Shown here: piece by piece, positions 1 to 64,000 of the stretch | Position numbering within the stretch: position 1 is the first letter of the stretch | How the letters are laid out: each line of letters opens with the position of its first letter | Origin: Halorubrum aquaticum | GTDB lineage: Archaea; Halobacteriota; Halobacteria; Halobacteriales; Haloferacaceae | DNA: 64,000 nt | Direction: 5' to 3' | Assembly (NCBI RefSeq): GCF_900113615.1 | Contig: NZ_FOPZ01000017.1 | Span: 1-64,000 of the forward strand | The notes under the pieces: generated by a model | The model's input: only the letters and a program-made list of their open reading frames with translations | What the model was told of the DNA's origin: nothing | Database searches by the model: none | Program-made: the position numbers and the translations under genes

Positions 1-1326
1 ACGGCGGACTGGCACGAGCGGGAGGCGTACGACCTGATCGGGATCGAGTACGACGACCACCCGGACCTCCGGCGGATCCTCCTCCCCGAGACGTGGCAGG
101 GTCACCCGCTTTCTCTGGACTACGACGAGGACCGTCCGCAGATCGTCACGCTCTCGGAGAACGAGCCGGTCGAGCCGGGGGCGTCGACGGCGACCGGGAG
201 CGACACCATGCTCCTCAACGTCGGCCCGCACCACCCGGCGACCCACGGCGTCCTCCACCTTCAGGTCACCCTCGACGGGGAGGACGTACTCGACGTGGAG
301 CCGGACATCGGCTACATCCACCGGTGTGAGGAGCAGATGGCCCAGTCGGGCACGTACCGCCACCAGATCATGCCGTACCCCGACCGCTGGGACTGGGGCG
401 GCGGCGGCCTGCTCAACGAGTGGGCGTACGCGCGTGCGGCCGAGGACCTCGCGGACGTCGAGGTGCCCGAGTACGCACAGGTGGTCCGCACCATGGCCGC
501 GGAGTTCAGCCGGATCCTCTCGCACATGCTGGCGATGGGGGCGTACGCGCTCGACGTGATCGGCGACTTCACCGCGACGTTCATGTACGCCATCCAGGAG
601 CGCGAGCGCGTTCAGGAGGTCCTCGAGGACCTGACGGGCCAGCGGCTGATGTTCAACTACTTCCGGCTCGGCGGCGTCGTCTGGGACCTGCCCGAGCCCC
701 GCGAGGCGTTCCTCTCCGAGATCCGCGAGTACCTCGACGGACTGCCGCGTCGCCTCGAGGAGTATCACGACCTCCTGACCCGAAACGAGATCATCCAGTT
801 GCGGACGATCGACACGGGGGTCCTGCCGCCGGAGGTCGCCAAGGAGTACGGCTGTACCGGCCCGGTCCTTCGCGGGTCGGGGGTCGACTACGACCTGCGT
901 CGCGACGACCCGTACGGCTACTACGACGAGCTCGACTGGGACGTAGTGACCGAGGACGGCTGTGACAACTACTCGCGACTGTTGGTCCGGATGCGCGAGG
1001 TCGAGGAGTCCGCGAGGATCATCGAGCAGTGTGTCGACCTGCTCGAGGACTGGCCCGAGGACGAACGGAACATCCAGGCCAACGTCCCGCGGACGCTGCG
1101 TCCCGACGACGACACGGAGATCTACCGCGCGGTCGAGGCCGCCAAGGGCGAACTCGGCATCTACATCCGGTCTGACGGGACCGACGAACCGGCCCGGTTC
1201 AAGATCCGTGGTCCCTCCTTCTCGAACCTCCAGGCGCTTCCCGAGATGGCCAACGGCGAGTCGATCCCGGACCTGATAGCCACGCTCGGAAGCCTGGACA
1301 CGATCATGGGCGAGGTCGATCGGTGA
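1..1326 (+). CDS. nuoCD: NADH dehydrogenase-like complex I, fused subunits C/D (5' end cut)
   Basis: The reading frame is open from base 1, so the start lies outside the window. The first ~60 visible residues are the end of a NuoC domain ([14 protein letters not shown], then [13 protein letters not shown]). A short linker leads into NuoD, which begins at about base 208 with [13 protein letters not shown] and ends normally at [12 protein letters not shown]. NuoC and NuoD form the peripheral arm of complex I that passes electrons to the quinone site; fused CD subunits are usual in haloarchaea. The gene is not followed by nuoH: the next gene on this strand is a threonine synthase after 225 bases. 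The start and nuoAB cannot be seen. Identity is secure; why the operon stops here is not. Confidence 0.95.
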
Positions 1327-1551
1327 GGGGACGGGTCGCCCTCGGCGAGCCGTCGGCTGGAGGCTGTAGGGCGACCGCCGCTACGGTGCGGACGTTGAAA
1401 GGTGACCGCCCCACGCGAACGCGAGACGACCAGCGGTGTCACACACCGGCGGCCGGTCACTTGCCTCTCGTCCGTGCCCACTGATAAACCCTCGTTCACG
1501 TGTCAAGGAGGGAGAGAAAACGCATACCTCATCGGCGATCCCACGGCCACC

Positions 1552-2754
1552 ATGTCCGTCATCGAGACCTGTCATCGCTGTGGAACGCGATACGAAGACG
1601 AGTTCCGCGTCCGGTGTGGCTGCGGGGAGCCGCTCTGGATCGAATCGGAGGCGACGACGTTCGCGTGGGACGACGGTGGGGATCGGTCGGGGATCTGGCG
1701 GTACGAGTCGCTGTTACCGATCGATCGGCCGGACGGCGTCGCGCGAGCCGCGGGCGGCACGCCGCTCGTCAGGAGTCCCGGACTCGACGACGTCGCCGGC
1801 GGTCGGGTGTTCGTCAAGGACGAGAGCGAGAACCCCACCGGAGCGTACAAGGACCGCGGGAGCGCCGTGGCGGTTCCCCACGCGATCGCCGCCGGCGACG
1901 ACGTCATCGGCACGGTCTCGTACGGGAACATGGCGATAAGCACCGCCGCCCACGCGACGAGCCTCGACCGGGAGTGTATCGTGTTCGTCCCGGAGGACAT
2001 CTCACGGGTGCGACTGGAGCTCATCGGCCAGTACGAGCCGACCATCATCCGGGTGAGCGGGGGGTACGGCGAGCTGTACGGAGACGCGCTCGAACTGTCC
2101 GAACGGCTTCCGATCTCGGTTCTCGTGAGCGACGCTCCGACCCGGATCAGCGGGTACAAGACGGCGCTGTTCGAGATCTGCGAGTCGTTCGCCCCCGAGA
2201 CGCCCGACGTGATCGCGCTGCCGGCGAGCTCCGGCGGCTTCGCCTCGGGGGTCTGGCTGGGAGTTCGGGAGCTCGAGCGCGCCGGGCTGATCGACGAGCC
2301 GCCGCGCCTGTGTCTCGTCCAGACCGCCGCCGCCGACCCGCTGACGCGGGCGTTCGAGGACGGTGCGACGGACCCGACGCCCATGTCGCCCGACGAGACC
2401 GGCGAGACGATCGCCCACTCGATCGGAAACCCGGACCCGCCGAGCGGCGCTCGTGCGCTCGCCGCGGTCCGCGACACGGGCGGGGCCGTCGTCTCGGTCA
2501 CCGACGACGAGATTCGAACCGCACGGCGGCAGTTCGCCGTCGAGGGCGGGTTCTGCGTCGAGCCGGCGTCCGCGACGACGCTGGCGGGCGTCTCGCGCCT
2601 CGCGGACCGGGGCGAGGTCTCCGCCGGGGAGTCGGTCGTTCTCGTCCCGACCGGAACCGGATTCAAGGAGCTGGGAACCGGCGGGACGGACGTCACGGCC
2701 GAGACGGTCCACAGGACGGACCTCCCGGCCCGGCTCGAGTCGCTGCTTCCGTAG
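1552..2754 (+). CDS. thrC: Threonine synthase (PLP-dependent)
   Basis: A 400-residue fold-type II PLP enzyme. Threonine synthase converts O-phosphohomoserine to threonine in the cytoplasm. The N terminus carries a small zinc-ribbon-like cluster (CHRCG, then CGCG) typical of archaeal and plant-type threonine synthases. The PLP lysine is in NPTGAYKDRGS at about residue 100, followed by SYGNMA for phosphate and substrate binding and a glycine-rich VPTGTGF near the end. The frame stays open upstream to 1402, but the ATG at 1552 places the Cys cluster at the N terminus, as in relatives, so I chose it. The family also contains paralogues of uncertain substrate, so the exact reaction is probable rather than certain. 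It is transcribed alone and converges on the next gene. Confidence 0.85.
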   Translation: MSVIETCHRCGTRYEDEFRVRCGCGEPLWIESEATTFAWDDGGDRSGIWRYESLLPIDRPDGVARAAGGTPLVRSPGLDDVAGGRVFVKDESENPTGAYKDRGSAVAVPHAIAAGDDVIGTVSYGNMAISTAAHATSLDRECIVFVPEDISRVRLELIGQYEPTIIRVSGGYGELYGDALELSERLPISVLVSDAPTRISGYKTALFEICESFAPETPDVIALPASSGGFASGVWLGVRELERAGLIDEPPRLCLVQTAAADPLTRAFEDGATDPTPMSPDETGETIAHSIGNPDPPSGARALAAVRDTGGAVVSVTDDEIRTARRQFAVEGGFCVEPASATTLAGVSRLADRGEVSAGESVVLVPTGTGFKELGTGGTDVTAETVHRTDLPARLESLLP

Positions 2755-2773
2755 CGGGGGAGTGACCGCCGGT

Positions 2774-3634
2774 TCACTCCGGCCGGTGGACCTTCCCGTC
2801 CCGGGCGTCGGCGTCCTTGCGACGGAGCGCGGCCGCCGCGTTGTTGGCGTCGTACCCGAAGAACACGTCCTTGACGTACGTCTCCGCGACCTCGGCCGCG
2901 TGGATCAGGGCGTCGACGTCGACGTCGACGGCGTAGAGCTCGGCCGAGAAGGGCGTCTCTGGCGGCGCGCCGTGGACGTCGTAGTCGCCGCCGAGCCGCG
3001 AGCGGAACCCGCGGAGGATCGACTCCAGCCAGTAGGTGGTCGCGTACTCGGTGTCGTACAGCGGGACCACGAACTCGTCGACATGCGCCGTCAGGGCGTC
3101 GACGTCGAGCCCGGAGCGCGCGCGGAGATGACCGGGATACGGGTCGGGGTAGAGCGTGAGGAGCGTCCGACCGGGGATCCGGTCGGCGGCCTCGGCGACG
3201 AACTCCGTGACGACGTCGGCGCGCCAGTCGGCCCACTCCTCGCGGTCGCTCTCGGCGAACAGCCGGCGACAGCGGTCGCACCGACAGAACCCCTCCCGCG
3301 GGAACCCCACGTCGTCGAGGCGCACGTCGTCGCTCTCGGCGGCACAGTCCTCGATGATCTCCAGTAGCCCCTCGCGGTACTCCGGATGGGTCGGGCAGAC
3401 GTACGCCCAGTCGAAGTACTCGCGGTCGCGGGTCGCCGGCTCGCCGCGGTCGTCGACCGGGACGAGCTCCGGGTTCTCGCCGGCGGCCGCGTTGTCGCCG
3501 AAACACGACACCATGTTCACCGCGTTCGGGAGGGGCGCGGCCGCCCGCCCGGTGACGTCCTTTACCTCGTAAAACCCGAGGTCGAACGGCTCCATGTCGA
3601 CCTCGTCGGCGTTCCGCGTGACGACCCCGTACAT
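2774..3634 (-). CDS. Conserved haloarchaeal protein, TIM-barrel glycosidase-like
   Basis: A 286-residue soluble protein without signal peptide. The central part reads HPEYREGLLEIIED, then VRLDDVGFPREGFCRCDRC at about residues 104-126. In putative glycosyl-hydrolase-like TIM-barrel families this pattern (His-Pro-x-Tyr-Arg, an Asp-Asp-containing strand, then C-x-C-x2-C) lies near the active site. A later stretch (EFVVPLYDTEYATTYWLE) looks like another barrel strand with acidic residues. I infer a TIM barrel with a small metal-binding Cys cluster. The substrate is unknown and no sugar-pathway gene is adjacent. It converges on thrC with 19 bases between the stops. Confidence 0.6.
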   Translation of the reverse strand: MYGVVTRNADEVDMEPFDLGFYEVKDVTGRAAAPLPNAVNMVSCFGDNAAAGENPELVPVDDRGEPATRDREYFDWAYVCPTHPEYREGLLEIIEDCAAESDDVRLDDVGFPREGFCRCDRCRRLFAESDREEWADWRADVVTEFVAEAADRIPGRTLLTLYPDPYPGHLRARSGLDVDALTAHVDEFVVPLYDTEYATTYWLESILRGFRSRLGGDYDVHGAPPETPFSAELYAVDVDVDALIHAAEVAETYVKDVFFGYDANNAAAALRRKDADARDGKVHRPE

Positions 3635-3744
3635 GCGAGTCGCTACGCGGGTGACGGGTAAAAACGACGGGCTTGCGCCCGGGCGGTCACGCGTTCGCGG
3701 CGACGACGCCTCCGTGGAGGCCGCATCGGGCCTCCGGGGCCCGC

Positions 3745-3840
3745 TTACTCCACTTCGACCGGCTGTTTATCGCCGGCGAGGAGGAAGTACGCGAGGACCA
3801 CGAGCGACAGTACGACGACGAGTTTCGCTTTCGTTCCCAT
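3745..3840 (-). CDS. 31-residue single-pass membrane peptide
   Basis: An ATG at 3840 opens a short frame ending in TAA. The translation is MGTKAKLVVVLSLVVLAYFL, then LAGDKQPVEVE. It has a Lys-containing N terminus, one hydrophobic helix of about 17 residues and an acidic tail, the usual design of a tiny membrane protein with its tail outside. It lies between the glycosidase-like gene and pyrI with no competing frame of better quality. Function is unknown; many haloarchaeal genomes carry similar tiny proteins. Support is the coding-like composition and membrane topology only. Confidence 0.55.
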   Translation of the reverse strand: MGTKAKLVVVLSLVVLAYFLLAGDKQPVEVE

Positions 3841-3925
3841 GTCCGTACCGTCGACCGGCGGCCGCTAAAAACTACCGACGTTCGCCCGCGTATGGACGGG
3901 CGATCAGTGGACCACCGGGCGTGAA

Positions 3926-4384
3926 CTAAACGTCGATGTGGTCCGCGATGTCCGACCGGAGGACCGTCGAGCAGTAGTCACAGCGGACGCCGTCCGAGAC
4001 CACCTCGAACCGGGTCTCGACCGGCTCGTCGGCGTTGGTGATACAGTTGCGGTTCGGACACGAGAGCACGCCCGCGACGCGGTCGGGCCGAGTCACGCGG
4101 TTCTTCTCGACCACCTCGAACTCGCGGACGATGTTGATCGTCGCCTCCGGCGCGATGAGCGAGAGCACGTCGACCTCCGACTGGGAGAGTTCTCGACCCT
4201 CCACCTTGACGAGGTCCTTCCGGCCGAGCCGGTCGGAGGGGACGTTCATCCCGACGGAGACGCCGAGTCCCTCGGAGCCGTCGATCCCGAGGATCGCGAG
4301 GACGTTGAGCGCCTGCCCGCCCTCGACGTGGTCGATCACGGTGCCGTCGCGGATCTTCGAGACGCGCAGCTCGTGGTCGCTCAT
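3926..4384 (-). CDS. pyrI: Aspartate carbamoyltransferase regulatory chain
   Basis: A 152-residue PyrI protein, the regulatory partner of PyrB in pyrimidine synthesis. The N-terminal nucleotide-binding domain starts [18 protein letters not shown] and continues with [17 protein letters not shown]. The C-terminal zinc domain has Cys pairs (CPNRNC, then CDYC) that hold the structural zinc contacting the catalytic chain. Its ATG overlaps the pyrB stop by four bases, so the two chains are translationally coupled in the order pyrB-pyrI. Length is normal for the family. Confidence 0.96.
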
Positions 4385-5322
4385 CGGCCCACCTCCGTTC
4401 CCTCGGCCGCCTCGGCGTTCTCGAGTAGGGTGTCGAGAAGCGCCATCCGGACGGGGATCCCGTTGTGCGCCTGCTCGAAGTAGCGGGCGTGGTCGGTGTC
4501 GTCGACGTCGGGAGCGATCTCGTCGACGCGGGGGAGCGGGTGCATCACGGTGAGGTCGTCGGGGGCGGCGTCGAGCGTGTCGGCGTCGATCCGGTACTCG
4601 CCGGCGACGCGGTGGTACTCGTTCTCGTCGGGGAACCGCTCCTTCTGGATGCGGGTGACGTACAGCACGTCGAGCTCGGGAAGGACCGCCTCCAGGTCCT
4701 CGTGTTCGCGGACCTGTGCGCCCGTCTCGTGGAGGTCGAACCGAACGGACCGGGGGAGCCGCAACGACTCGGGGCTGATGAAGTGCTGGCGGGCGTCGAA
4801 GTTGGTGAGCGCGGTCGCGAGCGAGTGGACCGTCCGCCCGTACTTCAGGTCTCCCATGATCCCGACGGTGAGGTCGTCGAGGCCGTGGTCCTCCCGGATC
4901 GTGTGGAGGTCGAGTAGGGTCTGGGAGGGGTGTTGCCCCGCCCCGTCGCCGGCGTTGATCACGGGAACGTCGACGAACTCCGCGGCCAGCGTCGCCGCGC
5001 CCTCGCTGGGGTGTCGCAACACGATCGAGTCGGCGTACCCCTCGATGACGCGGACGGTGTCCGCGAGCGACTCGCCCTTCGAGACGGACGAGGAGTCGAC
5101 GTCGCCCATGTCGATCGTGTCGATCCCGAGCCGTTGGGCGGCGGCGTCGAAGCTCATCCGCGTTCGCGTGCTCGGCTCGAAGAAACAGAGCGCGAGCATC
5201 GTCCCCGCGTGTCGGCCCGCGTACGATTCGGGGTCGGCGGCGACCTCGCGGGCCCGATCGAGCACCGCCTCGATGTCATCCCGCGAGAGCTGGGTCGCGG
5301 TGATGAGGTGGTCCTGACGCAT
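4381..5322 (-). CDS. pyrB: Aspartate carbamoyltransferase catalytic chain
   Basis: A 313-residue catalytic chain that condenses carbamoyl phosphate with aspartate, the committed step of UMP synthesis. The carbamoyl-phosphate loop [11 protein letters not shown] is at about residues 49-59, [11 protein letters not shown] supplies the loop Ser and Lys from the neighbouring subunit, and HPSQTLLDL and HPLPRVDEI follow at the expected places. First gene of a pyrB-pyrI operon; the upstream 262 bases are shared with the divergent halocyanin-like gene. Confidence 0.97.
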
Positions 5323-5510
5323 CGTCGGAGTAGGGGTCCGGCAGTATCTTGAATCCCTCGGGTCACGGAGGAGAGGCGATATCCACGGCCGTGGATCGAG
5401 GGGACGGAGGGCGTTTCGAGATCCGAAACGGCGCCGGTAGCGGCTTCACGTTCGAGGGTAGCGACGGAACCGGTCTCGAACCCGAATCCGAACCGTTTCT
5501 GAGTCATATA

Positions 5511-5517
5511 CTTATAT
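5511..5517 (+). promoter_or_regulatory. TATA-like promoter of the tandem halocyanin-like gene
   Basis: An A/T-rich element (catatacttatatcc) stands out in G+C-rich DNA about 70 bases before the ATG at 5585. A start roughly 25 bases downstream would give a leader of about 45 bases. Position and composition are the only evidence. Confidence 0.5.
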
Positions 5518-5521
5518 CCAC

Positions 5522-5544
5522 TGGCATTTTTTGCCAAGCTGGCA
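5522..5544. promoter_or_regulatory. Paired inverted repeats TGGCA/TGCCA/TGGCA, candidate operator
   Basis: Three half-sites lie in a row: TGGCA (5522-5526), TGCCA (5532-5536) and TGGCA (5540-5544). The first and second form an inverted repeat around T5, the second and third one around AGC. The block sits just after the TATA-like element, over the expected transcription start, where a repressor would act. No known regulator is assigned. Confidence 0.4.
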
Positions 5545-5584
5545 TCGACACCACCGTTATTTCCGTATCGACGGAAGCGGGCGT

Positions 5585-6484
5585 ATGGGACACACCCCCG
5601 CGCGACGCGACGTCCTCCACGCGATGAGCGTCACCGGAATCGCCACGCTCGCCGGCTGTAGCTCCGTCACCGGCGGCGACTCGACGGCGGACGACGGATC
5701 CGGCGGTGGCGAATCCACCGGCGACGGCGAGACGACGTACACGCCGGTAAGCGAACTCTCACCCCCGGACTCGCTCGAGGACTGGCTCTCGGACGCGAAC
5801 GGATACGAGGGCGAACGGAAACGGACCGGGACGAACGGGCGTGCGGAAGTCCGACTCGGTCACGAGTACGACGACGGCATCGGGTTCGGTCCGGTCGTCA
5901 TCGAGGTACCGCCGATGACGAACGTCCGATGGAACTGGACCGGCCACGGCGGCGCACACAACGTCGCCGCGCTCGACGGAACGTTCGACAGCGGTCGCCC
6001 GAACGCGCAGTCGGGAACGAGCTACCACTACGTGTTCGCGGAGCCCGGAACGTACCCGTTCGTCTCCGAGCCCGATCGCGAGGACGGCATGAAGGGCGCG
6101 GTCGTCGTGAAAGAGCCCCCTTCGACCGGGTACGAGGCCGTCGACGAGTGGGTCGTCCACAGCGACAACTTCGACGGGAGCATCGCGGACGAAACCGACG
6201 AGGACGCCGCGTCGGTGGCCGTCGGCGCCGAGGGGAACGGCGGTCACCTCGCGTTCGATCCGCCGGTTCTCAGGGTGTCGCCCGGGACGACGGTCGTCTG
6301 GGAGTGGACCGGCGAGGGCGGATCGACGAACGTGGCGTTCGAGGACCTCGACGTCCGGTCCGGCGATCCGACCGCCGACCCGGAGACGACGTTCGAACAC
6401 ACTTTCGAGGAGCCCGGAACGTACCGCTACTCCAGCCTGCCGCACGAGGCGGTCGGAATGCGGGGTGCGGTCATCGTCGAGTAG
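5585..6484 (+). CDS. Tandem halocyanin-like lipoprotein with degenerate copper sites
   Basis: A 299-residue exported protein. The N terminus has a Tat-like Arg pair and a lipobox (ARRDVLHAM, then TLAGC), so it is probably a lipid-anchored, outward-facing protein. An acidic Ser/Gly linker precedes two cupredoxin domains (about residues 85-180 and 200-299). Copper halocyanins use His, Cys, His and Met. Domain 1 keeps the first His (GGAHNV) and Met (EDGMKG), but the Cys and second His positions read Ser and Asp (VSEPDRE). Domain 2 has Thr for the first His (GGSTNV) and Ser for Cys (YSSLPHEAVGM) but keeps the later His and Met. Neither domain contains the Cys of a blue-copper site. The ATG at 5585 was chosen because it starts the signal peptide. 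Two intact halocyanins lie nearby. Confidence 0.85.
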   Translation: MGHTPARRDVLHAMSVTGIATLAGCSSVTGGDSTADDGSGGGESTGDGETTYTPVSELSPPDSLEDWLSDANGYEGERKRTGTNGRAEVRLGHEYDDGIGFGPVVIEVPPMTNVRWNWTGHGGAHNVAALDGTFDSGRPNAQSGTSYHYVFAEPGTYPFVSEPDREDGMKGAVVVKEPPSTGYEAVDEWVVHSDNFDGSIADETDEDAASVAVGAEGNGGHLAFDPPVLRVSPGTTVVWEWTGEGGSTNVAFEDLDVRSGDPTADPETTFEHTFEEPGTYRYSSLPHEAVGMRGAVIVE

Positions 6485-6558
6485 CGAGCGGTCCGTCCCC
6501 TCCCCTCGCCGTGGACGCCGCCACAACCGCCTTACCGACTCGGCCCGTAGGGCGGTCC

Positions 6559-6984
6559 ATGAGCGACACCGACACGACCTCGCCCGACGCGGACGACCCC
6601 GTAGAGCTGACCGACGAGGAGTGGCGCGAGCGGCTCTCCGAGGAGGAGTACCGCGTGCTCCGGGAGAGCGGTACCGAGGCGCGCTTCTCGGGCGAGTACG
6701 TCGACCACCTGCCCGAGGACGGCGAGTACCGCTGTAGGGCCTGCGGGGAACTCCTGTTCGACGCCGAGACGAAGTACGAGTCCGGCTGCGGCTGGCCGGC
6801 CTTCTACGCCGCCGAGGAGGGATCGGTGACGACGACGATGGACACGAGCCACGGGATGCGCCGCACCGAGGTCCGGTGTGCCTCGTGTGACTCGCATCTC
6901 GGGCACGTCTTCGACGACGGGCCGGAGCCGACCGGCAAGCGGTTCTGTATCAACTCCGTCGCGATGGAGTTCGACGGGGAGTGA
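6559..6984 (+). CDS. msrB: Peptide-methionine (R)-S-oxide reductase
   Basis: A 141-residue MsrB that repairs methionine-R-sulfoxide in proteins. The zinc site is made by CRAC and CASC pairs, the fold signature is SGCGWPAFY, and the catalytic Cys is in RFCINSVAM near the C terminus. The conserved HLGHVFDDGPEPTG is complete. A longer open frame upstream has no homology; the ATG at 6559 gives an acidic, family-like N terminus. It ends five bases before the convergent kinase gene. Position between halocyanins fits a redox-stress setting, but co-regulation is only inferred. Confidence 0.96.
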   Translation: MSDTDTTSPDADDPVELTDEEWRERLSEEEYRVLRESGTEARFSGEYVDHLPEDGEYRCRACGELLFDAETKYESGCGWPAFYAAEEGSVTTTMDTSHGMRRTEVRCASCDSHLGHVFDDGPEPTGKRFCINSVAMEFDGE

Positions 6985-6988
6985 CCGG

Positions 6989-7696
6989 TCACGCCGCCAG
7001 CCGGAGGTCGACGACGAAGACCGCTCCTTTCGGCTCGTTGTCCTCGATCCGGACGTCCCCGCCGTAGGTCTCGACGAGCGAGCGAACGAGGTACAACCCG
7101 ATCCCCGCGCCGGGACTGTCGAGGCCCTTCTCGCCCTTCCCGAAGATCTCCTCGTGCTGGTCCTCGGGGACCCCCGGACCGTTGTCGGCGATTCGCACCT
7201 CGACCACGTCACCGTCGACGGCGGCGGATACCTCGACTTTCGGCGGCGTCTCGTCGTTGTGCTGGACCGCGTTCCGCAGGAGGTTCCGGAAGACGGAACT
7301 CAACATCTCGTCGGCGAGTACCTCCCGGTGCGGAAACGAGCCCTCGACGGTGAACACCGCCTGGGAGTACGCGGATCGAACCTCCTCGACCTGCTGTGAG
7401 AGGATCCGATCGAGGGGGACGCGCCGCGTCTCCACGTCCTCCCGGAGCATGACCTGCGCGAGGTCCCGCACCGTCGTGGTCAGATCGACCGCGCTCTTCG
7501 TGTTCTTCCTGATGATCTCGAGGTACGACTCTCCCTCCTCATCGACGTGCTCTTCGAGGAGTTCCGCGTACGCGCCGATCAGCTGGAGGTCGTTGCGGAT
7601 GTCGTGACGCATCACCTGGTTCAACAGCCTGAGGTCGTCCCGCTGCCGTTTGAGTCGTTCCTCGGCGTCCGCGTCGCCGTCCGCGTCATCGCCCAT
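6989..7696 (-). CDS. Sensor-less histidine kinase
   Basis: A 235-residue cytoplasmic kinase consisting of a short coiled N terminus, a dimerisation/phosphoacceptor helix pair with the H-box His (MRHDIRNDLQLI, about residue 31) and an ATPase domain with N-box (NLLRNAVQHND), G1 (DNGPGVPEDQ) and G2 (GAGIGLYLVRS). There is no sensor domain or membrane segment, so its input must come from a partner or from a cognate receiver protein. No response regulator is adjacent. Such short kinases are common in haloarchaea. Confidence 0.88.
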   Translation of the reverse strand: MGDDADGDADAEERLKRQRDDLRLLNQVMRHDIRNDLQLIGAYAELLEEHVDEEGESYLEIIRKNTKSAVDLTTTVRDLAQVMLREDVETRRVPLDRILSQQVEEVRSAYSQAVFTVEGSFPHREVLADEMLSSVFRNLLRNAVQHNDETPPKVEVSAAVDGDVVEVRIADNGPGVPEDQHEEIFGKGEKGLDSPGAGIGLYLVRSLVETYGGDVRIEDNEPKGAVFVVDLRLAA

Positions 7697-7750
7697 GGTG
7701 ACGCCGTAGATCGGACGGGAGTTTTTACATGTCGATCCGGGGCGGGTCAG

Positions 7751-7779
7751 TAACCCACGACTTCAGTCGTTGGCTTCCT
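7751..7779. mobile_element. Probable solo end hairpin of an IS200/IS605 (TnpB) element
   Basis: Bases 7754-7773 form an 8-bp stem with one mismatch around a TTCA loop (CCCACGAC, TTCA, GTCGTTGG). From memory, hairpins of this type (CCCACGAC..GTCGTGGG) mark the ends of haloarchaeal IS200/IS605-type elements that encode TnpB. No tnpA or tnpB remains within 240 bases, so if the match is real this is a scar of an excised or decayed copy. Confidence 0.4.
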
Positions 7780-7934
7780 CCTCGTTCCTGTGTGAACCGC
7801 CCGAGGGTCGTGCTCCGGTGTGGTCGACCACGCGCCCACCACTTATCCGTCCGGCCCGAACTATTCGGTCGGTCACTCCACGCCACGGGAATCTCCGCGG
7901 GGGGTATCCTTCAACGGGCACTACCTGAGGTCGT

Positions 7935-8507
7935 ATGAGCCGAGACACACTCGACCGACGGACGTTCATCGGAACCACCGCGACGATCGGCGTCTCGACG
8001 CTTCTGGCAGGCTGTTCCGGCGGCGGAGCCAGCGGGGGAGACGGATCCGGCGGCGACGGGGACGGTTCCGGGGGAAGCGGGGGAGACGGGTCCGGCGACG
8101 ACGGGGACGGCTCCGGGGGAAGCGGCGGTTCGGGCGGCGACGGCGAGGCCGAGTACCTCTCGGAGGAGCCGAACTACGACGGCTGGTTCGAGGGCGTGAG
8201 CAGCTACGAGGCCACCGTGGATCGGACCGGCGCCGACGAGGTGACCGTCGAGGTCGGGGCCGTGGACGGCCTCTCGTTCGCGCCGGCCGCGGTCGCGGTC
8301 GCACCCGGCACGACGGTCGTCTGGGAGTGGACCGGCGAGGGCGGCGACCACAACGTCTCGCACTCGGACGGTGCCTTCGAGAGCGAGACGGTCGGCGAGG
8401 CCGGCCACACCTTCGAGTACACCTTCGAGGAGTCCGGCGTCCACACGTACGTCTGTACGCCCCACGAGGCGGTGGGGATGAAGGGTGCCGTCTACGTTCA
8501 GGAGTAG
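7935..8507 (+). CDS. Halocyanin (blue-copper lipoprotein)
   Basis: A 190-residue halocyanin, a small membrane-anchored copper protein that carries electrons on the outer face of the cytoplasmic membrane. The signal (LDRRTFIGTTATIG, then LLAGC) combines a Tat Arg pair with a lipobox. A Gly/Ser/Asp-rich linker of about 45 residues follows. The cupredoxin domain has all four copper ligands: His in GGDHNV, then Cys, His and Met in YVCTPHEAVGMKG. TTVVWEWTGEGG is shared almost exactly with the other two halocyanin-like proteins here, so the three are paralogues. Electron partner unknown. Confidence 0.92.
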   Translation: MSRDTLDRRTFIGTTATIGVSTLLAGCSGGGASGGDGSGGDGDGSGGSGGDGSGDDGDGSGGSGGSGGDGEAEYLSEEPNYDGWFEGVSSYEATVDRTGADEVTVEVGAVDGLSFAPAAVAVAPGTTVVWEWTGEGGDHNVSHSDGAFESETVGEAGHTFEYTFEESGVHTYVCTPHEAVGMKGAVYVQE

Positions 8508-8517
8508 CGCCGCCGCG

Positions 8518-8559
8518 GTCGCTTCCACCACCGTCACGGTCGCCTCCACCACCGTCGCG
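8518..8559. repeat. 21-bp tandem duplication just after a stop codon
   Basis: Two adjacent 21-bp copies (8518-8538 and 8539-8559) differ at two positions and begin ten bases after the halocyanin stop. The second copy abuts the TATA-like box of the next gene. It belongs to a set of similar 3'-end duplications in the window. Confidence 0.85.
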
Positions 8560-8567
8560 TTTAATCC
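8560..8567 (+). promoter_or_regulatory. TATA-like box (TTTAATCC)
   Basis: The element lies 22-29 bases before the ATG at 8589, the spacing expected for a leaderless haloarchaeal transcript of the DUF5821-like gene. Confidence 0.55.
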
Positions 8568-8588
8568 CGCCGCCGCGAACGGTGAGCC

Positions 8589-9461
8589 ATGCCTCCCGAC
8601 CCGGCGATCCCGACCGTGGCGGGCTCGCTGTCGCTCGGGTCGTTCACGGACCCGCTGCTCGTCGACCCGGAGCCGTCGCTGTTGTCGGCGGTCGTCGAGA
8701 CGTACCGCGAGGCGGCCCCGGAGCTCGTCGATCCCGACCTCTCCACGCTTCGGGCGACCGTCGAGGGGGAGTCGAACCCGGCCGCGACGCCGCCGGATCT
8801 CCCCTCGCTCACCGTGCTCGCGAGCCCCGACGCGTTCGAGACGGTCGCGGACGGATTCCGCGACGCGAGTCGGCTCGCCGCGCTCGTGGCCGCGGACGCG
8901 CTCGAACCCTTGACGCTCCCTGAGCCCCAACCGAACGCGGTCCTCGCCGGCGAGACGGCAGGATGTGTCCTCGTGAGTTCCGTCGGTGAACCGGGGTGGC
9001 GTCGCGTCGGCGACGATCCGACGCTTCGGAGCCGATACGAACCGGTCGTCGCGACCGCCGGCGAGCACCGCCTCCGGACGCCGAGTCGACGCCGCGTGTA
9101 CGGCGCGTTCCGGGACCGATTCGGGGAGGCGGTCGCGGCCGACGTAGTGCGCCTGCTCGAGCCGGGTCCCGACCTCTCCGCAGCCGACCCCGTCGGCCCG
9201 CGAACCCGCGCGTACGTCGTCGGCGCGCGCCACGGCGCACACGACCGGACCCTCCGACGCGCCTGCGAGGACGCCGGACTGGGGAGCCCCTCGACGTTCA
9301 CCCGGGTCAAGCGCCGACTCGTCGACGCCGGACTCCTCGAGACCGAGCGGGTCGCCCGGCCGGTCGGCCGCCCGCGCGAGCGGGTCGTCGCCGTCGGTTC
9401 GCTCGCGGAGCCGTCGCTGGAGACCGTCGCGGACGCGCTCCGGGAGTCGCTCGAGGAGTGA
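8589..9461 (+). CDS. DUF5821/TbsP-like haloarchaeal transcriptional regulator
   Basis: A 290-residue soluble protein. The N-terminal two thirds is an alpha/beta domain rich in short Val/Leu strands. The C-terminal part (about residues 200-275) reads as a winged helix: RRACEDAGLGSPSTFTRVKR is a recognition-helix-like stretch followed by LVDAGLLETE and a basic wing. This arrangement matches my recollection of the DUF5821 family that includes the Haloferax regulator TbsP, which acts on central carbon genes. I could not test the match by alignment, and orthology to TbsP itself is uncertain. It is monocistronic and converges on the RIO-like kinase. Confidence 0.6.
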   Translation: MPPDPAIPTVAGSLSLGSFTDPLLVDPEPSLLSAVVETYREAAPELVDPDLSTLRATVEGESNPAATPPDLPSLTVLASPDAFETVADGFRDASRLAALVAADALEPLTLPEPQPNAVLAGETAGCVLVSSVGEPGWRRVGDDPTLRSRYEPVVATAGEHRLRTPSRRRVYGAFRDRFGEAVAADVVRLLEPGPDLSAADPVGPRTRAYVVGARHGAHDRTLRRACEDAGLGSPSTFTRVKRRLVDAGLLETERVARPVGRPRERVVAVGSLAEPSLETVADALRESLEE

Positions 9462-9487
9462 CCGTCGCCGGTCGACGTGCCGGCCGA

Positions 9488-10393
9488 CTACGTCGACCGA
9501 TCGGCTTCCGAAGGGGCACCCCCGTCGGGGTCGACCCTCCTCCCCCCGTTCCCCTCCCTTCCGGATCCGTTCCCCTCCCCTCCGGCCTCCCGGTCGGCGG
9601 TGGCGCGCTTCTCGATCTCGCCTTTGAGTTCGGCGGCGGCGAAGTCGTGGTCCGGACGGATCGCGACGAAGTCCAGGAACCGGCGGGCCGCGAGCAGCTC
9701 CGCGGGGTCGTAGCTCGCGAGCGCCGCGTCGATCGCAGCCGGTGCGCCGATGAGGGGTTCCAGCGCGGCGAGCGCGCTCGCGAGGTCGTACGACCGGGCG
9801 TCCTCCCGGCCGTCCTCGCTCACGTTCGTCGCGTCGATCACGTAGATCTCCCCGTCGAGGACGAGCACGTTCTCCGCGCGCACGTCGCCGTGTGCGAGCC
9901 CCGCGTCGTGGATCCGCCGCAGGGTCTCGAACAGGTCCGGGGCGAGCTCGCGCTCCCGCTCGTGGTCGACCTCGTCGAGGGTGCGGAACTCGGGGAGGTA
10001 CTCCAACACGAGGACGCCGAACCCGTCCACCTCGAACGCCTCGATCGGCTCGGGCGCGTTCACGCCGATCTCCCGGACCTTCCGGGTGGCCTCGAGCTCG
10101 TGGCGGGCCATCTCGTAGGGCGTCTCGTGGCGCTCGAAGAAGCCCTCGGTGCCGGCGGAGAAGGCTCCGAGGTTTCGGCCGGTGGTGAAAAGCGTGTGGA
10201 CGAGCGTGTTCTGTCGGGTTATCACCTTCACGAAGAGGTCGTCGTCGAGCACGAACGGGATCGACAGCCAGTTGTCGGCGTCGAGGAACTCGACGCGGAC
10301 GCCCTCGCGGTCGTAGCGGTCCGCCAACTCGCGGACGACCCCCTCCAGCTCGGGCCAGCTCGCGGTCCCGCGGACGAGTCGGCGGAACTCCAT
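9488..10393 (-). CDS. RIO-type Ser/Thr protein kinase
   Basis: A 301-residue kinase-like protein. The ATP-binding Lys is in LFVKVITRQ at about residue 55, the catalytic loop is HGDVRAENVLV (His-x-Asp, later Asn) and the metal-binding Asp is in IDATNVSE, as in RIO/Bud32-like kinases that lack the usual activation loop. The ATG at 10393 was preferred to one four codons upstream because MEFRRLVRG resembles a natural start. The C-terminal tail is Gly/Asn/Arg-rich and holds an in-frame 21-bp tandem duplication at 9546-9587 (EGNGSGR, EGNGGR). Substrate unknown; ribosome- or tRNA-related roles are typical of the family. Divergent from the acyl-CoA dehydrogenase gene. Confidence 0.8.
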   Translation of the reverse strand: MEFRRLVRGTASWPELEGVVRELADRYDREGVRVEFLDADNWLSIPFVLDDDLFVKVITRQNTLVHTLFTTGRNLGAFSAGTEGFFERHETPYEMARHELEATRKVREIGVNAPEPIEAFEVDGFGVLVLEYLPEFRTLDEVDHERERELAPDLFETLRRIHDAGLAHGDVRAENVLVLDGEIYVIDATNVSEDGREDARSYDLASALAALEPLIGAPAAIDAALASYDPAELLAARRFLDFVAIRPDHDFAAAELKGEIEKRATADREAGGEGNGSGREGNGGRRVDPDGGAPSEADRST

Positions 10394-10448
10394 ACACCGG
10401 GTCAACGCGCCCGCGACTCATAAAGGATCGCGAGCGCCTCGAAACGAC

Positions 10449-10474
10449 GTGATCGATCGTCGGTGATCGATCGT
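10449..10474. promoter_or_regulatory. Two direct copies of GTGATCGATCGT upstream of an acyl-CoA dehydrogenase gene
   Basis: Identical 12-bp sequences at 10449-10460 and 10463-10474 repeat with a 14-base period and each contains the palindrome GATCGATC. They end 13 bases before the TATA-like box, where an archaeal activator would bind. The regulator is unknown. Confidence 0.5.
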
Positions 10475-10487
10475 GACGGTCGCATCG

Positions 10488-10493
10488 TTTATG
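10488..10493 (+). promoter_or_regulatory. TATA-like box (TTTATG)
   Basis: Lies 26-31 bases before the ATG at 10519, consistent with a leaderless transcript of the acyl-CoA dehydrogenase gene. Confidence 0.55.
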
Positions 10494-10518
10494 CTCGCGG
10501 CGGGGGAAACCTCCCTCC

Positions 10519-11664
10519 ATGGAGTTCGAGCCGTCCGCGGAACACCGGATGATACGGGACACCGTCAGGGAGTTCTGTGAGTCCGAGATCCGGCCGATCG
10601 CCCAGGAGATCGAGGACGACCACCGGTTCCCCGAGGAGGTGTTCGCGGCGCTCGCCGACCTCGACGTGATGGGGATCCCCGTGAGCGAGGCGTACGGCGG
10701 GCTCGGCGGCGATCAGTTGATGTACGCGCTCGTCACCGAGGAACTGGGCCGGGTCTCCGGCGGGATAGGGCTCTCGTACGCGGCACACACCTCCCTCGGC
10801 GCGAAGCCGATCGAGGCGTTCGGGACCGAGGCCCAGAAGGAGGAGTGGCTCCGCCCGCTGGCGGAGGGCGACGGGATCGGCGCGTGGGCGCTGACGGAGC
10901 CGGGGAGCGGCTCGGACGCCTCCGGCATGGAGACGACCGCCGAGTACGACCCCGACGCCGACGAGTACGTCCTGAACGGGACGAAGCAGTTCATCACGAA
11001 CGCGAACGTCGCGAACTCGGTGCTGGTGAAGGCGGTCACCGACCCCGACGCGGGGTACGACGGGATCTCGACGTTCATCGTCGACCCCGACGACGACGGC
11101 TTCGAGGTGGTCACCGTCTGGGAGAAGATGGGGCTGAACTGCTCGCCCACCTGCGAGATCGCCTTCGACGACCTCCGGCTCCCGGCCGACCGGCTGCTCG
11201 GCGAGGAGGGCGACGGCTGGGAGCAGACGATGTCGACGCTCGACGGCGGCCGGATCTCCATCGCCGCGCTGTCGGTCGGGCTCGCGCAGGGAGCCTACGA
11301 GGCCGCAAAGGAGTACGCGGGCGAGCGCGAGCAGTTCGGCAAGCCCATCGCGGAGTTCGACGCGATCCGTGACAAGATAGTCCACATGTACCGCCAGATC
11401 GAGCGCGCCCGACTCCTGACGCACAAGGCGGCGACGCGGTACGACGCCGGCGAGCCCGTCACGAAGGCGTCGGCGCTCGCGAAGCTCGACGCCAGCGAGG
11501 CCGCCCGTGAGGTGGCCGAGGAAGCCGTCCAGACGCTCGGCGGGTACGGCTACACCACCGACTTCGCCCCCCAGCGGTTCTACCGCGACGCGAAGCTCAT
11601 GGAGATCGGCGAGGGGACGAGCGAGATCCAGCACGTCGTCCTCGGCCGGGAGCTCGGCCTGTAG
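10519..11664 (+). CDS. Acyl-CoA dehydrogenase
   Basis: A 381-residue FAD enzyme that introduces the alpha-beta double bond into acyl-CoA and passes electrons to an electron-transfer flavoprotein. FAD-binding signatures are AWALTEPGSGSDASG at about residues 120-134 and FITNANVANS; the C-terminal helical domain has REQFGKPIAEFDAI and QTLGGYGYTTDF. A Glu in RDAKLMEIGEGTSEIQ is the probable catalytic base at the short/branched-chain position. Length is typical. Chain-length preference cannot be told. No thiolase or CoA ligase is adjacent, so it is an isolated gene under its own promoter. Confidence 0.95.
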   Translation: MEFEPSAEHRMIRDTVREFCESEIRPIAQEIEDDHRFPEEVFAALADLDVMGIPVSEAYGGLGGDQLMYALVTEELGRVSGGIGLSYAAHTSLGAKPIEAFGTEAQKEEWLRPLAEGDGIGAWALTEPGSGSDASGMETTAEYDPDADEYVLNGTKQFITNANVANSVLVKAVTDPDAGYDGISTFIVDPDDDGFEVVTVWEKMGLNCSPTCEIAFDDLRLPADRLLGEEGDGWEQTMSTLDGGRISIAALSVGLAQGAYEAAKEYAGEREQFGKPIAEFDAIRDKIVHMYRQIERARLLTHKAATRYDAGEPVTKASALAKLDASEAAREVAEEAVQTLGGYGYTTDFAPQRFYRDAKLMEIGEGTSEIQHVVLGRELGL

Positions 11665-11685
11665 GCGGCACCGCTCGGCGGCGAG

Positions 11686-12294
11686 TCAATCGGCGGCTCG
11701 CTCGTCCCCGAAGGCGACGAGGTCGTCGTCGACGCCACGGATGCTCTCCGCGAGCCGCGACCCCTCCGGCACCGACGCGAGGAACTCCGGCGAGCCGAAC
11801 GACGCCTCGCCGTTGACCGAGAGGTACCCCAGATCGGCCGGATCGCCGTCGAGTCCGGTGAGGAACCCGACGGTTCGCGCGGTCGGCACGTCGCCGACGC
11901 TTCCGGTCGGATCGACCGAACCGTACAGGCCGCGGTGGGTCGCGACGTGGTGGACGCAGGTCGGCGTTGGCGCGAAGAACAGGAGGTAGCGCGCGCCCGG
12001 TCCGTCCCGTCCCAGCTTCGGACGGAGCCGATGGGCCTCGTCCGCGTGGAAGTACCGCTCGGTCCGGCGGTACTGTCTGAGGACCTCGTTCGCGCCGGTG
12101 GCGCGGCGCACGGCGGCGTCGGATTTGAGCTCGATGACGTGGTCGACCCGATCCGGGAGACGAAGCCGGACGTAGACGTCGACGACCCCGCGGCGGCCCT
12201 CCGCGTCGTACGGCTCCTCGAGCCGGATCTCGGGGTCGTCGTGGGCGGTCCCGTAGTGGTCGACGACCCGCGTCGCCAGTTCGTCCTCCCGCAT
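11686..12294 (-). CDS. PD-(D/E)XK nuclease-like conserved protein
   Basis: A 202-residue protein with no known name. Residues 30-75 read RRGVVDVYVRL, then HVIELKSDAAV, then VLRQYRRTERYF. An Asp on one strand, a Glu-x-Lys on the next strand and a following helix with Gln is the core pattern of PD-(D/E)XK nucleases and related non-catalytic domains. The rest (RYLLFFAPTPTCVHHVATH, then a poorly conserved tail) has no recognisable fold. It is single-copy here with no methylase or helicase beside it, so a restriction role is not supported. Nuclease activity is inferred from motif geometry alone. Confidence 0.6.
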   Translation of the reverse strand: MREDELATRVVDHYGTAHDDPEIRLEEPYDAEGRRGVVDVYVRLRLPDRVDHVIELKSDAAVRRATGANEVLRQYRRTERYFHADEAHRLRPKLGRDGPGARYLLFFAPTPTCVHHVATHRGLYGSVDPTGSVGDVPTARTVGFLTGLDGDPADLGYLSVNGEASFGSPEFLASVPEGSRLAESIRGVDDDLVAFGDERAAD

Positions 12295-12407
12295 GGCTCC
12301 GGCGAGGCGGCGGCGACGCTTAAGGGTCCGCTTCGCAAGCGGATCGATCGCCGATCGTCCCGGCGGTTTCGTCCCGTCGAACCGGTGCCCCGCCGACCGT
12401 TCGTCAG

Positions 12408-12427
12408 AAATATATGAAATAATATAC
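12408..12427 (+). promoter_or_regulatory. A/T-rich promoter region of the third halocyanin gene
   Basis: The run from 12405 to 12430 (aaatatatgaaataatatac) is almost pure A/T. Two TATA-like hexamers overlap. The ATG at 12502 would then have a leader of about 50 bases, similar to the tandem halocyanin-like gene. Confidence 0.5.
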
Positions 12428-12501
12428 TTTCGTGTCCGTGTATTCCCGAGAAACGAGAGGAATCAAGGGGTTTGTATGTCTTCGAGCCCTACGATCCGGA
12501 G

Positions 12502-13029
12502 ATGACACGAAGACTGTCCAGACGGCGGTACGTCGTCGGAACCGGCGCGGCGCTGACCACCGGTGCGCTCGCGGGCTGTTCGGGTGGCGGCGGCGACGAC
12601 GGAGACGGCAGCGGCGGGGACGGCGGGAGCGACGGCTCCGCCGGCGAGCCCGCCGACGACGTGCCGAGCGGGATCGACGACTACCTCACGGAGGGCGAGG
12701 CCCGCCTGTACGAGGGGACGATCATGGACTACACCGGGCAGGACGAGGTCGTCGTCGACGTGGGTGCCGGCGACGTCGGGTTCGCGTTCGACCCCGCCGC
12801 GATCCGGATCTCCGCCGGCACGACGGTCGTCTGGGAGTGGACCGGCGAGGGCGGCGCACACAACGTCGCTTCCGTGGAGGGATCCGACGCCGAGTTCAAC
12901 AGCGGCGATGCCGTCGCCGAGGAGGGCGAGACCTTCGAGCAGTCCTTCGATGCGGCCGGGATCCAACTGTACCACTGTACGCCCCACCAGGCTAACGGGA
13001 TGCTCGGCGGGATCGAAGTCGTCGAGTAG
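12502..13029 (+). CDS. Halocyanin (blue-copper lipoprotein)
   Basis: A 175-residue exported copper protein. The N terminus has twin arginines (RRLSRRRYVVG) and the lipobox LAGC, then a Gly/Asp/Ser linker. The cupredoxin domain carries His in GGAHNV and Cys, His and Met in YHCTPHQANGM, so the type-1 copper site is complete. It shares TTVVWEWTGEGG with the halocyanins at 5.6 and 7.9 kb. The ATG at 12502 is preferred because it places the Tat motif at the N terminus; an in-frame TTG at 12472 is unlikely. A terminal oxidase subunit is encoded 1.8 kb downstream, but a functional pairing is only a possibility. Confidence 0.92.
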   Translation: MTRRLSRRRYVVGTGAALTTGALAGCSGGGGDDGDGSGGDGGSDGSAGEPADDVPSGIDDYLTEGEARLYEGTIMDYTGQDEVVVDVGAGDVGFAFDPAAIRISAGTTVVWEWTGEGGAHNVASVEGSDAEFNSGDAVAEEGETFEQSFDAAGIQLYHCTPHQANGMLGGIEVVE

Positions 13030-13131
13030 TCGAGACCGCGGGCGACGCGGAACGGGTCCGGTAACACCGACGTCAGCCGGTTTCCTCCCCGTCCACGCGT
13101 GTACAAGTACCATCGGAGCGTAGTCTCTGAC

Positions 13132-14091
13132 ATGAGCCAACAGCGGGGTCTCGAGACTCCCGGCATCCACCACGTGACCGCGATCGCCGGCGACCCGAAC
13201 GCCAACCACGCCTTCTACACCGAGACGCTCGGCCTCCGACTCGTCAAGCGGAGCGTCAACCAGGACGACGTGGGCGTCTACCACCTGTTCTACGCCGACG
13301 ACGCCGGCAACCCGGGAACGAGCATGACCTTCTTCCCGTACGTCGGGGCCCGGTCCGGCCGCGTCGGGGCCGGCCAGGCCACGACGGTGTCGTTCACGAT
13401 ACCCGCCGCGTCGGTCGACTACTGGGCCGACCGGCTCGCGGAGCGCGGCGTCGACGTCGAGACGCGAGAGCGGTTCGGCGACGCGGTCGTCGCGTTCGCC
13501 GACCCCGACGGGCTCCCGCTCGAACTCGTCGGCCGCGAGGACGCGCCCGCCGGCGACCCGCCGACGGGTCCGGTTCCCGACGAACACGCGATCCGCGGGT
13601 TCTTCTCGGTCGAACTCTCCCTCTCCGACGCCGGGAGCACGGTCGACCTCCTGGAGGCGATGGGCTACGCGGAGACCGAACGCGACGACGCCGGCCACCG
13701 TCGTCGGTTCGAGACCGACGGCGACCTCGGCTTCGTCGTCGACGTGGTCACCGATCCCGCGACGCCGCGGGGAACGCCCGGCGCGGGGACCGTCCACCAC
13801 GTCGCGTACCGCGTCACGGACGAGGAACAGGAGTCGTGGCGCGGATTGCTTCAAGAGCACGGGCTCCGCCCGAGCGAGGTCATCGATCGCAAGTGGTTCC
13901 GGTCGGTGTACGCCCGCACCCGCGGCGGCGTGCTCTTCGAGTTCGCGACCGGTGGGCCCGGCTACGACGTCGACGAGCCGCGGTCGGCGCTCGGCGAGCG
14001 GCTGGTCCTGCCCGAGTGGCTGGAGGACCGTCGCGAGGAGATCGAGGAGGGGCTTCCGGAACTCGAGACCGGCGCGCCCACGCCGGAGTAG
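13132..14091 (+). CDS. VOC-family ring-cleaving dioxygenase-like protein (MhqO/LinE type)
   Basis: A 319-residue protein with two vicinal-oxygen-chelate modules. Module 1 starts GIHHVTAIAG and continues FYTETLGLRLVKRSVN and HLFYADDAGNPGT, the standard signature of the MhqO-like extradiol dioxygenase group. Module 2 has TVHHVAYRV and VLFEFATGGPG. The expected metal ligands (His, His, Glu) are therefore all present. Relatives open (hydro)quinone or catechol rings, or detoxify quinones. The ATG at 13132 gives the family N terminus (MSQQRGLETPGIHH); the upstream in-frame start is not conserved-looking. Substrate cannot be inferred from context. Confidence 0.85.
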   Translation: MSQQRGLETPGIHHVTAIAGDPNANHAFYTETLGLRLVKRSVNQDDVGVYHLFYADDAGNPGTSMTFFPYVGARSGRVGAGQATTVSFTIPAASVDYWADRLAERGVDVETRERFGDAVVAFADPDGLPLELVGREDAPAGDPPTGPVPDEHAIRGFFSVELSLSDAGSTVDLLEAMGYAETERDDAGHRRRFETDGDLGFVVDVVTDPATPRGTPGAGTVHHVAYRVTDEEQESWRGLLQEHGLRPSEVIDRKWFRSVYARTRGGVLFEFATGGPGYDVDEPRSALGERLVLPEWLEDRREEIEEGLPELETGAPTPE

Positions 14092-14109
14092 GTTCGGCTT
14101 CCGCCGGAG

Positions 14110-14628
14110 CTACCGCAGACACGCCCATCGCACGTCGACGAGTCGGTCGTGCTCTCCGCTTATCGTCGGACGCGCCAAGTGGTCGTTGGCGTCGACGCCG
14201 CGCTCCGCGAGCCCGCGTAACGCCTCCTCGAGCGAGCGGTCCGACCGCTCGACGCTGGCGTCGCGGACGTACGGCACGTCCCGCGGCTCCTCGAGCGAGT
14301 TGGTCGTCTCGATCCGGTCGGTGAGGTCGCTCCCGAACGCGTGGGGGGGCTGGTGGAACTCCCAACCGTTCACGGTGACGAGCAGCCAGACGTCGCCGTG
14401 GACCGCGTGGTACTCGCCGGTCACGGCCGCGGGGTCACCGGCGACGATCCGGTTCAACACTTCCGTCTTCGTTCGGTACAGCGCGTCCTTCCGCGCGGAA
14501 GCGACGTTGCTCTCGGTGACGTCGCCGCGGTCGTAGGCGGCGGTCGCCTCGTCGGCGAGCCGCTTCGCGACCTTGTTCACGACGTAGAGCGATTCGAGCA
14601 GGTCGTCGTCGGGTTCGAGCGGTTCCAC
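14110..14628 (-). CDS. Conserved haloarchaeal protein of unknown function
   Basis: Probably 172 residues from a GTG at 14628 (VEPLEPDDDLLESLYVVNKV). The first half is helical and charged (AKRLADEATAAYDRGD, then ASARKDALYRTKTEVL). The second half has beta-strand-like stretches (DVWLLVTVNGWEFHQPPHAF). An in-frame ATG at 14781 would add 51 residues of poor composition and run into the promoter of the divergent oxidase-subunit gene, so I prefer the later start. I do not recognise the family with confidence and no domain with known function is visible. It converges on the dioxygenase-like gene, 18 bases away. Confidence 0.55.
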   Translation of the reverse strand: MEPLEPDDDLLESLYVVNKVAKRLADEATAAYDRGDVTESNVASARKDALYRTKTEVLNRIVAGDPAAVTGEYHAVHGDVWLLVTVNGWEFHQPPHAFGSDLTDRIETTNSLEEPRDVPYVRDASVERSDRSLEEALRGLAERGVDANDHLARPTISGEHDRLVDVRWACLR

Positions 14629-14757
14629 GGTTCCCTCGGTGGATCGTCGAGGGATCCGCGCGTCGCGGGGATATGCGTTTCGGGCCGTCGACGACCCGGG
14701 GACCCGGTCGCCGGACCTCCCTGGAGGTCGATCGTCGGCCCCCCGGATGGTTAATTC

Positions 14758-14764
14758 TTTAAGC
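14758..14764 (+). promoter_or_regulatory. TATA-like box (TTTAAGC)
   Basis: Lies 26-32 bases before the ATG at 14790, fitting a leaderless oxidase-subunit transcript. It also argues against the upstream start of the divergent gene. Confidence 0.55.
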
Positions 14765-14789
14765 ACGCGGACGAAGGTCATCTCAAGAA

Positions 14790-15065
14790 ATGTCGTCCGA
14801 CTCCGTCAAACTGTACTCGGCGATATACCTCGCGCTCCTGTTCGCGGCGATCCTGAACTTCGTTCTCTTCGAGGTCGAGTTCTTCGGCTTCACGTACTGG
14901 GAGGCGTTCGCCGGGACGATGGTCATCTCCGTGGTCAAGACCGTCCTCATCGTCGCGTACTTCCAGCACCTGCGCTGGGAGAACCGCTCCCTGACGTACC
15001 TGATGGGGCTCGCGCTCGCGTTGACCATGCTGCTCATGGCCGCGGCCGCGTACTCGATCTCGTGA
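14790..15065 (+). CDS. Cytochrome oxidase subunit IV family protein
   Basis: A 91-residue membrane protein with three predicted helices (SAIYLALLFAAILNFVLF, then AGTMVISVVKTVLIVAYF, then LALALTMLLMAAAAYSI). The loop after helix 2 carries YFQHLRWENRS, the signature of the prokaryotic subunit IV (CyoD/COX4_pro) family of haem-copper oxidases. Subunit IV is a small accessory chain without cofactors that helps assembly. The catalytic subunits are not in the window. The gene has its own promoter, and a 21-bp tandem duplication starts at its stop codon. Confidence 0.85.
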   Translation: MSSDSVKLYSAIYLALLFAAILNFVLFEVEFFGFTYWEAFAGTMVISVVKTVLIVAYFQHLRWENRSLTYLMGLALALTMLLMAAAAYSIS

Positions 15066-15102
15066 GAACGACACGGAAACTCGTGGGAACGACACGGACG
15101 AT
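15061..15102. repeat. 21-bp tandem duplication including a stop codon
   Basis: Copies 15061-15081 and 15082-15102 share CGTG(A/G)GAACGACACGGA. The first includes the oxidase-subunit TGA at 15063-15065; the second lies wholly outside the gene. The original coding end is preserved because the duplication extends downstream. Confidence 0.8.
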
Positions 15103-15116
15103 CACCTCGTCGCGGG

Positions 15117-15124
15117 ATTTTTTG
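15117..15124 (+). promoter_or_regulatory. T-rich element: promoter and/or terminator
   Basis: ATTTTTTG lies 24-31 bases before the ATG at 15148, the place of a TATA box for the acetyltransferase gene. It is also the first T-run after the oxidase subunit, as expected of an archaeal U-rich terminator. The two roles are not exclusive. Confidence 0.45.
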
Positions 15125-15147
15125 TAGTCGCGGGAGTATCACCCGGT

Positions 15148-15897
15148 ATGGACCTGCGAGCCGCGACCGCGGAGGACGTCGGATCGATCCGTGAGGTGGC
15201 GTTAGCGTCGCTTTCCGCCTCCTACGGCCACGCCGTCGACGAGGCCCTGCTCTCGGAGGCCGTCGAGAACTGGTACGGGGCCGACGACGTGGGAGAGGAC
15301 ATCGCCGACCCGGACACGGTCTGTCCGGTCGCGGTCGTCGACGGCGAGGTCGTCGCGTTCGCGGAGAGCTACGTCGTCGACCGCCGCGAGCGGGTCGGCG
15401 AGATCGACTGGCTCCACGTCCACCCGGACCACCGGGAGTCGGGGATCGGCTCGGCCCTGCTCGAACGCGTCGAGGCCGAACTGCGCGACCGCGACGTCGA
15501 CAGCGTCGAGGGGAAGGTCCTCGTCGACAACGAGGCCGGGACCGCCTTCTACGAGCGCGAGGGATACGAGCTCTCGGGTGAGCGCGTCGTCGACATCGGC
15601 GACGAGCGGTTCCAGGAGCGGCTCTATCGCAAGCGGATCGGTCGTGACGGCACGCTTCGGGAGGGGATCTACGAGACGGCCGACGGCGAGACGGTGTACG
15701 TCGCCTTCGACGAGAGCGAACGCGGGTCGAAGGCCCCCTTCTACGTCGCGTACGCCGACGCCGACCACGAGAGCCGATACGGCTACTTCTGTGGGAACTG
15801 CCAGGGAACGAACGTCGCGATCGACACGATGGACGCCGTGGAGTGTCTCGACTGTGAGAACCGTCGAAAGGCGGCGCGGTGGGACGCGGCGTACTGA
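15148..15897 (+). CDS. GNAT acetyltransferase with C-terminal DUF5816 zinc-ribbon-like domain
   Basis: A 249-residue two-domain protein. Residues 1-155 are a GNAT domain: the acetyl-CoA loop is HPDHRESGIGSALLERVEA, followed by KVLVDNEAGTAFYEREGYE. Residues 165-249 form a domain I recall as DUF5816, with strands TVYVAFDE and APFYVAYA and a Cys-rich end (CGNCQG, then CLDCENRR) likely to bind zinc. The fusion is seen directly. GNAT enzymes acetylate amines on proteins or small molecules; the substrate here is unknown. Its own promoter is likely and the downstream gene is convergent. Confidence 0.8.
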   Translation: MDLRAATAEDVGSIREVALASLSASYGHAVDEALLSEAVENWYGADDVGEDIADPDTVCPVAVVDGEVVAFAESYVVDRRERVGEIDWLHVHPDHRESGIGSALLERVEAELRDRDVDSVEGKVLVDNEAGTAFYEREGYELSGERVVDIGDERFQERLYRKRIGRDGTLREGIYETADGETVYVAFDESERGSKAPFYVAYADADHESRYGYFCGNCQGTNVAIDTMDAVECLDCENRRKAARWDAAY

Positions 15898-15932
15898 CGC
15901 GTCGACCTCGGCGCGGGTCTCCCGTGCGGCAT

Positions 15933-15990
15933 GACTCGTCCCTCGTACAGCCCGACTCGTTCCTCGTACGCCCCGACTCCTCCTCCGCTC
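15933..15990. repeat. 21-bp tandem repeat between convergent genes
   Basis: Copies 15933-15953 and 15954-15974 begin GACTCGT(C/T)CCTCGTAC and differ at three positions; a third, decayed copy starts at 15975. The block sits between the stops of the acetyltransferase and cobB, so it is non-coding. Confidence 0.8.
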
Positions 15991-16033
15991 GGCTCCCGCC
16001 GACCTTCCGTCCGCTCCTTCCGGTTCGGTCGGT

Positions 16034-17500
16034 TCACCTCCCGCTCGCGTACTCCGCGGCCGACGCGACGAGCCGGTCGAACGCCCCGCTCGCGGGGTGA
16101 CGGTGCGCGTAGGTCCCGACGGTCCGGTGGGCGACGAGCCCGTCCCGATCGCCGTCGATCCCCTCCCCGCGTTCGACCTCGAAGGCGAATCGGGCGTCGG
16201 CGTCGGGCGAGACGCTCGAGTCGCCGCCCTCCCCGAGGGCGTGACTCGAGTAGTGGAACTCGTGGCCGCGGTGGCGTTCGCCCGCCGTCGCCGTAACGCC
16301 GTCGCGGGTCGCGCGGAGTTCGACGTGGTCGAGCGCGCGGTACCGGTCGTGCATCCGGACGCCGCCGGGGAGGACGCCGGCCATCGGGTGCGTCTCGCCG
16401 TCGACCGTCGTCAGCGACGACGAGAGCGCCATCAACCCCCCGCACTCGCCGAGCACCGGGAGGCCGTCCGCGGCCCGGTCGGCGAGCGTCGACAGCGCGG
16501 GCGACGACGAGAGCGCGTCGGCGTGGCGCTCCGGATAGCCGCCGGGGAGGTAGATCGCGTCGCACTCGGGGAGGTCGTCGCCGGCGACCGGGGCGAACGT
16601 CTCGACGGTCGCCAGTTCGCGAAGCCGTTCGCGGGTGGCGGGATAGACGAACCGGAAGGCGTCGTCCGCGGCGACCGCGACGGTCGGTCGGTCGTCCCCG
16701 CCGGATCCGCCGAGTCCGCCGGCCGCGTCTCCGGCGCTCCCGTCCGTCGTCTCATCCGTTCCCTCGTCCGCCGCCGTCGGACGCGCGACCGGCCGTGCGG
16801 CGCGCGCGACCGCCTCGCCGTCGATCGTCTCCGCGGCCTCCGCGAGCGCGTCCTCGGGGATCGGGTGCTCGTCGCCCATGTGGAGCCCGAGGTGTCGGTC
16901 GGGGATCGCCAACCCGTCCGTCGGCGGGACGTGGCCGAGCCAAGCGATCCCCTCGGGGAGCGCCTCGCGGATCCCGTCGGCGTGGCGGCCCGTGTGCGCC
17001 CGCTGGGCGATCACGCCGACCACGTCGACGCGGGGGTCCTCGACGCCCGCGCGAACGTCCGCCGGGAGGTCGGCGTGGGCCGCGTACTCGCGGAACCCGA
17101 GGGCGGTCGCGCCGACGCTTTGCATCCCCGCGCTCGCGTCGACGACGAGGACCACCGGCACGTCGAGCGCCGCCGCGGTCGCCGCCGTCGACGTGGCGGA
17201 GCCGTCGTACAGCCCCATCATCCCCTCGACGACGGCGATAGCGGGGCCGGATCCGTTCCGGTTCCCCGCTTCCGCTCGATGGAGGTTCCGTCGGACGCCC
17301 TCGACGCCCCCCATCCAGGTGTCGAGCGTCCGCGAGGGGCGGCCGAGCGCGGCGGCGTGGTGGCTCGGGTCGATGTAGTCGGGACCCGCCTTCGCCGGGA
17401 CCGGGTCGTAGCCGGCGTCGGCGAGCGCCCGGGAGACGGCGAGCGCCGCGACCGTCTTTCCGACGCCCGAGGCGGTCCCGCCGAGGACGAGTCCGTACAT
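16034..17500 (-). CDS. cobB: Cobyrinic acid a,c-diamide synthase
   Basis: A 488-residue CobB/CbiA-type enzyme that amidates two side chains of cobyrinic acid using glutamine and ATP. The N-terminal dethiobiotin-synthetase-like ATPase starts LVLGGTASGVGKTVAALAVS and has GPDYIDPSHHAAALGRPSRT and EGMMGLYDG. A Gly/Asp-rich spacer (about residues 243-275) separates it from a class I amidotransferase domain with the catalytic Cys in LGECGGLMAL and His in a later HGHEFHY-like stretch (RGHEFHYSS). The ATG at 17500 gives the proper ATPase start; upstream frame is non-coding. Other cobalamin genes (cobA, cobQ) are 45 kb away in this window. Divergent from birA. Confidence 0.93.
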   Translation of the reverse strand: MYGLVLGGTASGVGKTVAALAVSRALADAGYDPVPAKAGPDYIDPSHHAAALGRPSRTLDTWMGGVEGVRRNLHRAEAGNRNGSGPAIAVVEGMMGLYDGSATSTAATAAALDVPVVLVVDASAGMQSVGATALGFREYAAHADLPADVRAGVEDPRVDVVGVIAQRAHTGRHADGIREALPEGIAWLGHVPPTDGLAIPDRHLGLHMGDEHPIPEDALAEAAETIDGEAVARAARPVARPTAADEGTDETTDGSAGDAAGGLGGSGGDDRPTVAVAADDAFRFVYPATRERLRELATVETFAPVAGDDLPECDAIYLPGGYPERHADALSSSPALSTLADRAADGLPVLGECGGLMALSSSLTTVDGETHPMAGVLPGGVRMHDRYRALDHVELRATRDGVTATAGERHRGHEFHYSSHALGEGGDSSVSPDADARFAFEVERGEGIDGDRDGLVAHRTVGTYAHRHPASGAFDRLVASAAEYASGR

Positions 17501-17542
17501 GCGACCCGATAGCGACCCCCCGGAGAAAAACCGTTCGTCGGC

Positions 17543-17566
17543 GGCGGCCCGGCGGCCCGGCGGCCC
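17543..17566. repeat. Three copies of GGCGGCCC
   Basis: An 8-bp unit occurs three times without gaps in the cobB-birA divergent region, 43 bases upstream of the cobB start. No function is apparent. Confidence 0.7.
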
Positions 17567-17632
17567 GGCAGCTCCGCAGTCGTTCGGCGGCGACTCGGAA
17601 CGGCTTTCCGGAGCCGGCCGCATTCCGGCGAC

Positions 17633-18607
17633 ATGGACACGCGTCGCGCGCTGTTGTCCGCGCTCGAGTCGGGACCGGTGTCGGGACCGGCGCTCGCGGA
17701 CGAGCTCGGCGTCTCCCGCGCGGCCGTCTGGAAGGCCGTCGAGGGGCTTCGCGAGGAAGGCTTCGAGGTCGAATCGACGGGAGACGGCTACGTCCCGCCG
17801 GCCGAGCCCGCGTACTGTGCGGCCGGGATCGAGTTCGGGCTCGGGGCACCCTACGCCGTCGAGTACCACGACGGCCTGTCATCGACGAACGACCGCGCAC
17901 GGGCGCTGGCGGCGGAGGGCGAGACCGACGTCGCCGTCGTCGCGGACGAACAGACCGGGAGCCGCGGGCGGCTGGAGCGCGAGTGGGTCGCGCCGAGCGG
18001 CGGCGTCTGGGTCTCGATCCTGACCCGCCCCTCCGTGGCTCCGGCGCGCGCGCCGCTCTTCACGCTCGCGGCCGCGGTGGCCATCGCCGACGCCTGCCGG
18101 GAGGTCGGCGTCGACGCGACGATCAAGTGGCCGAACGACGTGCTCGTGGAGGGGTCCGACGAGGCGTCCGAAGGCGGGGACCCCGTCGGTCGTGGCGGCC
18201 GCAAACTCGCCGGGATCCTCACCGAGATGGAGGGCGAGGCGGACCGCGTCTCCTGGCTCGTCGTCGGGATCGGGGTCAACGCGAACCTCGACGCGGAGAC
18301 GCTACCGGCCGGCGCGACCTCGCTGCGGGCCGAGCGTGGAGGGGACGTCGACCGCCGTCGGTTCCTCGCCCGGCTCCTCGAGCGGTACGCCGAGTTGGCG
18401 GACGATCCCGACGCGATCCTTCCCGCGTGGCGCGAGCGGGCGAGCACGATCGGGCGGCGGGTCCGCGTCGAGACGGCGAGTGGCACCGTCACCGGCAGGG
18501 CGGTCGACGTCGAACCGCCGGGCGCGCTCGTCGTCGAGACCGAGGAGGGACGGACCCGGGTTCACGCCGGCGACTGCGAACACCTGCGGGACGCGGACGT
18601 GCGGTAG
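17633..18607 (+). CDS. birA: Biotin operon repressor / biotin-[acetyl-CoA carboxylase] ligase
   Basis: A 324-residue bifunctional BirA. Residues 1-60 are a winged helix (LADELGVSRAAVWKAVEGLREEGFEVE cut to its core here: SRAAVWKAVEGL). The ligase domain follows, with SSTNDRARALA, the biotinyl-AMP loop TGSRGRLEREW, IKWPNDVLV and KLAGILTEMEGE. A C-terminal SH3-like domain ends the protein (RRVRVETASGTVTGRAVDV). The ligase attaches biotin to acyl-CoA carboxylase; the N-terminal domain suggests it also regulates biotin genes. Divergently arranged with cobB over 132 bases. Confidence 0.94.
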   Translation: MDTRRALLSALESGPVSGPALADELGVSRAAVWKAVEGLREEGFEVESTGDGYVPPAEPAYCAAGIEFGLGAPYAVEYHDGLSSTNDRARALAAEGETDVAVVADEQTGSRGRLEREWVAPSGGVWVSILTRPSVAPARAPLFTLAAAVAIADACREVGVDATIKWPNDVLVEGSDEASEGGDPVGRGGRKLAGILTEMEGEADRVSWLVVGIGVNANLDAETLPAGATSLRAERGGDVDRRRFLARLLERYAELADDPDAILPAWRERASTIGRRVRVETASGTVTGRAVDVEPPGALVVETEEGRTRVHAGDCEHLRDADVR

Positions 18608-18692
18608 TCGACGGCTCGGTGACCTCGAGGGTGGATAACCTCGACGGTCGGTACCCTCGACGATCGATGGCCGGAGGATCGCTCGGAGCCGG

Positions 18693-19223
18693 TCACTCCG
18701 GGTCGCCGGCGACGGTTCCCGTCGGCGCGTCGTCATTCCCCGTCTCCGCGGCCTCGACCCGCTCCGTACCCGTCGCTTCCGTCTCCTCGCCCAACCGGAC
18801 CGTCAGGACCGGGACCGGCGAGCGCCGCACGACGCGCTCGGCGACGCTTCCGAGCAGCAGTCGGTCGATCCCGCCGCGGCCGTGGGTGCCCATCACGATC
18901 AGGTCACAGCGGGCGTCGGCCGCGTATCGAACGATCTCCCGCCCCGGCGAGCCCTCCACGACCGTCGTCTCGACGTCGACGCCCGTTCCCTCGGCGAGCG
19001 TCTCGACCTGGGCGACCGCCTCGTCGGCGTCCTCGCGGAGCAGGTCGTCGATCCCCGTCCAAGTGGCCTCCATGCCGGTACCGGCGTAACTCGCCGTGTC
19101 GACCACGTACAGCGCGTGGACGTCCGCGCCGTGGACCGCCGCGAGCGCGAGCGCGTGTTCGACGGCGCGTCTCCCCTTCGGGGAGCCGTCGGTCGGAACC
19201 AGGATCCGGTCGTACAATGCCAT
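18693..19223 (-). CDS. Universal stress protein (UspA family)
   Basis: A 176-residue USP domain protein. It starts LYDRILVPTDGSPKGRRAVEHAL and has the ATP-binding G-x2-G-x9-G(S/T) motif in MGTHGRGGIDRLLLGSVAERV, so it is likely of the ATP-binding class. After the domain (ending VPVLTVRL) there is an acidic tail of about 30 residues. The ATG at 19223 was chosen over one five codons earlier because it starts the conserved strand and matches a leaderless promoter. Role in stress response is inferred from the family only. Confidence 0.9.
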   Translation of the reverse strand: MALYDRILVPTDGSPKGRRAVEHALALAAVHGADVHALYVVDTASYAGTGMEATWTGIDDLLREDADEAVAQVETLAEGTGVDVETTVVEGSPGREIVRYAADARCDLIVMGTHGRGGIDRLLLGSVAERVVRRSPVPVLTVRLGEETEATGTERVEAAETGNDDAPTGTVAGDPE

Positions 19224-19250
19224 GTTACCATGACACATTCGCTCGGAGGA

Positions 19251-19257
19251 TATATAT
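19251..19257 (-). promoter_or_regulatory. TATA box (TATATAT) of the UspA gene
   Basis: Lies 28-34 bases upstream of the ATG at 19223 on the minus strand, giving a leaderless transcript and supporting that start. Confidence 0.6.
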
Positions 19258-19275
19258 CTCCCCGTGGTTTCGGGC

Positions 19276-20883
19276 TCACGTCTCGCTCGGTAGCGTCACG
19301 ACGACCTCGTTGCCGCCCTCCTCGCGGATCCGGAAGTCGATCGCGCCGTCGGCGTTCTCGACGATCCAGCGGGCCATCCACAGCCCGAGCCCGGAACTGT
19401 GGTTCAGTTGGTCGATGGGTTTCGTCCCGGTCAGGATCTCCCGTTCGTCGATCGGGATCGGCGGACAGCGGTCGAGCACGCGCAGGACCGCCTCGTCGTC
19501 GCCGTTCTCCAGGACGACGTCGACGCGCGGGTCCGTCCGTTCGGCGTGGACCACCGCGTTCTCGACCAGTTCGACGAGGACCATCCCCACGTCGTCGGTC
19601 GCGACCGCGGACACCCCGTCCTCGACGTCGACCCGGATCGTCGCTTCCCCGTACGTCTCCTCGAGGCCGTCGATCTCCCGACGGACGATCCGCGAGAGGT
19701 TCCGACGCTCCGCCTCGGTCGACGCGGTGAGCGCGTCGACGACGGTCTGTTGTTTGTCGATCTTGCTACAGAGCCGGTTGACGATCCGCTGGACCCGCTC
19801 GAGGATCTCGCCGTCGAGGCCGTCGCCGTCCGAACCGTCGTCCGCACCGTCACCGTCCGCACCGCCACCGTTCGCACCGTCACCGTTCGCATCATTACCG
19901 TCCACCCGCAGCATCTCGATCCATCCGGCGATCGCGTTGAGGTCGTTCCGCATCGTGTGCCGAACGAGGTGGTTCACCGTCTCGAGCTGGCGTTCACGGT
20001 GTTTCTGGGCGGTTATCTCCTGGGCGACGCCGACGAGGCCGATCGTCCGGTTCGAGTCGTCGCGCAGGGGCACCTTCGAGGTGAGAAACCACCGGTCGCT
20101 CGTCGGGTAGTACTCCTCCTTCTCGAGGATCGACTCCCCCGTTCGGAGCACCGACCGATCGTCCAGATACGGTTCGATCCCCTCCTCGTCCGGGACGACC
20201 CCGTCGATGTCGCGTTTCCCGAGGTACTCGTCGCTGAGCCGATGGATCCGTCGTCCGACGAGCGCCTCGCTCACCATCACGTTCCGGGCAGCCCGGTCCT
20301 TCACGAACATGTGAAGCGGGATCTCGGTGAACAACTGGTCGAGCACTCGGACCTTCCACTCGTCGAGGTCGACGTTCGGATCGGGAGCCGAGGAGTCGTT
20401 CCCCGACTCGCGGTCCGCCGAGGCGTCATCGAGTCGGCGGACGAAGTCGGGGTCCACTCGCGGCGATCGCGGCGGGATGGACCGCCGGACCGCGTCGTCG
20501 ACTCGCTCCGCGACGGTGACCGCGTCGTCCGCTTCCGATCGGACCGGGACGACGGCGTCGAACCCGGATTCGACGGCTTCGACGGGGACCGTTCCGTCGT
20601 CGACCGGAACGACGAGGACGACCGGCGGGGGATCGACGCGGCCGGCGAGCGTCTCGAGGAGGTCCACGGCGGTCCCGTCGGCCAGCCGAAAGGCCGTGAC
20701 CAGACAGTCGACCGTCGAGACGTCCCGCTCCGCGAGCGCCGCGATCGACGGGAGCGTCTCGACTCGGTCGACCGATCGGTCACGGTCCGCCGCCCATGGA
20801 CCGAGGAACTCGTCCAGATCGCCCGGGAGGTGCGCGATCTCGATCCGCGGGCCCGGCGGCGGATCCTCGGCGGATGTTTTCAT
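19276..20883 (-). CDS. PAS-domain histidine kinase with degenerate receiver-like N terminus
   Basis: A 535-residue cytoplasmic kinase. Residues 1-135 resemble a response-regulator receiver, but the strand where phospho-Asp is expected reads CLVTAFRLADG, lacking the Asp. A PAS domain follows (about 165-300; LDQLFTEIPLHMFVKDR, then VPLRDDSNRTIGLVGVAQEIT). The phosphoacceptor His is in VRHTMRNDLNAI. The helix pair is interrupted by a low-complexity Asp/Gly/Asn/Ala stretch encoded by 19825-19905. The ATPase domain has VELVENAVVHAE and SGLGLWMARWIVE. The ATG at 20883 was chosen; an in-frame start nine codons upstream overlaps the promoter. No response regulator lies nearby. Ligand unknown. Confidence 0.88.
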   Translation of the reverse strand: MKTSAEDPPPGPRIEIAHLPGDLDEFLGPWAADRDRSVDRVETLPSIAALAERDVSTVDCLVTAFRLADGTAVDLLETLAGRVDPPPVVLVVPVDDGTVPVEAVESGFDAVVPVRSEADDAVTVAERVDDAVRRSIPPRSPRVDPDFVRRLDDASADRESGNDSSAPDPNVDLDEWKVRVLDQLFTEIPLHMFVKDRAARNVMVSEALVGRRIHRLSDEYLGKRDIDGVVPDEEGIEPYLDDRSVLRTGESILEKEEYYPTSDRWFLTSKVPLRDDSNRTIGLVGVAQEITAQKHRERQLETVNHLVRHTMRNDLNAIAGWIEMLRVDGNDANGDGANGGGADGDGADDGSDGDGLDGEILERVQRIVNRLCSKIDKQQTVVDALTASTEAERRNLSRIVRREIDGLEETYGEATIRVDVEDGVSAVATDDVGMVLVELVENAVVHAERTDPRVDVVLENGDDEAVLRVLDRCPPIPIDEREILTGTKPIDQLNHSSGLGLWMARWIVENADGAIDFRIREEGGNEVVVTLPSET

Positions 20884-21008
20884 ATATCCAACACGAGTGT
20901 GACACGGCACACAGCGGCATAAAACGCCCGAATGAGCCCATCAGATCCCGGTCTCGCCGCAATTCGTGAAAACAGTTAATCGATCCCGAGATAACGTTAG
21001 AATCGATC

Positions 21009-21376
21009 GTGAAGAACTCAGCAGCCGACGACGTGGTCGACGAGATGCTCGACGGGATGATCGCGGCACACCCGGACCGACTCCGCAGGCTTCCGGACAC
21101 GCAGGTACCGGTGCGCGAGGACGGCCCGGTCGACGGAAAGGTCGCGATCGTCACCGGCGGCGGGAGCGGTCACGAACCCACGCACGCGGGATACATCGGC
21201 GACGGCATGCTCGACGGGGCGGCCGCGGGCGGCGTCTTCTCCTCGCCGACCGCCGACGAGTTCGAGGAACTGATCGCCGCCTGCGACGGCGACGCGGGCG
21301 TCCTCTGTGTGATCGAGAACTACGAGGGCGCGTGATGAACTTCGAGACGGCCATCGAGCTCGCCGAGATGGAGGGC
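21009..21376 (+). pseudogene. dhaK: dhaK remnant (dihydroxyacetone kinase subunit), frameshifted and truncated
   Basis: From a GTG at 21009 the frame encodes the N-terminal third of DhaK: DDVVDEMLDGMIAAHPDRL, KVAIVTGGGSGHEPTHAGY, GAAAGGVFSSPT, then VIENYEGA and a stop at 21333-21335. The next DhaK residues continue in another frame (MNFETAIELAEMEG, to about 21375). Restoring one base near 21331 would join the pieces as NYEGDVMNFETAIEL. Homology then ends abruptly. The catalytic His of DhaK, further downstream, is missing, so it is inactive. In Haloferax this subunit works with DhaL and the PTS protein DhaM; none is present here. Confidence 0.85.
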
Positions 21377-21445
21377 CCGCCCGACCGACACGTCCGCGTC
21401 GAAGCCGTTGACCGTCTTGACGAGCTTCGAGGCCGGTCTCGCGTG
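21377..21445 (-). pseudogene. ptsH: ptsH (HPr) fragment in inverted orientation
   Basis: On the minus strand, 23 codons starting at 21445 read HARPASKLVKTVNGFDADVS then VGR. This is the phosphorylation-site segment of HPr, whose consensus is GLHARPA followed by a helix and FDADV-like residues; the first His corresponds to the phospho-His. Codons upstream (S, P, Y, stop) are unrelated, and downstream the frame runs into dhaK sequence. It is therefore an orphan scrap, joined tail to tail with the dhaK remnant. Confidence 0.7.
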
Positions 21446-21550
21446 TGAAGGGTATTATACTCTCGTCCGCTTTCTCGGGAGTCGCCGTCCGTTCCCGGAT
21501 GGAACCGCCGGATCTCGGGGGATTTTCGTGCTCCTCCGTCTGTCGGAACC

Positions 21551-22696
21551 ATGAGCCGGACACGAAGCGGCAACGACCGGTACGACGCGATCGTCGTCGG
21601 CGTGGGCGGCGTCGGCAGCGCGACGACCTACGAGCTGGCACGGCGCGGCCTCGACGTGCTCGGGATCGAGCGGTACGACGTGCCCCACGCGATGGGCTCC
21701 TCACACGGGAGCACCCGGATCATCCGGAAGGCCCAACAGGAGGGTCCGGAGTACGTGCCGCTCGTCGAGCGCGCCTACGAGCGCTGGCGCGACCTCGAGG
21801 AGCGGACCGGCCGCGACCTCCTCACCGTCACCGGGTCGGTCCACGCGGGCGCGCCGGGAACGGACGTGGTCGCGAACGCCCGCGAGGCGTGTGACGCCCA
21901 CGACATCGAGTACGAGGACCTCTCCGGCGACGAGGTCACCGAGCGATTCCCCGGCTACGACCTGCCGTCCGACTTCGAGGCGGTCTTCCAGCCCGAGGGC
22001 GGGTACCTCGACTGCGAGCGCTGCGTGACCGCCCACGTCGAGGCGGCCCACGCCGAGGGGGCGACGGTCCGCGCCCGCGAGCGGGTCATCGACTGGTCGG
22101 AGACGGGCGACGGCGTCCGGGTCCGCACGGACAAGGGTCGCTACGAGGCGGACGAGCTCGTCGTGACGGCCGGGGCGTGGACCGCCGACCTGCTCCCGTC
22201 CGTCGCCGACGACGCGGTTCCCGTCCGCGCGCTCATGGCGTGGCTCCAGCCGGAGGAGCCCGAACTGTTCTCGCCCGATCGCTTCCCGGTGTTCGTGCTC
22301 CGCGGCGAGGACGGCGGCGGCTACGGCTTCCCGGTCCACGACGTGCCCGGGTTCAAGTTCGGGTACTCCGGCGACCACCGCGAGGTCGTCGATCCCGACC
22401 GGATGGACCGCGAGCCGACCGCGGCCGAGGAGGAGCTTCACCGCCGCTTCGCGGAGGAGTTCTTCCCGGCCGGTGCGGGCCCCACCGTCGCGTTGCGGAC
22501 CTGTATCCAGTCGTACTCCTCGGACGAGGACTTCGTGCTCGGTCGGGTGCCGGGGTACGACTCGGTCACCGTCGGCACCGGCTTCACCGGCCACGGCTTC
22601 AAGTTCGCGAGCGCCACCGGCGAGGTCCTCGCCGACTTCGCGACCGAGGGCGAGACCGACATCGACGTCTCGACGCACTCTATCGACCGGCTCTGA
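21551..22696 (+). CDS. N-methyl-amino-acid oxidase-like flavoenzyme (SolA/monomeric sarcosine oxidase family)
   Basis: A 381-residue FAD enzyme. The dinucleotide fold is YDAIVVGVGGVGSATTYELARRG at the N terminus, followed by GIERYDVPHAMGSSHGSTRI, the sarcosine-oxidase-family motif. Near the C terminus RTCIQSYSSDEDFVLG places a Cys where these enzymes bind FAD covalently, and TVGTGFTGHGFKFA closes the FAD site. It should oxidise an N-methyl or secondary amino acid with release of formaldehyde and hydrogen peroxide; the natural substrate is not known. Annotated elsewhere as N-methyl-L-tryptophan oxidase on similarity alone. It follows the dhaK/ptsH relic by about 100 bases with no coupling. Confidence 0.85.
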   Translation: MSRTRSGNDRYDAIVVGVGGVGSATTYELARRGLDVLGIERYDVPHAMGSSHGSTRIIRKAQQEGPEYVPLVERAYERWRDLEERTGRDLLTVTGSVHAGAPGTDVVANAREACDAHDIEYEDLSGDEVTERFPGYDLPSDFEAVFQPEGGYLDCERCVTAHVEAAHAEGATVRARERVIDWSETGDGVRVRTDKGRYEADELVVTAGAWTADLLPSVADDAVPVRALMAWLQPEEPELFSPDRFPVFVLRGEDGGGYGFPVHDVPGFKFGYSGDHREVVDPDRMDREPTAAEEELHRRFAEEFFPAGAGPTVALRTCIQSYSSDEDFVLGRVPGYDSVTVGTGFTGHGFKFASATGEVLADFATEGETDIDVSTHSIDRL

Positions 22697-22818
22697 GGGA
22701 TCCCCGCCCACCGACCACGGTCGCCCGCGCTCCATGGTCCCTCCACGAGCTCATCGTGAGCGGCGCAAGCGGGAAGTGAACGCGACCCATACGAGACGTA
22801 TCGCATGGAGGTCCGCCA

Positions 22819-24357
22819 GTGACCGACTCCGCGCCGATCCCGGCCGACGAGTTCGAAGCCGCGCTCGAAGCCCTCGACCCGGAGGACCTCGTGGCGCTCG
22901 TCACCGAACTGTGGGCGGCGACCGCGAACGACGTCGAGGTCGATCCCCCGGTCGTCACGGTCCGGAACGGTGACGCCCGAACCGACCTCCTCGTCGCGCC
23001 TGCGGCGTCGGACGAGATCGTCGACGGGACCCGCGCCGGCGACGCGGTCGGTCTCGCCGAGACCGCCGACGCGGTCGTGCTCCCTCCCGAGGACTCGATA
23101 TGGAACGACGCCGAGACTGCCGCCGAGCGCCGGATCGCCGCCGACCTCGAGACCGTCTCCCCGGCCGATCTCAGACGGCGGCTCCTCTACGCCCTTCCGA
23201 CCGCGGACGCCGAGTCGCTGTGTGAGCGGTTTCTCGGGGTCCCGGCCCGATCGGGGTCGTACGACCGGGGATCGTCGACGGGGAACGACGCGACGGAGGA
23301 CGGAGCGGACGAGACCCGAACGGCCGGGGATCAGGAGACGGTGGGCGTCGCGAGCGCTCCCGGTTCGACGTTGCCGTCCCGCGCGGGATCCGGCGTCGCG
23401 GCGGGACGGATGGACTCCGACCGCGACGCGGGTGCGACCAGTGATCACGACGACCCATCCGAGGACGTGGCGTCACGCGGGAGGACGCCCACCGACGGAC
23501 CGTCCCGCGACGGTCACGCGACGTCTCGAGGGAGCGGTTCCGGCGTCCGTCGTGACCGGGTCGCGCTCGCGGTCGTCGCCGTGGTCCTGCTCGCGGCGGT
23601 CGCAGGCGCCGCGTCGCTGACCGGTCCGTCGCTCACGGACGGGAGCGGCGACCGACTCGACCCGAGCGACGACCCGCAGTCGACGAGCGGGGAAGCGAGC
23701 GATTCGAGCGATCCGTCCACGAGCGACGACCCGCAGTCGACCGACTCGACCGACTCGGTCGACCTCGGCGACTCGGGGACGTATACCGGGGTGACGGACA
23801 CCACCGGCCCGATCGACGCCGTCGAGGACCCCGATCCGAACGGAACGGCGGCCGCGCGGGCGACCGCCCTCGAGCCTACCTGCGAGCGTACGCCACTCCA
23901 CGTCGTCCAGATCCAGATGAACGCGCTACGGTACAACGACCCGACGACCAACGACGGGATCCGGACGACGAGACGGTTCGCGTCGCCACAGAACCGCCGA
24001 GCCGTGAGCAGTTTCTCGCAGTTCGTCGACCTCTTCGAGGGGCCGAACTACGCGCCGATGCTGGCCCACGACGCCGCGCGGTACGCCCCGCTGGGCATCG
24101 ACGGCGACCGCGCCACGGTGAGGGTCGTCACGTACGAGAACGGCTCCGCGACCGGCCGCTACGAGTTCCGGATGCGGAAGGTGAACGCGACGGACGCGTC
24201 GCTCACCGGATACGGGAGCGGGTACGACGGCTGCTGGATGACCGACGCGGTCGGCGTGTTGCCGATTGAGGAGGTGGACGGGACCGGCGACTCCGGGACC
24301 GGCGACGACTCCGAGACCGGCGACGACACCGTGGTCCACGGGCCGCCGGGAACCTGA
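22819..24357 (+). CDS. Conserved haloarchaeal single-pass membrane protein, DUF4864-like C terminus
   Basis: A 512-residue protein from GTG 22819. Residues 1-140 form an acidic soluble domain with a zinc-free, helical look (PADEFEAALEALDPEDLVAL, then LLYALPTADAESLCERFLG). A disordered segment leads to one membrane helix (VALAVVAVVLLAAVAGAA, about residue 250). Outside, a Ser/Asp-rich spacer is followed by a domain at about 350-495 resembling DUF4864: QIQMNALRYNDPTTNDGI, RFASPQNRRAV and NYAPMLAHDAARY. It probably senses or processes something across the membrane, but no catalytic motif is visible. Its last residues (VVHGPPGT) lie in a 34-bp tandem duplication. Confidence 0.6.
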   Translation: MTDSAPIPADEFEAALEALDPEDLVALVTELWAATANDVEVDPPVVTVRNGDARTDLLVAPAASDEIVDGTRAGDAVGLAETADAVVLPPEDSIWNDAETAAERRIAADLETVSPADLRRRLLYALPTADAESLCERFLGVPARSGSYDRGSSTGNDATEDGADETRTAGDQETVGVASAPGSTLPSRAGSGVAAGRMDSDRDAGATSDHDDPSEDVASRGRTPTDGPSRDGHATSRGSGSGVRRDRVALAVVAVVLLAAVAGAASLTGPSLTDGSGDRLDPSDDPQSTSGEASDSSDPSTSDDPQSTDSTDSVDLGDSGTYTGVTDTTGPIDAVEDPDPNGTAAARATALEPTCERTPLHVVQIQMNALRYNDPTTNDGIRTTRRFASPQNRRAVSSFSQFVDLFEGPNYAPMLAHDAARYAPLGIDGDRATVRVVTYENGSATGRYEFRMRKVNATDASLTGYGSGYDGCWMTDAVGVLPIEEVDGTGDSGTGDDSETGDDTVVHGPPGT

Positions 24358-24418
24358 CTGCTCCGTGGTCCACGGGCCGCCGGGAACCTGAGTACTCCGC
24401 GGTCCATTCGACTACTCC
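24331..24418. repeat. 34-bp tandem duplication across a stop codon, with a third partial copy
   Basis: Copies 24331-24364 and 24365-24398 begin GTGGTCCACGGGCCGCCGGG and differ at two positions; a decayed third begins at 24399. The first copy contains the gene's last codons and its TGA. The third overlaps the stop of the convergent YqeC-like gene. Confidence 0.9.
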
Positions 24419-25164
24419 ACGACCGCGACGACCGCCGGCTCCCGCATCCGCGCGAGGACGACGCGCGGCACGTCGGCGCGCTCGTGGATCGCCGCGGCGA
24501 CCTCCCGGGCGACCGCCTCGTCCGCGTCGTCGTCGACCATGTTCAAGAGCGGAACCGCGGTCGCGTCGGCGGGGACCCCCTTCAGTCCGCCCGCCTCGTG
24601 TGCCACGACGCGGCCGACCAGTTCCGGCGTGATCTCGTCGCCGGTCTCGACGCCGTCGACGAGCCCGGCCACGCGCTCGGGTCGATGGACGACCGCCTCC
24701 GAGAGCGGTTCGCCGACGGCGTGGACGCTCGCAACCGGCACGACGGTGTCGGCTCCGGCGGGGACCTGCGGCTCGCGGTCGTTCGGAGCCTTGAACAGCC
24801 GCGTCCGCGCGCCGTCGGCTTTCACCAACACGGGGCCGTCGTGAGCCGCCGAGAGGCGGTCGACGGTCTCCGGGTCGTATCCGCGGTACCGGTCGTCACG
24901 CTCCCGCTCCGGAACGAGCCCGAGGGGGAACGTCGCGCGCTCATCGTCGCTCTCGCGGTCGCGGAGGCTGGCGAGTTCGGAGACCGGATCGGCCGCCGTC
25001 CGCACCGTGGCGACCTGCCGGTCGAAGATCGGGATCCGGACCGTCGCCGTGAGCACCGCCCGATCGAGTCGGTCGGCGAGCACGTACAGCGTCGTCTTCT
25101 TCCCGCCGGCCCCGACGAGACAGGTGGTCCCCTCGCCCGCATCGAGCGCGTCGACGACGTTCAT
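24412..25164 (-). CDS. YqeC-like protein (molybdenum/selenium hydroxylase accessory family)
   Basis: A 250-residue P-loop-like protein. The N terminus reads TCLVGAGGKKTTLYVLADRL, the family's nucleotide-binding motif. Further signatures are DGPVLVKADGARTRLFKAP and ADTVVPVASVHAVGEPL. In bacteria YqeC-type genes accompany selenium-dependent molybdenum hydroxylases; the biochemical role is unproven. Here it is divergent from an aldehyde ferredoxin oxidoreductase-like gene, another pterin-metal enzyme family, across 125 bases. The ATG at 25164 starts the conserved domain; the longer frame overlaps the neighbour's promoter. Assignment is by motif recall. Confidence 0.7.
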   Translation of the reverse strand: MNVVDALDAGEGTTCLVGAGGKKTTLYVLADRLDRAVLTATVRIPIFDRQVATVRTAADPVSELASLRDRESDDERATFPLGLVPERERDDRYRGYDPETVDRLSAAHDGPVLVKADGARTRLFKAPNDREPQVPAGADTVVPVASVHAVGEPLSEAVVHRPERVAGLVDGVETGDEITPELVGRVVAHEAGGLKGVPADATAVPLLNMVDDDADEAVAREVAAAIHERADVPRVVLARMREPAVVAVVE

Positions 25165-25261
25165 GCTGGAGTTCGTTCCGTCCCTCGCGGTCACGCGTCG
25201 AAAACGCGTCGGTCCCGGCAGGCCGGGTCGTATGCGGCAAGTCGTCGCAGACACCGTGGGG

Positions 25262-25269
25262 TTTAATCC
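25262..25269 (+). promoter_or_regulatory. TATA-like box (TTTAATCC)
   Basis: Lies 21-28 bases before the ATG pair at 25290/25293, consistent with a leaderless transcript of the AOR-like gene. Confidence 0.55.
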
Positions 25270-25289
25270 GGGTTCGGCGGCTAACGACG

Positions 25290-27218
25290 ATGATGGACCC
25301 ACCGGACCGGATCCTCCGCGTCGACCTCTCGACCCGCCGAGTCGACAGCGAACCGGTCCCCGAGGAGTGGCTCGCGAGGTACGTCGGCGGGAAGGGGCTG
25401 GGCGCGCGCTACCTCTACGCGGCCGGCGGCGGGATCGACCCGGAGTCGCCGGCGAACCCCCTCGCGTTCATGACCGGACCGCTGACCGGCTACACCCCCG
25501 GCGAGCAGCGGTACGCGGCGATCACGAAGTCGCCGCTCACGGGCGCGTTCCTCGACTCCTACGGCGGCGGTGCCTTCCCCGGCCGACTCGCCGCCTCGCT
25601 CGGCCCGCACCTCGGGGTGCTCGTCACCGGCGCGGCCGACGAGCCGGTCGTTCTCTCGCTCTCGGACGGCGAGGCGACCGTCGATCCCGCGGGCGACCTG
25701 TGGGGTCTCGACGCGGCGGAGACGGACGACCGCTTTCCGGACGCGGCCGTCGCCTGCGTCGGTCCGGCGGGCGAGAACGCGGTGCGATACGCGACGATCG
25801 CCTCCGACGGCGGCGACCACCACGCCGGTCGCGGAGGCGCGGGCGCGGTGATGGGATCGAAACGCCTGAAGGCGGTCGTCGCCCGCGACCCGCCGCCGGA
25901 GCCGTCAGGCCGGCTGGCGGCCCTCAGGGAGCGCGACGGCGCGGCGTTCGCCGACAGCGACGCGGGGCGCTGGCTGGCCGCGAGCGACACCCTCGAGACG
26001 GTGGACTTCGCGAACGAGGCGGGCGTGCTCCCGACCCGCGGCTGGCAGGAGCGCCGCTTCGAGGGCGCGGAGGGGATCGGGATCGAGCGCGCCGCGGAGC
26101 GCGCGACGGGCCGCGAGCGCGAGGACGACCCGGTCCCCGGCGGGTTCCGGATCCCGGAGAGCGAAGGGGCGGAAAACGACGACGACGGCGACGCTGGCGA
26201 CGACGATGGAGACGACCGGGACGACGGCGACGCTGGCGACGGAGACGAACGGGACGACGGAGACGGAGACTACGACGCCGGCGAGAGCGCGTCCGCCGGC
26301 GACAGCGTCCCGCGCGGCGCGACGCCCATCGTCCTCGGGGCGGGGCTCGGGATCGACGACTTCGACGCGGTCGCGGCGCTGGGCGGCGTCTGTGACCGGC
26401 TCGGAATGGACGTCATCTCCGCGGGCAACGCGGTCGCCTGGGCGGTCCGCGCCGGCGAGGAGGGCCTGATCGACCGCGAGGTCGCCTTCGGCGACGAGGC
26501 GGCCGCACGGGCGACCATCGAGGAGATCGCGGGTCGGGAGACGCCGCTCGGCGACGCCCTCGCCGACGGCGTCGCGGCCGCCGCGGCGCGGCTCGGCGGC
26601 GAGGACCTGATCCCGACGGTGAAGGGGATGGAACTCTCCTCGTACGACCCCCGCGGGGCGACGTCGATGGCGCTGGCGTACGCAACCAGCGACCGCGGCG
26701 CGTGCCACCGGCGGGCTCGACCGGTCGAGGCCGACGCGATGGCACCCGATTCACGCGATCCGGACGCCGTCGCCGCCGCGGTCGCGGCCGAGCAGGACCG
26801 CCGGGCCGCGCTGTGGTGTCTCGTCGGAGACGACTTCCTCGAGGACGTGTTCGACCCCGCGGTCGCCGCCGAGTGGCTCGCCGCCCGCGGGTACGACCAC
26901 GACCCGGCGGACCTCGCCGCCCTCGGCGAGCGGGTGTGGACGCTCACCCGGCTGTACAACGTCCGAGAGGGGTTCCGCCGCGAGGACGACGCGCTGCCGC
27001 CGGCGATCGCGGGGGCGAGGGACGAGGGCGACGAGGCCGCCTCGGATCACTCGGACGGACTCGACCCGAACGCGTTCAACGAGCTCCTCGACGGCTACTA
27101 CGCCGTTCGGGAGTGGGACGAGAACGGGCGGCCGACCGCGACGCTCCTCGACCGGCTCGGACTCGCCGATCTCGCGGACGTGCCCGCCGCGACGGGCGGC
27201 GGGATCGACGGTCGCTGA
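25290..27218 (+). CDS. Aldehyde ferredoxin oxidoreductase paralogue lacking the CxxCxxxC cluster motif
   Basis: A 642-residue AOR-family protein. Typical members hold tungsto-bispterin and one [4Fe-4S] cluster and oxidise aldehydes with ferredoxin. The N-terminal pterin domain is intact (YVGGKGLGARYLY, PLTGAFLDSYGGGAFPG, GRGGAGAVMGSKRLKAV). Later pterin motifs also remain (DRLGMDVISAGNAVAWA, VKGMELSSYDPRG, SDRGACHR). Where three cluster cysteines should lie, about residues 285-345, there is an acidic low-complexity insert containing a 39-bp tandem duplication (26181 and 26220); no Cys occurs there. The fourth position may survive as ALWCLV. The paralogue at 54.7 kb keeps GTCSNCAFACK. The change could mean a non-redox or cluster-free role, or a gene losing function; the long intact frame favours a functional protein. 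Confidence 0.82.
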   Translation: MMDPPDRILRVDLSTRRVDSEPVPEEWLARYVGGKGLGARYLYAAGGGIDPESPANPLAFMTGPLTGYTPGEQRYAAITKSPLTGAFLDSYGGGAFPGRLAASLGPHLGVLVTGAADEPVVLSLSDGEATVDPAGDLWGLDAAETDDRFPDAAVACVGPAGENAVRYATIASDGGDHHAGRGGAGAVMGSKRLKAVVARDPPPEPSGRLAALRERDGAAFADSDAGRWLAASDTLETVDFANEAGVLPTRGWQERRFEGAEGIGIERAAERATGREREDDPVPGGFRIPESEGAENDDDGDAGDDDGDDRDDGDAGDGDERDDGDGDYDAGESASAGDSVPRGATPIVLGAGLGIDDFDAVAALGGVCDRLGMDVISAGNAVAWAVRAGEEGLIDREVAFGDEAAARATIEEIAGRETPLGDALADGVAAAAARLGGEDLIPTVKGMELSSYDPRGATSMALAYATSDRGACHRRARPVEADAMAPDSRDPDAVAAAVAAEQDRRAALWCLVGDDFLEDVFDPAVAAEWLAARGYDHDPADLAALGERVWTLTRLYNVREGFRREDDALPPAIAGARDEGDEAASDHSDGLDPNAFNELLDGYYAVREWDENGRPTATLLDRLGLADLADVPAATGGGIDGR

Positions 27219-27261
27219 GCCGACACTCCGGTCGACTCGCCCGACGGTTCGGCGCGTTCGG

Positions 27262-28464
27262 CTACGGCGCGGCCTGTTTGGTCGAGATCAGCTCGATCAC
27301 GTCCCGGTGAGAGAGGTCGTGGTCGGTGCCGACCTGTCGGCCGCTCCGGCAGTCGGTGCCGTGGAGCAGCCCCTCGCCGATGTCGGAGTGGATGTGGTAC
27401 GCGAAGTCCTCCGTCGTCGCGCCCTCGGGGAGAAGGAAGCAGTCGCGGAAGACGCCCTTCTCGTCCTTCGACCCGTTCGCGGAGCCGGGGAACACCGCGA
27501 TACAGCCGAGCACGTCGAAGACGGCGGCCTCGAGCGCCGCCTGGACGCCGGTCCCGCCGTACTCGGTCACGTGGTCGCGGATCGCGTCGAGGCCCGCCGC
27601 CTGCTCGTCGGAGACGTCGCCGACGATCGCGAAGTCGTCGTCGCCGGCGGTGTAGTCGACGACGCCCGCCTCGTCCGCGTTCTTGAGCGCCTTCTCGGCG
27701 TGGGCGCTCGCGGGGACGAACGAGAGGTGGTCGTAGTCGGGGTCCGACGTGATCTCGGCCCAGTTCTCCCTGGCTTCCGGCGTGTCGGTCTTGTTGGCCG
27801 CGACGACCATCGGCTTGGTGCGTTTCCTGATCTCGCGGGCGAGCTCCTCGCGGTCCTCACCGTCCCACGTCTCGGGCTCGAGCTCGAGCCCCTGCGCGAG
27901 GATGACCCGTTTCATCTCGTCTTTGGAGATACCGAACGCCGACATCTGTTCGGCGAGCTCCTCCTCGATGGCGGCCTCGGAGCCCTGATAGCGCGTCTCG
28001 TACTTCTCGAGGCCCTTCGAGAGCACGTCGAGGTACCAGGCGTCGAGCTCCTCCTCGAGGAAGTCGATGTCCTCACGGGGGTCGTGGCCCTCGGTCCGCT
28101 CGCCCTCGATGTCCGTCTTCCCGGAGAAGTCGACGACGTGGACCAACGCGTCCGTCTCGTTGAGGTCGGTGAGGAACTGGTTGCCGAGCCCGCGTCCCTC
28201 GTGAGCGCCCGGGACCAGCCCGGCCACGTCGACGAGTTCGATCGGAACGAACCGCGTGCCGTCGCGGCAGACGCCGACGTTCGGGGTACACGTCTCGTCG
28301 AACTCCGGGGCCGCACACTCGACGCGGACGTACGCCTCGCCCACGCTCGGGTCGATCGTCGTGAAGGGATAGGCTCCCTCGGGCACGTCGTTCATCGTCG
28401 CCGCGTTGAAGAACGTCGATTTGCCCACCGAGGGCTTACCGACGAGGCCGATCCGGTAACTCAT
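27262..28464 (-). CDS. ychF: Ribosome-associated ATPase/GTPase YchF (Obg family)
   Basis: A 400-residue P-loop protein. G1 is GLVGKPSVGKSTFFNAAT, the switch II DxxG lies in LVDVAGLVPGAHEGRGLGN, and an NKTD (AANKTD) G4 motif is present. The C-terminal TGS-like domain starts near VFPGSANGSKD and includes FAYHIHSDIGEGLL and STKQAAP. YchF binds ribosomes and hydrolyses ATP or GTP in stress-linked translation control. The ATG at 28464 gives the standard MSYRIGLVG start. It is divergent from the amidohydrolase gene. Confidence 0.95.
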   Translation of the reverse strand: MSYRIGLVGKPSVGKSTFFNAATMNDVPEGAYPFTTIDPSVGEAYVRVECAAPEFDETCTPNVGVCRDGTRFVPIELVDVAGLVPGAHEGRGLGNQFLTDLNETDALVHVVDFSGKTDIEGERTEGHDPREDIDFLEEELDAWYLDVLSKGLEKYETRYQGSEAAIEEELAEQMSAFGISKDEMKRVILAQGLELEPETWDGEDREELAREIRKRTKPMVVAANKTDTPEARENWAEITSDPDYDHLSFVPASAHAEKALKNADEAGVVDYTAGDDDFAIVGDVSDEQAAGLDAIRDHVTEYGGTGVQAALEAAVFDVLGCIAVFPGSANGSKDEKGVFRDCFLLPEGATTEDFAYHIHSDIGEGLLHGTDCRSGRQVGTDHDLSHRDVIELISTKQAAP

Positions 28465-28592
28465 TACCCGGATTCCGCCGTCCGACGTGAAAAGCGATGC
28501 GAGAGGGCCGAGCGCATGCGAGAGAAGTGATCGCACGGGAGGTGGACGGGTCGGGTGGCGGTCGGGTGGCGAGCGAGAGGCGTCCTGAACCG

Positions 28593-28600
28593 TTTATATA
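28593..28600 (+). promoter_or_regulatory. TATA box (TTTATATA)
   Basis: A near-consensus haloarchaeal TATA box 23-30 bases before the ATG at 28623, giving a leaderless transcript. Confidence 0.65.
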
Positions 28601-28622
28601 TCGAGCCGCCGAAGCCCGCCCC

Positions 28623-29699
28623 ATGTACGCGCTGGTCGGCGGGACCGTCCACACGGCAACGGAGCGGGGAACGATCGAGGCGACCGTCGTCATCGACGGC
28701 GGCGAGATCGTCGCCGTCGGCGACGTCGAACCGCCCGAGGAGGCGACCGTCGTCGACGTCGAGGGGCTCCACGTCACGCCGGGGCTCGTCGACGCCCACA
28801 GCCACGCCGGGATCGCCGAGTGGGGCGAGCCCGAGGACCGGGACTACAACGAGGGGACCGCCGCGGTCACCCCGCACGTCAACGCGCTCGACGGGTTTCA
28901 CCCCCGCGACGAGGAGCTGAGACACGCGTTCCAGAACGGGGTGACCTCGGTCTCGGCGCGGATGGGCTCCGGAAACGTGATCGGCGGGATCATCTGCTCG
29001 ATGAAGACCCACGGGCTGACCGCCGACGACATGCTGATCCGCGAGGACGGCATGAAGGCCGCGATGGGCGAGAACCCGAAGCGCTTCCACGGCGAGGAGC
29101 AGGGCCGCCAGCCCTCGACGCGCCCCGGCGTCGCGGCCACCCTCCGCTCGGCGTTGATGGAGGCCGAGGACTACGTCGACCGGCGCGAGCACGCCCGCAA
29201 CGAGGGCGAGCCGTTCGAGCGCGACCTCGGCATGGAGAACCTCTCGCGCGTGCTCACCGAGGGGTTCCCGCTCCGGGTCCACGCGCATCGATCCGACGAC
29301 ATCATGACGGTCTTCCGGATCGCCGAGGAGTTCGGGATCGACGAGATCTCCATCGAGCACGCGACCGAGGGCCACCTGATAGCGGAGGAGTTCGCGAAGC
29401 GGGACGTGCCGGCGATCGTCGGGCCGTCGCTGTACTCGGGCGCGAAGTACGAACTGCGCAACATCACCTTCGAGACGCCGGCGATCCTCCACGAGGCCGG
29501 CGTGAAGGTCGCGATCCAGACCGACGCCCCCGTGTTGCCCCAACAGCACCTCGACGTCTGCGTCGGGCTCGCGGTCCGAGAGGGCTTCCCCGAGGAGGAG
29601 GCACTGGAGGCGGTCACGCGCTATCCCGCCGAGATCCTCGGGATCGACGACCGCGTCGGCACCCTGGAGGTCGGCACCGACGCCGACGTGGCGGTCTAG
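28623..29699 (+). CDS. Amidohydrolase (imidazolonepropionase-like), ended early by in-frame TAG
   Basis: A 358-residue metal-dependent hydrolase. The first metal site is DAHSHAG after TPGLV; others are RVHAHRSDD, ISIEHATEG and QTDAPVLP (Asp). The composite beta domain starts with LVGGTVHTATERGTIEA and should close with a C-terminal strand. The frame stops at TAG 29697 within GTDADVAV, where relatives continue to an aromatic residue and Asp-Gly. The following 37 codons still encode the missing end (see next entry). The truncated protein has all metal ligands but lacks the final strands. Substrate unknown; relatives act on cyclic amides and dipeptides. Confidence 0.85.
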   Translation: MYALVGGTVHTATERGTIEATVVIDGGEIVAVGDVEPPEEATVVDVEGLHVTPGLVDAHSHAGIAEWGEPEDRDYNEGTAAVTPHVNALDGFHPRDEELRHAFQNGVTSVSARMGSGNVIGGIICSMKTHGLTADDMLIREDGMKAAMGENPKRFHGEEQGRQPSTRPGVAATLRSALMEAEDYVDRREHARNEGEPFERDLGMENLSRVLTEGFPLRVHAHRSDDIMTVFRIAEEFGIDEISIEHATEGHLIAEEFAKRDVPAIVGPSLYSGAKYELRNITFETPAILHEAGVKVAIQTDAPVLPQQHLDVCVGLAVREGFPEEEALEAVTRYPAEILGIDDRVGTLEVGTDADVAV

Positions 29700-29813
29700 G
29701 ACGGCGTCTTCCACGAGAACGACAGCCGAACACGACACGTCTTCGTCGACGGCGAACACGTCTTCGACCGCGAGCGCGACGCGGTCGACCCCCGCGAGGA
29801 GTACGACTGGTAG
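29700..29813 (+). pseudogene. In-frame continuation of the amidohydrolase beyond the TAG
   Basis: Read in the same frame after TAG 29697, these codons give DGVFHENDSRTRHVFVDGEH, VFDRERDAVD and PREEYDW, then TAG at 29811. This is the usual amidohydrolase ending (xxVxHVFVDGExVFDR). The lost codon would be an aromatic such as TGG or TAC, one substitution from TAG. The end is preserved without further damage, so the mutation is recent, or the stop is read through, or the base is a sequencing error. Confidence 0.8.
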
Positions 29814-29852
29814 CGAGGAGTACGACTGGTAGCGAGGAGTACGACTGGTAGC
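29796..29852. repeat. Three perfect copies of a 19-bp unit at the amidohydrolase's original end
   Basis: Units at 29796-29814, 29815-29833 and 29834-29852 are identical (GAGGAGTACGACTGGTAGC). Each contains the codons for EEYDW and the stop. Since 19 is not a multiple of three, the extra copies lie in other frames and outside the gene. Confidence 0.95.
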
Positions 29853-29965
29853 GAGAGGTCTCGGAGCCGTCGGGGGCGGTGGAACGGCTCCTCGACCGAC
29901 GAACGGGAACGCCCGATCCGGCCGAAGCGTGGTCCCTTATTATCCGCCGGTTCGATACGACGCTC

Positions 29966-31282
29966 ATGGACGCAGACGCCATCGTCGTCGGCGGGGGGCT
30001 CGCCGGGCTCGTCTCGGCGGCCCGGCTCGCGGAGGCGGGCGCGGACGTGACGCTCTGTGAACGACGACCGAGCGTCGGCGGCCGGGTTCGCTCCCGCGAG
30101 GTCGACGGCTTCACGCTCGACCGGGGGTTCCAGGTGCTTTTCACGAGCTACCCGGCCGTGGCGCGTGAACTCGACACGGAGGCGCTCGACCTCCGGCGGT
30201 TCTCGCCCGGCGCGACGGTCTGCCGGCCGGGATCGCGGGCCGTCCTCTCGGACCCGCTCCGCGAGCCGACCGCCGCGATCGAGTCGGCGCTCAACCACGA
30301 GGTCCCCTTCTCCGATAAGCTCCGGACGCTCGCGCTCCGGTACGACCTCTCGCAACGTGCGGAGGACGAGTTCTTCTCGGACCACGGCTCCGACGCGTCG
30401 ATCCGCGAGTACCTCGCGGACTGGGGCTTCTCGGGCGACTACGTCGCGAACTTCGTCGAGCCCTTCTACGGCGGGATCACCCTCGACCGGTCGCTTGCGA
30501 CCTCGAAGGCCGTCTTCGAGTACACCTTCCGCGCGATGGGCCGCGGGTCGATCGCGGTGCCCGCCGAGGGGATGGCGGCGATCCCGGAGCAGCTGGCCGA
30601 GCGCGCCACGGACGCCGGGGTCGAGGTCCGTACCGGCGAGGACGTCGAGGCGATCGACGTCGGGTCGGGCGGCCGGTTCCGGCTCGGTTCCGGCGGCCCG
30701 GCGGACGGCGCGCGCGTCGAGCTCGCGGACGGCGAGACGCTCGACGCGGGGTGTGTCGTCGTCGCGACCACGCCGCCGGAGGCGCGGCGGCTGACCGGCG
30801 TCGAATCGGTCCCCGAGTCGGGAGTACCCAACGTCACCGCGTGGTACGCGCTCCCCGAGCGGTCGTCGTTCTCGACCGGCAGGCGGATCCTGCTCAACGC
30901 GGCGGGCGAGTCGCCGAACGCGGTCGTGCCGGTCTCGGAGGTCGCCGCCGAGTACGCGCCCCGGAACCGCCCCCTGCTCGCGGCGACGTTCCTCGGCGAG
31001 GCGGCGCTGGAGCGCGGCGCCGACGACCTCCGTGAAGACACACGAAACGCGCTCTCCGCGTGGTATCCGGAGCGCGGGTTCGAGAGCCTCGAGACCGTCG
31101 CAGTCGACCGGATCCCCTTCGCACAGTTCGCCCAGCCGCCGGGAGTCCACGCGACCCTCCCCGACCCGGACGAGCCCGAGGGTCCGGTGGTCCTCGCGGG
31201 CGAATACACCGAGTGGTCCTCGATCCAGGGCGCGTTGGAGAGCGGGCGGACCGCGGCGGCGGCCGCGAGCGAGCATCTGTGA
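29966..31282 (+). CDS. FAD-dependent oxidoreductase (phytoene desaturase/protoporphyrinogen oxidase-like)
   Basis: A 438-residue flavoprotein. The N-terminal fold is AIVVGGGLAGLVSAARLAEAGADVTL, followed by ERRPSVGGRVRSREVDGFTLDRGFQVLFTSY cut to its core motifs GGRVRS and DRGFQVL, as in amine oxidase/carotenoid desaturase relatives. The C-terminal FAD motif is VVLAGEYTEWSSIQGALESGR. The ATG at 29966 starts the dinucleotide fold directly. The substrate is not known; such genes are often annotated only as NAD(P)/FAD-dependent oxidoreductase. No carotenoid gene is adjacent. Confidence 0.85.
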   Translation: MDADAIVVGGGLAGLVSAARLAEAGADVTLCERRPSVGGRVRSREVDGFTLDRGFQVLFTSYPAVARELDTEALDLRRFSPGATVCRPGSRAVLSDPLREPTAAIESALNHEVPFSDKLRTLALRYDLSQRAEDEFFSDHGSDASIREYLADWGFSGDYVANFVEPFYGGITLDRSLATSKAVFEYTFRAMGRGSIAVPAEGMAAIPEQLAERATDAGVEVRTGEDVEAIDVGSGGRFRLGSGGPADGARVELADGETLDAGCVVVATTPPEARRLTGVESVPESGVPNVTAWYALPERSSFSTGRRILLNAAGESPNAVVPVSEVAAEYAPRNRPLLAATFLGEAALERGADDLREDTRNALSAWYPERGFESLETVAVDRIPFAQFAQPPGVHATLPDPDEPEGPVVLAGEYTEWSSIQGALESGRTAAAAASEHL

Positions 31283-31303
31283 CGCGAGCCGTCGCCGGCG
31301 TCG

Positions 31304-32503
31304 CTACTCCCGGCCGGCCTCGTCGTCCTCGCCGTTCCCGTCGTCGTCGACGGTATCGCCGCCCTCACCATGGTCCGGCAGCGAGAGCACGTTCTCGCGG
31401 CCCAGCCGGAATCCATCCAGGTCGCCCTCGTCGCGGAGCCCCGTCACCACCTGACTCGTCTTCGCGGCCGTCCAGTCGAGCTCCTCGGCGACCCGCTTCT
31501 GTTTCATTCGGCCGCCCTCACGCTCGATGAGCCGCAGCACCTGCTCCTCGTTGCTCAGAAGCTCCGCGTCGACCGGCGGGACGTTCCCCTCCTCGTCCCC
31601 GTCGGCGTCATCCGGGTCGTCGTCCGGGTCGTCACCCCCGGATTCCCCCTCCGCGGAGTCGTCGCTCGCGGCAGCCGCCGACTCCGGTGTCGTCGACTCC
31701 GATCCCGCCCGATCGCGTCGGGAGTACGCCAGTACCCCGCCGAGGACGACGAGGAGGCCGACCACGGCGAGGACCGGGAGCCAGCCCGGGAGCGAGTTCA
31801 GGGCGGAGTCGGGGACGGCCGAGATCCGCGGCTCCCCTCCGGCGAAGTCGACCGGGCCGACCCAGACGACCGAGCCGTCGCGCGTCTCCGCGGGCGCGGG
31901 CGACGCCGTATCCAGTTCGTATGAGTCCGGCCACGAGACGATGAGCGAACTCTCCTCGTCGAGGAACATCCCGTCGACCGCGTCGCCGGCCGCGATCCGT
32001 CCGTCCTCGACGGTCGCGAAGCCGCTCCAGTGGAACCGATAGGTGACGACGCCGTACTCCTGGGGGATCTCCCGCCGCTCCGCGGTCACGGACACGTTCG
32101 AGACGCCCATCTCCCGACCGGTGGCGATCGCGGACTCGTTGACGGTCGTCTCCATCCGCCCGCGGAACCGGTCGGTGTAGGCCTCGGGGTTCGCCTCGAG
32201 GTCCGTCCGGAACTCCTCGAAGGCCTGTTCCTCGTCGCTCGTCGAGAGACGGACCCGGTACTCGATCGTCCAGACCGCGTCCCCGTCGGCGTTGACGTCG
32301 GCGGTGATCAGGACGTCGTCGGGGTCGATCTCCTCCTGTTGGGCGAAGACGTCTCCGGCACCGACTCCCGCAACGCCGGTGGACGCGCCGACGAGAAGAC
32401 CGACGGCGAGGAGACTGACGGCGAGACAGCAGACGAGCGCCGTGAGTACCGTCGTTCGCTGCACGAACGACCCGACACGCGGCCGCGCTAAATCGTTTCT
32501 CAT
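31304..32503 (-). CDS. Membrane-anchored winged-helix protein (haloarchaeal DUF7343/DUF7345-like)
   Basis: A 399-residue protein with a signal-like hydrophobic start (VLTALVCCLAVSLLAVGLLVG), an outer beta domain (ITADVNADGDAVWTIEYRVRL, then YRFHWSGFATVEDGRI), a membrane helix (GWLPVLAVVGLLVVLGGVLAY, about 250-270), an acidic linker and a cytoplasmic winged helix (NEEQVLRLIEREGGRMKQKR, then TAAKTSQVVTGLRDEG). This architecture suggests a one-protein signal relay from outside to DNA. The DUF names are from memory. It lies directly downstream of another exported protein on the same strand (63 bases), so they may form an operon. Confidence 0.65.
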   Translation of the reverse strand: MRNDLARPRVGSFVQRTTVLTALVCCLAVSLLAVGLLVGASTGVAGVGAGDVFAQQEEIDPDDVLITADVNADGDAVWTIEYRVRLSTSDEEQAFEEFRTDLEANPEAYTDRFRGRMETTVNESAIATGREMGVSNVSVTAERREIPQEYGVVTYRFHWSGFATVEDGRIAAGDAVDGMFLDEESSLIVSWPDSYELDTASPAPAETRDGSVVWVGPVDFAGGEPRISAVPDSALNSLPGWLPVLAVVGLLVVLGGVLAYSRRDRAGSESTTPESAAAASDDSAEGESGGDDPDDDPDDADGDEEGNVPPVDAELLSNEEQVLRLIEREGGRMKQKRVAEELDWTAAKTSQVVTGLRDEGDLDGFRLGRENVLSLPDHGEGGDTVDDDGNGEDDEAGRE

Positions 32504-32566
32504 GTCCGGCGTCGGCCCCGAGCGCTCCGCCGTCGACTTCGGTCGTCCCTCACCGACGCGAGCACG

Positions 32567-33631
32567 CTACGGGTCACCGCGCCGGTCGTCACCGCTGGCT
32601 CCGTCTCCGGCACCCGGGTCGCCATTGGAGTCCGAGTCAGCGTCGCTTCCGGCGTTGTCATCGTCGTCGCTCCCGGCAGTACCACCGTCGTCGCTTCCGA
32701 CGCCGTCACCCCCGTCTCCACTGCCGGCGCGTTCGCCCGTTTCGTCCCCGTCGGTAGTGTTTCCGTTGGTAGTGTTTCCGTCGGTGGCGTTTTCGCCCGT
32801 GGTCGCCCCGCTACGGTTCGTTCCGCCCCGTGCCGGGCCGTCGGCGGCCGAGCCGTTCCGCGGCTCGGAGGCGTTGCCCCCCGCGTCCGAGGTATCGGCG
32901 CCCGGAGAACCGACACCCGGGGTGTCACCGCCCGGCGTGCCGATTCCGGATCCGGGCGGGCCGGCACGATCGGGACCCATCGGCGCGCCGGTCCGGTTCC
33001 CGCCGATCTCCCGAGCGATCGCCGCGGTCTCGGGGCCGCTCAACTCGCTCGCCCGGTCGCGGAGGGTCCGGATCCGATCGGCGTCGACGCCCCGTTCGGC
33101 GAGCGCCTCCGCGGGCAGCCCCGCGGCGACCTCGGCGCTTCGGTTCGTCGTTCGATTCACCGTCGCGGCCTGCGTCCCGATCGCCGCCGTCCGGGCGGCG
33201 TACGCGCCGGGGCTCACGTTCCCGGCGTCGCGGCGTTGCCGGAGCTCCTCCCGCCGCTCCCGGAGCTCCGCGAGCCGTCGCTCGTTCCGCTCGAGTTGCG
33301 CCGCGACCACGGCCGCGCGCTCCTCGTCGGTCTCCGCCTCGGCGAGCCGGATCTCGAAGGATCGTGACGACACCTCGCCGTCGACCTCTGCTCCCTGAAC
33401 GCCGATGACGCCGGACAGCCGTTCGCCGGGACTGAGGTCGGTCGTGGCGTTCGCCGATCCGGTCCGCGTGTCGTTTTCCGCTTCCACCTGTACGTTCTCG
33501 CCGGCATCCACGCCGTCGCCGAGGCCAGCCTGTGCTCCGGGCTCGCCGGTCACCGCGGCCCCCAGCGGGACCATCGCGATCAGTCCCGCGACCACCAGGG
33601 CGGCGACGAGCAACGGGATCCGTCGGGTCAT
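32567..33631 (-). CDS. Secreted coiled-coil protein with Gly/Asp/Asn-rich tail
   Basis: A 354-residue exported protein. It has a Sec-type signal (RRIPLLVAALVVAGLIAMVPLGAA), a central coiled-coil (AAQLERNERRLAELRERREELRQRR shortened here to ERNERRLAELRER) at about residues 105-140, and a long low-complexity tail rich in Gly, Asp, Asn and Thr containing many N-glycosylation sequons (NAT, NTT, NGS, NRS). It is probably a surface or cell-wall-associated glycoprotein. The upstream partner of the winged-helix membrane protein; co-transcription would link surface state with regulation, but that is inference. The ATG at 33631 begins the signal. Confidence 0.65.
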   Translation of the reverse strand: MTRRIPLLVAALVVAGLIAMVPLGAAVTGEPGAQAGLGDGVDAGENVQVEAENDTRTGSANATTDLSPGERLSGVIGVQGAEVDGEVSSRSFEIRLAEAETDEERAAVVAAQLERNERRLAELRERREELRQRRDAGNVSPGAYAARTAAIGTQAATVNRTTNRSAEVAAGLPAEALAERGVDADRIRTLRDRASELSGPETAAIAREIGGNRTGAPMGPDRAGPPGSGIGTPGGDTPGVGSPGADTSDAGGNASEPRNGSAADGPARGGTNRSGATTGENATDGNTTNGNTTDGDETGERAGSGDGGDGVGSDDGGTAGSDDDDNAGSDADSDSNGDPGAGDGASGDDRRGDP

Positions 33632-33749
33632 GTCTCCCGATCGGCGACCGCCGCGTAAATACTCCCACACCCCTCGTCCCGAATTAAGCCGGATTAACCC
33701 GGATGTCGGCGGGCGGGGTCGTCGAGATCGGCGTTCGACCGCGGCCCGT

Positions 33750-35255
33750 TCAGTACGACTTCGCGAAGTACGCCGTCCGCTCGGCGGGCTCGCCGCAGAT
33801 CGCGCACGCCTCTCCGTGGTCCGCGTCGCCGGCGCGGTCGGCGGTGTCGCCGTCGGCGACGAGGGGGTCGTCCTCCTCGAAGGGGACCATGACGATCTCG
33901 GCGGCCATCGGCTCCTTGATCGGCTCCTCGCACGCCTCGTCGCCGCACCACGGCGTCTTCACGTACCCGCCGTGCTGGCCGAGCGTGCCGAGGATCCCGG
34001 CACGGTCGTCCGCCTCCCGGACCTCCCCGTCGAGGGTGTCCTCGGCGGCCGCGTACAGCTTCGCGTACACCTCGTCGAGGTGTTCGCGGACGGCGTCGGC
34101 GACGCCCTCGCGGTCCTCGACGCGCTCCTCCCCGTCGGGTCGGTGGTTCAGCGTGAGCTCGTCGTCCTCGACCTCGTAGGGGCCGATCTCGATCCGCAGG
34201 GGGACGCCGTTGAGCTCGTGTTCGTTGAACTTGAACCCGGGGTTGCGCTCGTCGCGCTCGTCGAGTTCGACGCGGATCCCCGCCTCCTCGAGGTCGTCGG
34301 CGACGCCCTCCGCGTACGCCAGCACGTCCTCTTTGGTGTCCTCCTGCCAGATCGGGACGACGACGACCTGCGTCGGCGCGACCGTCGGCGGGAGCACGAG
34401 CCCCTGTTCGTCGGAGTGGGTCATGATCAGCGCGCCGAGCGCCCGCCAGGAGAGCCCCCACGAGGTCGTGTGGGCGGTCCTGTCCTCCTCGTCCTCGTCG
34501 GAGAACGTGATGTCGAACGCCTCCGCGAACGAGCGCCCGAGGTGGTGGGAGGTCGCGCCCTGAACGGACTTCCCGTCGGGCATCAGCGCCTCGACCGTCG
34601 TCGTCGTGTCCGCGCCCGGGAACTTGTCGTGATCCGGCTTCTGGCCCTTCAGGACCGGGATCGCGAGCAGGTCCTCGTAGACGGACTCGTACTGGTCGAG
34701 CCGGGTCATCGTCTCCGTCCAGGCGTCCTCGCTCGTCGCGTGGGCGGTGTGGCCCTCCTGCCAGAGGAACTCCTTCGTCCGGAAGAACGGCTTCGTCTCC
34801 GTCGCCTCCCAGCGCACGACCGAACACCACTGGTTCACCCGCAGCGGGAGGTCGCGGTGGCTCCGTACCCACTGGCTGATGTACGGCGTGATGATCGACT
34901 CGGAGGTCGGCCGGACCGCGAGCCGCTCCTCGAGCTCCTTGGTTCCCGCCTCCGTCACCCACGCCACCTCGGGGTCGAACCCCTCGACGATGTCCTTCTC
35001 GCGTTCGAGGTAGGACTCGGGGATGAACATCGGGAAGTAGGCGTTCCGTACGCCCGTGTCCTTGAACTTCGCGTCGAGGAAGCCCTGGAGTCGCTCCCAG
35101 ATCGCGTACGCCCGCGGTCGCGTGACGATGAACCCGCTCATCCCCTCGGGGCCGTAGTCCGCGAGCCCCGCCTTCCGTACGACCTCGGCGTACCACTCGC
35201 CGGTGTTGTGTGACTTGGACTCGGTGATGCCGAGCTCCTGGTCGTCGTCGCTCAT
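33750..35255 (-). CDS. proS: Prolyl-tRNA synthetase
   Basis: A 501-residue class II synthetase of the archaeal/eukaryotic type. Motif 2 is RVNQWCSVVRWEATETKPFFRTKEFLW (core RWE..K.F.RT), and the C-terminal zinc-binding extension ends CAICGEPAERTAYFAKSY, with the terminal Tyr characteristic of this type. It charges tRNA-Pro. Length and domain order are normal. The start follows a leaderless promoter at 35281-35288. No editing domain is inserted between motifs 2 and 3. Confidence 0.97.
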   Translation of the reverse strand: MSDDDQELGITESKSHNTGEWYAEVVRKAGLADYGPEGMSGFIVTRPRAYAIWERLQGFLDAKFKDTGVRNAYFPMFIPESYLEREKDIVEGFDPEVAWVTEAGTKELEERLAVRPTSESIITPYISQWVRSHRDLPLRVNQWCSVVRWEATETKPFFRTKEFLWQEGHTAHATSEDAWTETMTRLDQYESVYEDLLAIPVLKGQKPDHDKFPGADTTTTVEALMPDGKSVQGATSHHLGRSFAEAFDITFSDEDEEDRTAHTTSWGLSWRALGALIMTHSDEQGLVLPPTVAPTQVVVVPIWQEDTKEDVLAYAEGVADDLEEAGIRVELDERDERNPGFKFNEHELNGVPLRIEIGPYEVEDDELTLNHRPDGEERVEDREGVADAVREHLDEVYAKLYAAAEDTLDGEVREADDRAGILGTLGQHGGYVKTPWCGDEACEEPIKEPMAAEIVMVPFEEDDPLVADGDTADRAGDADHGEACAICGEPAERTAYFAKSY

Positions 35256-35280
35256 TGTTCCTCACACGGCGGGTCGCGGG

Positions 35281-35288
35281 CTTAAAAG
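35281..35288 (-). promoter_or_regulatory. TATA-like box of proS (CTTTTAAG on the minus strand)
   Basis: Lies 26-33 bases before the proS ATG at 35255, a leaderless arrangement. Confidence 0.55.
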
Positions 35289-35332
35289 GTCCGAAGGCGC
35301 GTTCCGCGACGAGGCCGACCCGTCCGCCGCGA

Positions 35333-36058
35333 TCACTCCGGTCGACCGACGCGACCGTCGTACAGCGCCAGCGAGGAGTCGAGGATCGGGTCGACATGCT
35401 CGCGGTCGTGTGAGGAGACGAGAACGGTCCCGCCCCCCTGGGCGTGCTCGACGATCAACTCGATGACGCGTTCTCGAGAGAGCCGGTCGATCCCCGCCAG
35501 CGGCTCGTCGAGAACGAGCAGCTCCGGCCGGGAGACGAACGCGATGGCGACGTCGAGCTTCTTCCGAAACCCGCCCGAGAGGGCCGCGGCCCGCTGGTGT
35601 CGTACCCTGTCGAGCCGGAGCCGCTCGGTCACGGAGCGCCGCCACTCGGGGTCGACATCGCCGTGAAGCCGTGTGAAGACCGAGAGGTTCTCCCCCGCCG
35701 TGAGGTTCGGATAGAACTGGGGCTCCTGAAACGAGTAGCCGATGGCCGCCGGCGGCGGCGCGGTCACCGTCCCGGACGTCGGACGCCGCAGCCGAAGGAG
35801 GACCTCGAAGAGCGTCGTCTTCCCCGACCCGTTCGGCCCGACGACGCCGTGGATCCCGCCGCGATCGAACCGACAGTCGATCCCGTCGAGCGCCGTCACC
35901 GGTCCGAACCGTTTCGAGACGTCGCGGAACTCGACTGCGGGGTCCGACGGATCCGATGAGGGCTCTCGGTACTCCCCTCGCGAACCGACTCGGTCGAGGA
36001 GGCCGGCGAGCCGACCGGAAAGGCCGGCACTCGAGTCGGGAGGGAGGCGGTCAGACAT
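35333..36058 (-). CDS. ABC transporter ATP-binding protein
   Basis: A 241-residue ABC ATPase. Walker A is VVGPNGSGKTTLFEVLL, the Q-loop Gln is in YSFQEPQFYP, the signature is LSGGFRKKLDVA, Walker B is LLVLDEPLAGIDR and the switch His is in VSSHDREH. An N-terminal 40-residue acidic extension is unusual. Its start follows the permease stop by two bases, so permease and ATPase are co-transcribed. Both belong to the ABC-2 type exporter class; cargo is unknown. Confidence 0.92.
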   Translation of the reverse strand: MSDRLPPDSSAGLSGRLAGLLDRVGSRGEYREPSSDPSDPAVEFRDVSKRFGPVTALDGIDCRFDRGGIHGVVGPNGSGKTTLFEVLLRLRRPTSGTVTAPPPAAIGYSFQEPQFYPNLTAGENLSVFTRLHGDVDPEWRRSVTERLRLDRVRHQRAAALSGGFRKKLDVAIAFVSRPELLVLDEPLAGIDRLSRERVIELIVEHAQGGGTVLVSSHDREHVDPILDSSLALYDGRVGRPE

Positions 36059-36060
36059 CC

Positions 36061-37134
36061 TCAGCGCCTCCACTCGTAGGTTCGAATACAGCCCCAACAG
36101 AAGCCGAGACAGCCGACCACGTATGTCCCGATGAGCCGGTACCAGTCGGCGTACAGGCCGAACCCGTCGCCGCGGACGAGGTGTCCCCTGATCGCGATCG
36201 CGAGGTAGTGCGGCGGGAGGCTCCGCGCGATCTCCATCCGTATCGACGAGAAGAACCCGACCGGGTACAGCAGGCTTCCGAACCCGACGATCCCGATCAA
36301 CACGCCGAGGTTGGCGAACAGCGCGGTGCGACCCAGTCCCAGGAGGAACGCGATCCCGGTGCCGACCGCCGCCGTCGAGAGGAACAACAGCCCCACGGCC
36401 GTCGCGGTCTCGACGCGAAGCGGGGCGATCCGGTACTCCATCGGGACGTTCGCGACCGCGACGGCGGCGAGCACGACTGCCATCGTGAGCGTGTAAAACA
36501 GCAGCTTCGCGGCCACGAACGCCTCCAACCGCGACTGGTGGCGGATCCGATCGATCACCCGTCGGTCGGTCATCACGTCGTAGGGGACGAAGAGCAGCCC
36601 GACGACCAGCACGAACAGGGTCATGCCGGTCGGGATGAGGTACTCCGAGAGCGTCAACTGCGTCCCGCGCTGCTCGTGAGTGACGTCGACCTCCCCGGGG
36701 AGAACCGACGAGAGCTCGACGCTCAACACGGCCTCCAACAGCCCGATCGCCTCGATGAGCGGCACCGCGGATCCGTGCCAGATCATTCGGAACTCCGTCG
36801 TCGATCCGTCGTCGAGGACGTCGGGCGGGACGAGGACGACGAGGTACACCTCCTCGCGGTCGAGCCCGCGGAGGGCCGCCTCCTCGGTCTCGTACCGGAC
36901 GGGCGTCCCCAACAGCGCGACCCCGCCCCGCGTCACGGTCAGGTCGTCCGCGGTCGTGTCCGCCTCCGCCGGCGCGACGCCCACGGGAACGTCCTGGGGA
37001 AGCGTCTGGTCGAAACCGGCGGTGCCGACCACGAGGAGGCCGGGAAGAAGGGCGAAACCGACGAAGAGGGCGGCGAGCCGTCCTCTGGCCGCGTACGCTT
37101 CCGTCCAGAGGAACACGGCCGTGTCGCGTATCAT
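36061..37134 (-). CDS. ABC-2 type transporter permease
   Basis: A 357-residue integral membrane protein. One N-terminal helix (LAALFVGFALLPGLLVVGTAG) is followed by a large outer domain of about 130 residues and then five or six helices (TLFVLVVGLLFVPYDV, LLFYTLTMAVVLAAVAVANV, VGLLFLSTAAVGTGIAFLLG, ANLGVLIGIVGFGSLLYPV). This is the DrrB/YhgE-like ABC-2 architecture. With the ATPase just downstream it should form an exporter. Likely an operon, permease first. Confidence 0.82.
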   Translation of the reverse strand: MIRDTAVFLWTEAYAARGRLAALFVGFALLPGLLVVGTAGFDQTLPQDVPVGVAPAEADTTADDLTVTRGGVALLGTPVRYETEEAALRGLDREEVYLVVLVPPDVLDDGSTTEFRMIWHGSAVPLIEAIGLLEAVLSVELSSVLPGEVDVTHEQRGTQLTLSEYLIPTGMTLFVLVVGLLFVPYDVMTDRRVIDRIRHQSRLEAFVAAKLLFYTLTMAVVLAAVAVANVPMEYRIAPLRVETATAVGLLFLSTAAVGTGIAFLLGLGRTALFANLGVLIGIVGFGSLLYPVGFFSSIRMEIARSLPPHYLAIAIRGHLVRGDGFGLYADWYRLIGTYVVGCLGFCWGCIRTYEWRR

Positions 37135-37161
37135 CGGATGACGAGCGGGAGCGCGACGAGG

Positions 37162-38139
37162 CTAGTAGAGGAGCGTCTCCATCGCGCCCGCGACGTCCTC
37201 GGCGTCGCCCTCGTAGCCGACGACGACGATCGACTCGTCGTCGGAGTCCTGTTCGGCCTCGATCTCGTCCAGTTCGGCGTCGAGGTCCTCGTAGCCGGTG
37301 TCGCCGGCGGCGACGAGCGCGCCGGCGATCACGTCCCGGAGGTCCTGCGCGTCGGACGCGCTCTCGGTGTGGAGTCGAAGCTCCGTGGAGACCGTCTGGT
37401 CGTCGGTCCGATACCCGTAGGACGCGAGCGTCACGGATTCGAGGACCGAGGTGTCGATGCCGGCACCGACCGACTGCCCGGCGAGTTCCTCGCCCGGGAA
37501 CTCCGTCGCGCCCGCGACGAGCGCGCCGTCGGTGGCCGTGTCGTACTCGTCCCTGAGGTCGCCACTCAGTGCGTCGGCGTCACCTGCCGTGGTGTCGACG
37601 ACCGATTCGACCGAGGCCCGGTCGCCGATGACGATCTGGCCGTCGTCGAGCACCGCGACGGCCGCCGTGTCACCGGCGAGGCTCTGGTCGGGCCCCGTGT
37701 ACAGCGTGTGGTCGTTGTACTCGACCTCCTCGAGGTCGGTCGACTGGTTTCGAATGCCGTCGACGACCTCGTCGGAGTCGAACTCGCCGTGGACGACGAG
37801 CCCGACGGACTGCTCGCCGTACCCGCCCGCGGTCTCGACGTCCTCGGTGAACACCACCACCTCGCTCACGTCGCCCGGAGCGACGTTGAACTCCTCCTCG
37901 AAGTCGCTTCCGAGCTCCTCAGGACCCTCCATGGACGGGTTCTCCTCCGAGAGGCTCTCGATGATCGTCGTGGTCGCGGGGTCGCCCTCCAGTCCGTCGG
38001 CGTCCACGTGGAACACCGCCTCGGCGCTGTCCGGCGTCTGGTCGATCGGTCCTGCGCCCCCGAGCCCGGGGACGGCCCCCGTACAGCCCGCGGTCACGAC
38101 GACGATCAGCAACGCGGCGAGAGTTCGTCGATGTCTCAT
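37162..38139 (-). CDS. Haloarchaeal lipoprotein of unknown function
   Basis: A 325-residue exported protein with a lipobox (LLIVVVTAGCTG) and no twin arginine of Tat type beyond RHRR. The mature protein is acidic and made of repeated beta-alpha units (AVFHVDADGLEGD, VGLVVHGEFDSDEVVDGI, VAVLDDGQIVIGDRASVESVV), which resembles the DUF3352-like surface proteins seen in several archaea and bacteria. No catalytic residue is evident. It has its own promoter and is 27 bases upstream of the ABC permease on the same strand, so it could be a surface component of that exporter. Confidence 0.6.
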   Translation of the reverse strand: MRHRRTLAALLIVVVTAGCTGAVPGLGGAGPIDQTPDSAEAVFHVDADGLEGDPATTTIIESLSEENPSMEGPEELGSDFEEEFNVAPGDVSEVVVFTEDVETAGGYGEQSVGLVVHGEFDSDEVVDGIRNQSTDLEEVEYNDHTLYTGPDQSLAGDTAAVAVLDDGQIVIGDRASVESVVDTTAGDADALSGDLRDEYDTATDGALVAGATEFPGEELAGQSVGAGIDTSVLESVTLASYGYRTDDQTVSTELRLHTESASDAQDLRDVIAGALVAAGDTGYEDLDAELDEIEAEQDSDDESIVVVGYEGDAEDVAGAMETLLY

Positions 38140-38172
38140 GATCGGTGATCGACTAACGATTCAAGGGTCATC

Positions 38173-38179
38173 TCTTAAA
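38173..38179 (-). promoter_or_regulatory. TATA-like box (TTTAAGA on the minus strand)
   Basis: Lies 34-40 bases upstream of the lipoprotein ATG at 38139, leaving a leader of about 10 bases. Confidence 0.5.
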
Positions 38180-38291
38180 CCTATGGTATCAATCATATCA
38201 TTCCCCGGATGTTCTCTCGAGTTGAAACGACCGCGCTCGCCGTCCGGCGATCGGAGAAAGGTTAACCGCCACCGAGTTCCTACGCCCGGGC

Positions 38292-38891
38292 ATGGACCTG
38301 TCGGGGCTTCGCCGTCACGCGTCGCGGTCGCTCGCCGGTCGCCGGGAGGCGGCCGTATTGGCCCCGGTGATCGAACGTGGTGGGGACGCCCACCTGCTGT
38401 TCACGAAGCGCGCCGAGCACCTCGGGGAACACCCCGGTCAGATGAGCTTTCCCGGCGGCGGCCGCGAGCCGGTCGACCGGACCCTGACCGACACCGCGCT
38501 TCGGGAGGCGAACGAGGAGGTCGGCATGCGCCCCGACGAGGTCGACGTCGTCGGCCGCATCGACGACGCGCGGACCAGCAGCGCATACGCGGTTCGTCCG
38601 TTCGTCGGCGTGGCTCCCGACCGCGAGTACGTTCCCGACGAGTCGGAGGTGGCCGAGGTCGTCGTCCTCTCCGTCGACGACCTCGTCGACCCCGAGAACT
38701 ACGAGTCCGAACGGCGGATCGGCCACCCGGAGTACGGCGACCACCGCGTCCACTACTTCCACGTCGACGGCTACACCGTCTGGGGCGTGACCGGGCGGAT
38801 GGTGGTCCAACTCCTCGAACGCACGACCGAGTGGCGCGCCCCGCCCGAACCCGACCGCGTCGTCGGCCCCGAGGCCGACTTCCCGATCTGA
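38292..38891 (+). CDS. NUDIX hydrolase, probable CoA pyrophosphatase
   Basis: A 199-residue NUDIX protein. The upstream CoAse motif LFTKRAEHLGEHPGQMSFPGG is followed by the NUDIX helix ALREANEEVGM, matching the NudL/YeaB subgroup that cleaves coenzyme A to 4'-phosphopantetheine and 3',5'-ADP. The conserved loop after the strand (VVGRIDDARTSS) and a late VWGVTGRM support the fold. Divergent from the lipoprotein gene and 88 bases before gatD. Confidence 0.85.
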   Translation: MDLSGLRRHASRSLAGRREAAVLAPVIERGGDAHLLFTKRAEHLGEHPGQMSFPGGGREPVDRTLTDTALREANEEVGMRPDEVDVVGRIDDARTSSAYAVRPFVGVAPDREYVPDESEVAEVVVLSVDDLVDPENYESERRIGHPEYGDHRVHYFHVDGYTVWGVTGRMVVQLLERTTEWRAPPEPDRVVGPEADFPI

Positions 38892-38979
38892 GCGGCGGAC
38901 GCCTCGCCGCGGTCGCGCGTCGAATCGTCACCGACCGCGAACGGCTGGATTCAAGTCCGCCGACCGGGAACCGGGACAC

Positions 38980-40284
38980 ATGCAACCGGGAGATCGCGTC
39001 CGCGTCGAGCGCGGGGACGTCACGAACGAGGGCGTGCTGTTGCCCTCGACGACGCGCGAGCACCTCGTCGTCAAGCTCGAGGGCGGGTACAACGTCGGCG
39101 TCGACCGCGAGGCGGCCGACGTGGAGGTGCTCGAGTCGGGCGCGCGCGACGTCGACGACGGCGGCGACGCCGCGGGCGAGGCGAGCGAGATCACCTTCGA
39201 CGACGACCTGCCGACCGTGGCGCTCATCTCCACCGGCGGGACCATCGCGTCGACCGTCGACTACCGCACGGGCGCCGTCACCGCCCGGTTCGACGCCGAG
39301 GACGTGTTGCGGGCGGTCCCCGACCTCGCGGGTCGCGCGAACTACCGTGGCCGCGTCGTCGCCAACATCCTCTCGGAGAACATGGAGCCCGGGATCTGGC
39401 GGGACCTCGCCGAGGCGGTCCGCGAGGAGGTCGAGGCCGGAGCCGACGGCGTCGTCGTGATGCACGGGACGGACACGATGCAGTACTCCGCGTCCGCGCT
39501 CGCCTTCTCGCTCGACGTGCCCGTCCCGGTCGTGTTCACCGGGAGCCAGCGCTCGGCGGACCGACCCTCCTCGGACAACGTGATGAACGCGGTCTGTGCG
39601 GTCGAGGCCGCGAAGGCGGACCACGCGGAGACGCTGGTGTGTATGCACGCGAGCCCCTCAGACGACGCCTGCGCGCTCCACCGCGGCACCCGCGTCCGGA
39701 AGAACCACACCTCCCGGCGCGACGCCTTCGAGACGGTGGGCGCGGAGCCGCTCGGGCTCGTCGACTACGAGACCGCGACCGAGGCGGGAGCCGACGGCGA
39801 CGTCGCGGCGGCGGCCATCACGTGGAACCGCGAGCCCGCCCCGCGCGGGGACGAGGAGGGTGAGGGGGAGGGAGCCGGCCCCGCGATCGCGGCCGACCTC
39901 GAGTCGGACGTCGAGCTCGTCAAGTTCACGCCGGGGATGGACCCCGCGGCGTGGGACTACCTCGAGGGCAAGGCCGGCGTCGTGATCGAGGGGACGGGGC
40001 TCGGCCACGTCCACACCGACCTCATCCCGCGGGTGGAGTCGCTCGTCGAGGACGGGACGGTCGTCGCCATGACGAGCCAGTGTCTCGAGGGGCGGGTGTG
40101 CGACCGCGTCTACGACACCGGCCGCGACCTCCTCGACGCCGGCGTGGTCGAGGCGGGCGACACCCTCCCCGGCACCGCGAAGGTGAAGCTCATGTGGGCC
40201 CTCGCGAACGTCGACGACCCGGAAGCCGCGATGCGCCGGGACCTCGCGGGCGAGTTGACGGAGGAGTCGCGTCCCTGGCGGTGA
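38980..40284 (+). CDS. gatD: Glutamyl-tRNA(Gln) amidotransferase subunit D
   Basis: A 434-residue GatD, the asparaginase-like glutamine-hydrolysing half of the archaeal GatDE enzyme that turns Glu-tRNA(Gln) into Gln-tRNA(Gln). An N-terminal small barrel domain starts MQPGDRVRVERGD. The amidase part has the nucleophile Thr in LISTGGTIAST, then VVMHGTDTMQYSASAL and SQRSADRPSSDN. The product ammonia would be channelled to GatE, which is not in the window. Ends three bases before the following acetyltransferase ATG, so the two are co-transcribed. Confidence 0.96.
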   Translation: MQPGDRVRVERGDVTNEGVLLPSTTREHLVVKLEGGYNVGVDREAADVEVLESGARDVDDGGDAAGEASEITFDDDLPTVALISTGGTIASTVDYRTGAVTARFDAEDVLRAVPDLAGRANYRGRVVANILSENMEPGIWRDLAEAVREEVEAGADGVVVMHGTDTMQYSASALAFSLDVPVPVVFTGSQRSADRPSSDNVMNAVCAVEAAKADHAETLVCMHASPSDDACALHRGTRVRKNHTSRRDAFETVGAEPLGLVDYETATEAGADGDVAAAAITWNREPAPRGDEEGEGEGAGPAIAADLESDVELVKFTPGMDPAAWDYLEGKAGVVIEGTGLGHVHTDLIPRVESLVEDGTVVAMTSQCLEGRVCDRVYDTGRDLLDAGVVEAGDTLPGTAKVKLMWALANVDDPEAAMRRDLAGELTEESRPWR

Positions 40285-40287
40285 CCG

Positions 40288-41340
40288 ATGACCCGAGCCA
40301 CGGTGCGGGAGGCCCGCCCCGCCGACGTCGACGCGGTCGTCTCCTTCACCGGCGACACGTGGGGTGACCGCTCGGACGACTACGTCCCCCGAGTCCTCCC
40401 CGAGTGGGTCGCGGCCGACGACGACGCGAGGCGGACGTTCGTCGCGACGCTCGCCGGGGACGACGCCGCGCTGCCCGAGGACGACGCCACGCTCGTGACC
40501 GGGGACGGGACCGGCGCGGCCGCCCCCGGAGATCCGGAGGCGGTGGTCGGCTGTATCCGAGGCGTGACCCTCTCCGAGTGGGAGGCGTGGGTTCAGGGGA
40601 TCCGCGTCCACCCGGCCGCCCGAGGGCTCGGCGTCGGTAGCCGCCTCACGGAGGCCGTCCTCGAGTGGGCGCGCACGACCGGCGCGACCGTCTGTCGAAA
40701 CATGGTGTTCTCCTGGAACGTCGCCGGGCTCGGCCAGTCGCGGGCGGCGGGGTTCGAGCCGACGACCGAATTCCGGTTCGCGCATCCGGAGCCCGCGTCG
40801 GATCCGGGTCGAGACGCCGCCGCGACCGCGGTCGTCCCCGATCCCGACCCCGACGCGGCGTGGGCGTTCTGGCAGAGGAGCGACGCCCGTGCCCACCTCG
40901 ACGGGCTTGCGCTCGACCCGACCGAGTCGTGGGCCTGTTCGGAGGTCACCCGGGAGCGGCTGGCGGCGGCGGCCGCGGAGGACCGGCTGCTCGCGGTCGC
41001 CGACGGCGGGATCGCGGGGGTCGCCGTCCACACCCGGGTCACGGAGTACGAGTCGATCAGTGACGACGCCGGCAACGACGCCGGGTTCGACGGCGACCGC
41101 GACGCCGACCGGACCGCGGTCTACGGGGTCGCGGCGTGGCGGGACGCGGCGGCCGCGGGGGCACTGTACGACGCCATCGGGCGCGATGCGGCCGGACGCG
41201 ACGCCACGGCCACCCGCGTGCTCGTCCCCGAGACGGTCGAACACGTCAGCGACACCGCGTCGAACCGCGTGGCGGTCGCCGCGGAGCCGGACTTCGTGAC
41301 GAGCGCCGACCTCACGGACCCGGCGGTCGCCGGCGACTGA
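40288..41340 (+). CDS. GNAT acetyltransferase with extended C-terminal half
   Basis: A 350-residue protein. Residues 1-165 are a GNAT domain: the acetyl-CoA loop is HPAARGLGVGSRLTEAVLEWA, followed by CRNMVFSWNVAGLGQSRAAGFEP, typical of RimI-like enzymes. The C-terminal half (ESWACSEVTRERLAAAAAED, then TAVYGVAAWRDAAAAGAL) may be a second, degenerate GNAT fold, giving a two-domain arrangement common in haloarchaea. Starts three bases after gatD. A role in tRNA or protein modification is suggested only by this pairing. Confidence 0.75.
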   Translation: MTRATVREARPADVDAVVSFTGDTWGDRSDDYVPRVLPEWVAADDDARRTFVATLAGDDAALPEDDATLVTGDGTGAAAPGDPEAVVGCIRGVTLSEWEAWVQGIRVHPAARGLGVGSRLTEAVLEWARTTGATVCRNMVFSWNVAGLGQSRAAGFEPTTEFRFAHPEPASDPGRDAAATAVVPDPDPDAAWAFWQRSDARAHLDGLALDPTESWACSEVTRERLAAAAAEDRLLAVADGGIAGVAVHTRVTEYESISDDAGNDAGFDGDRDADRTAVYGVAAWRDAAAAGALYDAIGRDAAGRDATATRVLVPETVEHVSDTASNRVAVAAEPDFVTSADLTDPAVAGD

Positions 41341-41413
41341 GCCGCCTCGTCCGATCGCTGTCGACCGCATCCTGGACCGCTACGCTCTTTTCTCCCGCCC
41401 CCGCAGACCGCGT

Positions 41414-41635
41414 ATGGACCCGGTCGTACTCCAGTTCGAGACGTTCCGGTCGGTGCTCTACTACGGGGCGGTGTACGGGATCGTCCTCGCGGTCGCGGTC
41501 TGGATCTACCGGGACGCGAAGGCGCGCGGCAGCGACCGGGCGCTGGCGTGGTTCCTCGCGACGCTCGTGTTCACCATCCTCCCGGTGTTAGCGTACATGT
41601 ACCTCCACCGCGACGCGGGGCCGTCCGGACGATGA
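41414..41635 (+). CDS. 73-residue membrane protein with two helices
   Basis: Two membrane helices (SVLYYGAVYGIVLAVAVWIYR and ALAWFLATLVFTILPVLAYMYL) are joined by a short basic loop (DAKARGSDR). The helix-loop-helix resembles phospholipase-D N-terminal-type (PLDc_N) small proteins, but the motif is incomplete. It is an independent short gene between the acetyltransferase and pibD. Function unknown. Confidence 0.65.
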   Translation: MDPVVLQFETFRSVLYYGAVYGIVLAVAVWIYRDAKARGSDRALAWFLATLVFTILPVLAYMYLHRDAGPSGR

Positions 41636-41743
41636 GTCGGGCTCGACGCGGTCGGAACGGGACGGATCCGGGCCCGTCCGTCGAGTATCGATCGCGATAC
41701 CCGAACCCGAACGCCTAATTCCCCCCGCCCCGGCCGTGTCGAC

Positions 41744-42757
41744 ATGTTCGCGACCCTGCCGGACGCGCTCCGACTGATCGTCGTCCCCGTCTTCTGCTGG
41801 GCGGCGGTCCGGGACGTCCGGACCCGGCGGCTCCCCAACCGGATCTGGCCGCCGCTGTACGCCTTCGGTGCGCTGTTGCTCCTCTGGGACGCGGCCCTGC
41901 TGTGGCCCTTCGCGGGGCTCGACGGCCGGTGGTTCCTCGTCCGGGTCGCCGTCAGCCTGCTGTTCGTCGCGCCGCTCGGCTACGCGTTCTGGTATCTCGG
42001 GGCGTTCGGCGGGGCCGACGCGAAGGCGCTCATCGCGCTCGCGGTCGTCTTCCCGACCTTCCCGAGCTACGAGGTCGCCGGCCTCTCCCTGCCGGTCGTC
42101 GAGACCGCGCTGGGCGTCTTCTCGCTCACGGTCCTCACGAACACGGTGCTTCTCGGGTTGGCATACCCGGTCGGACTGGCCGCCTCCAACCTCGTGAGCG
42201 GCGAGCGCTCGACGACGATGTTCCTCGCCCGGCCGGTGTCGACCGGCTCGCTCCCGGAACGACACGGCCGACTGTTCGAGGACCCCGAGGGAACGACCCG
42301 GAACGGACTGGACCTGGACGCGCTCCGGATGTACCTCCGGTGGCGCGGGCTGACGCTCGCGGCCCTCCGCGCGGACCCCGACCGCCTCCGCGACCCCGAG
42401 AGCGTCACTGAGACGTTCGATCCCACCGACGGCGGGACACACGTCGGCCCCGCGACCGACGGCGGGACGGCGATCGAAAGCGACGACGCCGCTGGGGGCG
42501 GCGACGGCGACGACGAGAGGATCCCCGACTTCGACGACCCGTGGGCCGCGGAGCGGTTCCTCGCCGAGATCGACCACGGCGCGTACGGAACCGACGCCGA
42601 GACGCTCCGCGAAGGGTTGGAGGTGGTCGCCGGCCGCGAGACGGTCCGCGTCTCGCCGGGGATGCCGTTCGTCGTGCCGATGGCGGCCGGGCTGGTCGTC
42701 TCCGTCACCTACGGCGACGCGTTGTTCGCGCTGCTCGGCGCGCTCGGACTGGTGTGA
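41744..42757 (+). CDS. pibD: Prepilin/preflagellin peptidase (A24 family)
   Basis: A 337-residue integral membrane aspartic protease of the PibD type that cuts type IV pilin-like signal peptides before pilus and archaellum assembly. The two catalytic Asp lie in AAVRDVRTRRLPN and FGGADAKALIA, as in family A24. The N-terminal 130 residues hold four to five helices. The C-terminal half is a long soluble acidic region plus a last helix (VVPMAAGLVVSVTYGDALFAL), longer than in bacterial prepilin peptidases. Substrates are not in the window. Confidence 0.9.
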   Translation: MFATLPDALRLIVVPVFCWAAVRDVRTRRLPNRIWPPLYAFGALLLLWDAALLWPFAGLDGRWFLVRVAVSLLFVAPLGYAFWYLGAFGGADAKALIALAVVFPTFPSYEVAGLSLPVVETALGVFSLTVLTNTVLLGLAYPVGLAASNLVSGERSTTMFLARPVSTGSLPERHGRLFEDPEGTTRNGLDLDALRMYLRWRGLTLAALRADPDRLRDPESVTETFDPTDGGTHVGPATDGGTAIESDDAAGGGDGDDERIPDFDDPWAAERFLAEIDHGAYGTDAETLREGLEVVAGRETVRVSPGMPFVVPMAAGLVVSVTYGDALFALLGALGLV

Positions 42758-42808
42758 GCCGGAAGAAGTGGTCCGGGAACGACGCGTCGGTCCGGACCGA
42801 CGACCCGG

Positions 42809-44368
42809 TCAGGCCTCGATCGGCAGGTCGCCGACGGTCGAGACCCGCGTGCCGATCGGTCGTTTGACGAACTCGCCGAGTTCGCGACCGAACAGCCGAC
42901 TCACGCCGCGCTGGGCGGCGACGTCGAGGAGTCGCTGGTCGATCCGGCCGTCGACGACGACGGCGTGGGGCGGGTCGGACGCGCCCTCGACCGCGTCGAA
43001 CGCGTCGTCGACCTCGACCTCGTCGAGAACGCCGAGGTCGTCGTCGAGCAGCCTCGCGAGCCCGCTCTCGCGGTCGACGACCTCCTGGACGTGTTCCTCG
43101 AGCGATCTGGGCTCGTCGTCGGAAGTCGGGTCGCTCGCGGAGTCCGCGTCGTCCGTACCGACCGAGCGATCGGTCGGAGCGGCGTCGTCGGCGTCGGCCG
43201 TGGTTGCGTCACCGGTGGCGGCGGCGGTGGTGGTAGCGTCGTCGTCCCGGTCGGAGGGCGTTCCGGGAGCGTCCTCCGGGTCGTCGGATCCGTCGGGGTC
43301 GTCGGATCCCTCGGAAGCGTCGGATCCCCCGAACTCGTCGGGGTCGCGCGCGCCCTCGACGCCGTTCGGCTCGGTCGTCGCGGCCGAACTGTCGGGTCGG
43401 AGCGCGTCGGCGGCGGTCGCGTCGGCCGCGTCGTCAGTGTCGATGTCGGCATCGTCGTCGATGTCGGCCGCGTCGTCGGTGTCGGCATTGCCTCCGGCGT
43501 CGTCCTCCCCGTCATCCGCGTCGGTTTCGGGGCCGCTACCGGCCGCCTCCCGGAGATTCGGCGCGTCGGCGAGCGTCTCGTAGGGCACCTTCCCGCGGAG
43601 CGCCTCGAAGACGGCCCCGCGGTCGAGGTCCTCGACGGACTCGCCGGGCGGCGCGAACGCGACGTAGTCGACCTCGCCGACCTGTGCGAGCTCGCGGAGG
43701 ATGAGCTCGCCGCCGCGGTCGCCGTCGAGGAACGCGGTGACCGTGCGCGAGCGCGTGAGGTCCGCGACCGCGTCGGGGACGTTCGTCCCCTCGACGGCGA
43801 CCGCGTTCTTGATCCCGCACTCGAGCAGCGTCGAGACGTCCGCCCGGCCCTCGACGACTATCACCGCGTCGGAGTCGCCGACCCGCGGACCGGCCGGGAG
43901 TCCCTCGTAGTCGACGACGCCCTCGATCCGGGCGGCGTCCCTGACCTCCTCCAACACGTCGTCGCTGGCGAGGCTCGTCTCCTCGAACCCGCTCGCGACG
44001 AGCTCCTTGGCGCGCTCGACGACCTCCCGCCGCTTGGCCGCGCGCACGTCCTCGATGCTCGTCACCTCGACGGCGGCCCCGCAGGGGCCGATCCGGTCTA
44101 TCGTCTCCAGCGAGGCCGCAAGGATCGCGGTCTCGACCTTGTCGAGGCTCGAGGCGACCGTCACCTCGCCGAAGGACTGCCCGTTCTCCGAGCGTATCTC
44201 CACGTCGATCCGGCCGACCTTCGAGGACTCCTGGAGGTCGCGCAAGTCGAGCTCGTCGCCGAGGAGCCCCTCGGTCTGTCCGAACACCGCGCCGACGACG
44301 TCGCTCCGCTCGACGACGCCGTCGGCCGCGATGGTGGCCCGGATCAGGTATTTGGCTGTGTCGTTCAT
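42809..44368 (-). CDS. dnaG: DnaG-type primase, archaeal
   Basis: A 519-residue archaeal DnaG with a Toprim core. It starts NDTAKYLIRATIAADGVVER. Toprim motifs are IVVEGRADVSTLLECG (Glu) and TAFLDGDRGGELI (Asp-x-Asp). In archaea this protein associates with the exosome rather than acting as the main primase. Between about residues 275 and 430 lies an acidic, Ser/Asp/Thr-rich low-complexity segment. A conserved C-terminal domain (VVDGRIDQRLLDVAAQRGVSRLFG) follows. The ATG at 44368 gives the family N terminus; longer frames upstream are spurious. Confidence 0.95.
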   Translation of the reverse strand: MNDTAKYLIRATIAADGVVERSDVVGAVFGQTEGLLGDELDLRDLQESSKVGRIDVEIRSENGQSFGEVTVASSLDKVETAILAASLETIDRIGPCGAAVEVTSIEDVRAAKRREVVERAKELVASGFEETSLASDDVLEEVRDAARIEGVVDYEGLPAGPRVGDSDAVIVVEGRADVSTLLECGIKNAVAVEGTNVPDAVADLTRSRTVTAFLDGDRGGELILRELAQVGEVDYVAFAPPGESVEDLDRGAVFEALRGKVPYETLADAPNLREAAGSGPETDADDGEDDAGGNADTDDAADIDDDADIDTDDAADATAADALRPDSSAATTEPNGVEGARDPDEFGGSDASEGSDDPDGSDDPEDAPGTPSDRDDDATTTAAATGDATTADADDAAPTDRSVGTDDADSASDPTSDDEPRSLEEHVQEVVDRESGLARLLDDDLGVLDEVEVDDAFDAVEGASDPPHAVVVDGRIDQRLLDVAAQRGVSRLFGRELGEFVKRPIGTRVSTVGDLPIEA

Positions 44369-44519
44369 GTGATGAGTGATGGTGATGTGAACGGACGGCG
44401 GTTCGCCGTCCCGTTTCGGGTAGGATCGGTCCGGAAAAATAGCTGTCGACCCACGGATCGTCGTCGAACGTGGCCGGCGGCCACCGGTCGTCGTCAGGTA
44501 TTGCCGCCGTGGAACAGGG

Positions 44520-44526
44520 TTTAATC
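44520..44526 (+). promoter_or_regulatory. TATA-like box (TTTAATC)
   Basis: Lies 28-34 bases before the GTG at 44554, supporting that start and a leaderless transcript for the DUF3311/symporter operon. Confidence 0.55.
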
Positions 44527-44553
44527 GGATCGACCCCTGGATCGTTCCAACCG

Positions 44554-44817
44554 GTGAGACGTTCGAGAGACCTCCTCTGGATACCGACGTTCGCGCTCCT
44601 CGTCGCGTTCGCGGTCCCGTGGCCGCTGTGGGGATCGGACCGCGTCGTCGCCGGGCTGCCGGCGTGGATCTGGTGGCACGTCGGGTGGCTCGGGCTCTGT
44701 GCGCTCGCGTTCCGGGCGTTCGTTCGGAGCGGCGCGTGGGAGCGCGGAATGGGGATCGACGCCGCGGAACGGGCGGGCGAAGCCGACGCGACGGTCGACG
44801 GGGGCGACCGGCGATGA
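44554..44817 (+). CDS. DUF3311 small membrane protein, symporter accessory
   Basis: An 87-residue protein with two helices: LLWIPTFALLVAFAVPWPLWG and LPAWIWWHVGWLGLCALAFRAF. Pro-Trp-rich helix borders are typical of DUF3311 proteins, which are encoded next to sodium-solute symporters in many organisms. The start is a GTG placed at the right distance from a TATA-like box. Its TGA overlaps the symporter ATG, so the two are coupled. Likely a small companion subunit. Confidence 0.75.
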   Translation: MRRSRDLLWIPTFALLVAFAVPWPLWGSDRVVAGLPAWIWWHVGWLGLCALAFRAFVRSGAWERGMGIDAAERAGEADATVDGGDRR

Positions 44818-46310
44818 CTGCGGGGATCGGGCTCACGGTCGTGGTCGGCTACCTGGTCACGGCGCTCGCGATCGGCCTCGTCGCCTACCGGCTCACGGAG
44901 TCGACCGCAGAGGACTACTACCTCGCGAACCGCTCGATCGGCACGCTGGTGTTGCTGTTCACGACGTTCGCCACGCTGCTCTCGGCGTTCACCTTCTTCG
45001 GGGGGCCGAACCTCGCGTACGCGGCCGGTCCGGAGTGGCTGATCGTGATGGGGACGCTCGACGGCGTGTTGTTCGCGGTGTTGTGGTACGTCGTCGGCTA
45101 CAAACAGTGGCTGATCGGCGAGCGGAACGGGTACGTCACGCTCGGCGAGATGCTCGGCGACCGGTTCGGCTCCCGGGGGCTCCGCGGGCTCGTCGCCGGC
45201 GTCAGCCTCCTGTGGCTGTTCCCGTACGTCATGCTCCAGCAGATGGGCGCGGGCGAGGCGCTCGTCGGGCTGACCGGCGGCGCGGTCCCCTACTGGGGCG
45301 GCGCGGCGCTGGTCACCGCGTTCATGATCGCGTACGTGACGCTCGCGGGGATGCGCGGCGTCGCGTGGACCGACACGATACAGGGACTGTTCATGCTCTC
45401 GGTCGTCTGGGTCGCCGCCGCCTGGGTGGTCTCGGCCGTCGGCGGCGTCGGCGCGGCGACCGAGTCGATGCTGGCGGCCCGCCCCAAGTTCGGGAGCTTC
45501 GGCGGCGGGACCTACACGCCGGGGTTCATCGTCTCGACCGCGATCACGATCGCGTTCGGCGTGACGATGTTCCCGCAGATCAACCAGCGTTTCTTCGTCG
45601 CGGACTCGGGGGCGGTCCTGAAGCGGTCGTTCGCGCTGTGGCCCGTCCTCGTGCTGCTCCTCTTTTTCCCCGCGTTCATGCTCGGCGCGTGGGCCGCCGG
45701 GATGCCGATCGACGTGCCCGAGGGTTCGAACGTGCTCCCGGTCGTCCTCGCCGAGTACACGCCGACGTGGTTCGCCGCGCTGGTGATCGCGGGCGCGATG
45801 GCCGCGATGATGTCCTCGTCGGACTCGATGCTGCTCTCGGGGTCGTCGTACTTCACCCGCGACCTCTACCGACCGTTCGTTGACGCCGGCGTCTCGACCG
45901 ATGGGGAGGCGTTGCTCGGGCGGATCGGCGTCGTCCTCTTCGCCGGCCTCGCGTTCCTCGCGAGCCTCCTCCGGCCCGGGACGCTGATCGAGGTGGGCGA
46001 CACCGCGTTCTCGGGGTTCGCGCTGCTCGCGCCGCCCGTGATCTGCGCGCTCTACCGGGACCGGACCACCCGCGACGGGATGGCGGTCGGGATCGCGGTC
46101 CCGCAGGTCGCGTACCTCCTCGTGGTGTTGTCGTCGGTCCTCCCGCTCGTCCCGACCCTGCCGCGGACGGTCTCCGTCGCGGGATCCGGCGGGTGGGACG
46201 TGGCGCTCGGGCTGATGGTCCTCTCGCTCGCGCTCACCGTCGGCGTCTCGCGCGTCACCGCGCCGACCGCCGAGAGCGACGCATCCCGGTTCGCGGTCGC
46301 GGGCGACTGA
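44814..46310 (+). CDS. Sodium:solute symporter (SSS family)
   Basis: A 498-residue protein with about 13 membrane helices. Signatures include ESTAEDYYLANRSIG near the N terminus, FFGGPNLAYAAGPEW and MIAYVTLAGMRGVAWTDTIQGLFML in helix 5-6, and a late AMMSSSDSMLLSGSSYFTRDL, the sodium-site and gating motif of the family. It couples uptake of a small solute to the Na+ gradient; substrate (e.g. acetate, proline or pantothenate) cannot be told from sequence. Coupled with DUF3311 through an ATGA overlap. Confidence 0.92.
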   Translation: MTAGIGLTVVVGYLVTALAIGLVAYRLTESTAEDYYLANRSIGTLVLLFTTFATLLSAFTFFGGPNLAYAAGPEWLIVMGTLDGVLFAVLWYVVGYKQWLIGERNGYVTLGEMLGDRFGSRGLRGLVAGVSLLWLFPYVMLQQMGAGEALVGLTGGAVPYWGGAALVTAFMIAYVTLAGMRGVAWTDTIQGLFMLSVVWVAAAWVVSAVGGVGAATESMLAARPKFGSFGGGTYTPGFIVSTAITIAFGVTMFPQINQRFFVADSGAVLKRSFALWPVLVLLLFFPAFMLGAWAAGMPIDVPEGSNVLPVVLAEYTPTWFAALVIAGAMAAMMSSSDSMLLSGSSYFTRDLYRPFVDAGVSTDGEALLGRIGVVLFAGLAFLASLLRPGTLIEVGDTAFSGFALLAPPVICALYRDRTTRDGMAVGIAVPQVAYLLVVLSSVLPLVPTLPRTVSVAGSGGWDVALGLMVLSLALTVGVSRVTAPTAESDASRFAVAGD

Positions 46311-46373
46311 GGGGGCCACACCACGTCGACGGAGCACTTCCCGTCGTCAGGTCGCTCGCTCCTCGCCGCCGAG

Positions 46374-46940
46374 TCATTCCCCGCCGTCGAGTTCCCGAAC
46401 GACCGTCGCCGGGTTCCCGCCGACGACGACGCCCGCGGGAACGTCCTCGACGACGACCGCGCCGGAAGCGATCACGGAGCCGTCGCCGACCGTCACGCCG
46501 GGGTTGATCACCGCTTTCCCCCCGATCCAGACGTCGTCGCCGATCGTCACCGGCTCGCCGGACTCCAGCCCCTCGGAGCGCTTCCCCGCGTCGATCGGGT
46601 GCGTCGCGGTGTAGACGTGCGTGCCGGGGCCGACGAGGCAGTTCCGGCCGATCTCGATCCGGCGGACGTCGAGGAGGACGCAGTCGAAGTTGGCGTAGAA
46701 GTCGTCGCCGACGTGGACGTTGTAGCCGTAATCACACCGAAACGGCGGTTCGACCGCGGCGCCCTCGCCGACGGATCCGAACAGCTCGGAGAGCAGCTCC
46801 CGCCGCGTCTCGTCGTCACTCGCGGCGGTCCGGTTGTACCGCGCCGTCAGGTCCCGTGCGCGCTCCCGCTCGGCCGCGAGCTCCGGGTCCGTGGCGTCGT
46901 AGGGGTCCCCGCTCAGCATCCTCGTCTTCTCGTCCGTCAC
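46374..46940 (-). CDS. Sugar O-acetyltransferase (maltose/galactoside acetyltransferase type)
   Basis: A 188-residue left-handed beta-helix enzyme. The N-terminal Mac domain reads RMLSGDPYDATDPELAAERERA, typical of maltose O-acetyltransferase. The hexapeptide repeats include FRCDYGYNVHVGDDFYANFDC, GPGTHVYTATHPIDAGKRSEGL with catalytic His, and VWIGGKAVINPGVTVGDGSVIASG. The GTG at 46940 places VTDEKTRML at the start, the usual position relative to the domain. It transfers acetyl from acetyl-CoA to a sugar hydroxyl. Convergent with the symporter gene. Confidence 0.88.
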   Translation of the reverse strand: MTDEKTRMLSGDPYDATDPELAAERERARDLTARYNRTAASDDETRRELLSELFGSVGEGAAVEPPFRCDYGYNVHVGDDFYANFDCVLLDVRRIEIGRNCLVGPGTHVYTATHPIDAGKRSEGLESGEPVTIGDDVWIGGKAVINPGVTVGDGSVIASGAVVVEDVPAGVVVGGNPATVVRELDGGE

Positions 46941-47008
46941 GTTCGAGGGGGAGCAGCAACTCCCATAAGGGTTTTCGAGGCGGTCCCCCGCCGGTTCGGC
47001 GAGGGATG

Positions 47009-47015
47009 TTTTTGT
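47009..47015 (+). promoter_or_regulatory. T-rich promoter element (TTTTTGT)
   Basis: Lies 25-31 bases before the MscS ATG at 47040, similar to the element before the acetyltransferase at 15148. Confidence 0.45.
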
Positions 47016-47039
47016 AGGGCGCGACCGTCGGAGGGACGT

Positions 47040-47930
47040 ATGGGCCCAGCCATCGCCGTCGTCCTCGGAGGGGCGATCGCTTCGACGGCCGAACCCGGTC
47101 CGGAGGGCCTCGTCGACTACTGGCCGGTCCTGACCCGCGCCGGGTGGTTCATCGCGGGATTCCTCGTCGTGACGTTTCTCGGATGGGTCCTCGTAGAGCC
47201 CATGGTCTCCCGGGCGATCCATCGCCGCAACCGGAACAACCCGACGCTCCGGGAGGCGATATCCCGGTACCTCAGGCTGCTCGTCCTCGTCGTCGCGTTC
47301 CTCGTCGGCGCGGGCGTCGCCGGCTACGGCGACCTGATCGCCGACTCCGCGCTCGTCGTCGCCGCCGCCACGCTGGCGGTCGGCGTGGCGGCCCAGACGG
47401 TGATCGGGTCGCTCGTCAGCGGGACCGTCCTCGTCGTCGACCCGGAGTTCAACGTCGGGAACTACATCGAGTGGGAGACCGGCGAGGGGACGGTCGAGTC
47501 GATCACGCTCCGCATCACGCGCGTCCGCACGCAGGACGGCGGTCTGGTGACCGTCCCGAACACGGTGTTGACCGAACAGGCCATCGAGCGGCCGTACGCC
47601 CGGGACCGGTCCCGGATGACCGACCGCGTCGACCTCGCCTACGACGACGACGTCGGCGAGGCGATCCGGGTCCTCGAGACGGCCGTGGACGGGATCGAGG
47701 GCGTCCTCGAGGAGCCCGCCCCGCACGCGTACGTCGAGGAGTTCGGAGGCGACGCGGTGGGGGTGCGGATACACTACTGGGTCGATGACCCCCGCGATCG
47801 CGACCTCTTCGAGCTCCGATCGCGGTACGCCCGGGCGGCCAAGTCCGGGCTGGAGTCGGCGGGAGTCACGATCAGTCCGGCCTCGAAGCGCGACCTCCGG
47901 GGCCGGATCGAGGTCGAGCGGACCGAGTAG
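47040..47930 (+). CDS. mscS: Small-conductance mechanosensitive channel (MscS family)
   Basis: A 296-residue channel with three helices (AGWFIAGFLVVTFLGWVLVEPM, LRLLVLVVAFLVGAGVAGYG and the pore helix ALVVAAATLAVGVAAQTVIGSLVSG). The Gly/Ala-rich pore helix is followed by the beta domain (VVDPEFNVGNYIEWETGEGTVE) and a C-terminal alpha/beta domain. It opens on hypo-osmotic shock. The ATG at 47040 gives a start with a short periplasmic N terminus; the longer frame is non-coding. Confidence 0.9.
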   Translation: MGPAIAVVLGGAIASTAEPGPEGLVDYWPVLTRAGWFIAGFLVVTFLGWVLVEPMVSRAIHRRNRNNPTLREAISRYLRLLVLVVAFLVGAGVAGYGDLIADSALVVAAATLAVGVAAQTVIGSLVSGTVLVVDPEFNVGNYIEWETGEGTVESITLRITRVRTQDGGLVTVPNTVLTEQAIERPYARDRSRMTDRVDLAYDDDVGEAIRVLETAVDGIEGVLEEPAPHAYVEEFGGDAVGVRIHYWVDDPRDRDLFELRSRYARAAKSGLESAGVTISPASKRDLRGRIEVERTE

Positions 47931-48054
47931 CCGACTCGACCGTCGGCCGGCCGGACCGCATGGCCGACGCGACGGCCGGTCGATCGGCTGGCGACCGTCG
48001 CCAGATATCTCCGGAAGGCACGCGCCTATACGCGTCCCCGATGACGGGGGCGCA

Positions 48055-49014
48055 ATGACACGGTGGAACGTGCTGCTCCCGCCGACCATCGACCCGGTCG
48101 GGCCGGAGTCGCTCGCCGACGTCGCCGACTGTACGAGCCGCGCCGACTACGCCGACGAGGACGAGCTGCTGGCCGACATCGACCGCTACGACGCGGTCAT
48201 CACGCGGACGCGACCTGTGACCGCGGAGCTGATCGCGGCCGCGGACCGGCTGAAGGTGATCGCCAAACACGGGACCGGCGTCGACAACGTCGACGTCGAG
48301 GCCGCGACCGAACACGGCGTGCTCGTGGCGAACACGCCCGGCGAGAACACGAACTCGGTGGCCGAACACGCCGTGGCCCTGCTTCTGGCCGCCAAGCGGA
48401 ACGTCGTCCGCGCGGACCGCGCGACCCGGGAGGCCGACTGGCGACGCGCGGACTTCCGCGGTCACGACCTGTCCGGCCGGACCCTCGGGCTGTTCGGCGC
48501 GGGCAACGCGGGCCGGCGGGTCGCGACGCTGCTCTCGGGCTTCGGCGTGTCCTGTGTGGCGTTCGACCCGTACGTCGACCCCGCGGACCTCCCGGAGAAC
48601 GTCTCGCTGGTCGACGAGCCGCTCGAACTCTTCGAGCGCGCCGACGACGCCAGCGTCCACGCGCCGCTGACCGACGAGACGTATCACGCGATCGGCGAGG
48701 CGGAGATCGGCGCGCTCCCCGAGGACGCCGTCCTCGTGAACACGGCCCGCGGCGGCGTCGTCGACGAGGACGCGCTCGTGAGCGCCCTCCGGGAGGGAAC
48801 GATCGCGGGCGCCGGCGTCGACGTGTACGAGACGGAGCCCCCGGAGCCCGACGACCCGCTCCTCGAGTGCGAGTCGGCCGTGTTCACCCAACACAACGCG
48901 GGCGTCTCCCACGACGCGCTCGAGAACATGAGCCGGGCGGCCGCCGAAAACGTCCGGACCGTCCACGAGGGCGGCGTCCCCGAGACGACGCTGAACCCGG
49001 AGGTCCGCGAGTAG
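48055..49014 (+). CDS. D-isomer-specific 2-hydroxyacid dehydrogenase
   Basis: A 319-residue NAD-dependent dehydrogenase of the SerA-like group. The substrate-domain motif KVIAKHGTGVDNVDVEAATEHG is present, the Rossmann motif is LGLFGAGNAGRRVATLL, and catalytic residues are Arg in VNTARGGVVDED, Glu in VYETEPPEPDDP and His in FTQHNAGVSHDAL. It lacks the ACT domain of phosphoglycerate dehydrogenase, so SerA activity is not proven; glyoxylate, hydroxypyruvate or other keto acids are options. Monocistronic, converging on the glycolipid-binding-like gene. Confidence 0.88.
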   Translation: MTRWNVLLPPTIDPVGPESLADVADCTSRADYADEDELLADIDRYDAVITRTRPVTAELIAAADRLKVIAKHGTGVDNVDVEAATEHGVLVANTPGENTNSVAEHAVALLLAAKRNVVRADRATREADWRRADFRGHDLSGRTLGLFGAGNAGRRVATLLSGFGVSCVAFDPYVDPADLPENVSLVDEPLELFERADDASVHAPLTDETYHAIGEAEIGALPEDAVLVNTARGGVVDEDALVSALREGTIAGAGVDVYETEPPEPDDPLLECESAVFTQHNAGVSHDALENMSRAAAENVRTVHEGGVPETTLNPEVRE

Positions 49015-49031
49015 CTGCGGATCGCTCGCGG

Positions 49032-49604
49032 TTATCGGGGCGGGACCCGGTCGAACAGCTCCGGATAGTCGACGACGAGTCCGTCCCGGTCGACCGACAA
49101 CTCTGCCGTGAAGCCGCTGGACGTGTTCTCGTAGCGATACCGTCCGCCGTCCTCGTCGATCGGATCGAGGCAGGTGTACCGCTGGGAGGCGGCCTCGACT
49201 CGGAGGTCCGGTACCGAAACGTACGCGACCCGTATCTCGGCCGACTCGTTCCCGTCGAGTTCCAACCGTCGAATCGGGAGCGTGTTGCTGAACGGCGTCG
49301 CCGAGACGTCCACGTCGATACATCCGTCCAGCGACGGGACCTCCCTTCCTCGACCGTCGGTCCAGTTGCCGTTCCCGTCGGCTCGAAGCGTGATCGACGT
49401 GGATTCCCGGCCGAGGACGGCGACTTCCACCCGCTGAACGCGGTGTCGCCGGTCGCAGTCGATCTCGTAGCGGACTCGAAACGGTTCCCCGTCGACCGAA
49501 CCGATGACGACGCTCTCCGCGGAGACGCCCGCCGCGTCCTCGATGAGGCGGAGCGACTCCATTCCGACCCCGACGACTGGAGACCAGAACACGTCTCGAT
49601 TCAC
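49032..49604 (-). CDS. Putative glycolipid-binding protein (PF06475-like)
   Basis: A 190-residue soluble protein. It starts VNRDVFWSPVVGVGMESLRL and continues VIGSVDGEPFRVRYEIDCD, then TLRADGNGNWTDGRG and CIDVDVSATPFSNTLPIRRL, the family's signature of Trp-Trp pairs and Cys-x-Asp-x-Asp. In other organisms members of this fold (a two-fold repeated beta barrel) are called putative glycolipid-binding. The GTG at 49604 is chosen because the domain begins there. Function in haloarchaea unknown. Confidence 0.75.
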   Translation of the reverse strand: MNRDVFWSPVVGVGMESLRLIEDAAGVSAESVVIGSVDGEPFRVRYEIDCDRRHRVQRVEVAVLGRESTSITLRADGNGNWTDGRGREVPSLDGCIDVDVSATPFSNTLPIRRLELDGNESAEIRVAYVSVPDLRVEAASQRYTCLDPIDEDGGRYRYENTSSGFTAELSVDRDGLVVDYPELFDRVPPR

Positions 49605-49812
49605 ACGCCGGAGGACGTCGTGGGTGCGAATAGCCGTTTCTCTTCGCAGATCGACGCTCCGTGCTGACCGCAACCGAGACGAGCGTGACCCCCGCTTGGT
49701 ACGGGGTTCGGTTCCACGACGTGATCTCGTCGGAGAAGACGCGGTCGAGACGGAGGCGGCGGCGCCGTCCTTCTCGAACGAACTATACCCGAAGACGCAC
49801 ATAGGCGGTCCC

Positions 49813-51093
49813 GTGGTCGCCCTCCATCGACCCCCGGGAACGAACCGGTCCGAGGCGGTCGCCGTCGCGAACCTGCTGCCGCTCGTCGGCGTCGTCTGGC
49901 TCGGCTGGAACGCCGCGGCGCTCGTGACCCTCTACTGGTTCGAGCTCGGGATCGCCGCGTTCTTCGCCGTCGTCCGCGGGCTGTTCGCCGGCCGACCGAG
50001 CGACCTCGACACGGACGCGTTGGTGTTCGGCGCGCTGGCGTCGAAACCCCTCGCACTCTCGATCCCCCGAACCGGGGTCCGGATCCACCTCTCGTCGGTC
50101 CTCTCGCTCGTCGTGGTCGCGCCGATCCTCGGGGTCACGTGGTTCGTCCTCGGCGGCGTCGTGTTGGGGTTCGTCGGGGCCGACTCGCTCCCGTCGGCCG
50201 CGCTCGAGACGGTCACGATCGCGGTGGGCGTCGTCCTCCTCTCGGAGGCCGGGACGACCGTCCTCGACTACTTCCATCGCGGCGGCTACCGCGAGGAGAG
50301 CGCGGGGACGGCGGTCTCGGGCGTCTTCTTCCGGCTCGCGACGGTGCTCGTCGGCGGGATCCTCACGGTGACGGTCGTCGCGGAGGCGATCGGGGTCGAC
50401 GGCGACGCGACCGCGACGGAGGCGGCCGACCCGGTCGCGTTCGGCGTGCCGATCCTCGTCGGCGTCGTCCTCGTCAAGTTCGCGTTCGACCTCGCGGGGC
50501 TGTACGGCGACCGGCTCGCCGCGATCGACGAGTCCGCGGGCGGGCCCTTCGGCTGGTCGCGCGAGCCCCCGACTCGAGACCCGGTCGAGGACGACCTCGC
50601 GGACGCGGACCGCCGGATACGCCCCTCGATCGCCGGTCGGCTGTTCGGCGAGCCGGTCTCGCCCGTCGAGCATCCGGGACCGTGGTACCTCTCGGTCGTC
50701 TGTCTGCTCGTGGCGCTCCTCTTCGCGCTCGGCCGGGCGTGGGGGATCGTCCTGGGGCTCGTCGCCGTCGCGGTCGCGATCCCGCCCGTCGCGGTCGCGA
50801 TCGACTCGCTGGTCCGGTACGGCGCGGTCGAGTACCGGATCGACGCCGACGGCGACGCGATCGTCGGCTACGACCGGGCGTGCGGGACGGCGCTGTGGCG
50901 GGTCGAACCCTGGGACGAGGAGGGCCTGCGGATCGAGCGCGACCGCCTCGACGAGCGGCTCGGCACCTCGACGGTCGCCGTCGAGTTACGGGACCGCGAG
51001 GTCCGGCTTCCGCGGCTCCCGGCCGACGAGGACGGTACGGACCGGGTCGTCGACGTCTTCGACCGCCGACCCGATCGTGGATCCGACCGGTAA
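49813..51093 (+). CDS. DUF6498-like multi-pass membrane protein
   Basis: A 426-residue protein with about eight membrane helices. The N-terminal part ([20 protein letters not shown], then [20 protein letters not shown]) is the DUF6498 signature as I recall it. Further helices include [41 protein letters not shown] and [17 protein letters not shown]. The C terminus ([20 protein letters not shown], then [20 protein letters not shown]) is soluble and acidic. The GTG at 49813 follows a TATA-like ctataccc. Function unknown. Confidence 0.65.
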
Positions 51094-51142
51094 CCTCGAT
51101 ATCGATTTTCGTATACGGTGTTTGCCGTATCCGTGGACAACC

Positions 51143-51149
51143 TATATAA
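51143..51149 (+). promoter_or_regulatory. TATA box (TATATAA)
   Basis: Lies 24-30 bases before the aminotransferase ATG at 51173; a leaderless transcript is expected. Confidence 0.65.
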
Positions 51150-51172
51150 CGACCACTCCCGTGGATGGACGT

Positions 51173-52555
51173 ATGACGGCAGGACCACCGATCGAGGAGA
51201 TCCACTTCGATGACGCACCGAACGTCGACTCCGTGCCCGGCCCGAAGAGCCGCGAGCTGTTGGAGAAACAGGAGCGGATCGACAGCAGCGCGGTGGCGTA
51301 CCCCGACGACATCCCCGTCGCGTTCGAGGAGGGGAAGGGCGCGACGATCCGCGACGCCGACGGCAACACCTACATCGACATGTTCGCCGGCATCGGCGTG
51401 TTGAACGTCGGCCACTCGAACCCGTACGTGCTGGAGGCGGTCAGAGAACAGACCGAGAAGCTCGTCCACACCGTCGACTTCCCGACCGAGGCGCGACTCG
51501 ACCTGATCGAGAAGCTCGACGAGATCGCGCCGGCCGGCCTCCAGGGCGAGAACCGGGTCGTCTTCGGCGGCCCGACCGGCAGCGACGCGGTCGAGGCCGC
51601 GATCAAGCTCGCGAAGTACAACACCGGCGGCGACGGGCTGATCGCCTTCCGCGGGAGCTACCACGGCGCGACCTCCGGCGCGATGGCGCTCACCTCGAAC
51701 AAGGGGTTCAAGGACGACTACACCCCCCTCATCCCCGACGTGGTCCACGCGAAGTACCCGTCGCCATTCATCGACCGCGAGGAGTCCGGCGACTCGTGTG
51801 CCCGCGCGCTCAAGGAGGTCGAGGAGATCATCGAGGACCCCTACGGCGGGCTCGCGAACCCCGCCGGCATCTTCGTCGAGCCCATCCAGGGCGAGGGCGG
51901 CGTCATCGTCCCGCCCGAGGGCTTCCTGAAGGGCCTCCGGGAGATCGCCACCGAGAACGACATCCCGCTGATGTTCGACGAGATCCAGAGCGGCATGGGC
52001 CGCTCGGGCCAGTGGTGGGCGAGCGAGTGGCACGGCGTCACGCCCGACATCATGACGACCGCGAAGGCGCTCGGCGGCGTCGGCTTCCCGCTGTCGGCGA
52101 CGATCTACCACGAGGACCTCGACACGTGGGACGCCGGCGGCCACGCCGGCACCTACCGCGGGCACGTCGTCGCGATGCGCGCCGGCACCCGCGCGATCGA
52201 GTACGTCCAGGAGCACGACCTGCTGGCACACGCCCGCGACCTCGGCGAGCACGTCCGCGGTCGGCTCCGAACCGCGACCGAGGGGAACGACCGGCTGGGC
52301 GAGGTCCGCGGCCGCGGGCTGTTCATCGGCGCGGAGTTCGTCGACGAGGACGGGAACCCCGACGGCGACGCGGTCGAGGCGATCCAGCAGTACTGCTTCG
52401 AGCACGGCGTCCTCGTCTGGACGGCCGGCCGCCACGGCAACGTCCTCCGCCTGTTGCCGCCGCTCGTGTTGACCCGCGATCTGGCCGACACCGCGGTGGA
52501 CGTGATCGTCGACGCGATCGACCACGTCACCGCGGAGACGGCCGCCTCGCGGTAG
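51173..52555 (+). CDS. Class III PLP aminotransferase (4-aminobutyrate/acetylornithine type)
   Basis: A 460-residue fold-type I aminotransferase. Motifs: [58 protein letters not shown], the Asp of PLP in [14 protein letters not shown] and the PLP Lys in [16 protein letters not shown]-terminal substrate Arg lies in [16 protein letters not shown], ornithine and diaminobutyrate aminotransferases share this signature, as do archaeal amino-acid racemases, so the substrate is open. An M20 amidohydrolase gene follows after 80 bases. Confidence 0.82.
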
Positions 52556-52601
52556 ACCGGGGAGCGTCTCCGGGAGTGCCGTCCCGCCCCGACTGAATCA
52601 C

Positions 52602-52608
52602 TTATATT
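52602..52608 (+). promoter_or_regulatory. TATA-like box (TTATATT)
   Basis: Lies 28-34 bases before the amidohydrolase ATG at 52636, so this gene has its own promoter despite following the aminotransferase closely. Confidence 0.6.
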
Positions 52609-52635
52609 CGTTCGCGGTATACCACCGAAGAACCA

Positions 52636-53916
52636 ATGTCTCACGACGTGCGGAACCGACTCTCGTCCATACGACGGGCGTTCCACAGACGTCCGGAGCC
52701 CGGCTGGTGTGAGTTCCGCACGACCGCCCGGATCGTCGAGGAGATCCGGCGGATCGGCGTCGACGACCTCGCGATCGGCCGGGAGGCGCTCTCCTCGGAA
52801 CACCGGATGGCCGTCCCGCCGGAGGAGACGCTCGCCGAGTGGCACGACCGGGCGGCGGCGGCGGGCGTCGCCCCCGAGATACTCGAACTGACCGCCGGCG
52901 GGCACACGGGTGCCGTCGCGACCGTGCGGAACGGCGAGGGGCCGACGGTCGGCCTGCGGGTCGACATGGACGGCGTCTCGATCCCGGAGTCGGAGGCGGC
53001 GGGCCACCGCCCCGCCGACGAGGGGTTCGGATCGGAACACGAGGGGTACATGCACGCCTGCGGGCACGACGCGCACGCCACGGTCGCGCTCGGGACGCTC
53101 GAGGCGGTGAAGGCGAGCGACTTCGAGGGGACCTTCCGGGTGTTCTTCCAGCCGGCCGAGGAGGTCGCCGGCGGGGGCAAGCCGCTGGCCGAGGGGGGCT
53201 ACGTCGACGACGTCGACGAGCTGCTCGCGTTCCACCTCGGGCTCGGCCGGCCGACGGGCACGGTCGTCGCGAACGCGACCCGGCCGCTCGCGATGGCACA
53301 CATCAACGCGACCTTCGAGGGGGCGAGCGCGCACGCCGGCAAGGAGCCGAGCGGCGGGACGAACGCGATGCAGGCGATGACGACGGCGGTACAGAACGCC
53401 TACGGGATCGCCCGCCACGGCGACGGGCTCACCCGGGTGAACTTCGGGCGCGTGGAGGGCGGGAGCGCGAGCAACGTGATCGCCGAGGAGATCACCCTCG
53501 ACGGCGAGGTCCGCGGCGAGACGACCGCGCTGATGGAGTACATGCGGACGGAGCTCGAGCGGGTCCTGTACGCGGCCGCGGAGCTCCACGAGTGCGACGT
53601 GGTGATCCGCCGGATCAGCGAGTCCATCCGGGTCGACGGCGACCCGACGCTCGCGGAACTCGTCGAGGGCGTGGCCCGGACCGTGCCGTCGATCGACGAG
53701 GTGGTTCCCGAGGCCCCGCTGGAGGCGAGCGAGGACGCGACGTTCCTGATGGACCGGGTCCACGGGAACGGCGGGCGGGCGCTGTACCTGATCGTCGGCG
53801 CGGACCACCCGACCAGCCACCACACGCCGACGTTCGACCTCGACGAACGGGCGCTCGACGTCGGCGTCGAGCTCCTGACCGAGGTCGTCTCCGCTTTGGG
53901 TGCGGACCGGTCGTAG
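52636..53916 (+). CDS. M20-family amidohydrolase (aminoacylase/IAA-hydrolase type)
   Basis: A 426-residue metallopeptidase-like enzyme. The zinc site is YMHACGHDAHATVALGTLEA with Cys/His, Glu is in VFFQPAEEVAGGGKPL, and the dimerisation-domain strand GASAHAGKEPSGGTNAMQA is present. It hydrolyses N-acyl amino acids or similar amides. The preceding class III aminotransferase suggests a route in which an acyl amine is released and then transaminated, but each has its own promoter. Substrate unknown. Confidence 0.9.
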   Translation: MSHDVRNRLSSIRRAFHRRPEPGWCEFRTTARIVEEIRRIGVDDLAIGREALSSEHRMAVPPEETLAEWHDRAAAAGVAPEILELTAGGHTGAVATVRNGEGPTVGLRVDMDGVSIPESEAAGHRPADEGFGSEHEGYMHACGHDAHATVALGTLEAVKASDFEGTFRVFFQPAEEVAGGGKPLAEGGYVDDVDELLAFHLGLGRPTGTVVANATRPLAMAHINATFEGASAHAGKEPSGGTNAMQAMTTAVQNAYGIARHGDGLTRVNFGRVEGGSASNVIAEEITLDGEVRGETTALMEYMRTELERVLYAAAELHECDVVIRRISESIRVDGDPTLAELVEGVARTVPSIDEVVPEAPLEASEDATFLMDRVHGNGGRALYLIVGADHPTSHHTPTFDLDERALDVGVELLTEVVSALGADRS

Positions 53917-53972
53917 GACGGACGACTTCACCGACCACAACCATTAATCCGCTGAGCCCCCGGTTTTCGGGT

Positions 53973-54626
53973 ATGTCCCAGGACGAGCTGCCCCCGTCGC
54001 TCGAAACGGCGGCGGACGCCGACCGACCTCGCGGGATCTTGACTCCCTCGGACCGCGATTTCCTCCTCGGTCGCAAGACCGACTACACCGAGCACTCGAA
54101 AAAACAGAAGCGCAACCGGATCCGCCGGCGAGTCAGGAACGCGGTCCTCGATTTCAGCATCCTGTACGAGTGTTTGGAGGACCGCGACCGGAAGACCGTC
54201 TTCGATCCCGACGACGAGGACCGTGAGGCGTACACGCGGGGGATAACCGACATGCTCGCGTTCCTCCATCTGGGGACGATGGGATACGTCACCCCGTTCA
54301 AGGACATGCTCTCGGAGGGCGTCGCCAAGTCCGAACAGCGGCTCGCGGGATCGGACTACCGGATGGTCCGCGTCGAGTTCAACGTCGATCCCGTCGGGCA
54401 GATCGACGTCGACGAGGTGATAGCGAAGATCGAGGACGACGAGTTCGAGCGGATAACCGACGAGGAGCTTCGAGCGTTCGTCCGTCTGCTGTCGATGTCC
54501 GAGGAGTTCACGCCCGACGACGTTCGCGACGGACTCAAAGCGCGCGTCGACGAGTTCGCCACGGAGCTCCGCGAGAGCGAGGAGCAGCGTGACAGGGCCG
54601 TCGAGGAGCTGACGAAGGGGGACTGA
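53973..54626 (+). CDS. Conserved haloarchaeal protein of unknown function
   Basis: A 217-residue charged, soluble protein. The N-terminal signature is RGILTPSDRDFLLGRKTDYTE, followed by a very basic stretch (KKQKRNRIRRRVRNAVLDFS) that could contact nucleic acid. The rest is helical (ADMLAFLHL-like, then AKIEDDEFERITDEELRAFV) and ends in a coiled coil (ELRESEEQRDRAVEELTK). Similar proteins occur repeatedly in haloarchaeal genomes and I do not know a function. No signal or membrane helix. Longer frame upstream lies in the amidohydrolase and is spurious. Confidence 0.6.
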   Translation: MSQDELPPSLETAADADRPRGILTPSDRDFLLGRKTDYTEHSKKQKRNRIRRRVRNAVLDFSILYECLEDRDRKTVFDPDDEDREAYTRGITDMLAFLHLGTMGYVTPFKDMLSEGVAKSEQRLAGSDYRMVRVEFNVDPVGQIDVDEVIAKIEDDEFERITDEELRAFVRLLSMSEEFTPDDVRDGLKARVDEFATELRESEEQRDRAVEELTKGD

Positions 54627-54683
54627 CGGCGAAGTTTGGCTTCGCTCTCCCGGGGTCGGTTCCGGGAACGCGAGTCACCTGAA

Positions 54684-54691
54684 CTTTTATC
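54684..54691 (+). promoter_or_regulatory. TATA-like box (CTTTTATC)
   Basis: Lies 24-31 bases before the AOR ATG at 54715, a leaderless arrangement. Confidence 0.6.
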
Positions 54692-54714
54692 GCCCGGCCG
54701 TCGTAGGGATCGGT

Positions 54715-56436
54715 ATGAAACACGCACAGGGGGAACTCCTCTCGATCGACCTGACGGACAGGACGGTCACGGCGGAGCCGATCGACGACGTGCTCTCGGA
54801 GTTCATCGGTGGACGAGGGCTCAACACCCGGCTCGCCTACGAGCGGATCCCGTTCGACGCCGACCCGCTCGGCCCGGAGAACCGGATCTACTTCTCGACG
54901 GGACCGATGCAGTACTCCACGACCTCGTACACGGGGCGCATGGCGGCGACGAGCGTCTCGCCGCTCACGAACGGGATGTTCTCCTCGAACGCGGGCGGGT
55001 TCCTCTCGCGGAACTTCACCGGAGCGGGCTACGCCGCCGTCGAGATCGTCGGCGCGAGCGACGAACTGCTCGCGCTCCACGTCCGCGAGGCCGACGAGGA
55101 CGGCACGCCGGTCGTCGAGTTCGAGGAGGTCCCGGAGCTCGAGCAGGCGGAGGTCCCGGCGGTGTCGGAGTACGTCGAGACGGAGCGCGATCTGGAGGCC
55201 GAACACCTGGCGTGTATCGGTCCGGCGGGCGAGAACGGCGTCCGCTTCGCGTCGATCATGACCTCGGAGACGCGCGCGTTCGGTCGGGGCGGGCTGGGGG
55301 CCGTCCTCGGCGCGAAGGGCGTGAAGGCGCTCACGTTCGACGGCGACGCCGACGCCGAGATCGAACTCGACTGGCCCGACGACGCCGGGGAGGTCCACCG
55401 GGAGGCGGCGACGTCGGACTCGATCATGAAACGCCAGGGGACCACGAGCGTGACCGAGCTCTCGAACGCGATGGACGCGCTCCCCTCCTACTACTTCTCC
55501 GAGCAGTCCTTCGAGGGCGTCGAGGGGATCTCCGGCGACCGCGTCGAGGAGAAGAAGTACAAGAAGGGGACCTGCTCGAACTGCGCGTTCGCGTGCAAGC
55601 TGCCGACCCGCGACGAGGAGCGCGGCATCGAGACCGAGGGTCCGGAGTTCGAGACCGTGATGGCGTTCGGCAGCAACGCCGGCGTCGACGAGATGGTCGA
55701 CGTGATGGCGGCCAACCAGCTCTGTGACGAGCTCGGCATGGACACCATCTCCTGTGGCAACGTGGTCTCGATGTTCCTCGAGAGCGAGGACGAGTTCGGC
55801 AACGCCGAGCTCGCCCGCTCCGTGGTCGAGCAGATCGCCTACCGCGAGGGCGTCGGCGACACGCTCGCGGAGGGGATCCACCGGGCCCACGAGGAGTTCG
55901 GCGCGGAAGACTGGACGGTGAAGGGGATGACCTTCTCGGCACACGACGGCCGGTCGCTCAACGGCCAGGGGCTCGCGTTCGCGACCTCGAACCGCGGAGC
56001 CGACCACATGTACGCGGAGTTCTACCCGTACGAGTACCCGCTCGTGAGCAAGGAGGACGCCTTCGAGCCGAACGGACTGGACGGGAAGCCGCCGAAGATC
56101 GTCGAGAAGGAGAACCGTAACGCGATCCTCGACTCCGCGGTCATCTGTAAGTTCTCCCGGGGTGTCGTCACCGACGAGCGGCTGGCGGCGCTGCTCGACG
56201 CCGACTACGCGGACCTCGTCGACACCGGCGGCCGGGTCGTCGAGATGGAGCGCGCGTTCAACAACGCCCGCGGCTTCGACCGCGGCGACGACACGCTCCC
56301 GTACGTCGACCAGATCGAGGCGTTCGACGAGGGGCTCTCGGAGTACTACGAGATCCGCGACTGGAACGACGACGGGACGGTTCCGGGGTACGACGACGGC
56401 GTCGTCGACCGCTCCGCCGGGACGGCGGACGACTGA
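54715..56436 (+). CDS. aor: Aldehyde ferredoxin oxidoreductase (intact cluster cysteines)
   Basis: A 573-residue tungsten-pterin enzyme that oxidises aldehydes to acids with ferredoxin. It has pterin motifs FIGGRGLNTRLAYERI, SPLTNGMFSSNAGGFLSRN and AFGRGGLGAVLGAKGVKAL. The [4Fe-4S] ligands are GTCSNCAFACK (about residues 285-292) plus Cys in SAVICKFSRG. The usual GPEFET Glu and DELGMDTISCGN are also present. It is the intact counterpart of the Cys-less paralogue at 25.3 kb. Monocistronic with its own promoter. Confidence 0.93.
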   Translation: MKHAQGELLSIDLTDRTVTAEPIDDVLSEFIGGRGLNTRLAYERIPFDADPLGPENRIYFSTGPMQYSTTSYTGRMAATSVSPLTNGMFSSNAGGFLSRNFTGAGYAAVEIVGASDELLALHVREADEDGTPVVEFEEVPELEQAEVPAVSEYVETERDLEAEHLACIGPAGENGVRFASIMTSETRAFGRGGLGAVLGAKGVKALTFDGDADAEIELDWPDDAGEVHREAATSDSIMKRQGTTSVTELSNAMDALPSYYFSEQSFEGVEGISGDRVEEKKYKKGTCSNCAFACKLPTRDEERGIETEGPEFETVMAFGSNAGVDEMVDVMAANQLCDELGMDTISCGNVVSMFLESEDEFGNAELARSVVEQIAYREGVGDTLAEGIHRAHEEFGAEDWTVKGMTFSAHDGRSLNGQGLAFATSNRGADHMYAEFYPYEYPLVSKEDAFEPNGLDGKPPKIVEKENRNAILDSAVICKFSRGVVTDERLAALLDADYADLVDTGGRVVEMERAFNNARGFDRGDDTLPYVDQIEAFDEGLSEYYEIRDWNDDGTVPGYDDGVVDRSAGTADD

Positions 56437-56454
56437 ACGCGACCCGACCCTTCT

Positions 56455-57999
56455 TCACGCCAGCCCGTCGGTGACGGCACTCGCGGAGTCGACGCCGCGG
56501 AACTCGAAGCGAGCGCCGACCTCGCCGTCGCCGAGCGAGACGGACCACCCGTGTGCGTCGGCCACCTCGGAGACGATCTTCAGTCCGAACCCGGTCCCGT
56601 CGGGATCGGTCGAGACCCCCGCCGAGAACACGTCCTCCCGGAACTCCTCCGGGATTCCCGGGCCGTCGTCGGCGAGGTAGAAACCGGTTCCGTCCGCGAG
56701 CGCGCCGACCTCGATCGCGACCGCGTCGCCGCCGTGGATGACGGCGTTGGCGATCAGGTTCTCGAGGGCCTGCCGCAGCCGGCTCCGGTCGGCCCGGAAG
56801 CGTAGGTCCTCGCCGACGACGAGCGAGGCGTCCGCGGTGTCGACGTTCTCCCAACACTCCTCGGCGATGCCCGAGAGCGTCACCGGCTCCGTCACGTCGA
56901 TCGCCTCGCCCTGTCTGGCGAGTGCCAGCATGTCCTCGACGAGCGCGTCCATCCGATCGAGCGACCGGGCCACGGTGTCGATCTCTCCCGGCCGCTCGCC
57001 CGCCTCCTCGAGCCGGTCGCGAACCATGTCGAGGTTCCCGCGCGCGACGTTGAGCGGGTTCCGAAGGTCGTGTGAGACGAGGCCGGCGAACTCCTCGAGC
57101 CGGTCGCGCTCCCGGGCGATCTCGTCCTCGCGCACCCGGAGCTGGCGTTCGCGCTCGATCCGGACGAACACCATCGTCACGGTCGCCGCCCAGAGGCGTG
57201 CGACGGCGAGGTCCGACTCGTCGAAGGCGTCCCGCCGCGTGGCCCCGATGTCGATGACGCCGTAGCGGCCGAGCGGGAGGACGAGCTCGCTCCGGATGGG
57301 CGAGTCGGGGTTGTATCGGTCCGGCTCCGCGTGGGTGTCGGCGACGTACTCCGGGTTTCCGGACTCGAACACCTTCCAGGAGATGCTCGGATCGTCGGCG
57401 GTGAATCGCGGGTGATCGCCGATGAGCTCGTCGGCGGCGTCAGTCCACGCGACCGGTTCGAGCGCGTCCGCCTTCTCGTCGTACAGCCAGAGCGCCGCGA
57501 TCGGGTGTCCGAGGACGTCCTCGACGTACTCGACCGCCGCCTCCGCGGCGAGCACCCGGTCGGTCGTCTTCAGCAGGTCCTGTGTCGCCTCCTGTAACGC
57601 CTCCAGCGTCCGCGTTCGACGGTGGAGCTCCGCCCGGTTCTCGCGGCGCTCCCTGACGTCGACCATCGTGGCGACCAGGTACGTCTCGCCGGCCCGTTCG
57701 AACGGCCCGAGACTGACCGTCACCGGGACCTCGCTCCCGTCGGCTCGGCGGGCGACCAGTTCGAGGCTCGCCGCCATCGACCGCGGCTCGGGATCGGTCA
57801 CGTACCGCTCGAGGTCCTCGCCCGAGGAGCCGCCGTACGGGTCATACAGAAGGGATCCGACGCTCGAACCCTCCAGTTCAGCGGGGTCGTACCCGAGCAC
57901 CGTCTCGACGCGGTCGTTGCCGGCGCGGACGACGCCGTCGGTGTCGATCACCACGACCGGGTCGGGAAGCCCGTCGAGCGCCTCGGGGAATCGGTCCAT
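56455..57999 (-). CDS. PAS-GAF histidine kinase
   Basis: A 514-residue cytoplasmic kinase. PAS domain about 1-125 (LPDPVVVIDTDGVVRAGND, GYDPAELEGSSV), a GAF domain about 150-300 (VLGHPIAALWLYDEKADALE, RSELVLPLGRYGVIDIGATRRD), then H-box LVSHDLRNPLNVARGN, N-box NLIANAVIHGGDAVAI and G boxes DDGPGIPEEF and GTGFGLKIVSEV. It probably senses a redox or light-linked ligand in GAF/PAS; no chromophore Cys is evident. Its start lies two bases after the DUF5806 stop, so they are an operon. Confidence 0.9.
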   Translation of the reverse strand: MDRFPEALDGLPDPVVVIDTDGVVRAGNDRVETVLGYDPAELEGSSVGSLLYDPYGGSSGEDLERYVTDPEPRSMAASLELVARRADGSEVPVTVSLGPFERAGETYLVATMVDVRERRENRAELHRRTRTLEALQEATQDLLKTTDRVLAAEAAVEYVEDVLGHPIAALWLYDEKADALEPVAWTDAADELIGDHPRFTADDPSISWKVFESGNPEYVADTHAEPDRYNPDSPIRSELVLPLGRYGVIDIGATRRDAFDESDLAVARLWAATVTMVFVRIERERQLRVREDEIARERDRLEEFAGLVSHDLRNPLNVARGNLDMVRDRLEEAGERPGEIDTVARSLDRMDALVEDMLALARQGEAIDVTEPVTLSGIAEECWENVDTADASLVVGEDLRFRADRSRLRQALENLIANAVIHGGDAVAIEVGALADGTGFYLADDGPGIPEEFREDVFSAGVSTDPDGTGFGLKIVSEVADAHGWSVSLGDGEVGARFEFRGVDSASAVTDGLA

Positions 58000-58001
58000 C
58001 G

Positions 58002-58862
58002 CTACTCCTCCGTCGGCTCGTGGACGTGACCGCACTCCGGACAACGGACCTCCTCGCCGCGGAGGTCCGCCGAGGAGGCGCGGACCTCGCGCATCACCTC
58101 GCTGATCCGGTCTTCGGCCTCCAGCTCGTCGGCGACGGCGAGGTCGACGCCCTCGACCTCCAGGAGGAACTTCGCGACCTCCGTCACCTCGTACATCATC
58201 TCGTCCAAGTCCTCCGCGGTGAAGAATCCCGACATCGCGCCGTAGAGGAACGTCGCGCCCGCCTTCGTCACCTTCTCCTCGAAGGAGTACCGCGCCTGGT
58301 TGACCGCCTGCGGCGTGTAGGTGTCCGTCATGAAGGGGACGAGTTCGGGGAGGTTCTCGCCGATCTTCGTCATCTCGACGCCGGTCTCGGTGCGGAAGTC
58401 CGCACAGAGCCGCGCGATCGCCCACTCGCGGGCCGTGATGTACGTCCGGTCCCGAAGGAACTCGTTGACGCGCTCGTAGCGCGCGCCGTCCATCTTCTTG
58501 AACCGCTCGTACTTGCGCACGTCTCGAGGAACGCCCTCGGCATCGGCGTCGGCGGCGTCGCTGTCGACATCGGCGTCGGCGGCGTCGCTGTCGACATCGG
58601 CGTCGCTGTCGACATCGGCGCCGGCGTGGTCCTCGGCGGCGGTGTCGGCGGCGTGGCCGCCGGTGTCGCTATCGGCGGCGTCGGTATCGGAACCGCCGTT
58701 GCCGACCGCGTCGTCGGCAGCGTCGCCACCGGCGGACGCAGCGGCATCGGCTCCGGAGTCGTCGACGTCGGCAGTGACTCCGTCCCCGTCGCCGCGGTCG
58801 CCCGGATCTGTCGCCCCGTCGTCCGTCGGGGCGTCGGCCGGGGAGCCGGAAGGATCGGTCAT
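58002..58862 (-). CDS. DUF5806-like haloarchaeal protein with repetitive acidic N terminus
   Basis: A 286-residue soluble protein. Residues 1-105 are low-complexity Asp/Ala/Gly/Val, with perfect 9-residue-type repeats (DADVDSDAA) encoded by a 27-bp tandem repeat. The rest is a conserved domain I recall as DUF5806 (KYERFKKMDGARYERVNEFL, EWAIARLCADFRTETGVEMT, ENLPELVPFMTDTYTPQAVN). It ends with a potential zinc ribbon half (CPECGHVHEPTEE). First gene of an operon with the PAS-GAF kinase; a signalling link is plausible but unproven. Confidence 0.7.
   Translation of the reverse strand: MTDPSGSPADAPTDDGATDPGDRGDGDGVTADVDDSGADAAASAGGDAADDAVGNGGSDTDAADSDTGGHAADTAAEDHAGADVDSDADVDSDAADADVDSDAADADAEGVPRDVRKYERFKKMDGARYERVNEFLRDRTYITAREWAIARLCADFRTETGVEMTKIGENLPELVPFMTDTYTPQAVNQARYSFEEKVTKAGATFLYGAMSGFFTAEDLDEMMYEVTEVAKFLLEVEGVDLAVADELEAEDRISEVMREVRASSADLRGEEVRCPECGHVHEPTEE
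58541..58612. repeat. 27-bp in-frame tandem repeat in the DUF5806-like gene
   Basis: Two exact 27-bp copies (58541-58567, 58568-58594) and an 18-bp shortened one (58595-58612) encode Asp/Ser/Ala/Val repeats. Lengths are multiples of three, so the frame is kept. Confidence 0.95.
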
Positions 58863-59063
58863 GCTCGACCACACTCGACGGGCGGATGAAAGGGTTGTGG
58901 GTGGCGTCGAACGATCCCCGTCGTGGTCGGCGGATCCCACCCGCCACCCCGGGGGAGACGGGGGCGTTGCGATGCTCGCGGCGGCGCCCGCGGAGGTGTG
59001 CTCGGACGCGGCGGCGATCCCGCACGGCGAACCCTTTTGAGACCGGCGCGCGAGGTGAGGGGC

Positions 59064-59432
59064 ATGAAGGTGCTCTGTGGGATCGGCGGAAGCGACGACT
59101 CGCTCCGAGCGCTCGAGCGGACGGTCGACCGCGCGGCCGTCGCCGGCGACGAACTCACCGTCGCGGTCGTGGAGAACCCGAACTCCGAGGTCGCCGTCGA
59201 GGAGGTCACGAAGCGGGCCGAGGAGGCGATAGCGGACGCCGGGATCGACGCGGAGGTCCGACACCTCGAGGGCGACCCCGGAAGTCGGCTCGTGGACGTC
59301 GCCGAACGCGAGGGGTTCGACGAGATCGTCCTCGGCGGGGGACAGACGAGCCCGATGGGAAAGATCACCATCGGACCGATCGCCGAGTTCGTCCTGTTGA
59401 ACAGCATGACGTCGGTCACGTTGGTCAGATGA
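59064..59432 (+). CDS. Small universal stress protein
   Basis: A 122-residue USP domain. It starts MKVLCGIGGSDDSLRALERT and has EGDPGSRLVDVAEREGFDEIVLGGG. The C-terminal loop QTSPMGKITIGPIAEFVL replaces the usual G-x2-G-x9-GS(T) pattern, so ATP binding is doubtful. Its stop overlaps the next ATG by four bases; the two are coupled. Likely cytoplasmic dimer. Confidence 0.85.
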   Translation: MKVLCGIGGSDDSLRALERTVDRAAVAGDELTVAVVENPNSEVAVEEVTKRAEEAIADAGIDAEVRHLEGDPGSRLVDVAEREGFDEIVLGGGQTSPMGKITIGPIAEFVLLNSMTSVTLVR

Positions 59433-59977
59433 ACGACCGCCGATACCCGGAGACGGCCGCCGAACGGTTCGAACCGCCTCCGATCGCGTTCACCGACCGG
59501 GAGGACCGGGAGGTCGAGATACGCGCCTACGACGGGGCCGAGGGGACCGAGGAGGCGCTGGTGGCGATGTACACCGCGTTCGACCCGTCGGACCGCGCAC
59601 AGGGGATCCCGCCGGGCGGGGAGACGCGGATCCGGACGTGGCTCGAGGCGATCCTCACGGACGACTGCCTCAACGTGGTCGCCTGGTGTGACGACGAGGT
59701 GGCGGGCCACGCGACACTCGTCCCCGACGACGACGCCTACGAGCTCGCGATATTCGTCCACCAGACGTATCAGGAGGCCGGGATCGGAACCCGTCTCATC
59801 CGCGGCCTGCTCGGCCACGGACAGGCCGAGGGCGTGGAGAAGGTCTGGCTCACCGTCGAGCGGTGGAACCGAGCGGCGGTGTCGCTCTACGAGAAGATCG
59901 GCTTCGAGACCTCCAACGCCGAGAGCTTCGAGCTGGAGATGGCGCTCCGGTTGAACGAGTCGGCGGACGAGGAGTAG
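59429..59977 (+). CDS. GNAT acetyltransferase
   Basis: A 182-residue GNAT protein. The fold core is AGHATLVPDDDAYELAIFVH, followed by the acetyl-CoA loop TYQEAGIGTRLIRGLLGHGQ and VERWNRAAVSLYEKIGFETSN. It starts in an ATGA overlap with the UspA gene, hinting at stress-linked regulation. USP-acetyltransferase pairs exist elsewhere, but the target here is unknown. Its last codons (ESADEE) lie in a 29-bp tandem duplication. Confidence 0.85.
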   Translation: MNDRRYPETAAERFEPPPIAFTDREDREVEIRAYDGAEGTEEALVAMYTAFDPSDRAQGIPPGGETRIRTWLEAILTDDCLNVVAWCDDEVAGHATLVPDDDAYELAIFVHQTYQEAGIGTRLIRGLLGHGQAEGVEKVWLTVERWNRAAVSLYEKIGFETSNAESFELEMALRLNESADEE

Positions 59978-60004
59978 GCGACGGAGAGTCGGCGGACGAG
60001 CAGT
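59957..60004. repeat. 29-bp-period tandem duplication across a stop codon
   Basis: GAGTCGGCGGACGAG occurs at 59957 and again at 59986; the following bases are similar (GAGTAG, CAGTGA). The first copy holds the last codons and stop of the acetyltransferase; the second is outside the gene. Confidence 0.8.
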
Positions 60005-60058
60005 GACGCGTCCGCTCCGGTGAGCCACGCTTTTGGTTCGCGCCGCGGATCCCTTCGC

Positions 60059-61075
60059 ATGGACTATCGACGGCTGGGGTCGACGGGAACGCGCGTCTCC
60101 GAACTCTGCTTCGGCACGTGGCGGTTCGGCCGGAAGACGGGCGGCGTCCTCGAGACGGACGAGGAGCAGGCGCACGGACTGCTCGACGCGTTCGCCGACC
60201 GCGGCGGCAACTTCGTCGACACCGCGAACGTCTACGGCGACCCCAACGGGACGAGCGAGGAGTACGTCGGGAACTGGCTCGAGACGCGCGACCGCGAGCA
60301 GTACGTGCTCGCCTCGAAGGTGTACTTCGGCTTCGACGACTCAAACCCGAACGGCTCGGGACTCTCACGGACCCATATCCGCAACCAGATCGAGGGAACG
60401 CTCGACCGGCTCGGCACCGACTACCTCGACCTGTACTACATCCACCGGTGGGACGAGGAGACGCCGATCGAGGAGACGCTGTCGGCGCTCGACGGGCTGG
60501 TCGCGGACGGGAGGGTGAACTACCTCGGCGCGTCGACGATGGCGGCCTGGCAGCTCACGAAGGCGCTCTGGAAGTCGGACGTGAACGACTACGAGCGCTT
60601 CGAGGTGACCCAGCCGCTGTTTCACGCCGGCTACTACGAGGACGTCGAGGAGTACCTCTCGGTCGCCGAGGACCAGGACCTCGCGGTGTGTCCGTACTCC
60701 CCGCTCGCCGGCGGGTTCCTCACGGGCAAGTACACCCGCGCGGACCCCGACGACCCGAAGTCGGTACGGGCTCCGGACGGCTCCCGCGGGAGCTTCGACG
60801 AGCGGTTCGAGCGCTTCTACCTCTCCGAGCGCGGCTGGAAGGTGCTCGAGGCGGTCCGTACGGTCGCAGACGAGGTCGACGCCACCCCCGCACAGGTGGC
60901 GCTGCGCTGGCTCATGGACCAGGAGGCGTTCACCTGCGTCCCCATCGTCGGCGCGCGCACGGTCGACCAGCTCGAGGAGAACCTCGGGGCCGCGGAGGTG
61001 TCGATCACCCGGGACCAACACGACCGGATCACGGACGCCCGATACGACGAGGAGGGCCGGCGCTGGGGGCACTGA
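60059..61075 (+). CDS. Aldo/keto reductase
   Basis: A 338-residue NADPH-dependent reductase of the YghZ-like/voltage-channel-beta-like group. It starts MDYRRLGSTGTRVSELCFGT. The catalytic Asp and Tyr lie in FVDTANVYGDPNGTSEE, Lys in LASKVYFGF, and His in DLYYIHRWDEETPIEE. NADPH contacts include PYSPLAGGFLTGKYTR and VPIVGARTVDQLEENLG. Substrate not determined. Monocistronic between an acetyltransferase and a small zinc-like protein. Confidence 0.92.
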   Translation: MDYRRLGSTGTRVSELCFGTWRFGRKTGGVLETDEEQAHGLLDAFADRGGNFVDTANVYGDPNGTSEEYVGNWLETRDREQYVLASKVYFGFDDSNPNGSGLSRTHIRNQIEGTLDRLGTDYLDLYYIHRWDEETPIEETLSALDGLVADGRVNYLGASTMAAWQLTKALWKSDVNDYERFEVTQPLFHAGYYEDVEEYLSVAEDQDLAVCPYSPLAGGFLTGKYTRADPDDPKSVRAPDGSRGSFDERFERFYLSERGWKVLEAVRTVADEVDATPAQVALRWLMDQEAFTCVPIVGARTVDQLEENLGAAEVSITRDQHDRITDARYDEEGRRWGH

Positions 61076-61140
61076 TCGGCCGGGAGCTCCGACGCCACCG
61101 ACCGGTCCCGGTTTCCGGACCTCCCGGCCGGCGGGTCGTT

Positions 61141-61147
61141 TTTATAC
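61141..61147 (+). promoter_or_regulatory. TATA-like box (TTTATAC)
   Basis: Lies 23-29 bases before the ATG at 61170, favouring that start over the ATG at 61149. Confidence 0.55.
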
Positions 61148-61169
61148 CATGGGCCGCGAATCCGGGAGT

Positions 61170-61442
61170 ATGAGCGAGGATGACACGGCGGGAGCGATGT
61201 CGGCCGAGGAGTTCCGTTCGCTGACCGACGGGCTGGTCCGGCAGGGCTCCGGCGGCGGCACGACGGTGTACAAGAACGCGGCCGGCGTCGGCTGCCCGAA
61301 CCCGGAATGTGACCTCGGCGTGTTCCAGACGCTTTTCGTCAGCGACCACGGCTGGCAGCGGATCGGCGCGACCCGCGACGGGATCGAGTTGTGTATCTGT
61401 AACACCGAGGACCGCCGGCTGGTGTTCATCCACGACGAGTGA
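61170..61442 (+). CDS. Small haloarchaeal protein with two Cys pairs
   Basis: A 90-residue protein. It contains CPNPEC and, near the end, CICNTEDRRLVFIHDE, enough for one zinc or iron site with four Cys. A short helical N terminus (AEEFRSLTDGLVRQGSGGGT) precedes it. Similar small proteins are common near archaellum or cobalamin genes in haloarchaea, but I do not know a function. The start at 61170 suits the TATA box. Convergence and promoter suggest it is separate from the cobalamin operon downstream. Confidence 0.65.
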   Translation: MSEDDTAGAMSAEEFRSLTDGLVRQGSGGGTTVYKNAAGVGCPNPECDLGVFQTLFVSDHGWQRIGATRDGIELCICNTEDRRLVFIHDE

Positions 61443-61531
61443 TCGACCGGCGAGCGACGGGGACCGGGCGATCGTCGATCGACGCGACACGGACCGCCCC
61501 GATTCAAGGACGTCGACACCGACGGGACCGT

Positions 61532-62254
61532 ATGACCGACGACGCTGCCGAGCCGAACGCGACCGAACCGAACGCGACCGAATCGAGCGCCGCCGAGCGG
61601 AACACGCCCGGCCGCGGGATCACGCCCGACGCGGACCCGATCGAGGCGAGCGCGCCCGAGAAGTTCGGGCTCGTTCAGGCCTGGTGGGGCGACGGGAAGG
61701 GGAAGACGACGGCCGCGTTCGGGATGGGCGCCCGCGCGGTCGGCCACGGGCACCGCGTCCACATGCTCCAGTTCATGAAGGGCGGCGCGGACTCCGTGGA
61801 GGCCGTCCGCGGCGAGTACAACGCGATCCGGGCGCTGTCCGGGTTCTCCTTCGAGAACACCGGCCACTACGGCTGGCACGGGCTGGCCGACGGCTCCGAC
61901 GACGACGACCACGAACGGGACGCACGGGCGGGGCTCGATCGCGCGCGCGAGCTGATCGACGCCGCGAGCGACGCGGATCTCGAGGAACCGATCCCGCTCG
62001 ACGCCGAGCCCGACGCCGGCGTCCACATGCTGGTCCTCGACGAGGTCCTCTACGCGGCCGACCGCGGGCTGATCTCCCCCGAGGAGGTGCTCGATCTGAT
62101 CGACCGGAAGCCTGACGGGCTCGAGCTCGTGCTCACGGGCAGCCACGAACGCCCGGCGTACCTCGAGGACGCGGCGAACCTGATCACCCGCGTCGGCAAG
62201 GAGAAACACCCGATCGACGCCGGCCAGCGCGCCCGGAAGGGCACGGAGTACTGA
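61532..62254 (+). CDS. cobA: Cob(I)yrinic acid a,c-diamide adenosyltransferase
   Basis: A 240-residue CobA/BtuR-type enzyme that adenosylates the corrin ring cobalt using ATP. The P-loop is WWGDGKGKTTAAFGMGARA, followed by VHMLQFMKGG, FENTGHYGWHG and VHMLVLDEVLYAADRGLI. An N-terminal 45-residue acidic Asn/Thr-rich extension contains an NATEP repeat and is probably disordered. The protein ends with ARKGTEY. Its TGA overlaps the ATG of the next small gene by one base. This begins the cobA-unknown-cobQ operon. Confidence 0.94.
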   Translation: MTDDAAEPNATEPNATESSAAERNTPGRGITPDADPIEASAPEKFGLVQAWWGDGKGKTTAAFGMGARAVGHGHRVHMLQFMKGGADSVEAVRGEYNAIRALSGFSFENTGHYGWHGLADGSDDDDHERDARAGLDRARELIDAASDADLEEPIPLDAEPDAGVHMLVLDEVLYAADRGLISPEEVLDLIDRKPDGLELVLTGSHERPAYLEDAANLITRVGKEKHPIDAGQRARKGTEY

Positions 62255-62652
62255 TGGTCGACGGGTCGGGCGGGAGCGGCGGCCCGACCGCCGGTCCCGC
62301 CGACGGTGACGGAGCCGATGCCGACCCCGAAGACGCGGAAGTCGATCCCGCGACGACGCTTCACGACCACCTCGTCGCCACCGAGACGCTTCCGGTTGAG
62401 CGGGAGGCCGGCTGGTACCTCGGGGAGGCACAGGCGCTCGCGGCCGAACTCACGGCCGGCGGTCTCGAGGAGTCGGTCGCCGGCGAGCGCGCCGCCGAGA
62501 TCCGGGAACTGCTCGCGGAGATCGACGGGACCGGCGACGGGGAGGCGGACGCCCACGTCGCGGCCGCCCGCGGACTCGCCGCGCGGATCGCGGAGCGGCC
62601 GGGATCCGACACGAGTCACGTCTCGGACGTCGGCGGGGGATCCGAGGAATGA
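62254..62652 (+). CDS. Small acidic protein between cobA and cobQ
   Basis: A 132-residue soluble protein. The N-terminal 30 residues are Gly/Asp/Pro-rich; the rest is helical ([38 protein letters not shown]). Its ATG overlaps the cobA stop and its stop overlaps the cobQ start, so all three are coupled and it probably serves cobalamin formation. I know no name for it. No catalytic motif is visible. Confidence 0.7.
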
Positions 62653-64000
62653 CCGACGATCCACACGCCGCGGCCCGGACCCTCCTCGTCGCGGGCACCG
62701 CCTCGCACGTGGGGAAGTCGACGGTCGCCGCGGGACTCTGTCGACACCTCGCCGACGCCGGCGTCGCCGTTGCCCCGTACAAGGCCCAGAACATGTCGAA
62801 CAACGCGCGTGCGGTTCGTACCTCGCCGGGGGCGGATGTCGACGCGGCGTTCGGCGAGGTGGGCGTCTCCCAGTACGTCCAGGCCCGGGCCGCCCGCGTC
62901 GGTCCGGAGACCGACCACAACCCCGTGCTCTTAAAGCCCCGCGGCGAGGGCGAGAGCCAATTGGTGGTGAACGGGCAGGCGGTCGCACACGCCTCCGCGA
63001 CCGACTACTACGGCGACCGGTGGGAGGAGGCCCGCGAGGCCGCGGCGGCGGCCCACCGGCGGCTCGCCGCCGACCACGACGTGATCGTCGCGGAGGGAGC
63101 CGGCTCGATCGCCGAGATCAACCTCCGCGATCGGGACCTCGCGAACGTGGAGACGGCGCGGCTGTTCGGGGACGTGGATCCGCCCGAAGGGGCGGGATCG
63201 TCGGAGGGCGCGGAGATCCTCCTCGTCGCCGACATCGAGCGGGGGGGCGTCTTCGCCGCGCTGGTCGGGACCCTCGAGCTGCTTCCCGCGGACCTTCGCG
63301 ACCGCGTCGTCGGCGCGGTCGTCACCAAGTTCCGCGGCGATCGGAGCCTGCTCGACCCCGGGATCGACGCCTTCGAGGACCGGACCGGCGTCCCCGTCCT
63401 CGGCGTGATCCCCCACGACGACCCCGGGTTGCCCGAGGAGGACAGCGTCGCGCTCCCCGACCCGGGCGAGCGGGCGATCCGGGGCGGAAGCGACGGCGTC
63501 GCCGACGCGGAGGCGGTGACCGTCGCCGTCCCCCGGCTCCCGCGGATCTCGAACGCGACCGACGTGGAGCCGCTCGCGGCCGAGCCGGGCGTCCGCGTCG
63601 CGTTCGTCCCGCTCGACGCCGATCTCGAGGACGTCGACGCGGTCGTGATTCCCGGCACGAAGAACACCGTCGACGACCTCCGGGCCTGCCGGGAGGCCGG
63701 GTTCGACGCCGCGCTCGACTCCTTCGACGGTCCCGTCATCGGGCTCTGTGGCGGCTACCAACTGCTCGGCGAACGGATCACGAACGCGGACGTCGAGAGC
63801 GCGGACCGGGACGCGCCGGGAGTCGTCGACGGGTTCGGCCTGCTCCCGGTCGAGACCGCCTTCTCCGCCGAGAAACGCGTCGTCGCCGCCGAACTCCGGT
63901 TGGACCCGGAGAGGACCGACCTCGTGGACTCGGCCGCCACGGAACCCGGCGCGGGCGACGGACGGGTGCTCGACGCCGCGGGCTACGAGATCCACATGGG
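62649..64000 (+). CDS. cobQ: Cobyric acid synthase (3' end cut)
   Basis: The frame is open to the window end, 450 codons visible. CobQ/CbiP amidates four side chains of adenosylcobyrinic diamide. The dethiobiotin-synthetase-like ATPase begins [20 protein letters not shown] and includes [31 protein letters not shown] and [13 protein letters not shown]. The amidotransferase half has the nucleophile Cys in [15 protein letters not shown]; the last visible residues are GYEIHMG. The start overlaps the previous stop (ATGA). Coupled expression with cobA suggests late cobalamin assembly. Confidence 0.95.

Follow-up and report, generated by a model that had tools for sequence, protein, structure and literature searches.

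Dihydroxyacetone Phosphorylation in Haloarchaea

Growth of Haloferax volcanii on dihydroxyacetone (DHA) falls by 83% when glpK is deleted and by 33% when dhaKLM is deleted, and is abolished only when both are removed (PMC3863723). The glycerol kinase GlpK is the main DHA-phosphorylating enzyme in this organism, ranking above DhaKLM, and the distribution of DhaKLM across the Halobacteria is already known to be patchy (PMC3863723). The systems closest to the locus described here are the intact haloarchaeal DhaKLM kinases with a dedicated EI/HPr pair, exemplified by HVO_1544-1546 of H. volcanii and by the dhaKLM-ptsIH clusters of Halorubrum.

Within the 64,000-nucleotide stretch of Halorubrum aquaticum DNA that was analysed (hereafter the window), a remnant of such a cluster occupies the same syntenic site as the Halorubrum clusters. 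Over a 303-bp stretch it shares 91-94% DNA identity with the dhaK genes of intact clusters. However, DhaK has been reduced to ~120 codons and HPr to 23, and DhaL, DhaM and EI are gone. We read the locus as a non-functional scar left by a single repeat-associated deletion of dhaKLM-ptsIH, through which the PEP-dependent DHA kinase was lost and for which GlpK probably substitutes, and we assign this reading a probability of about 0.93.

Remnants of dhaK and ptsH

The 5' remnant of dhaK lies on the plus strand from 21009 to ~21375-21378 and was delimited by profile matching and by alignment to five intact orthologues. The translation of 21009-21332 matches Pfam Dak1 with an E-value of 6e-34 over profile positions 1-93 of 313. 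NCBIfam dhaK1 (TIGR02363) is matched over positions 8-109 of 329 with 134 bits, well short of the full-length match above the curated cut-off of 406 that marks a functional DhaK, and the gene is therefore truncated. Alignment shows that one base has been lost between 21330 and 21331 (GGGCGACGTG in the relatives, GGGCGCGTG in the window), as a result of which the frame stops at a TGA at 21333-21335. The codons 3' of this frameshift (NFETAIELAEMEG) stand in another frame and are still dhaK-like up to ~21376. Compared with the relatives, the remnant also has GTG in place of the ATG start codon and a net loss of 6 bp in codons 3-7. Its active site is incomplete: in the IKNYEGDVMNF motif the lysine of IKNYEG is replaced by glutamate and the aspartate codon is lost through the frameshift, and everything after codon ~125 has been deleted, including the covalent-DHA histidine, which lies beyond that codon. 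The first-pass annotation had described this stretch as the first ~120 dhaK codons with a one-base deletion near 21331 and a cut at ~21376, and both the Dak1 match and the alignment bear this out.

Adjoining the dhaK stump, the minus strand carries an internal remnant of ptsH (21377-21445). Its 23 codons (HARPASKLVKTVNGFDADVSVGR) match PTS-HPr at about positions 14-36 of 81 with an E-value of 1.2e-5, and are the sole match to HPr in the whole genome. The phospho-His motif HARPAS characteristic of HPr is retained; the first 13 codons and all those beyond codon ~36 are missing, leaving neither a start codon nor a complete ~85-residue HPr domain (PF00381 / NF041319). A match of only 23 codons is nonetheless far beyond chance, since the DNA is ~80-92% identical over ~70 bp to the real ptsH genes of the relatives and lies at the expected distance from dhaK. 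The NGFDAD spelling of the remnant is common to Halorubrum cibi. The earlier proposal of an HPr phospho-His segment on the minus strand beside the dhaK stump, which hinged on a significant HPr match for these 23 codons, holds at this E-value.

Are the missing parts encoded elsewhere in the genome? The assembly is a draft of 40 contigs with 99.5% completeness. A whole-genome search for DhaK returned the truncated Dak1 match at 21009 and no other, a search for Dak2 (DhaL) gave no match above the cut-off, a search for EIIA-man/DhaM gave no match at all, and the search for enzyme I recovered PEP synthase as the sole PEP-utilizer_C protein. Full-length copies of dhaKLM and ptsH, which the first-pass annotation had advised seeking outside the scar, were thus not found in this near-complete assembly. 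With no other DhaK or HPr, and no DhaL, DhaM or EI, the genome has lost both the PEP-dependent DHA kinase and the EI/HPr chain that served it.

An intact cluster might still exist in the cell if the junction were an assembly collapse or the frameshift a read error, and it is true that the genome is a draft and that the junction, known from the assembly alone, falls at a short repeat. However, neither dhaL, dhaM and ptsI nor a second dhaK or ptsH occurs anywhere in the assembly, several independent lesions affect both remnants, and the junction lies in the middle of a contig. An artefact of sequencing or assembly is therefore very improbable.

The Ancestral Cluster and Its Deletion

The intact locus is found in five close relatives: G061 (Hrr. 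cibi), G011 (Hrr. rubrum), G027 (Halorubrum sp. 48-1-W), G020 and G063. In all five, dhaK-dhaL-dhaM on the plus strand face ptsI-ptsH on the minus strand, and the gene families of the cluster were confirmed by profile in G020. HPr has the same orientation relative to dhaK as in the window and lies ~3.7 kb downstream of it. The cluster is flanked on the left by a universal-stress-protein gene and on the right by an N-methyl-tryptophan-oxidase-like gene, as is the scar. In the window, the right synteny marker is an intact gene for an N-methyl-L-tryptophan oxidase-like FAD enzyme (21551-22696, plus strand; NCBIfam PRK11259, 442 bits, above the cut-off), and a PAS/histidine-kinase-like gene (19276-20910, minus strand; Pfam PAS_4 and HATPase_c, tblastn) served as the left one. 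The locus thus combines the features of a deletion scar, namely disrupted frames, orthologues that are intact at the corresponding site of sister species, and the lack of an intact copy in the rest of the genome.

The first-pass annotation had correctly seen the scar of a PTS-linked dha locus but derived it, from the opposite strands of the dhaK and HPr remnants, by inversion plus deletion of an ancestral one-strand dhaKLM-ptsH operon. This second part does not stand. The same convergent order was seen in the remaining intact Halorubrum loci inspected, so that ptsI and ptsH lie opposite dhaKLM in every one examined; G040, which belongs to a different family of the order, likewise has dhaKLM with an antisense ptsH. 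As ptsH is natively antisense to dhaK, deletion alone yields the observed orientation and no inversion is needed. Together with the collinear flanking synteny, this leaves an inversion scarcely credible.

The breakpoint of the deletion (junction A) falls within a short direct repeat at 21375-21383, as placed by alignments and distances. Alignment of both arms shows dhaK-like sequence to its left (GAGATGGAGG...) and ptsH-like sequence to its right (...ACCGACACGTCC). In most relatives the tract at which the switch occurs reads GCGCGACCG in dhaK and GCGCGGCCG in ptsH (GCGCGRCCG), with one mismatch between the two repeats, and this holds for the nearest relative, G061. In G027 the two tracts are identical over 10 bp (GGCGCGACCG). 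The tract in the window itself carries two private base changes. Random pairs of breakpoints share at least 8 bp by chance in 0.08% of trials and at least 10 bp in ~0.01%. In the five relatives, the dhaK and ptsH tracts are spaced 3,723-3,930 bp apart, and the shared tracts and this spacing of ~3.7-3.9 kb together indicate that a single deletion accounts for both the join and the loss of dhaL, dhaM and ptsI. Given the one mismatch in the repeat of most relatives, mediation by the repeat is something we infer.

We therefore favor the following course for a single deletion. The ancestor would have carried the convergent cluster typical of the genus, with dhaK-dhaL-dhaM facing ptsI-ptsH. One deletion of ~3.7-3.9 kb would have taken out dhaL, dhaM and ptsI together with the greater part of dhaK and ptsH, probably through recombination or slippage between near-identical direct repeats of ~9-10 bp located at dhaK codon ~125 and ptsH codon ~36. 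Both stumps were damaged further, in whichever order, by small indels and by another deletion, ~50 bp long. Alignment to the relatives places this second deletion at 21446/21447 (junction B), where the HPr start codon is gone and a remnant of the ptsHI upstream region persists on the minus strand (21446-21469) with its TATA-like box (GAGTATAATAC).

How long ago was the cluster lost? A three-gene tree places G061 nearest to the window's genome (support 80). Of the private changes in the dhaK remnant over 303 bases, 4 are nonsynonymous and 7 synonymous, which does not set it apart from functional copies, and its pairwise dN/dS of ~0.1 is also like theirs. As no clear relaxation of constraint is seen, either the loss is recent or a test on 303 bases is underpowered, and a recent loss on the branch leading to the window's genome is the best reading. 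Continued expression of the 108-codon N-terminal DhaK frame in some useful role, such as that of a fragment resembling a regulatory subunit, would agree with the low dN/dS and with the frame-preserving net indel near the start, but is most implausible given the altered start and upstream region, the Lys to Glu change in conserved IKNYEG, the lack of any remaining DhaL or DhaM partner, and a low dN/dS that recent loss explains.

Recurrent Loss Within Halorubrum

An intact dhaK is missing from 15 of the 53 Halorubrum genomes searched: 14 of them gave no DhaK match at all, and the fifteenth is that of the window, with its remnant only. Presence of the cluster was mapped on a tree of 32 of these 53 genomes, which includes a subset of the intact ones, counts G010 (divergent dhaKL) as absent and ignores recombination. 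On this tree presence is scattered: it takes 12 changes, where shuffled labels give 11.0, and well-supported branches force at least nine.

When the other genomes lacking dha were searched for short dha/pts fragments, G019 and G023 alone gave clear remnants; all other matches were weak and scattered, as expected of G+C-rich coding DNA. In G019 (L192, G019:C76, bases ~2400-2460), the first ~11 dhaK codons (MKKLINDPDDV) are joined to antisense ptsH codon ~58 at a 6-bp CGACGT common to both parents. This scar resembles that of the window in that a dhaK 5' end is joined to ptsH by deletion across a short repeat. G023 (L047, G023:C3:440757-440846) retains only the first ~31-39 ptsH codons, without dhaK and beside unrelated genes, and is another separate loss. 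In G014 the cluster has been lost cleanly, with no remnant. A loss shared between G014 and the window's genome was considered and rejected, as G014 groups with the cluster-bearing G020 (support 100), and its loss is therefore separate. In G019, G023 and G014 the same cluster has been lost as in the window, with other endpoints and at other places in the tree, so that these losses are independent of the window's.

The scar in the window is in itself ordinary decay, and its value is that of an example in which the mechanism by which a redundant carbon-uptake route was lost can be read; recurrent deletion within the genus is the sole part that goes beyond ordinary pseudogenisation. We would put at even odds the proposal that deletions in Halorubrum recur at dhaKLM/ptsIH, where repeated dhaK-ptsH joins across short repeats discard all five genes at once and glpK takes care of DHA. 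The scars turn the known patchy distribution of haloarchaeal DhaKLM into observed losses with identifiable breakpoints, in which the dedicated EI/HPr chain is lost along with the DHA kinase. A narrow literature search returned no description of deletion scars of the dhaK/ptsH type in Halorubrum.

A different arrangement occurs in G010 (L046, G010:C179:8132-9061), whose dhaK-dhaL pair is divergent (59% and 47% identical). The 15-kb stretch that holds it gave no match to dhaM, ptsI or ptsH, and the genome as a whole gave none to HPr. This pair perhaps encodes a DHA kinase that is ATP-dependent or of different origin.

DHA Phosphorylation Without DhaKLM

The glycerol kinase encoded in the window's genome is full-length (721 bits against a cut-off of 590). 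The first-pass annotation had concluded that DHA phosphorylation was lost in this lineage, a conclusion that the analysis does not support: with glycerol kinase intact, and with GlpK dominant over DhaKLM in H. volcanii (PMC3863723), such a loss does not follow from deletion of the cluster. By analogy with H. volcanii, the strain probably phosphorylates DHA with ATP via GlpK.

Neighboring Features

The PAS/histidine-kinase-like gene to the left of the scar is shared by G020, G061 and G063, survives only as a C-terminal remnant in G011, and was not found in G027 and G014. Besides the dha cluster, this gene too is unstable at the site. The genome G063 (279443-base contig) is labelled Halobellus captivus, and falls inside the Halorubrum clade by synteny, sequence and genus grouping; the label is possibly a mislabelling or an outdated name.

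Beside the scar and upstream of the oxidase gene lies a near-invariant element of ~34 bp (21493-21526, plus strand; CCCGGATGGAACCGCCGGATCTCGGGGGATTTT), identified from alignments to the relatives. It contains CCGG half-sites, persists in each of the seven species of the clade, including those in which adjoining DNA has been deleted, and is possibly an operator or leader element.

Follow-up and report, generated by a model that had tools for sequence, protein, structure and literature searches.

Bis-molybdopterin is the cofactor of AOR and a precursor of bis-MGD, and the locus described here raises the question of what an AOR-fold protein does once its iron-sulfur cluster is gone. According to a 2025 review, tungstoenzymes share the W-cofactor together with at least one nearby Fe4S4 cluster (PMC12096430), and a 2026 classification into 92 clades states that the cofactor-coordinating residues vary very little (PMC13328260). 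The gene at issue, here termed AORx, lies in the window, i.e. the complete stretch of 64,000 nucleotides of Halorubrum aquaticum DNA that was analysed (Table 1).

Table 1. Positions of the features discussed, in the window unless a locus is named.
Feature	Coordinates	Strand	Remarks
YqeC homologue, divergent, about 125 bp upstream of AORx	24412..25164	-	TIGR03172 match 24481-25125(-)
AORx, AOR-fold protein without all four [4Fe-4S] cysteines	25290..27218	+	642 aa; AFOR_N 204 bits, AFOR_C 293 bits
F286 at third Cys of CxxCxxxC	26145..26147	+	F in 61/64 AORx, C in 37/37 cluster-bearing homologues
Acidic Asp/Gly-rich insert, aa 290-339	26157..26306	+	lineage-specific, predicted disordered
Two imperfect 39-bp tandem units, 26181-26219 and 26220-26258	26181..26258	+	29/39 identical
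R342-G343-A344 at Glu311-Tyr312-Glu313 of AORs	26313..26321	+	catalytic Glu lost; 1aor numbering
H473, equivalent of active-site His448, kept	26706..26708	+	invariant alignment column
D514 at fourth cluster ligand (Pyrococcus AOR Cys494)	26829..26831	+	D in 64/64 AORx, C in 37/37 cluster-bearing homologues
Second AOR in the window, distant paralogue	54715..56436	+	intact CSNCAFAC motif (GTCSNCAFACK)
c4 members	L081:5220-5801, L088:4439-5101, L116:10012-10641, L123:7777-8463

An AOR fold without cluster ligands

The reading frame of AORx is unbroken, and a Pfam scan of its product returned AFOR_N and AFOR_C far above cut-off and no FdhD-NarQ domain. An AF2 model (48 relatives) reached a pLDDT of 88.6 and a pTM of 0.89, and Foldseek matched it to 1b25, 9mqx and 1aor with TM scores of 0.84/0.88-0.89, all significant matches being AOR-family entries. 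By domains and fold, AORx belongs to the AOR/WOR family. The other hallmark of this family, a [4Fe-4S] cluster bound by CxxCxxxC and the Cys of DxxGLC, is missing, as all four positions are replaced. The claim of an earlier note on this DNA that the pterin motifs are kept while no Cys stands where CxxCxxxC belongs was borne out by MAFFT alignments, from which the residue columns were read for 64 AORx and 37 cluster-bearing homologues and numbered as in Pyrococcus AOR by alignment to 1aor. Relocation of the cluster to another part of the protein was considered and rejected, since CxxCxxxC occurs nowhere in AORx and the few remaining Cys follow no conserved cluster pattern. Loss of the cluster is thus near-certain.

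The same note had missed the replacement of the fourth cluster Cys as well as a change in the active site, where Glu311-Tyr312-Glu313 have become Arg-Gly-Ala. The Glu311 column reads R in 64/64 AORx and E in 36/37 cluster-bearing homologues, the Tyr312 column G in 64/64 against Y in 35/37, and A344 of the window protein occupies the Glu313 position. According to the review, Thr243, Glu313, Tyr427 and His448 constitute the conserved second shell of AORs, and Glu313 is the proposed acid/base of aldehyde oxidation (PMC12096430). The second-shell set of an aldehyde-oxidising AOR is therefore incomplete in AORx, which keeps Thr243 (T234), Tyr427 (Y452) and His448 (H473) but has lost the Glu. On the cofactor side, the D338..L342-D343 pterin motif is kept, and the pterin/Mg-side motifs AGRGGxGAVMGxKxLKA and CDxLGxD are near-invariant together with the active-site His. 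Residues on the binding side of a W/Mo-bis-MPT-Mg cofactor are hence largely retained and may form a putative site, the pocket having been assessed from sequence alone rather than from model geometry.

These observations bear on the possibility that AORx is a catalytically dead AOR with a structural or regulatory task, e.g. as a formate dehydrogenase subunit or sensor, which may bind no metal at all. Such a protein could well have shed its cluster ligands and catalytic Glu and would suit the formate dehydrogenase genes adjoining it; however, near-invariant pterin/Mg-side motifs and an active-site His would not be required of a protein with a structural role only, and this explanation is regarded as improbable.

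Compared with P. furiosus AOR (1aor) and other members of the AOR/WOR family, AORx shares the full-length fold (TM 0.84/0.89) and both Pfam domains, and with 1aor also Thr243/Tyr427/His448 and the first pterin motif, but differs from that enzyme in its [4Fe-4S] ligands (three Cys lost, C494 being D), Glu313, Glu311 and Tyr312. The nearest reported case is P. furiosus WOR4, in which one Cys is changed to Gly, the cluster is Fe3S4 and no activity is known (PMC12096430). WOR4 thus resembles AORx as an AOR with an altered cluster ligand and without detected aldehyde activity, whereas a 3Fe cluster remains in WOR4 and no ligands are left in AORx. Hfx. volcanii WOR83 (9q1t) is likewise a haloarchaeal member of the AOR family, but is by name a Class I enzyme of clade 83 (PMC13328260) and, judging by how it aligns with the window protein, may stand nearer the cluster-bearing L001 type. 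The accessible parts of PMC12096430 and PMC13328260 do not describe a Cys-less clade, and no report of a Cys-less AOR or ligand-free clade was found in the main texts of the open-access literature.

The Halorubrum aquaticum genome encodes five AORs, four of which have intact motifs (CHSCPVAC, CYNCPVAC, CSNCAFAC and CSMCAFAC). The second AOR of the window had been proposed as an internal control for AORx; its motif is indeed intact, but it is too distant a paralogue for this purpose, and the proper control is L002 on contig C29 (C29:13781-14914, CYNCPVAC). This protein forms the sister branch of AORx (SH-aLRT 100) and is also devoid of D489, but neither the PEYET segment nor any of the four cluster Cys has been lost from it.

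The acidic insert is no replacement for the cluster

The earlier note had further regarded the [4Fe-4S] motif as replaced by an acidic insert containing a 39-bp tandem duplication. The first of these views does not hold, since most AORx possess a short Cys-free loop (PGGFRVETDDGETVPRGAT...) without any insert. The insert is mainly limited to the genus of the window genome and one other, varies in length from about 9 to 60 residues, and is unrelated in sequence between relatives. Moreover, pN is close to pS in comparison with congeners, pointing to neutral evolution, and the AF2 block means over this segment (aa 291-340) are as low as about 44-63 in pLDDT. A functional replacement of the cluster by the insert was accordingly rejected: most AORx are free of it, and it evolves neutrally and is predicted to be disordered. 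Its absence from most genera and the unrelated sequences in relatives make it look like a young product of slippage rather than the cause of cluster loss. As to the duplication, both units are present at 26181 and 26220, though as imperfect copies; their identity exceeds that obtained when the codons of the insert are shuffled (p=0.0055; 30/39 in the best register), and Tandem Repeats Finder (TRF) favours periods of 33 and 18 bp.

A conserved clade across Halobacteria

In a quick tree built without the motif columns and supported by SH-aLRT values rather than bootstrap, the AORx orthologues constitute one clade across the class Halobacteria (SH-aLRT 99) with a single change of state. Cys-less orthologues occur throughout the family sample, and carriers in the named set comprise Halorubrum, Haloferax, Haloarcula, Natrinema, Natrialba, Halobacterium, Haladaptatus, Halorussus, Natronomonas and others; every AORx retrieved there is devoid of the motif, while every non-haloarchaeal homologue has it. 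Class-wide, AORx was detected in 160/294 genomes, a count that leaves out four Cys-bearing proteins identified on inspection as L002-type (G189, G275, G341 and G030, the first three from genomes without YqeC). Comparison of the window gene with its congeners (Nei-Gojobori, NG86) yielded a core dN/dS of 0.19-0.38, to be read as an upper guide because GC bias lowers dS. The AORx core is under purifying selection.

The check proposed beforehand, whether the Cys-less type is a conserved clade under purifying selection, thus turned out positive, and decay confined to a single genome is ruled out by the shared clade state and the core dN/dS, which is not elevated. A decaying pseudogene or an assembly artefact of the window genome is accordingly scarcely conceivable: the low-complexity tandem insert and the occasional truncated copy in other genomes (L120, L121) might be adduced for it, but the reading frame is unbroken, 64 orthologues share the same state in a single clade, and the core omega is well below 1.

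Two side observations concern individual lineages. Truncation or an in-frame TGA affects a small number of AORx copies (L120, L121; G177, G315). In addition, two AORx types exist within one genus (L007 versus L088), the window type joining Natrialbaceae (SH-aLRT 97), a placement in the tree that suggests transfer or an old duplication.

Linkage to cofactor and formate dehydrogenase genes

The neighbourhood of AORx recurs across the class. In 40 loci of the family sample, genes for YqeC (TIGR03172) were found 21 times, MobA-like proteins and formate dehydrogenase alpha (TIGR01591) 13 times each, DUF7124 and CobW 9 times each, and a TorD/NarJ chaperone 8 times. Among 47 named loci from the whole class, the corresponding figures were 22 for DUF7124, 22 for formate dehydrogenase, 21 for YqeC, 18 for TorD and 16 for MobA, each partner being spread across 11-16 genera (YqeC across 13). 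Distances read by hand placed AORx within 10 kb of YqeC in 76 of the 132 genomes with listed positions, and within 10 kb of formate dehydrogenase in 43 genomes of the family. In Hfx. massiliensis (L100), for example, AORx adjoins both YqeC and formate dehydrogenase. AORx is therefore linked to formate dehydrogenase and cofactor genes in the manner of a maturation factor.

Several neighbours deserve mention in their own right. The DUF7124 gene of 22 of the 47 named loci is found a short distance downstream of AORx (e.g. L077, L080, L082, L089 and L103). A family of about 200 aa without Pfam match, termed c4, recurs adjoining formate dehydrogenase genes, and in the window a 512-aa protein (22819-24357, plus strand) features an Asp/Ser-rich linker and a sub-threshold DUF4864 match only.

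Co-occurrence with YqeC in organisms devoid of FdhD

The link to YqeC extends beyond gene order. YqeC was present in 160/160 AORx genomes, while 42 further genomes of the 294 contained YqeC without AORx and 92 contained neither (Fisher p about 1e-43, a value that ignores kinship, no species-tree correction being applied). Joint absence of both genes repeats within several genera. No complete genome was observed to have AORx but not YqeC, and the sole possible exception in the family sample is G078, a 79%-complete genome. In this sample, 139/171 genomes encode YqeC and 144/171 formate dehydrogenase alpha; formate dehydrogenase occurs in 133/139 YqeC-positive versus 11/32 YqeC-negative genomes, where unlisted negatives were inferred by subtraction. 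Six YqeC-negative genomes harbour formate dehydrogenase alpha-like genes of a TCGYCAVGCR/RLCHSST subtype, and the RMCHAST type was not found in the stretches examined in these six. Some AORx genomes (G054, G056, G062 and G158, the last of them incomplete) gave no TIGR01591 match. Of these, G056 encodes a Tat-type formate-dehydrogenase-like protein close to AORx, and in G054 such a gene is partial. Conversely, formate dehydrogenase and YqeC exist together without AORx (e.g. G028, G035 and G036), so AORx is not needed by every formate dehydrogenase. A role of AORx as a general W-cofactor factor serving other AORs is disfavoured, since G107, G109 and G148 contain AOR-family matches without AORx.

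YqeC was first defined alongside selenium-dependent molybdenum hydroxylases (PMC2276186), and possible selenium-free roles have already been remarked upon (PMC5029168). A selenium-dependent molybdenum hydroxylase system (YqeB/YqeC/SelD) was rejected as an explanation, because SelD was detected in 1/171 family genomes as opposed to 139/171 for YqeC; hence, haloarchaeal YqeC does not represent the selenium system. In G004, a second YqeC adjoins the sole SelD detected.

Bacterial formate dehydrogenase requires FdhD (PMC13197769). FdhD was found in 0/171 family genomes (TIGR00129) and in 0/294 Halobacteria (Pfam FdhD), with positive controls. As formate dehydrogenase is common in the same organisms, haloarchaea either accomplish the FdhD step otherwise or need none. 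No paper on haloarchaeal formate dehydrogenase maturation was found in the open-access literature.

Maturation factor or cluster-free enzyme

The earlier note had left a choice between another electron path and another job, and the second option agrees with both the missing Glu313 and the newly recognised genomic neighbours. We infer that AORx binds the cofactor, performs no aldehyde chemistry and has a role in formate dehydrogenase maturation. More specifically, binding of a Mo/W-bis-pterin cofactor by AORx within a formate dehydrogenase maturation module devoid of FdhD is the reading tentatively favoured here, at slightly less than an even chance, because cluster and acid/base residues are gone while pterin-side residues are kept, and because it is accompanied by cofactor and formate dehydrogenase genes. 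As a haloarchaeal clade of the AOR/WOR family, AORx has kept the fold and most bis-pterin/Mg-site residues, while the entire [4Fe-4S] site and the catalytic Glu disappeared either before Halobacteria radiated or at an early stage of that radiation. According to this proposal, AORx would hold Mo- or W-bis-molybdopterin and make it available, by transfer or exposure, to MobA/YqeC-dependent finishing and to formate dehydrogenase. AORx may thereby take the pathway place of FdhD, the formate dehydrogenase sulfurtransferase/carrier, in late cofactor handling, although no sequence relation between the two was found and none of the Halobacteria tested has FdhD. The maturation role draws on the uniform replacement of the ligands and of Glu311/Tyr312/Glu313 alongside the retained second-shell and pterin-motif residues, the single clade with its intact sister paralogue, the low core omega, the full AOR fold, the linkage, the co-occurrence with YqeC, the association of YqeC with formate dehydrogenase, the near-absence of SelD and the absence of FdhD. 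Counting against it are the genomes with formate dehydrogenase and YqeC but no AORx, the retained Thr243, Tyr427 and His448, which would equally suit an enzyme, and the deletion of YqeC in C. difficile, which caused no clear growth phenotype (PMC11448449).

A working Mo/W enzyme without cluster, i.e. a client of the YqeC/MobA pathway instead of a helper, is the main alternative, possible though less likely. It might relay electrons from the pterin straight to a partner protein, in the way of DorA/TorA, or catalyze a non-redox reaction. DorA/TorA of the DMSO reductase family are cluster-free, so a pterin enzyme can work without a cluster. Three of the four second-shell residues are in place, AORx implies YqeC and not the reverse, as expected of a client, and redox genes (a poly-FeS protein and formate dehydrogenase) are nearby in many loci. 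On the other hand, Glu313 has disappeared along with Glu311 and Tyr312, a redox partner subunit common to all loci is not found next to AORx, and the repeated siting beside varied formate dehydrogenase types, a chaperone and MobA resembles maturation.

Implications

The wider proposition derived from the maturation role, namely that haloarchaeal formate dehydrogenase is matured without FdhD by a repurposed AOR-fold protein that carries the bis-pterin cofactor or serves as its finishing platform, in concert with a YqeC independent of selenium, is less likely than not in this full form. If true, AORx would be the first member of the AOR family without an iron-sulfur cluster and with a non-catalytic role. 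A conserved cluster-free clade in genetically tractable archaea constitutes a clean test of the AOR scaffold without its electron relay. Moreover, the AORx loci provide candidate genes for the finishing of formate dehydrogenase in organisms devoid of FdhD, and the link to AORx gives YqeC a candidate selenium-free role.
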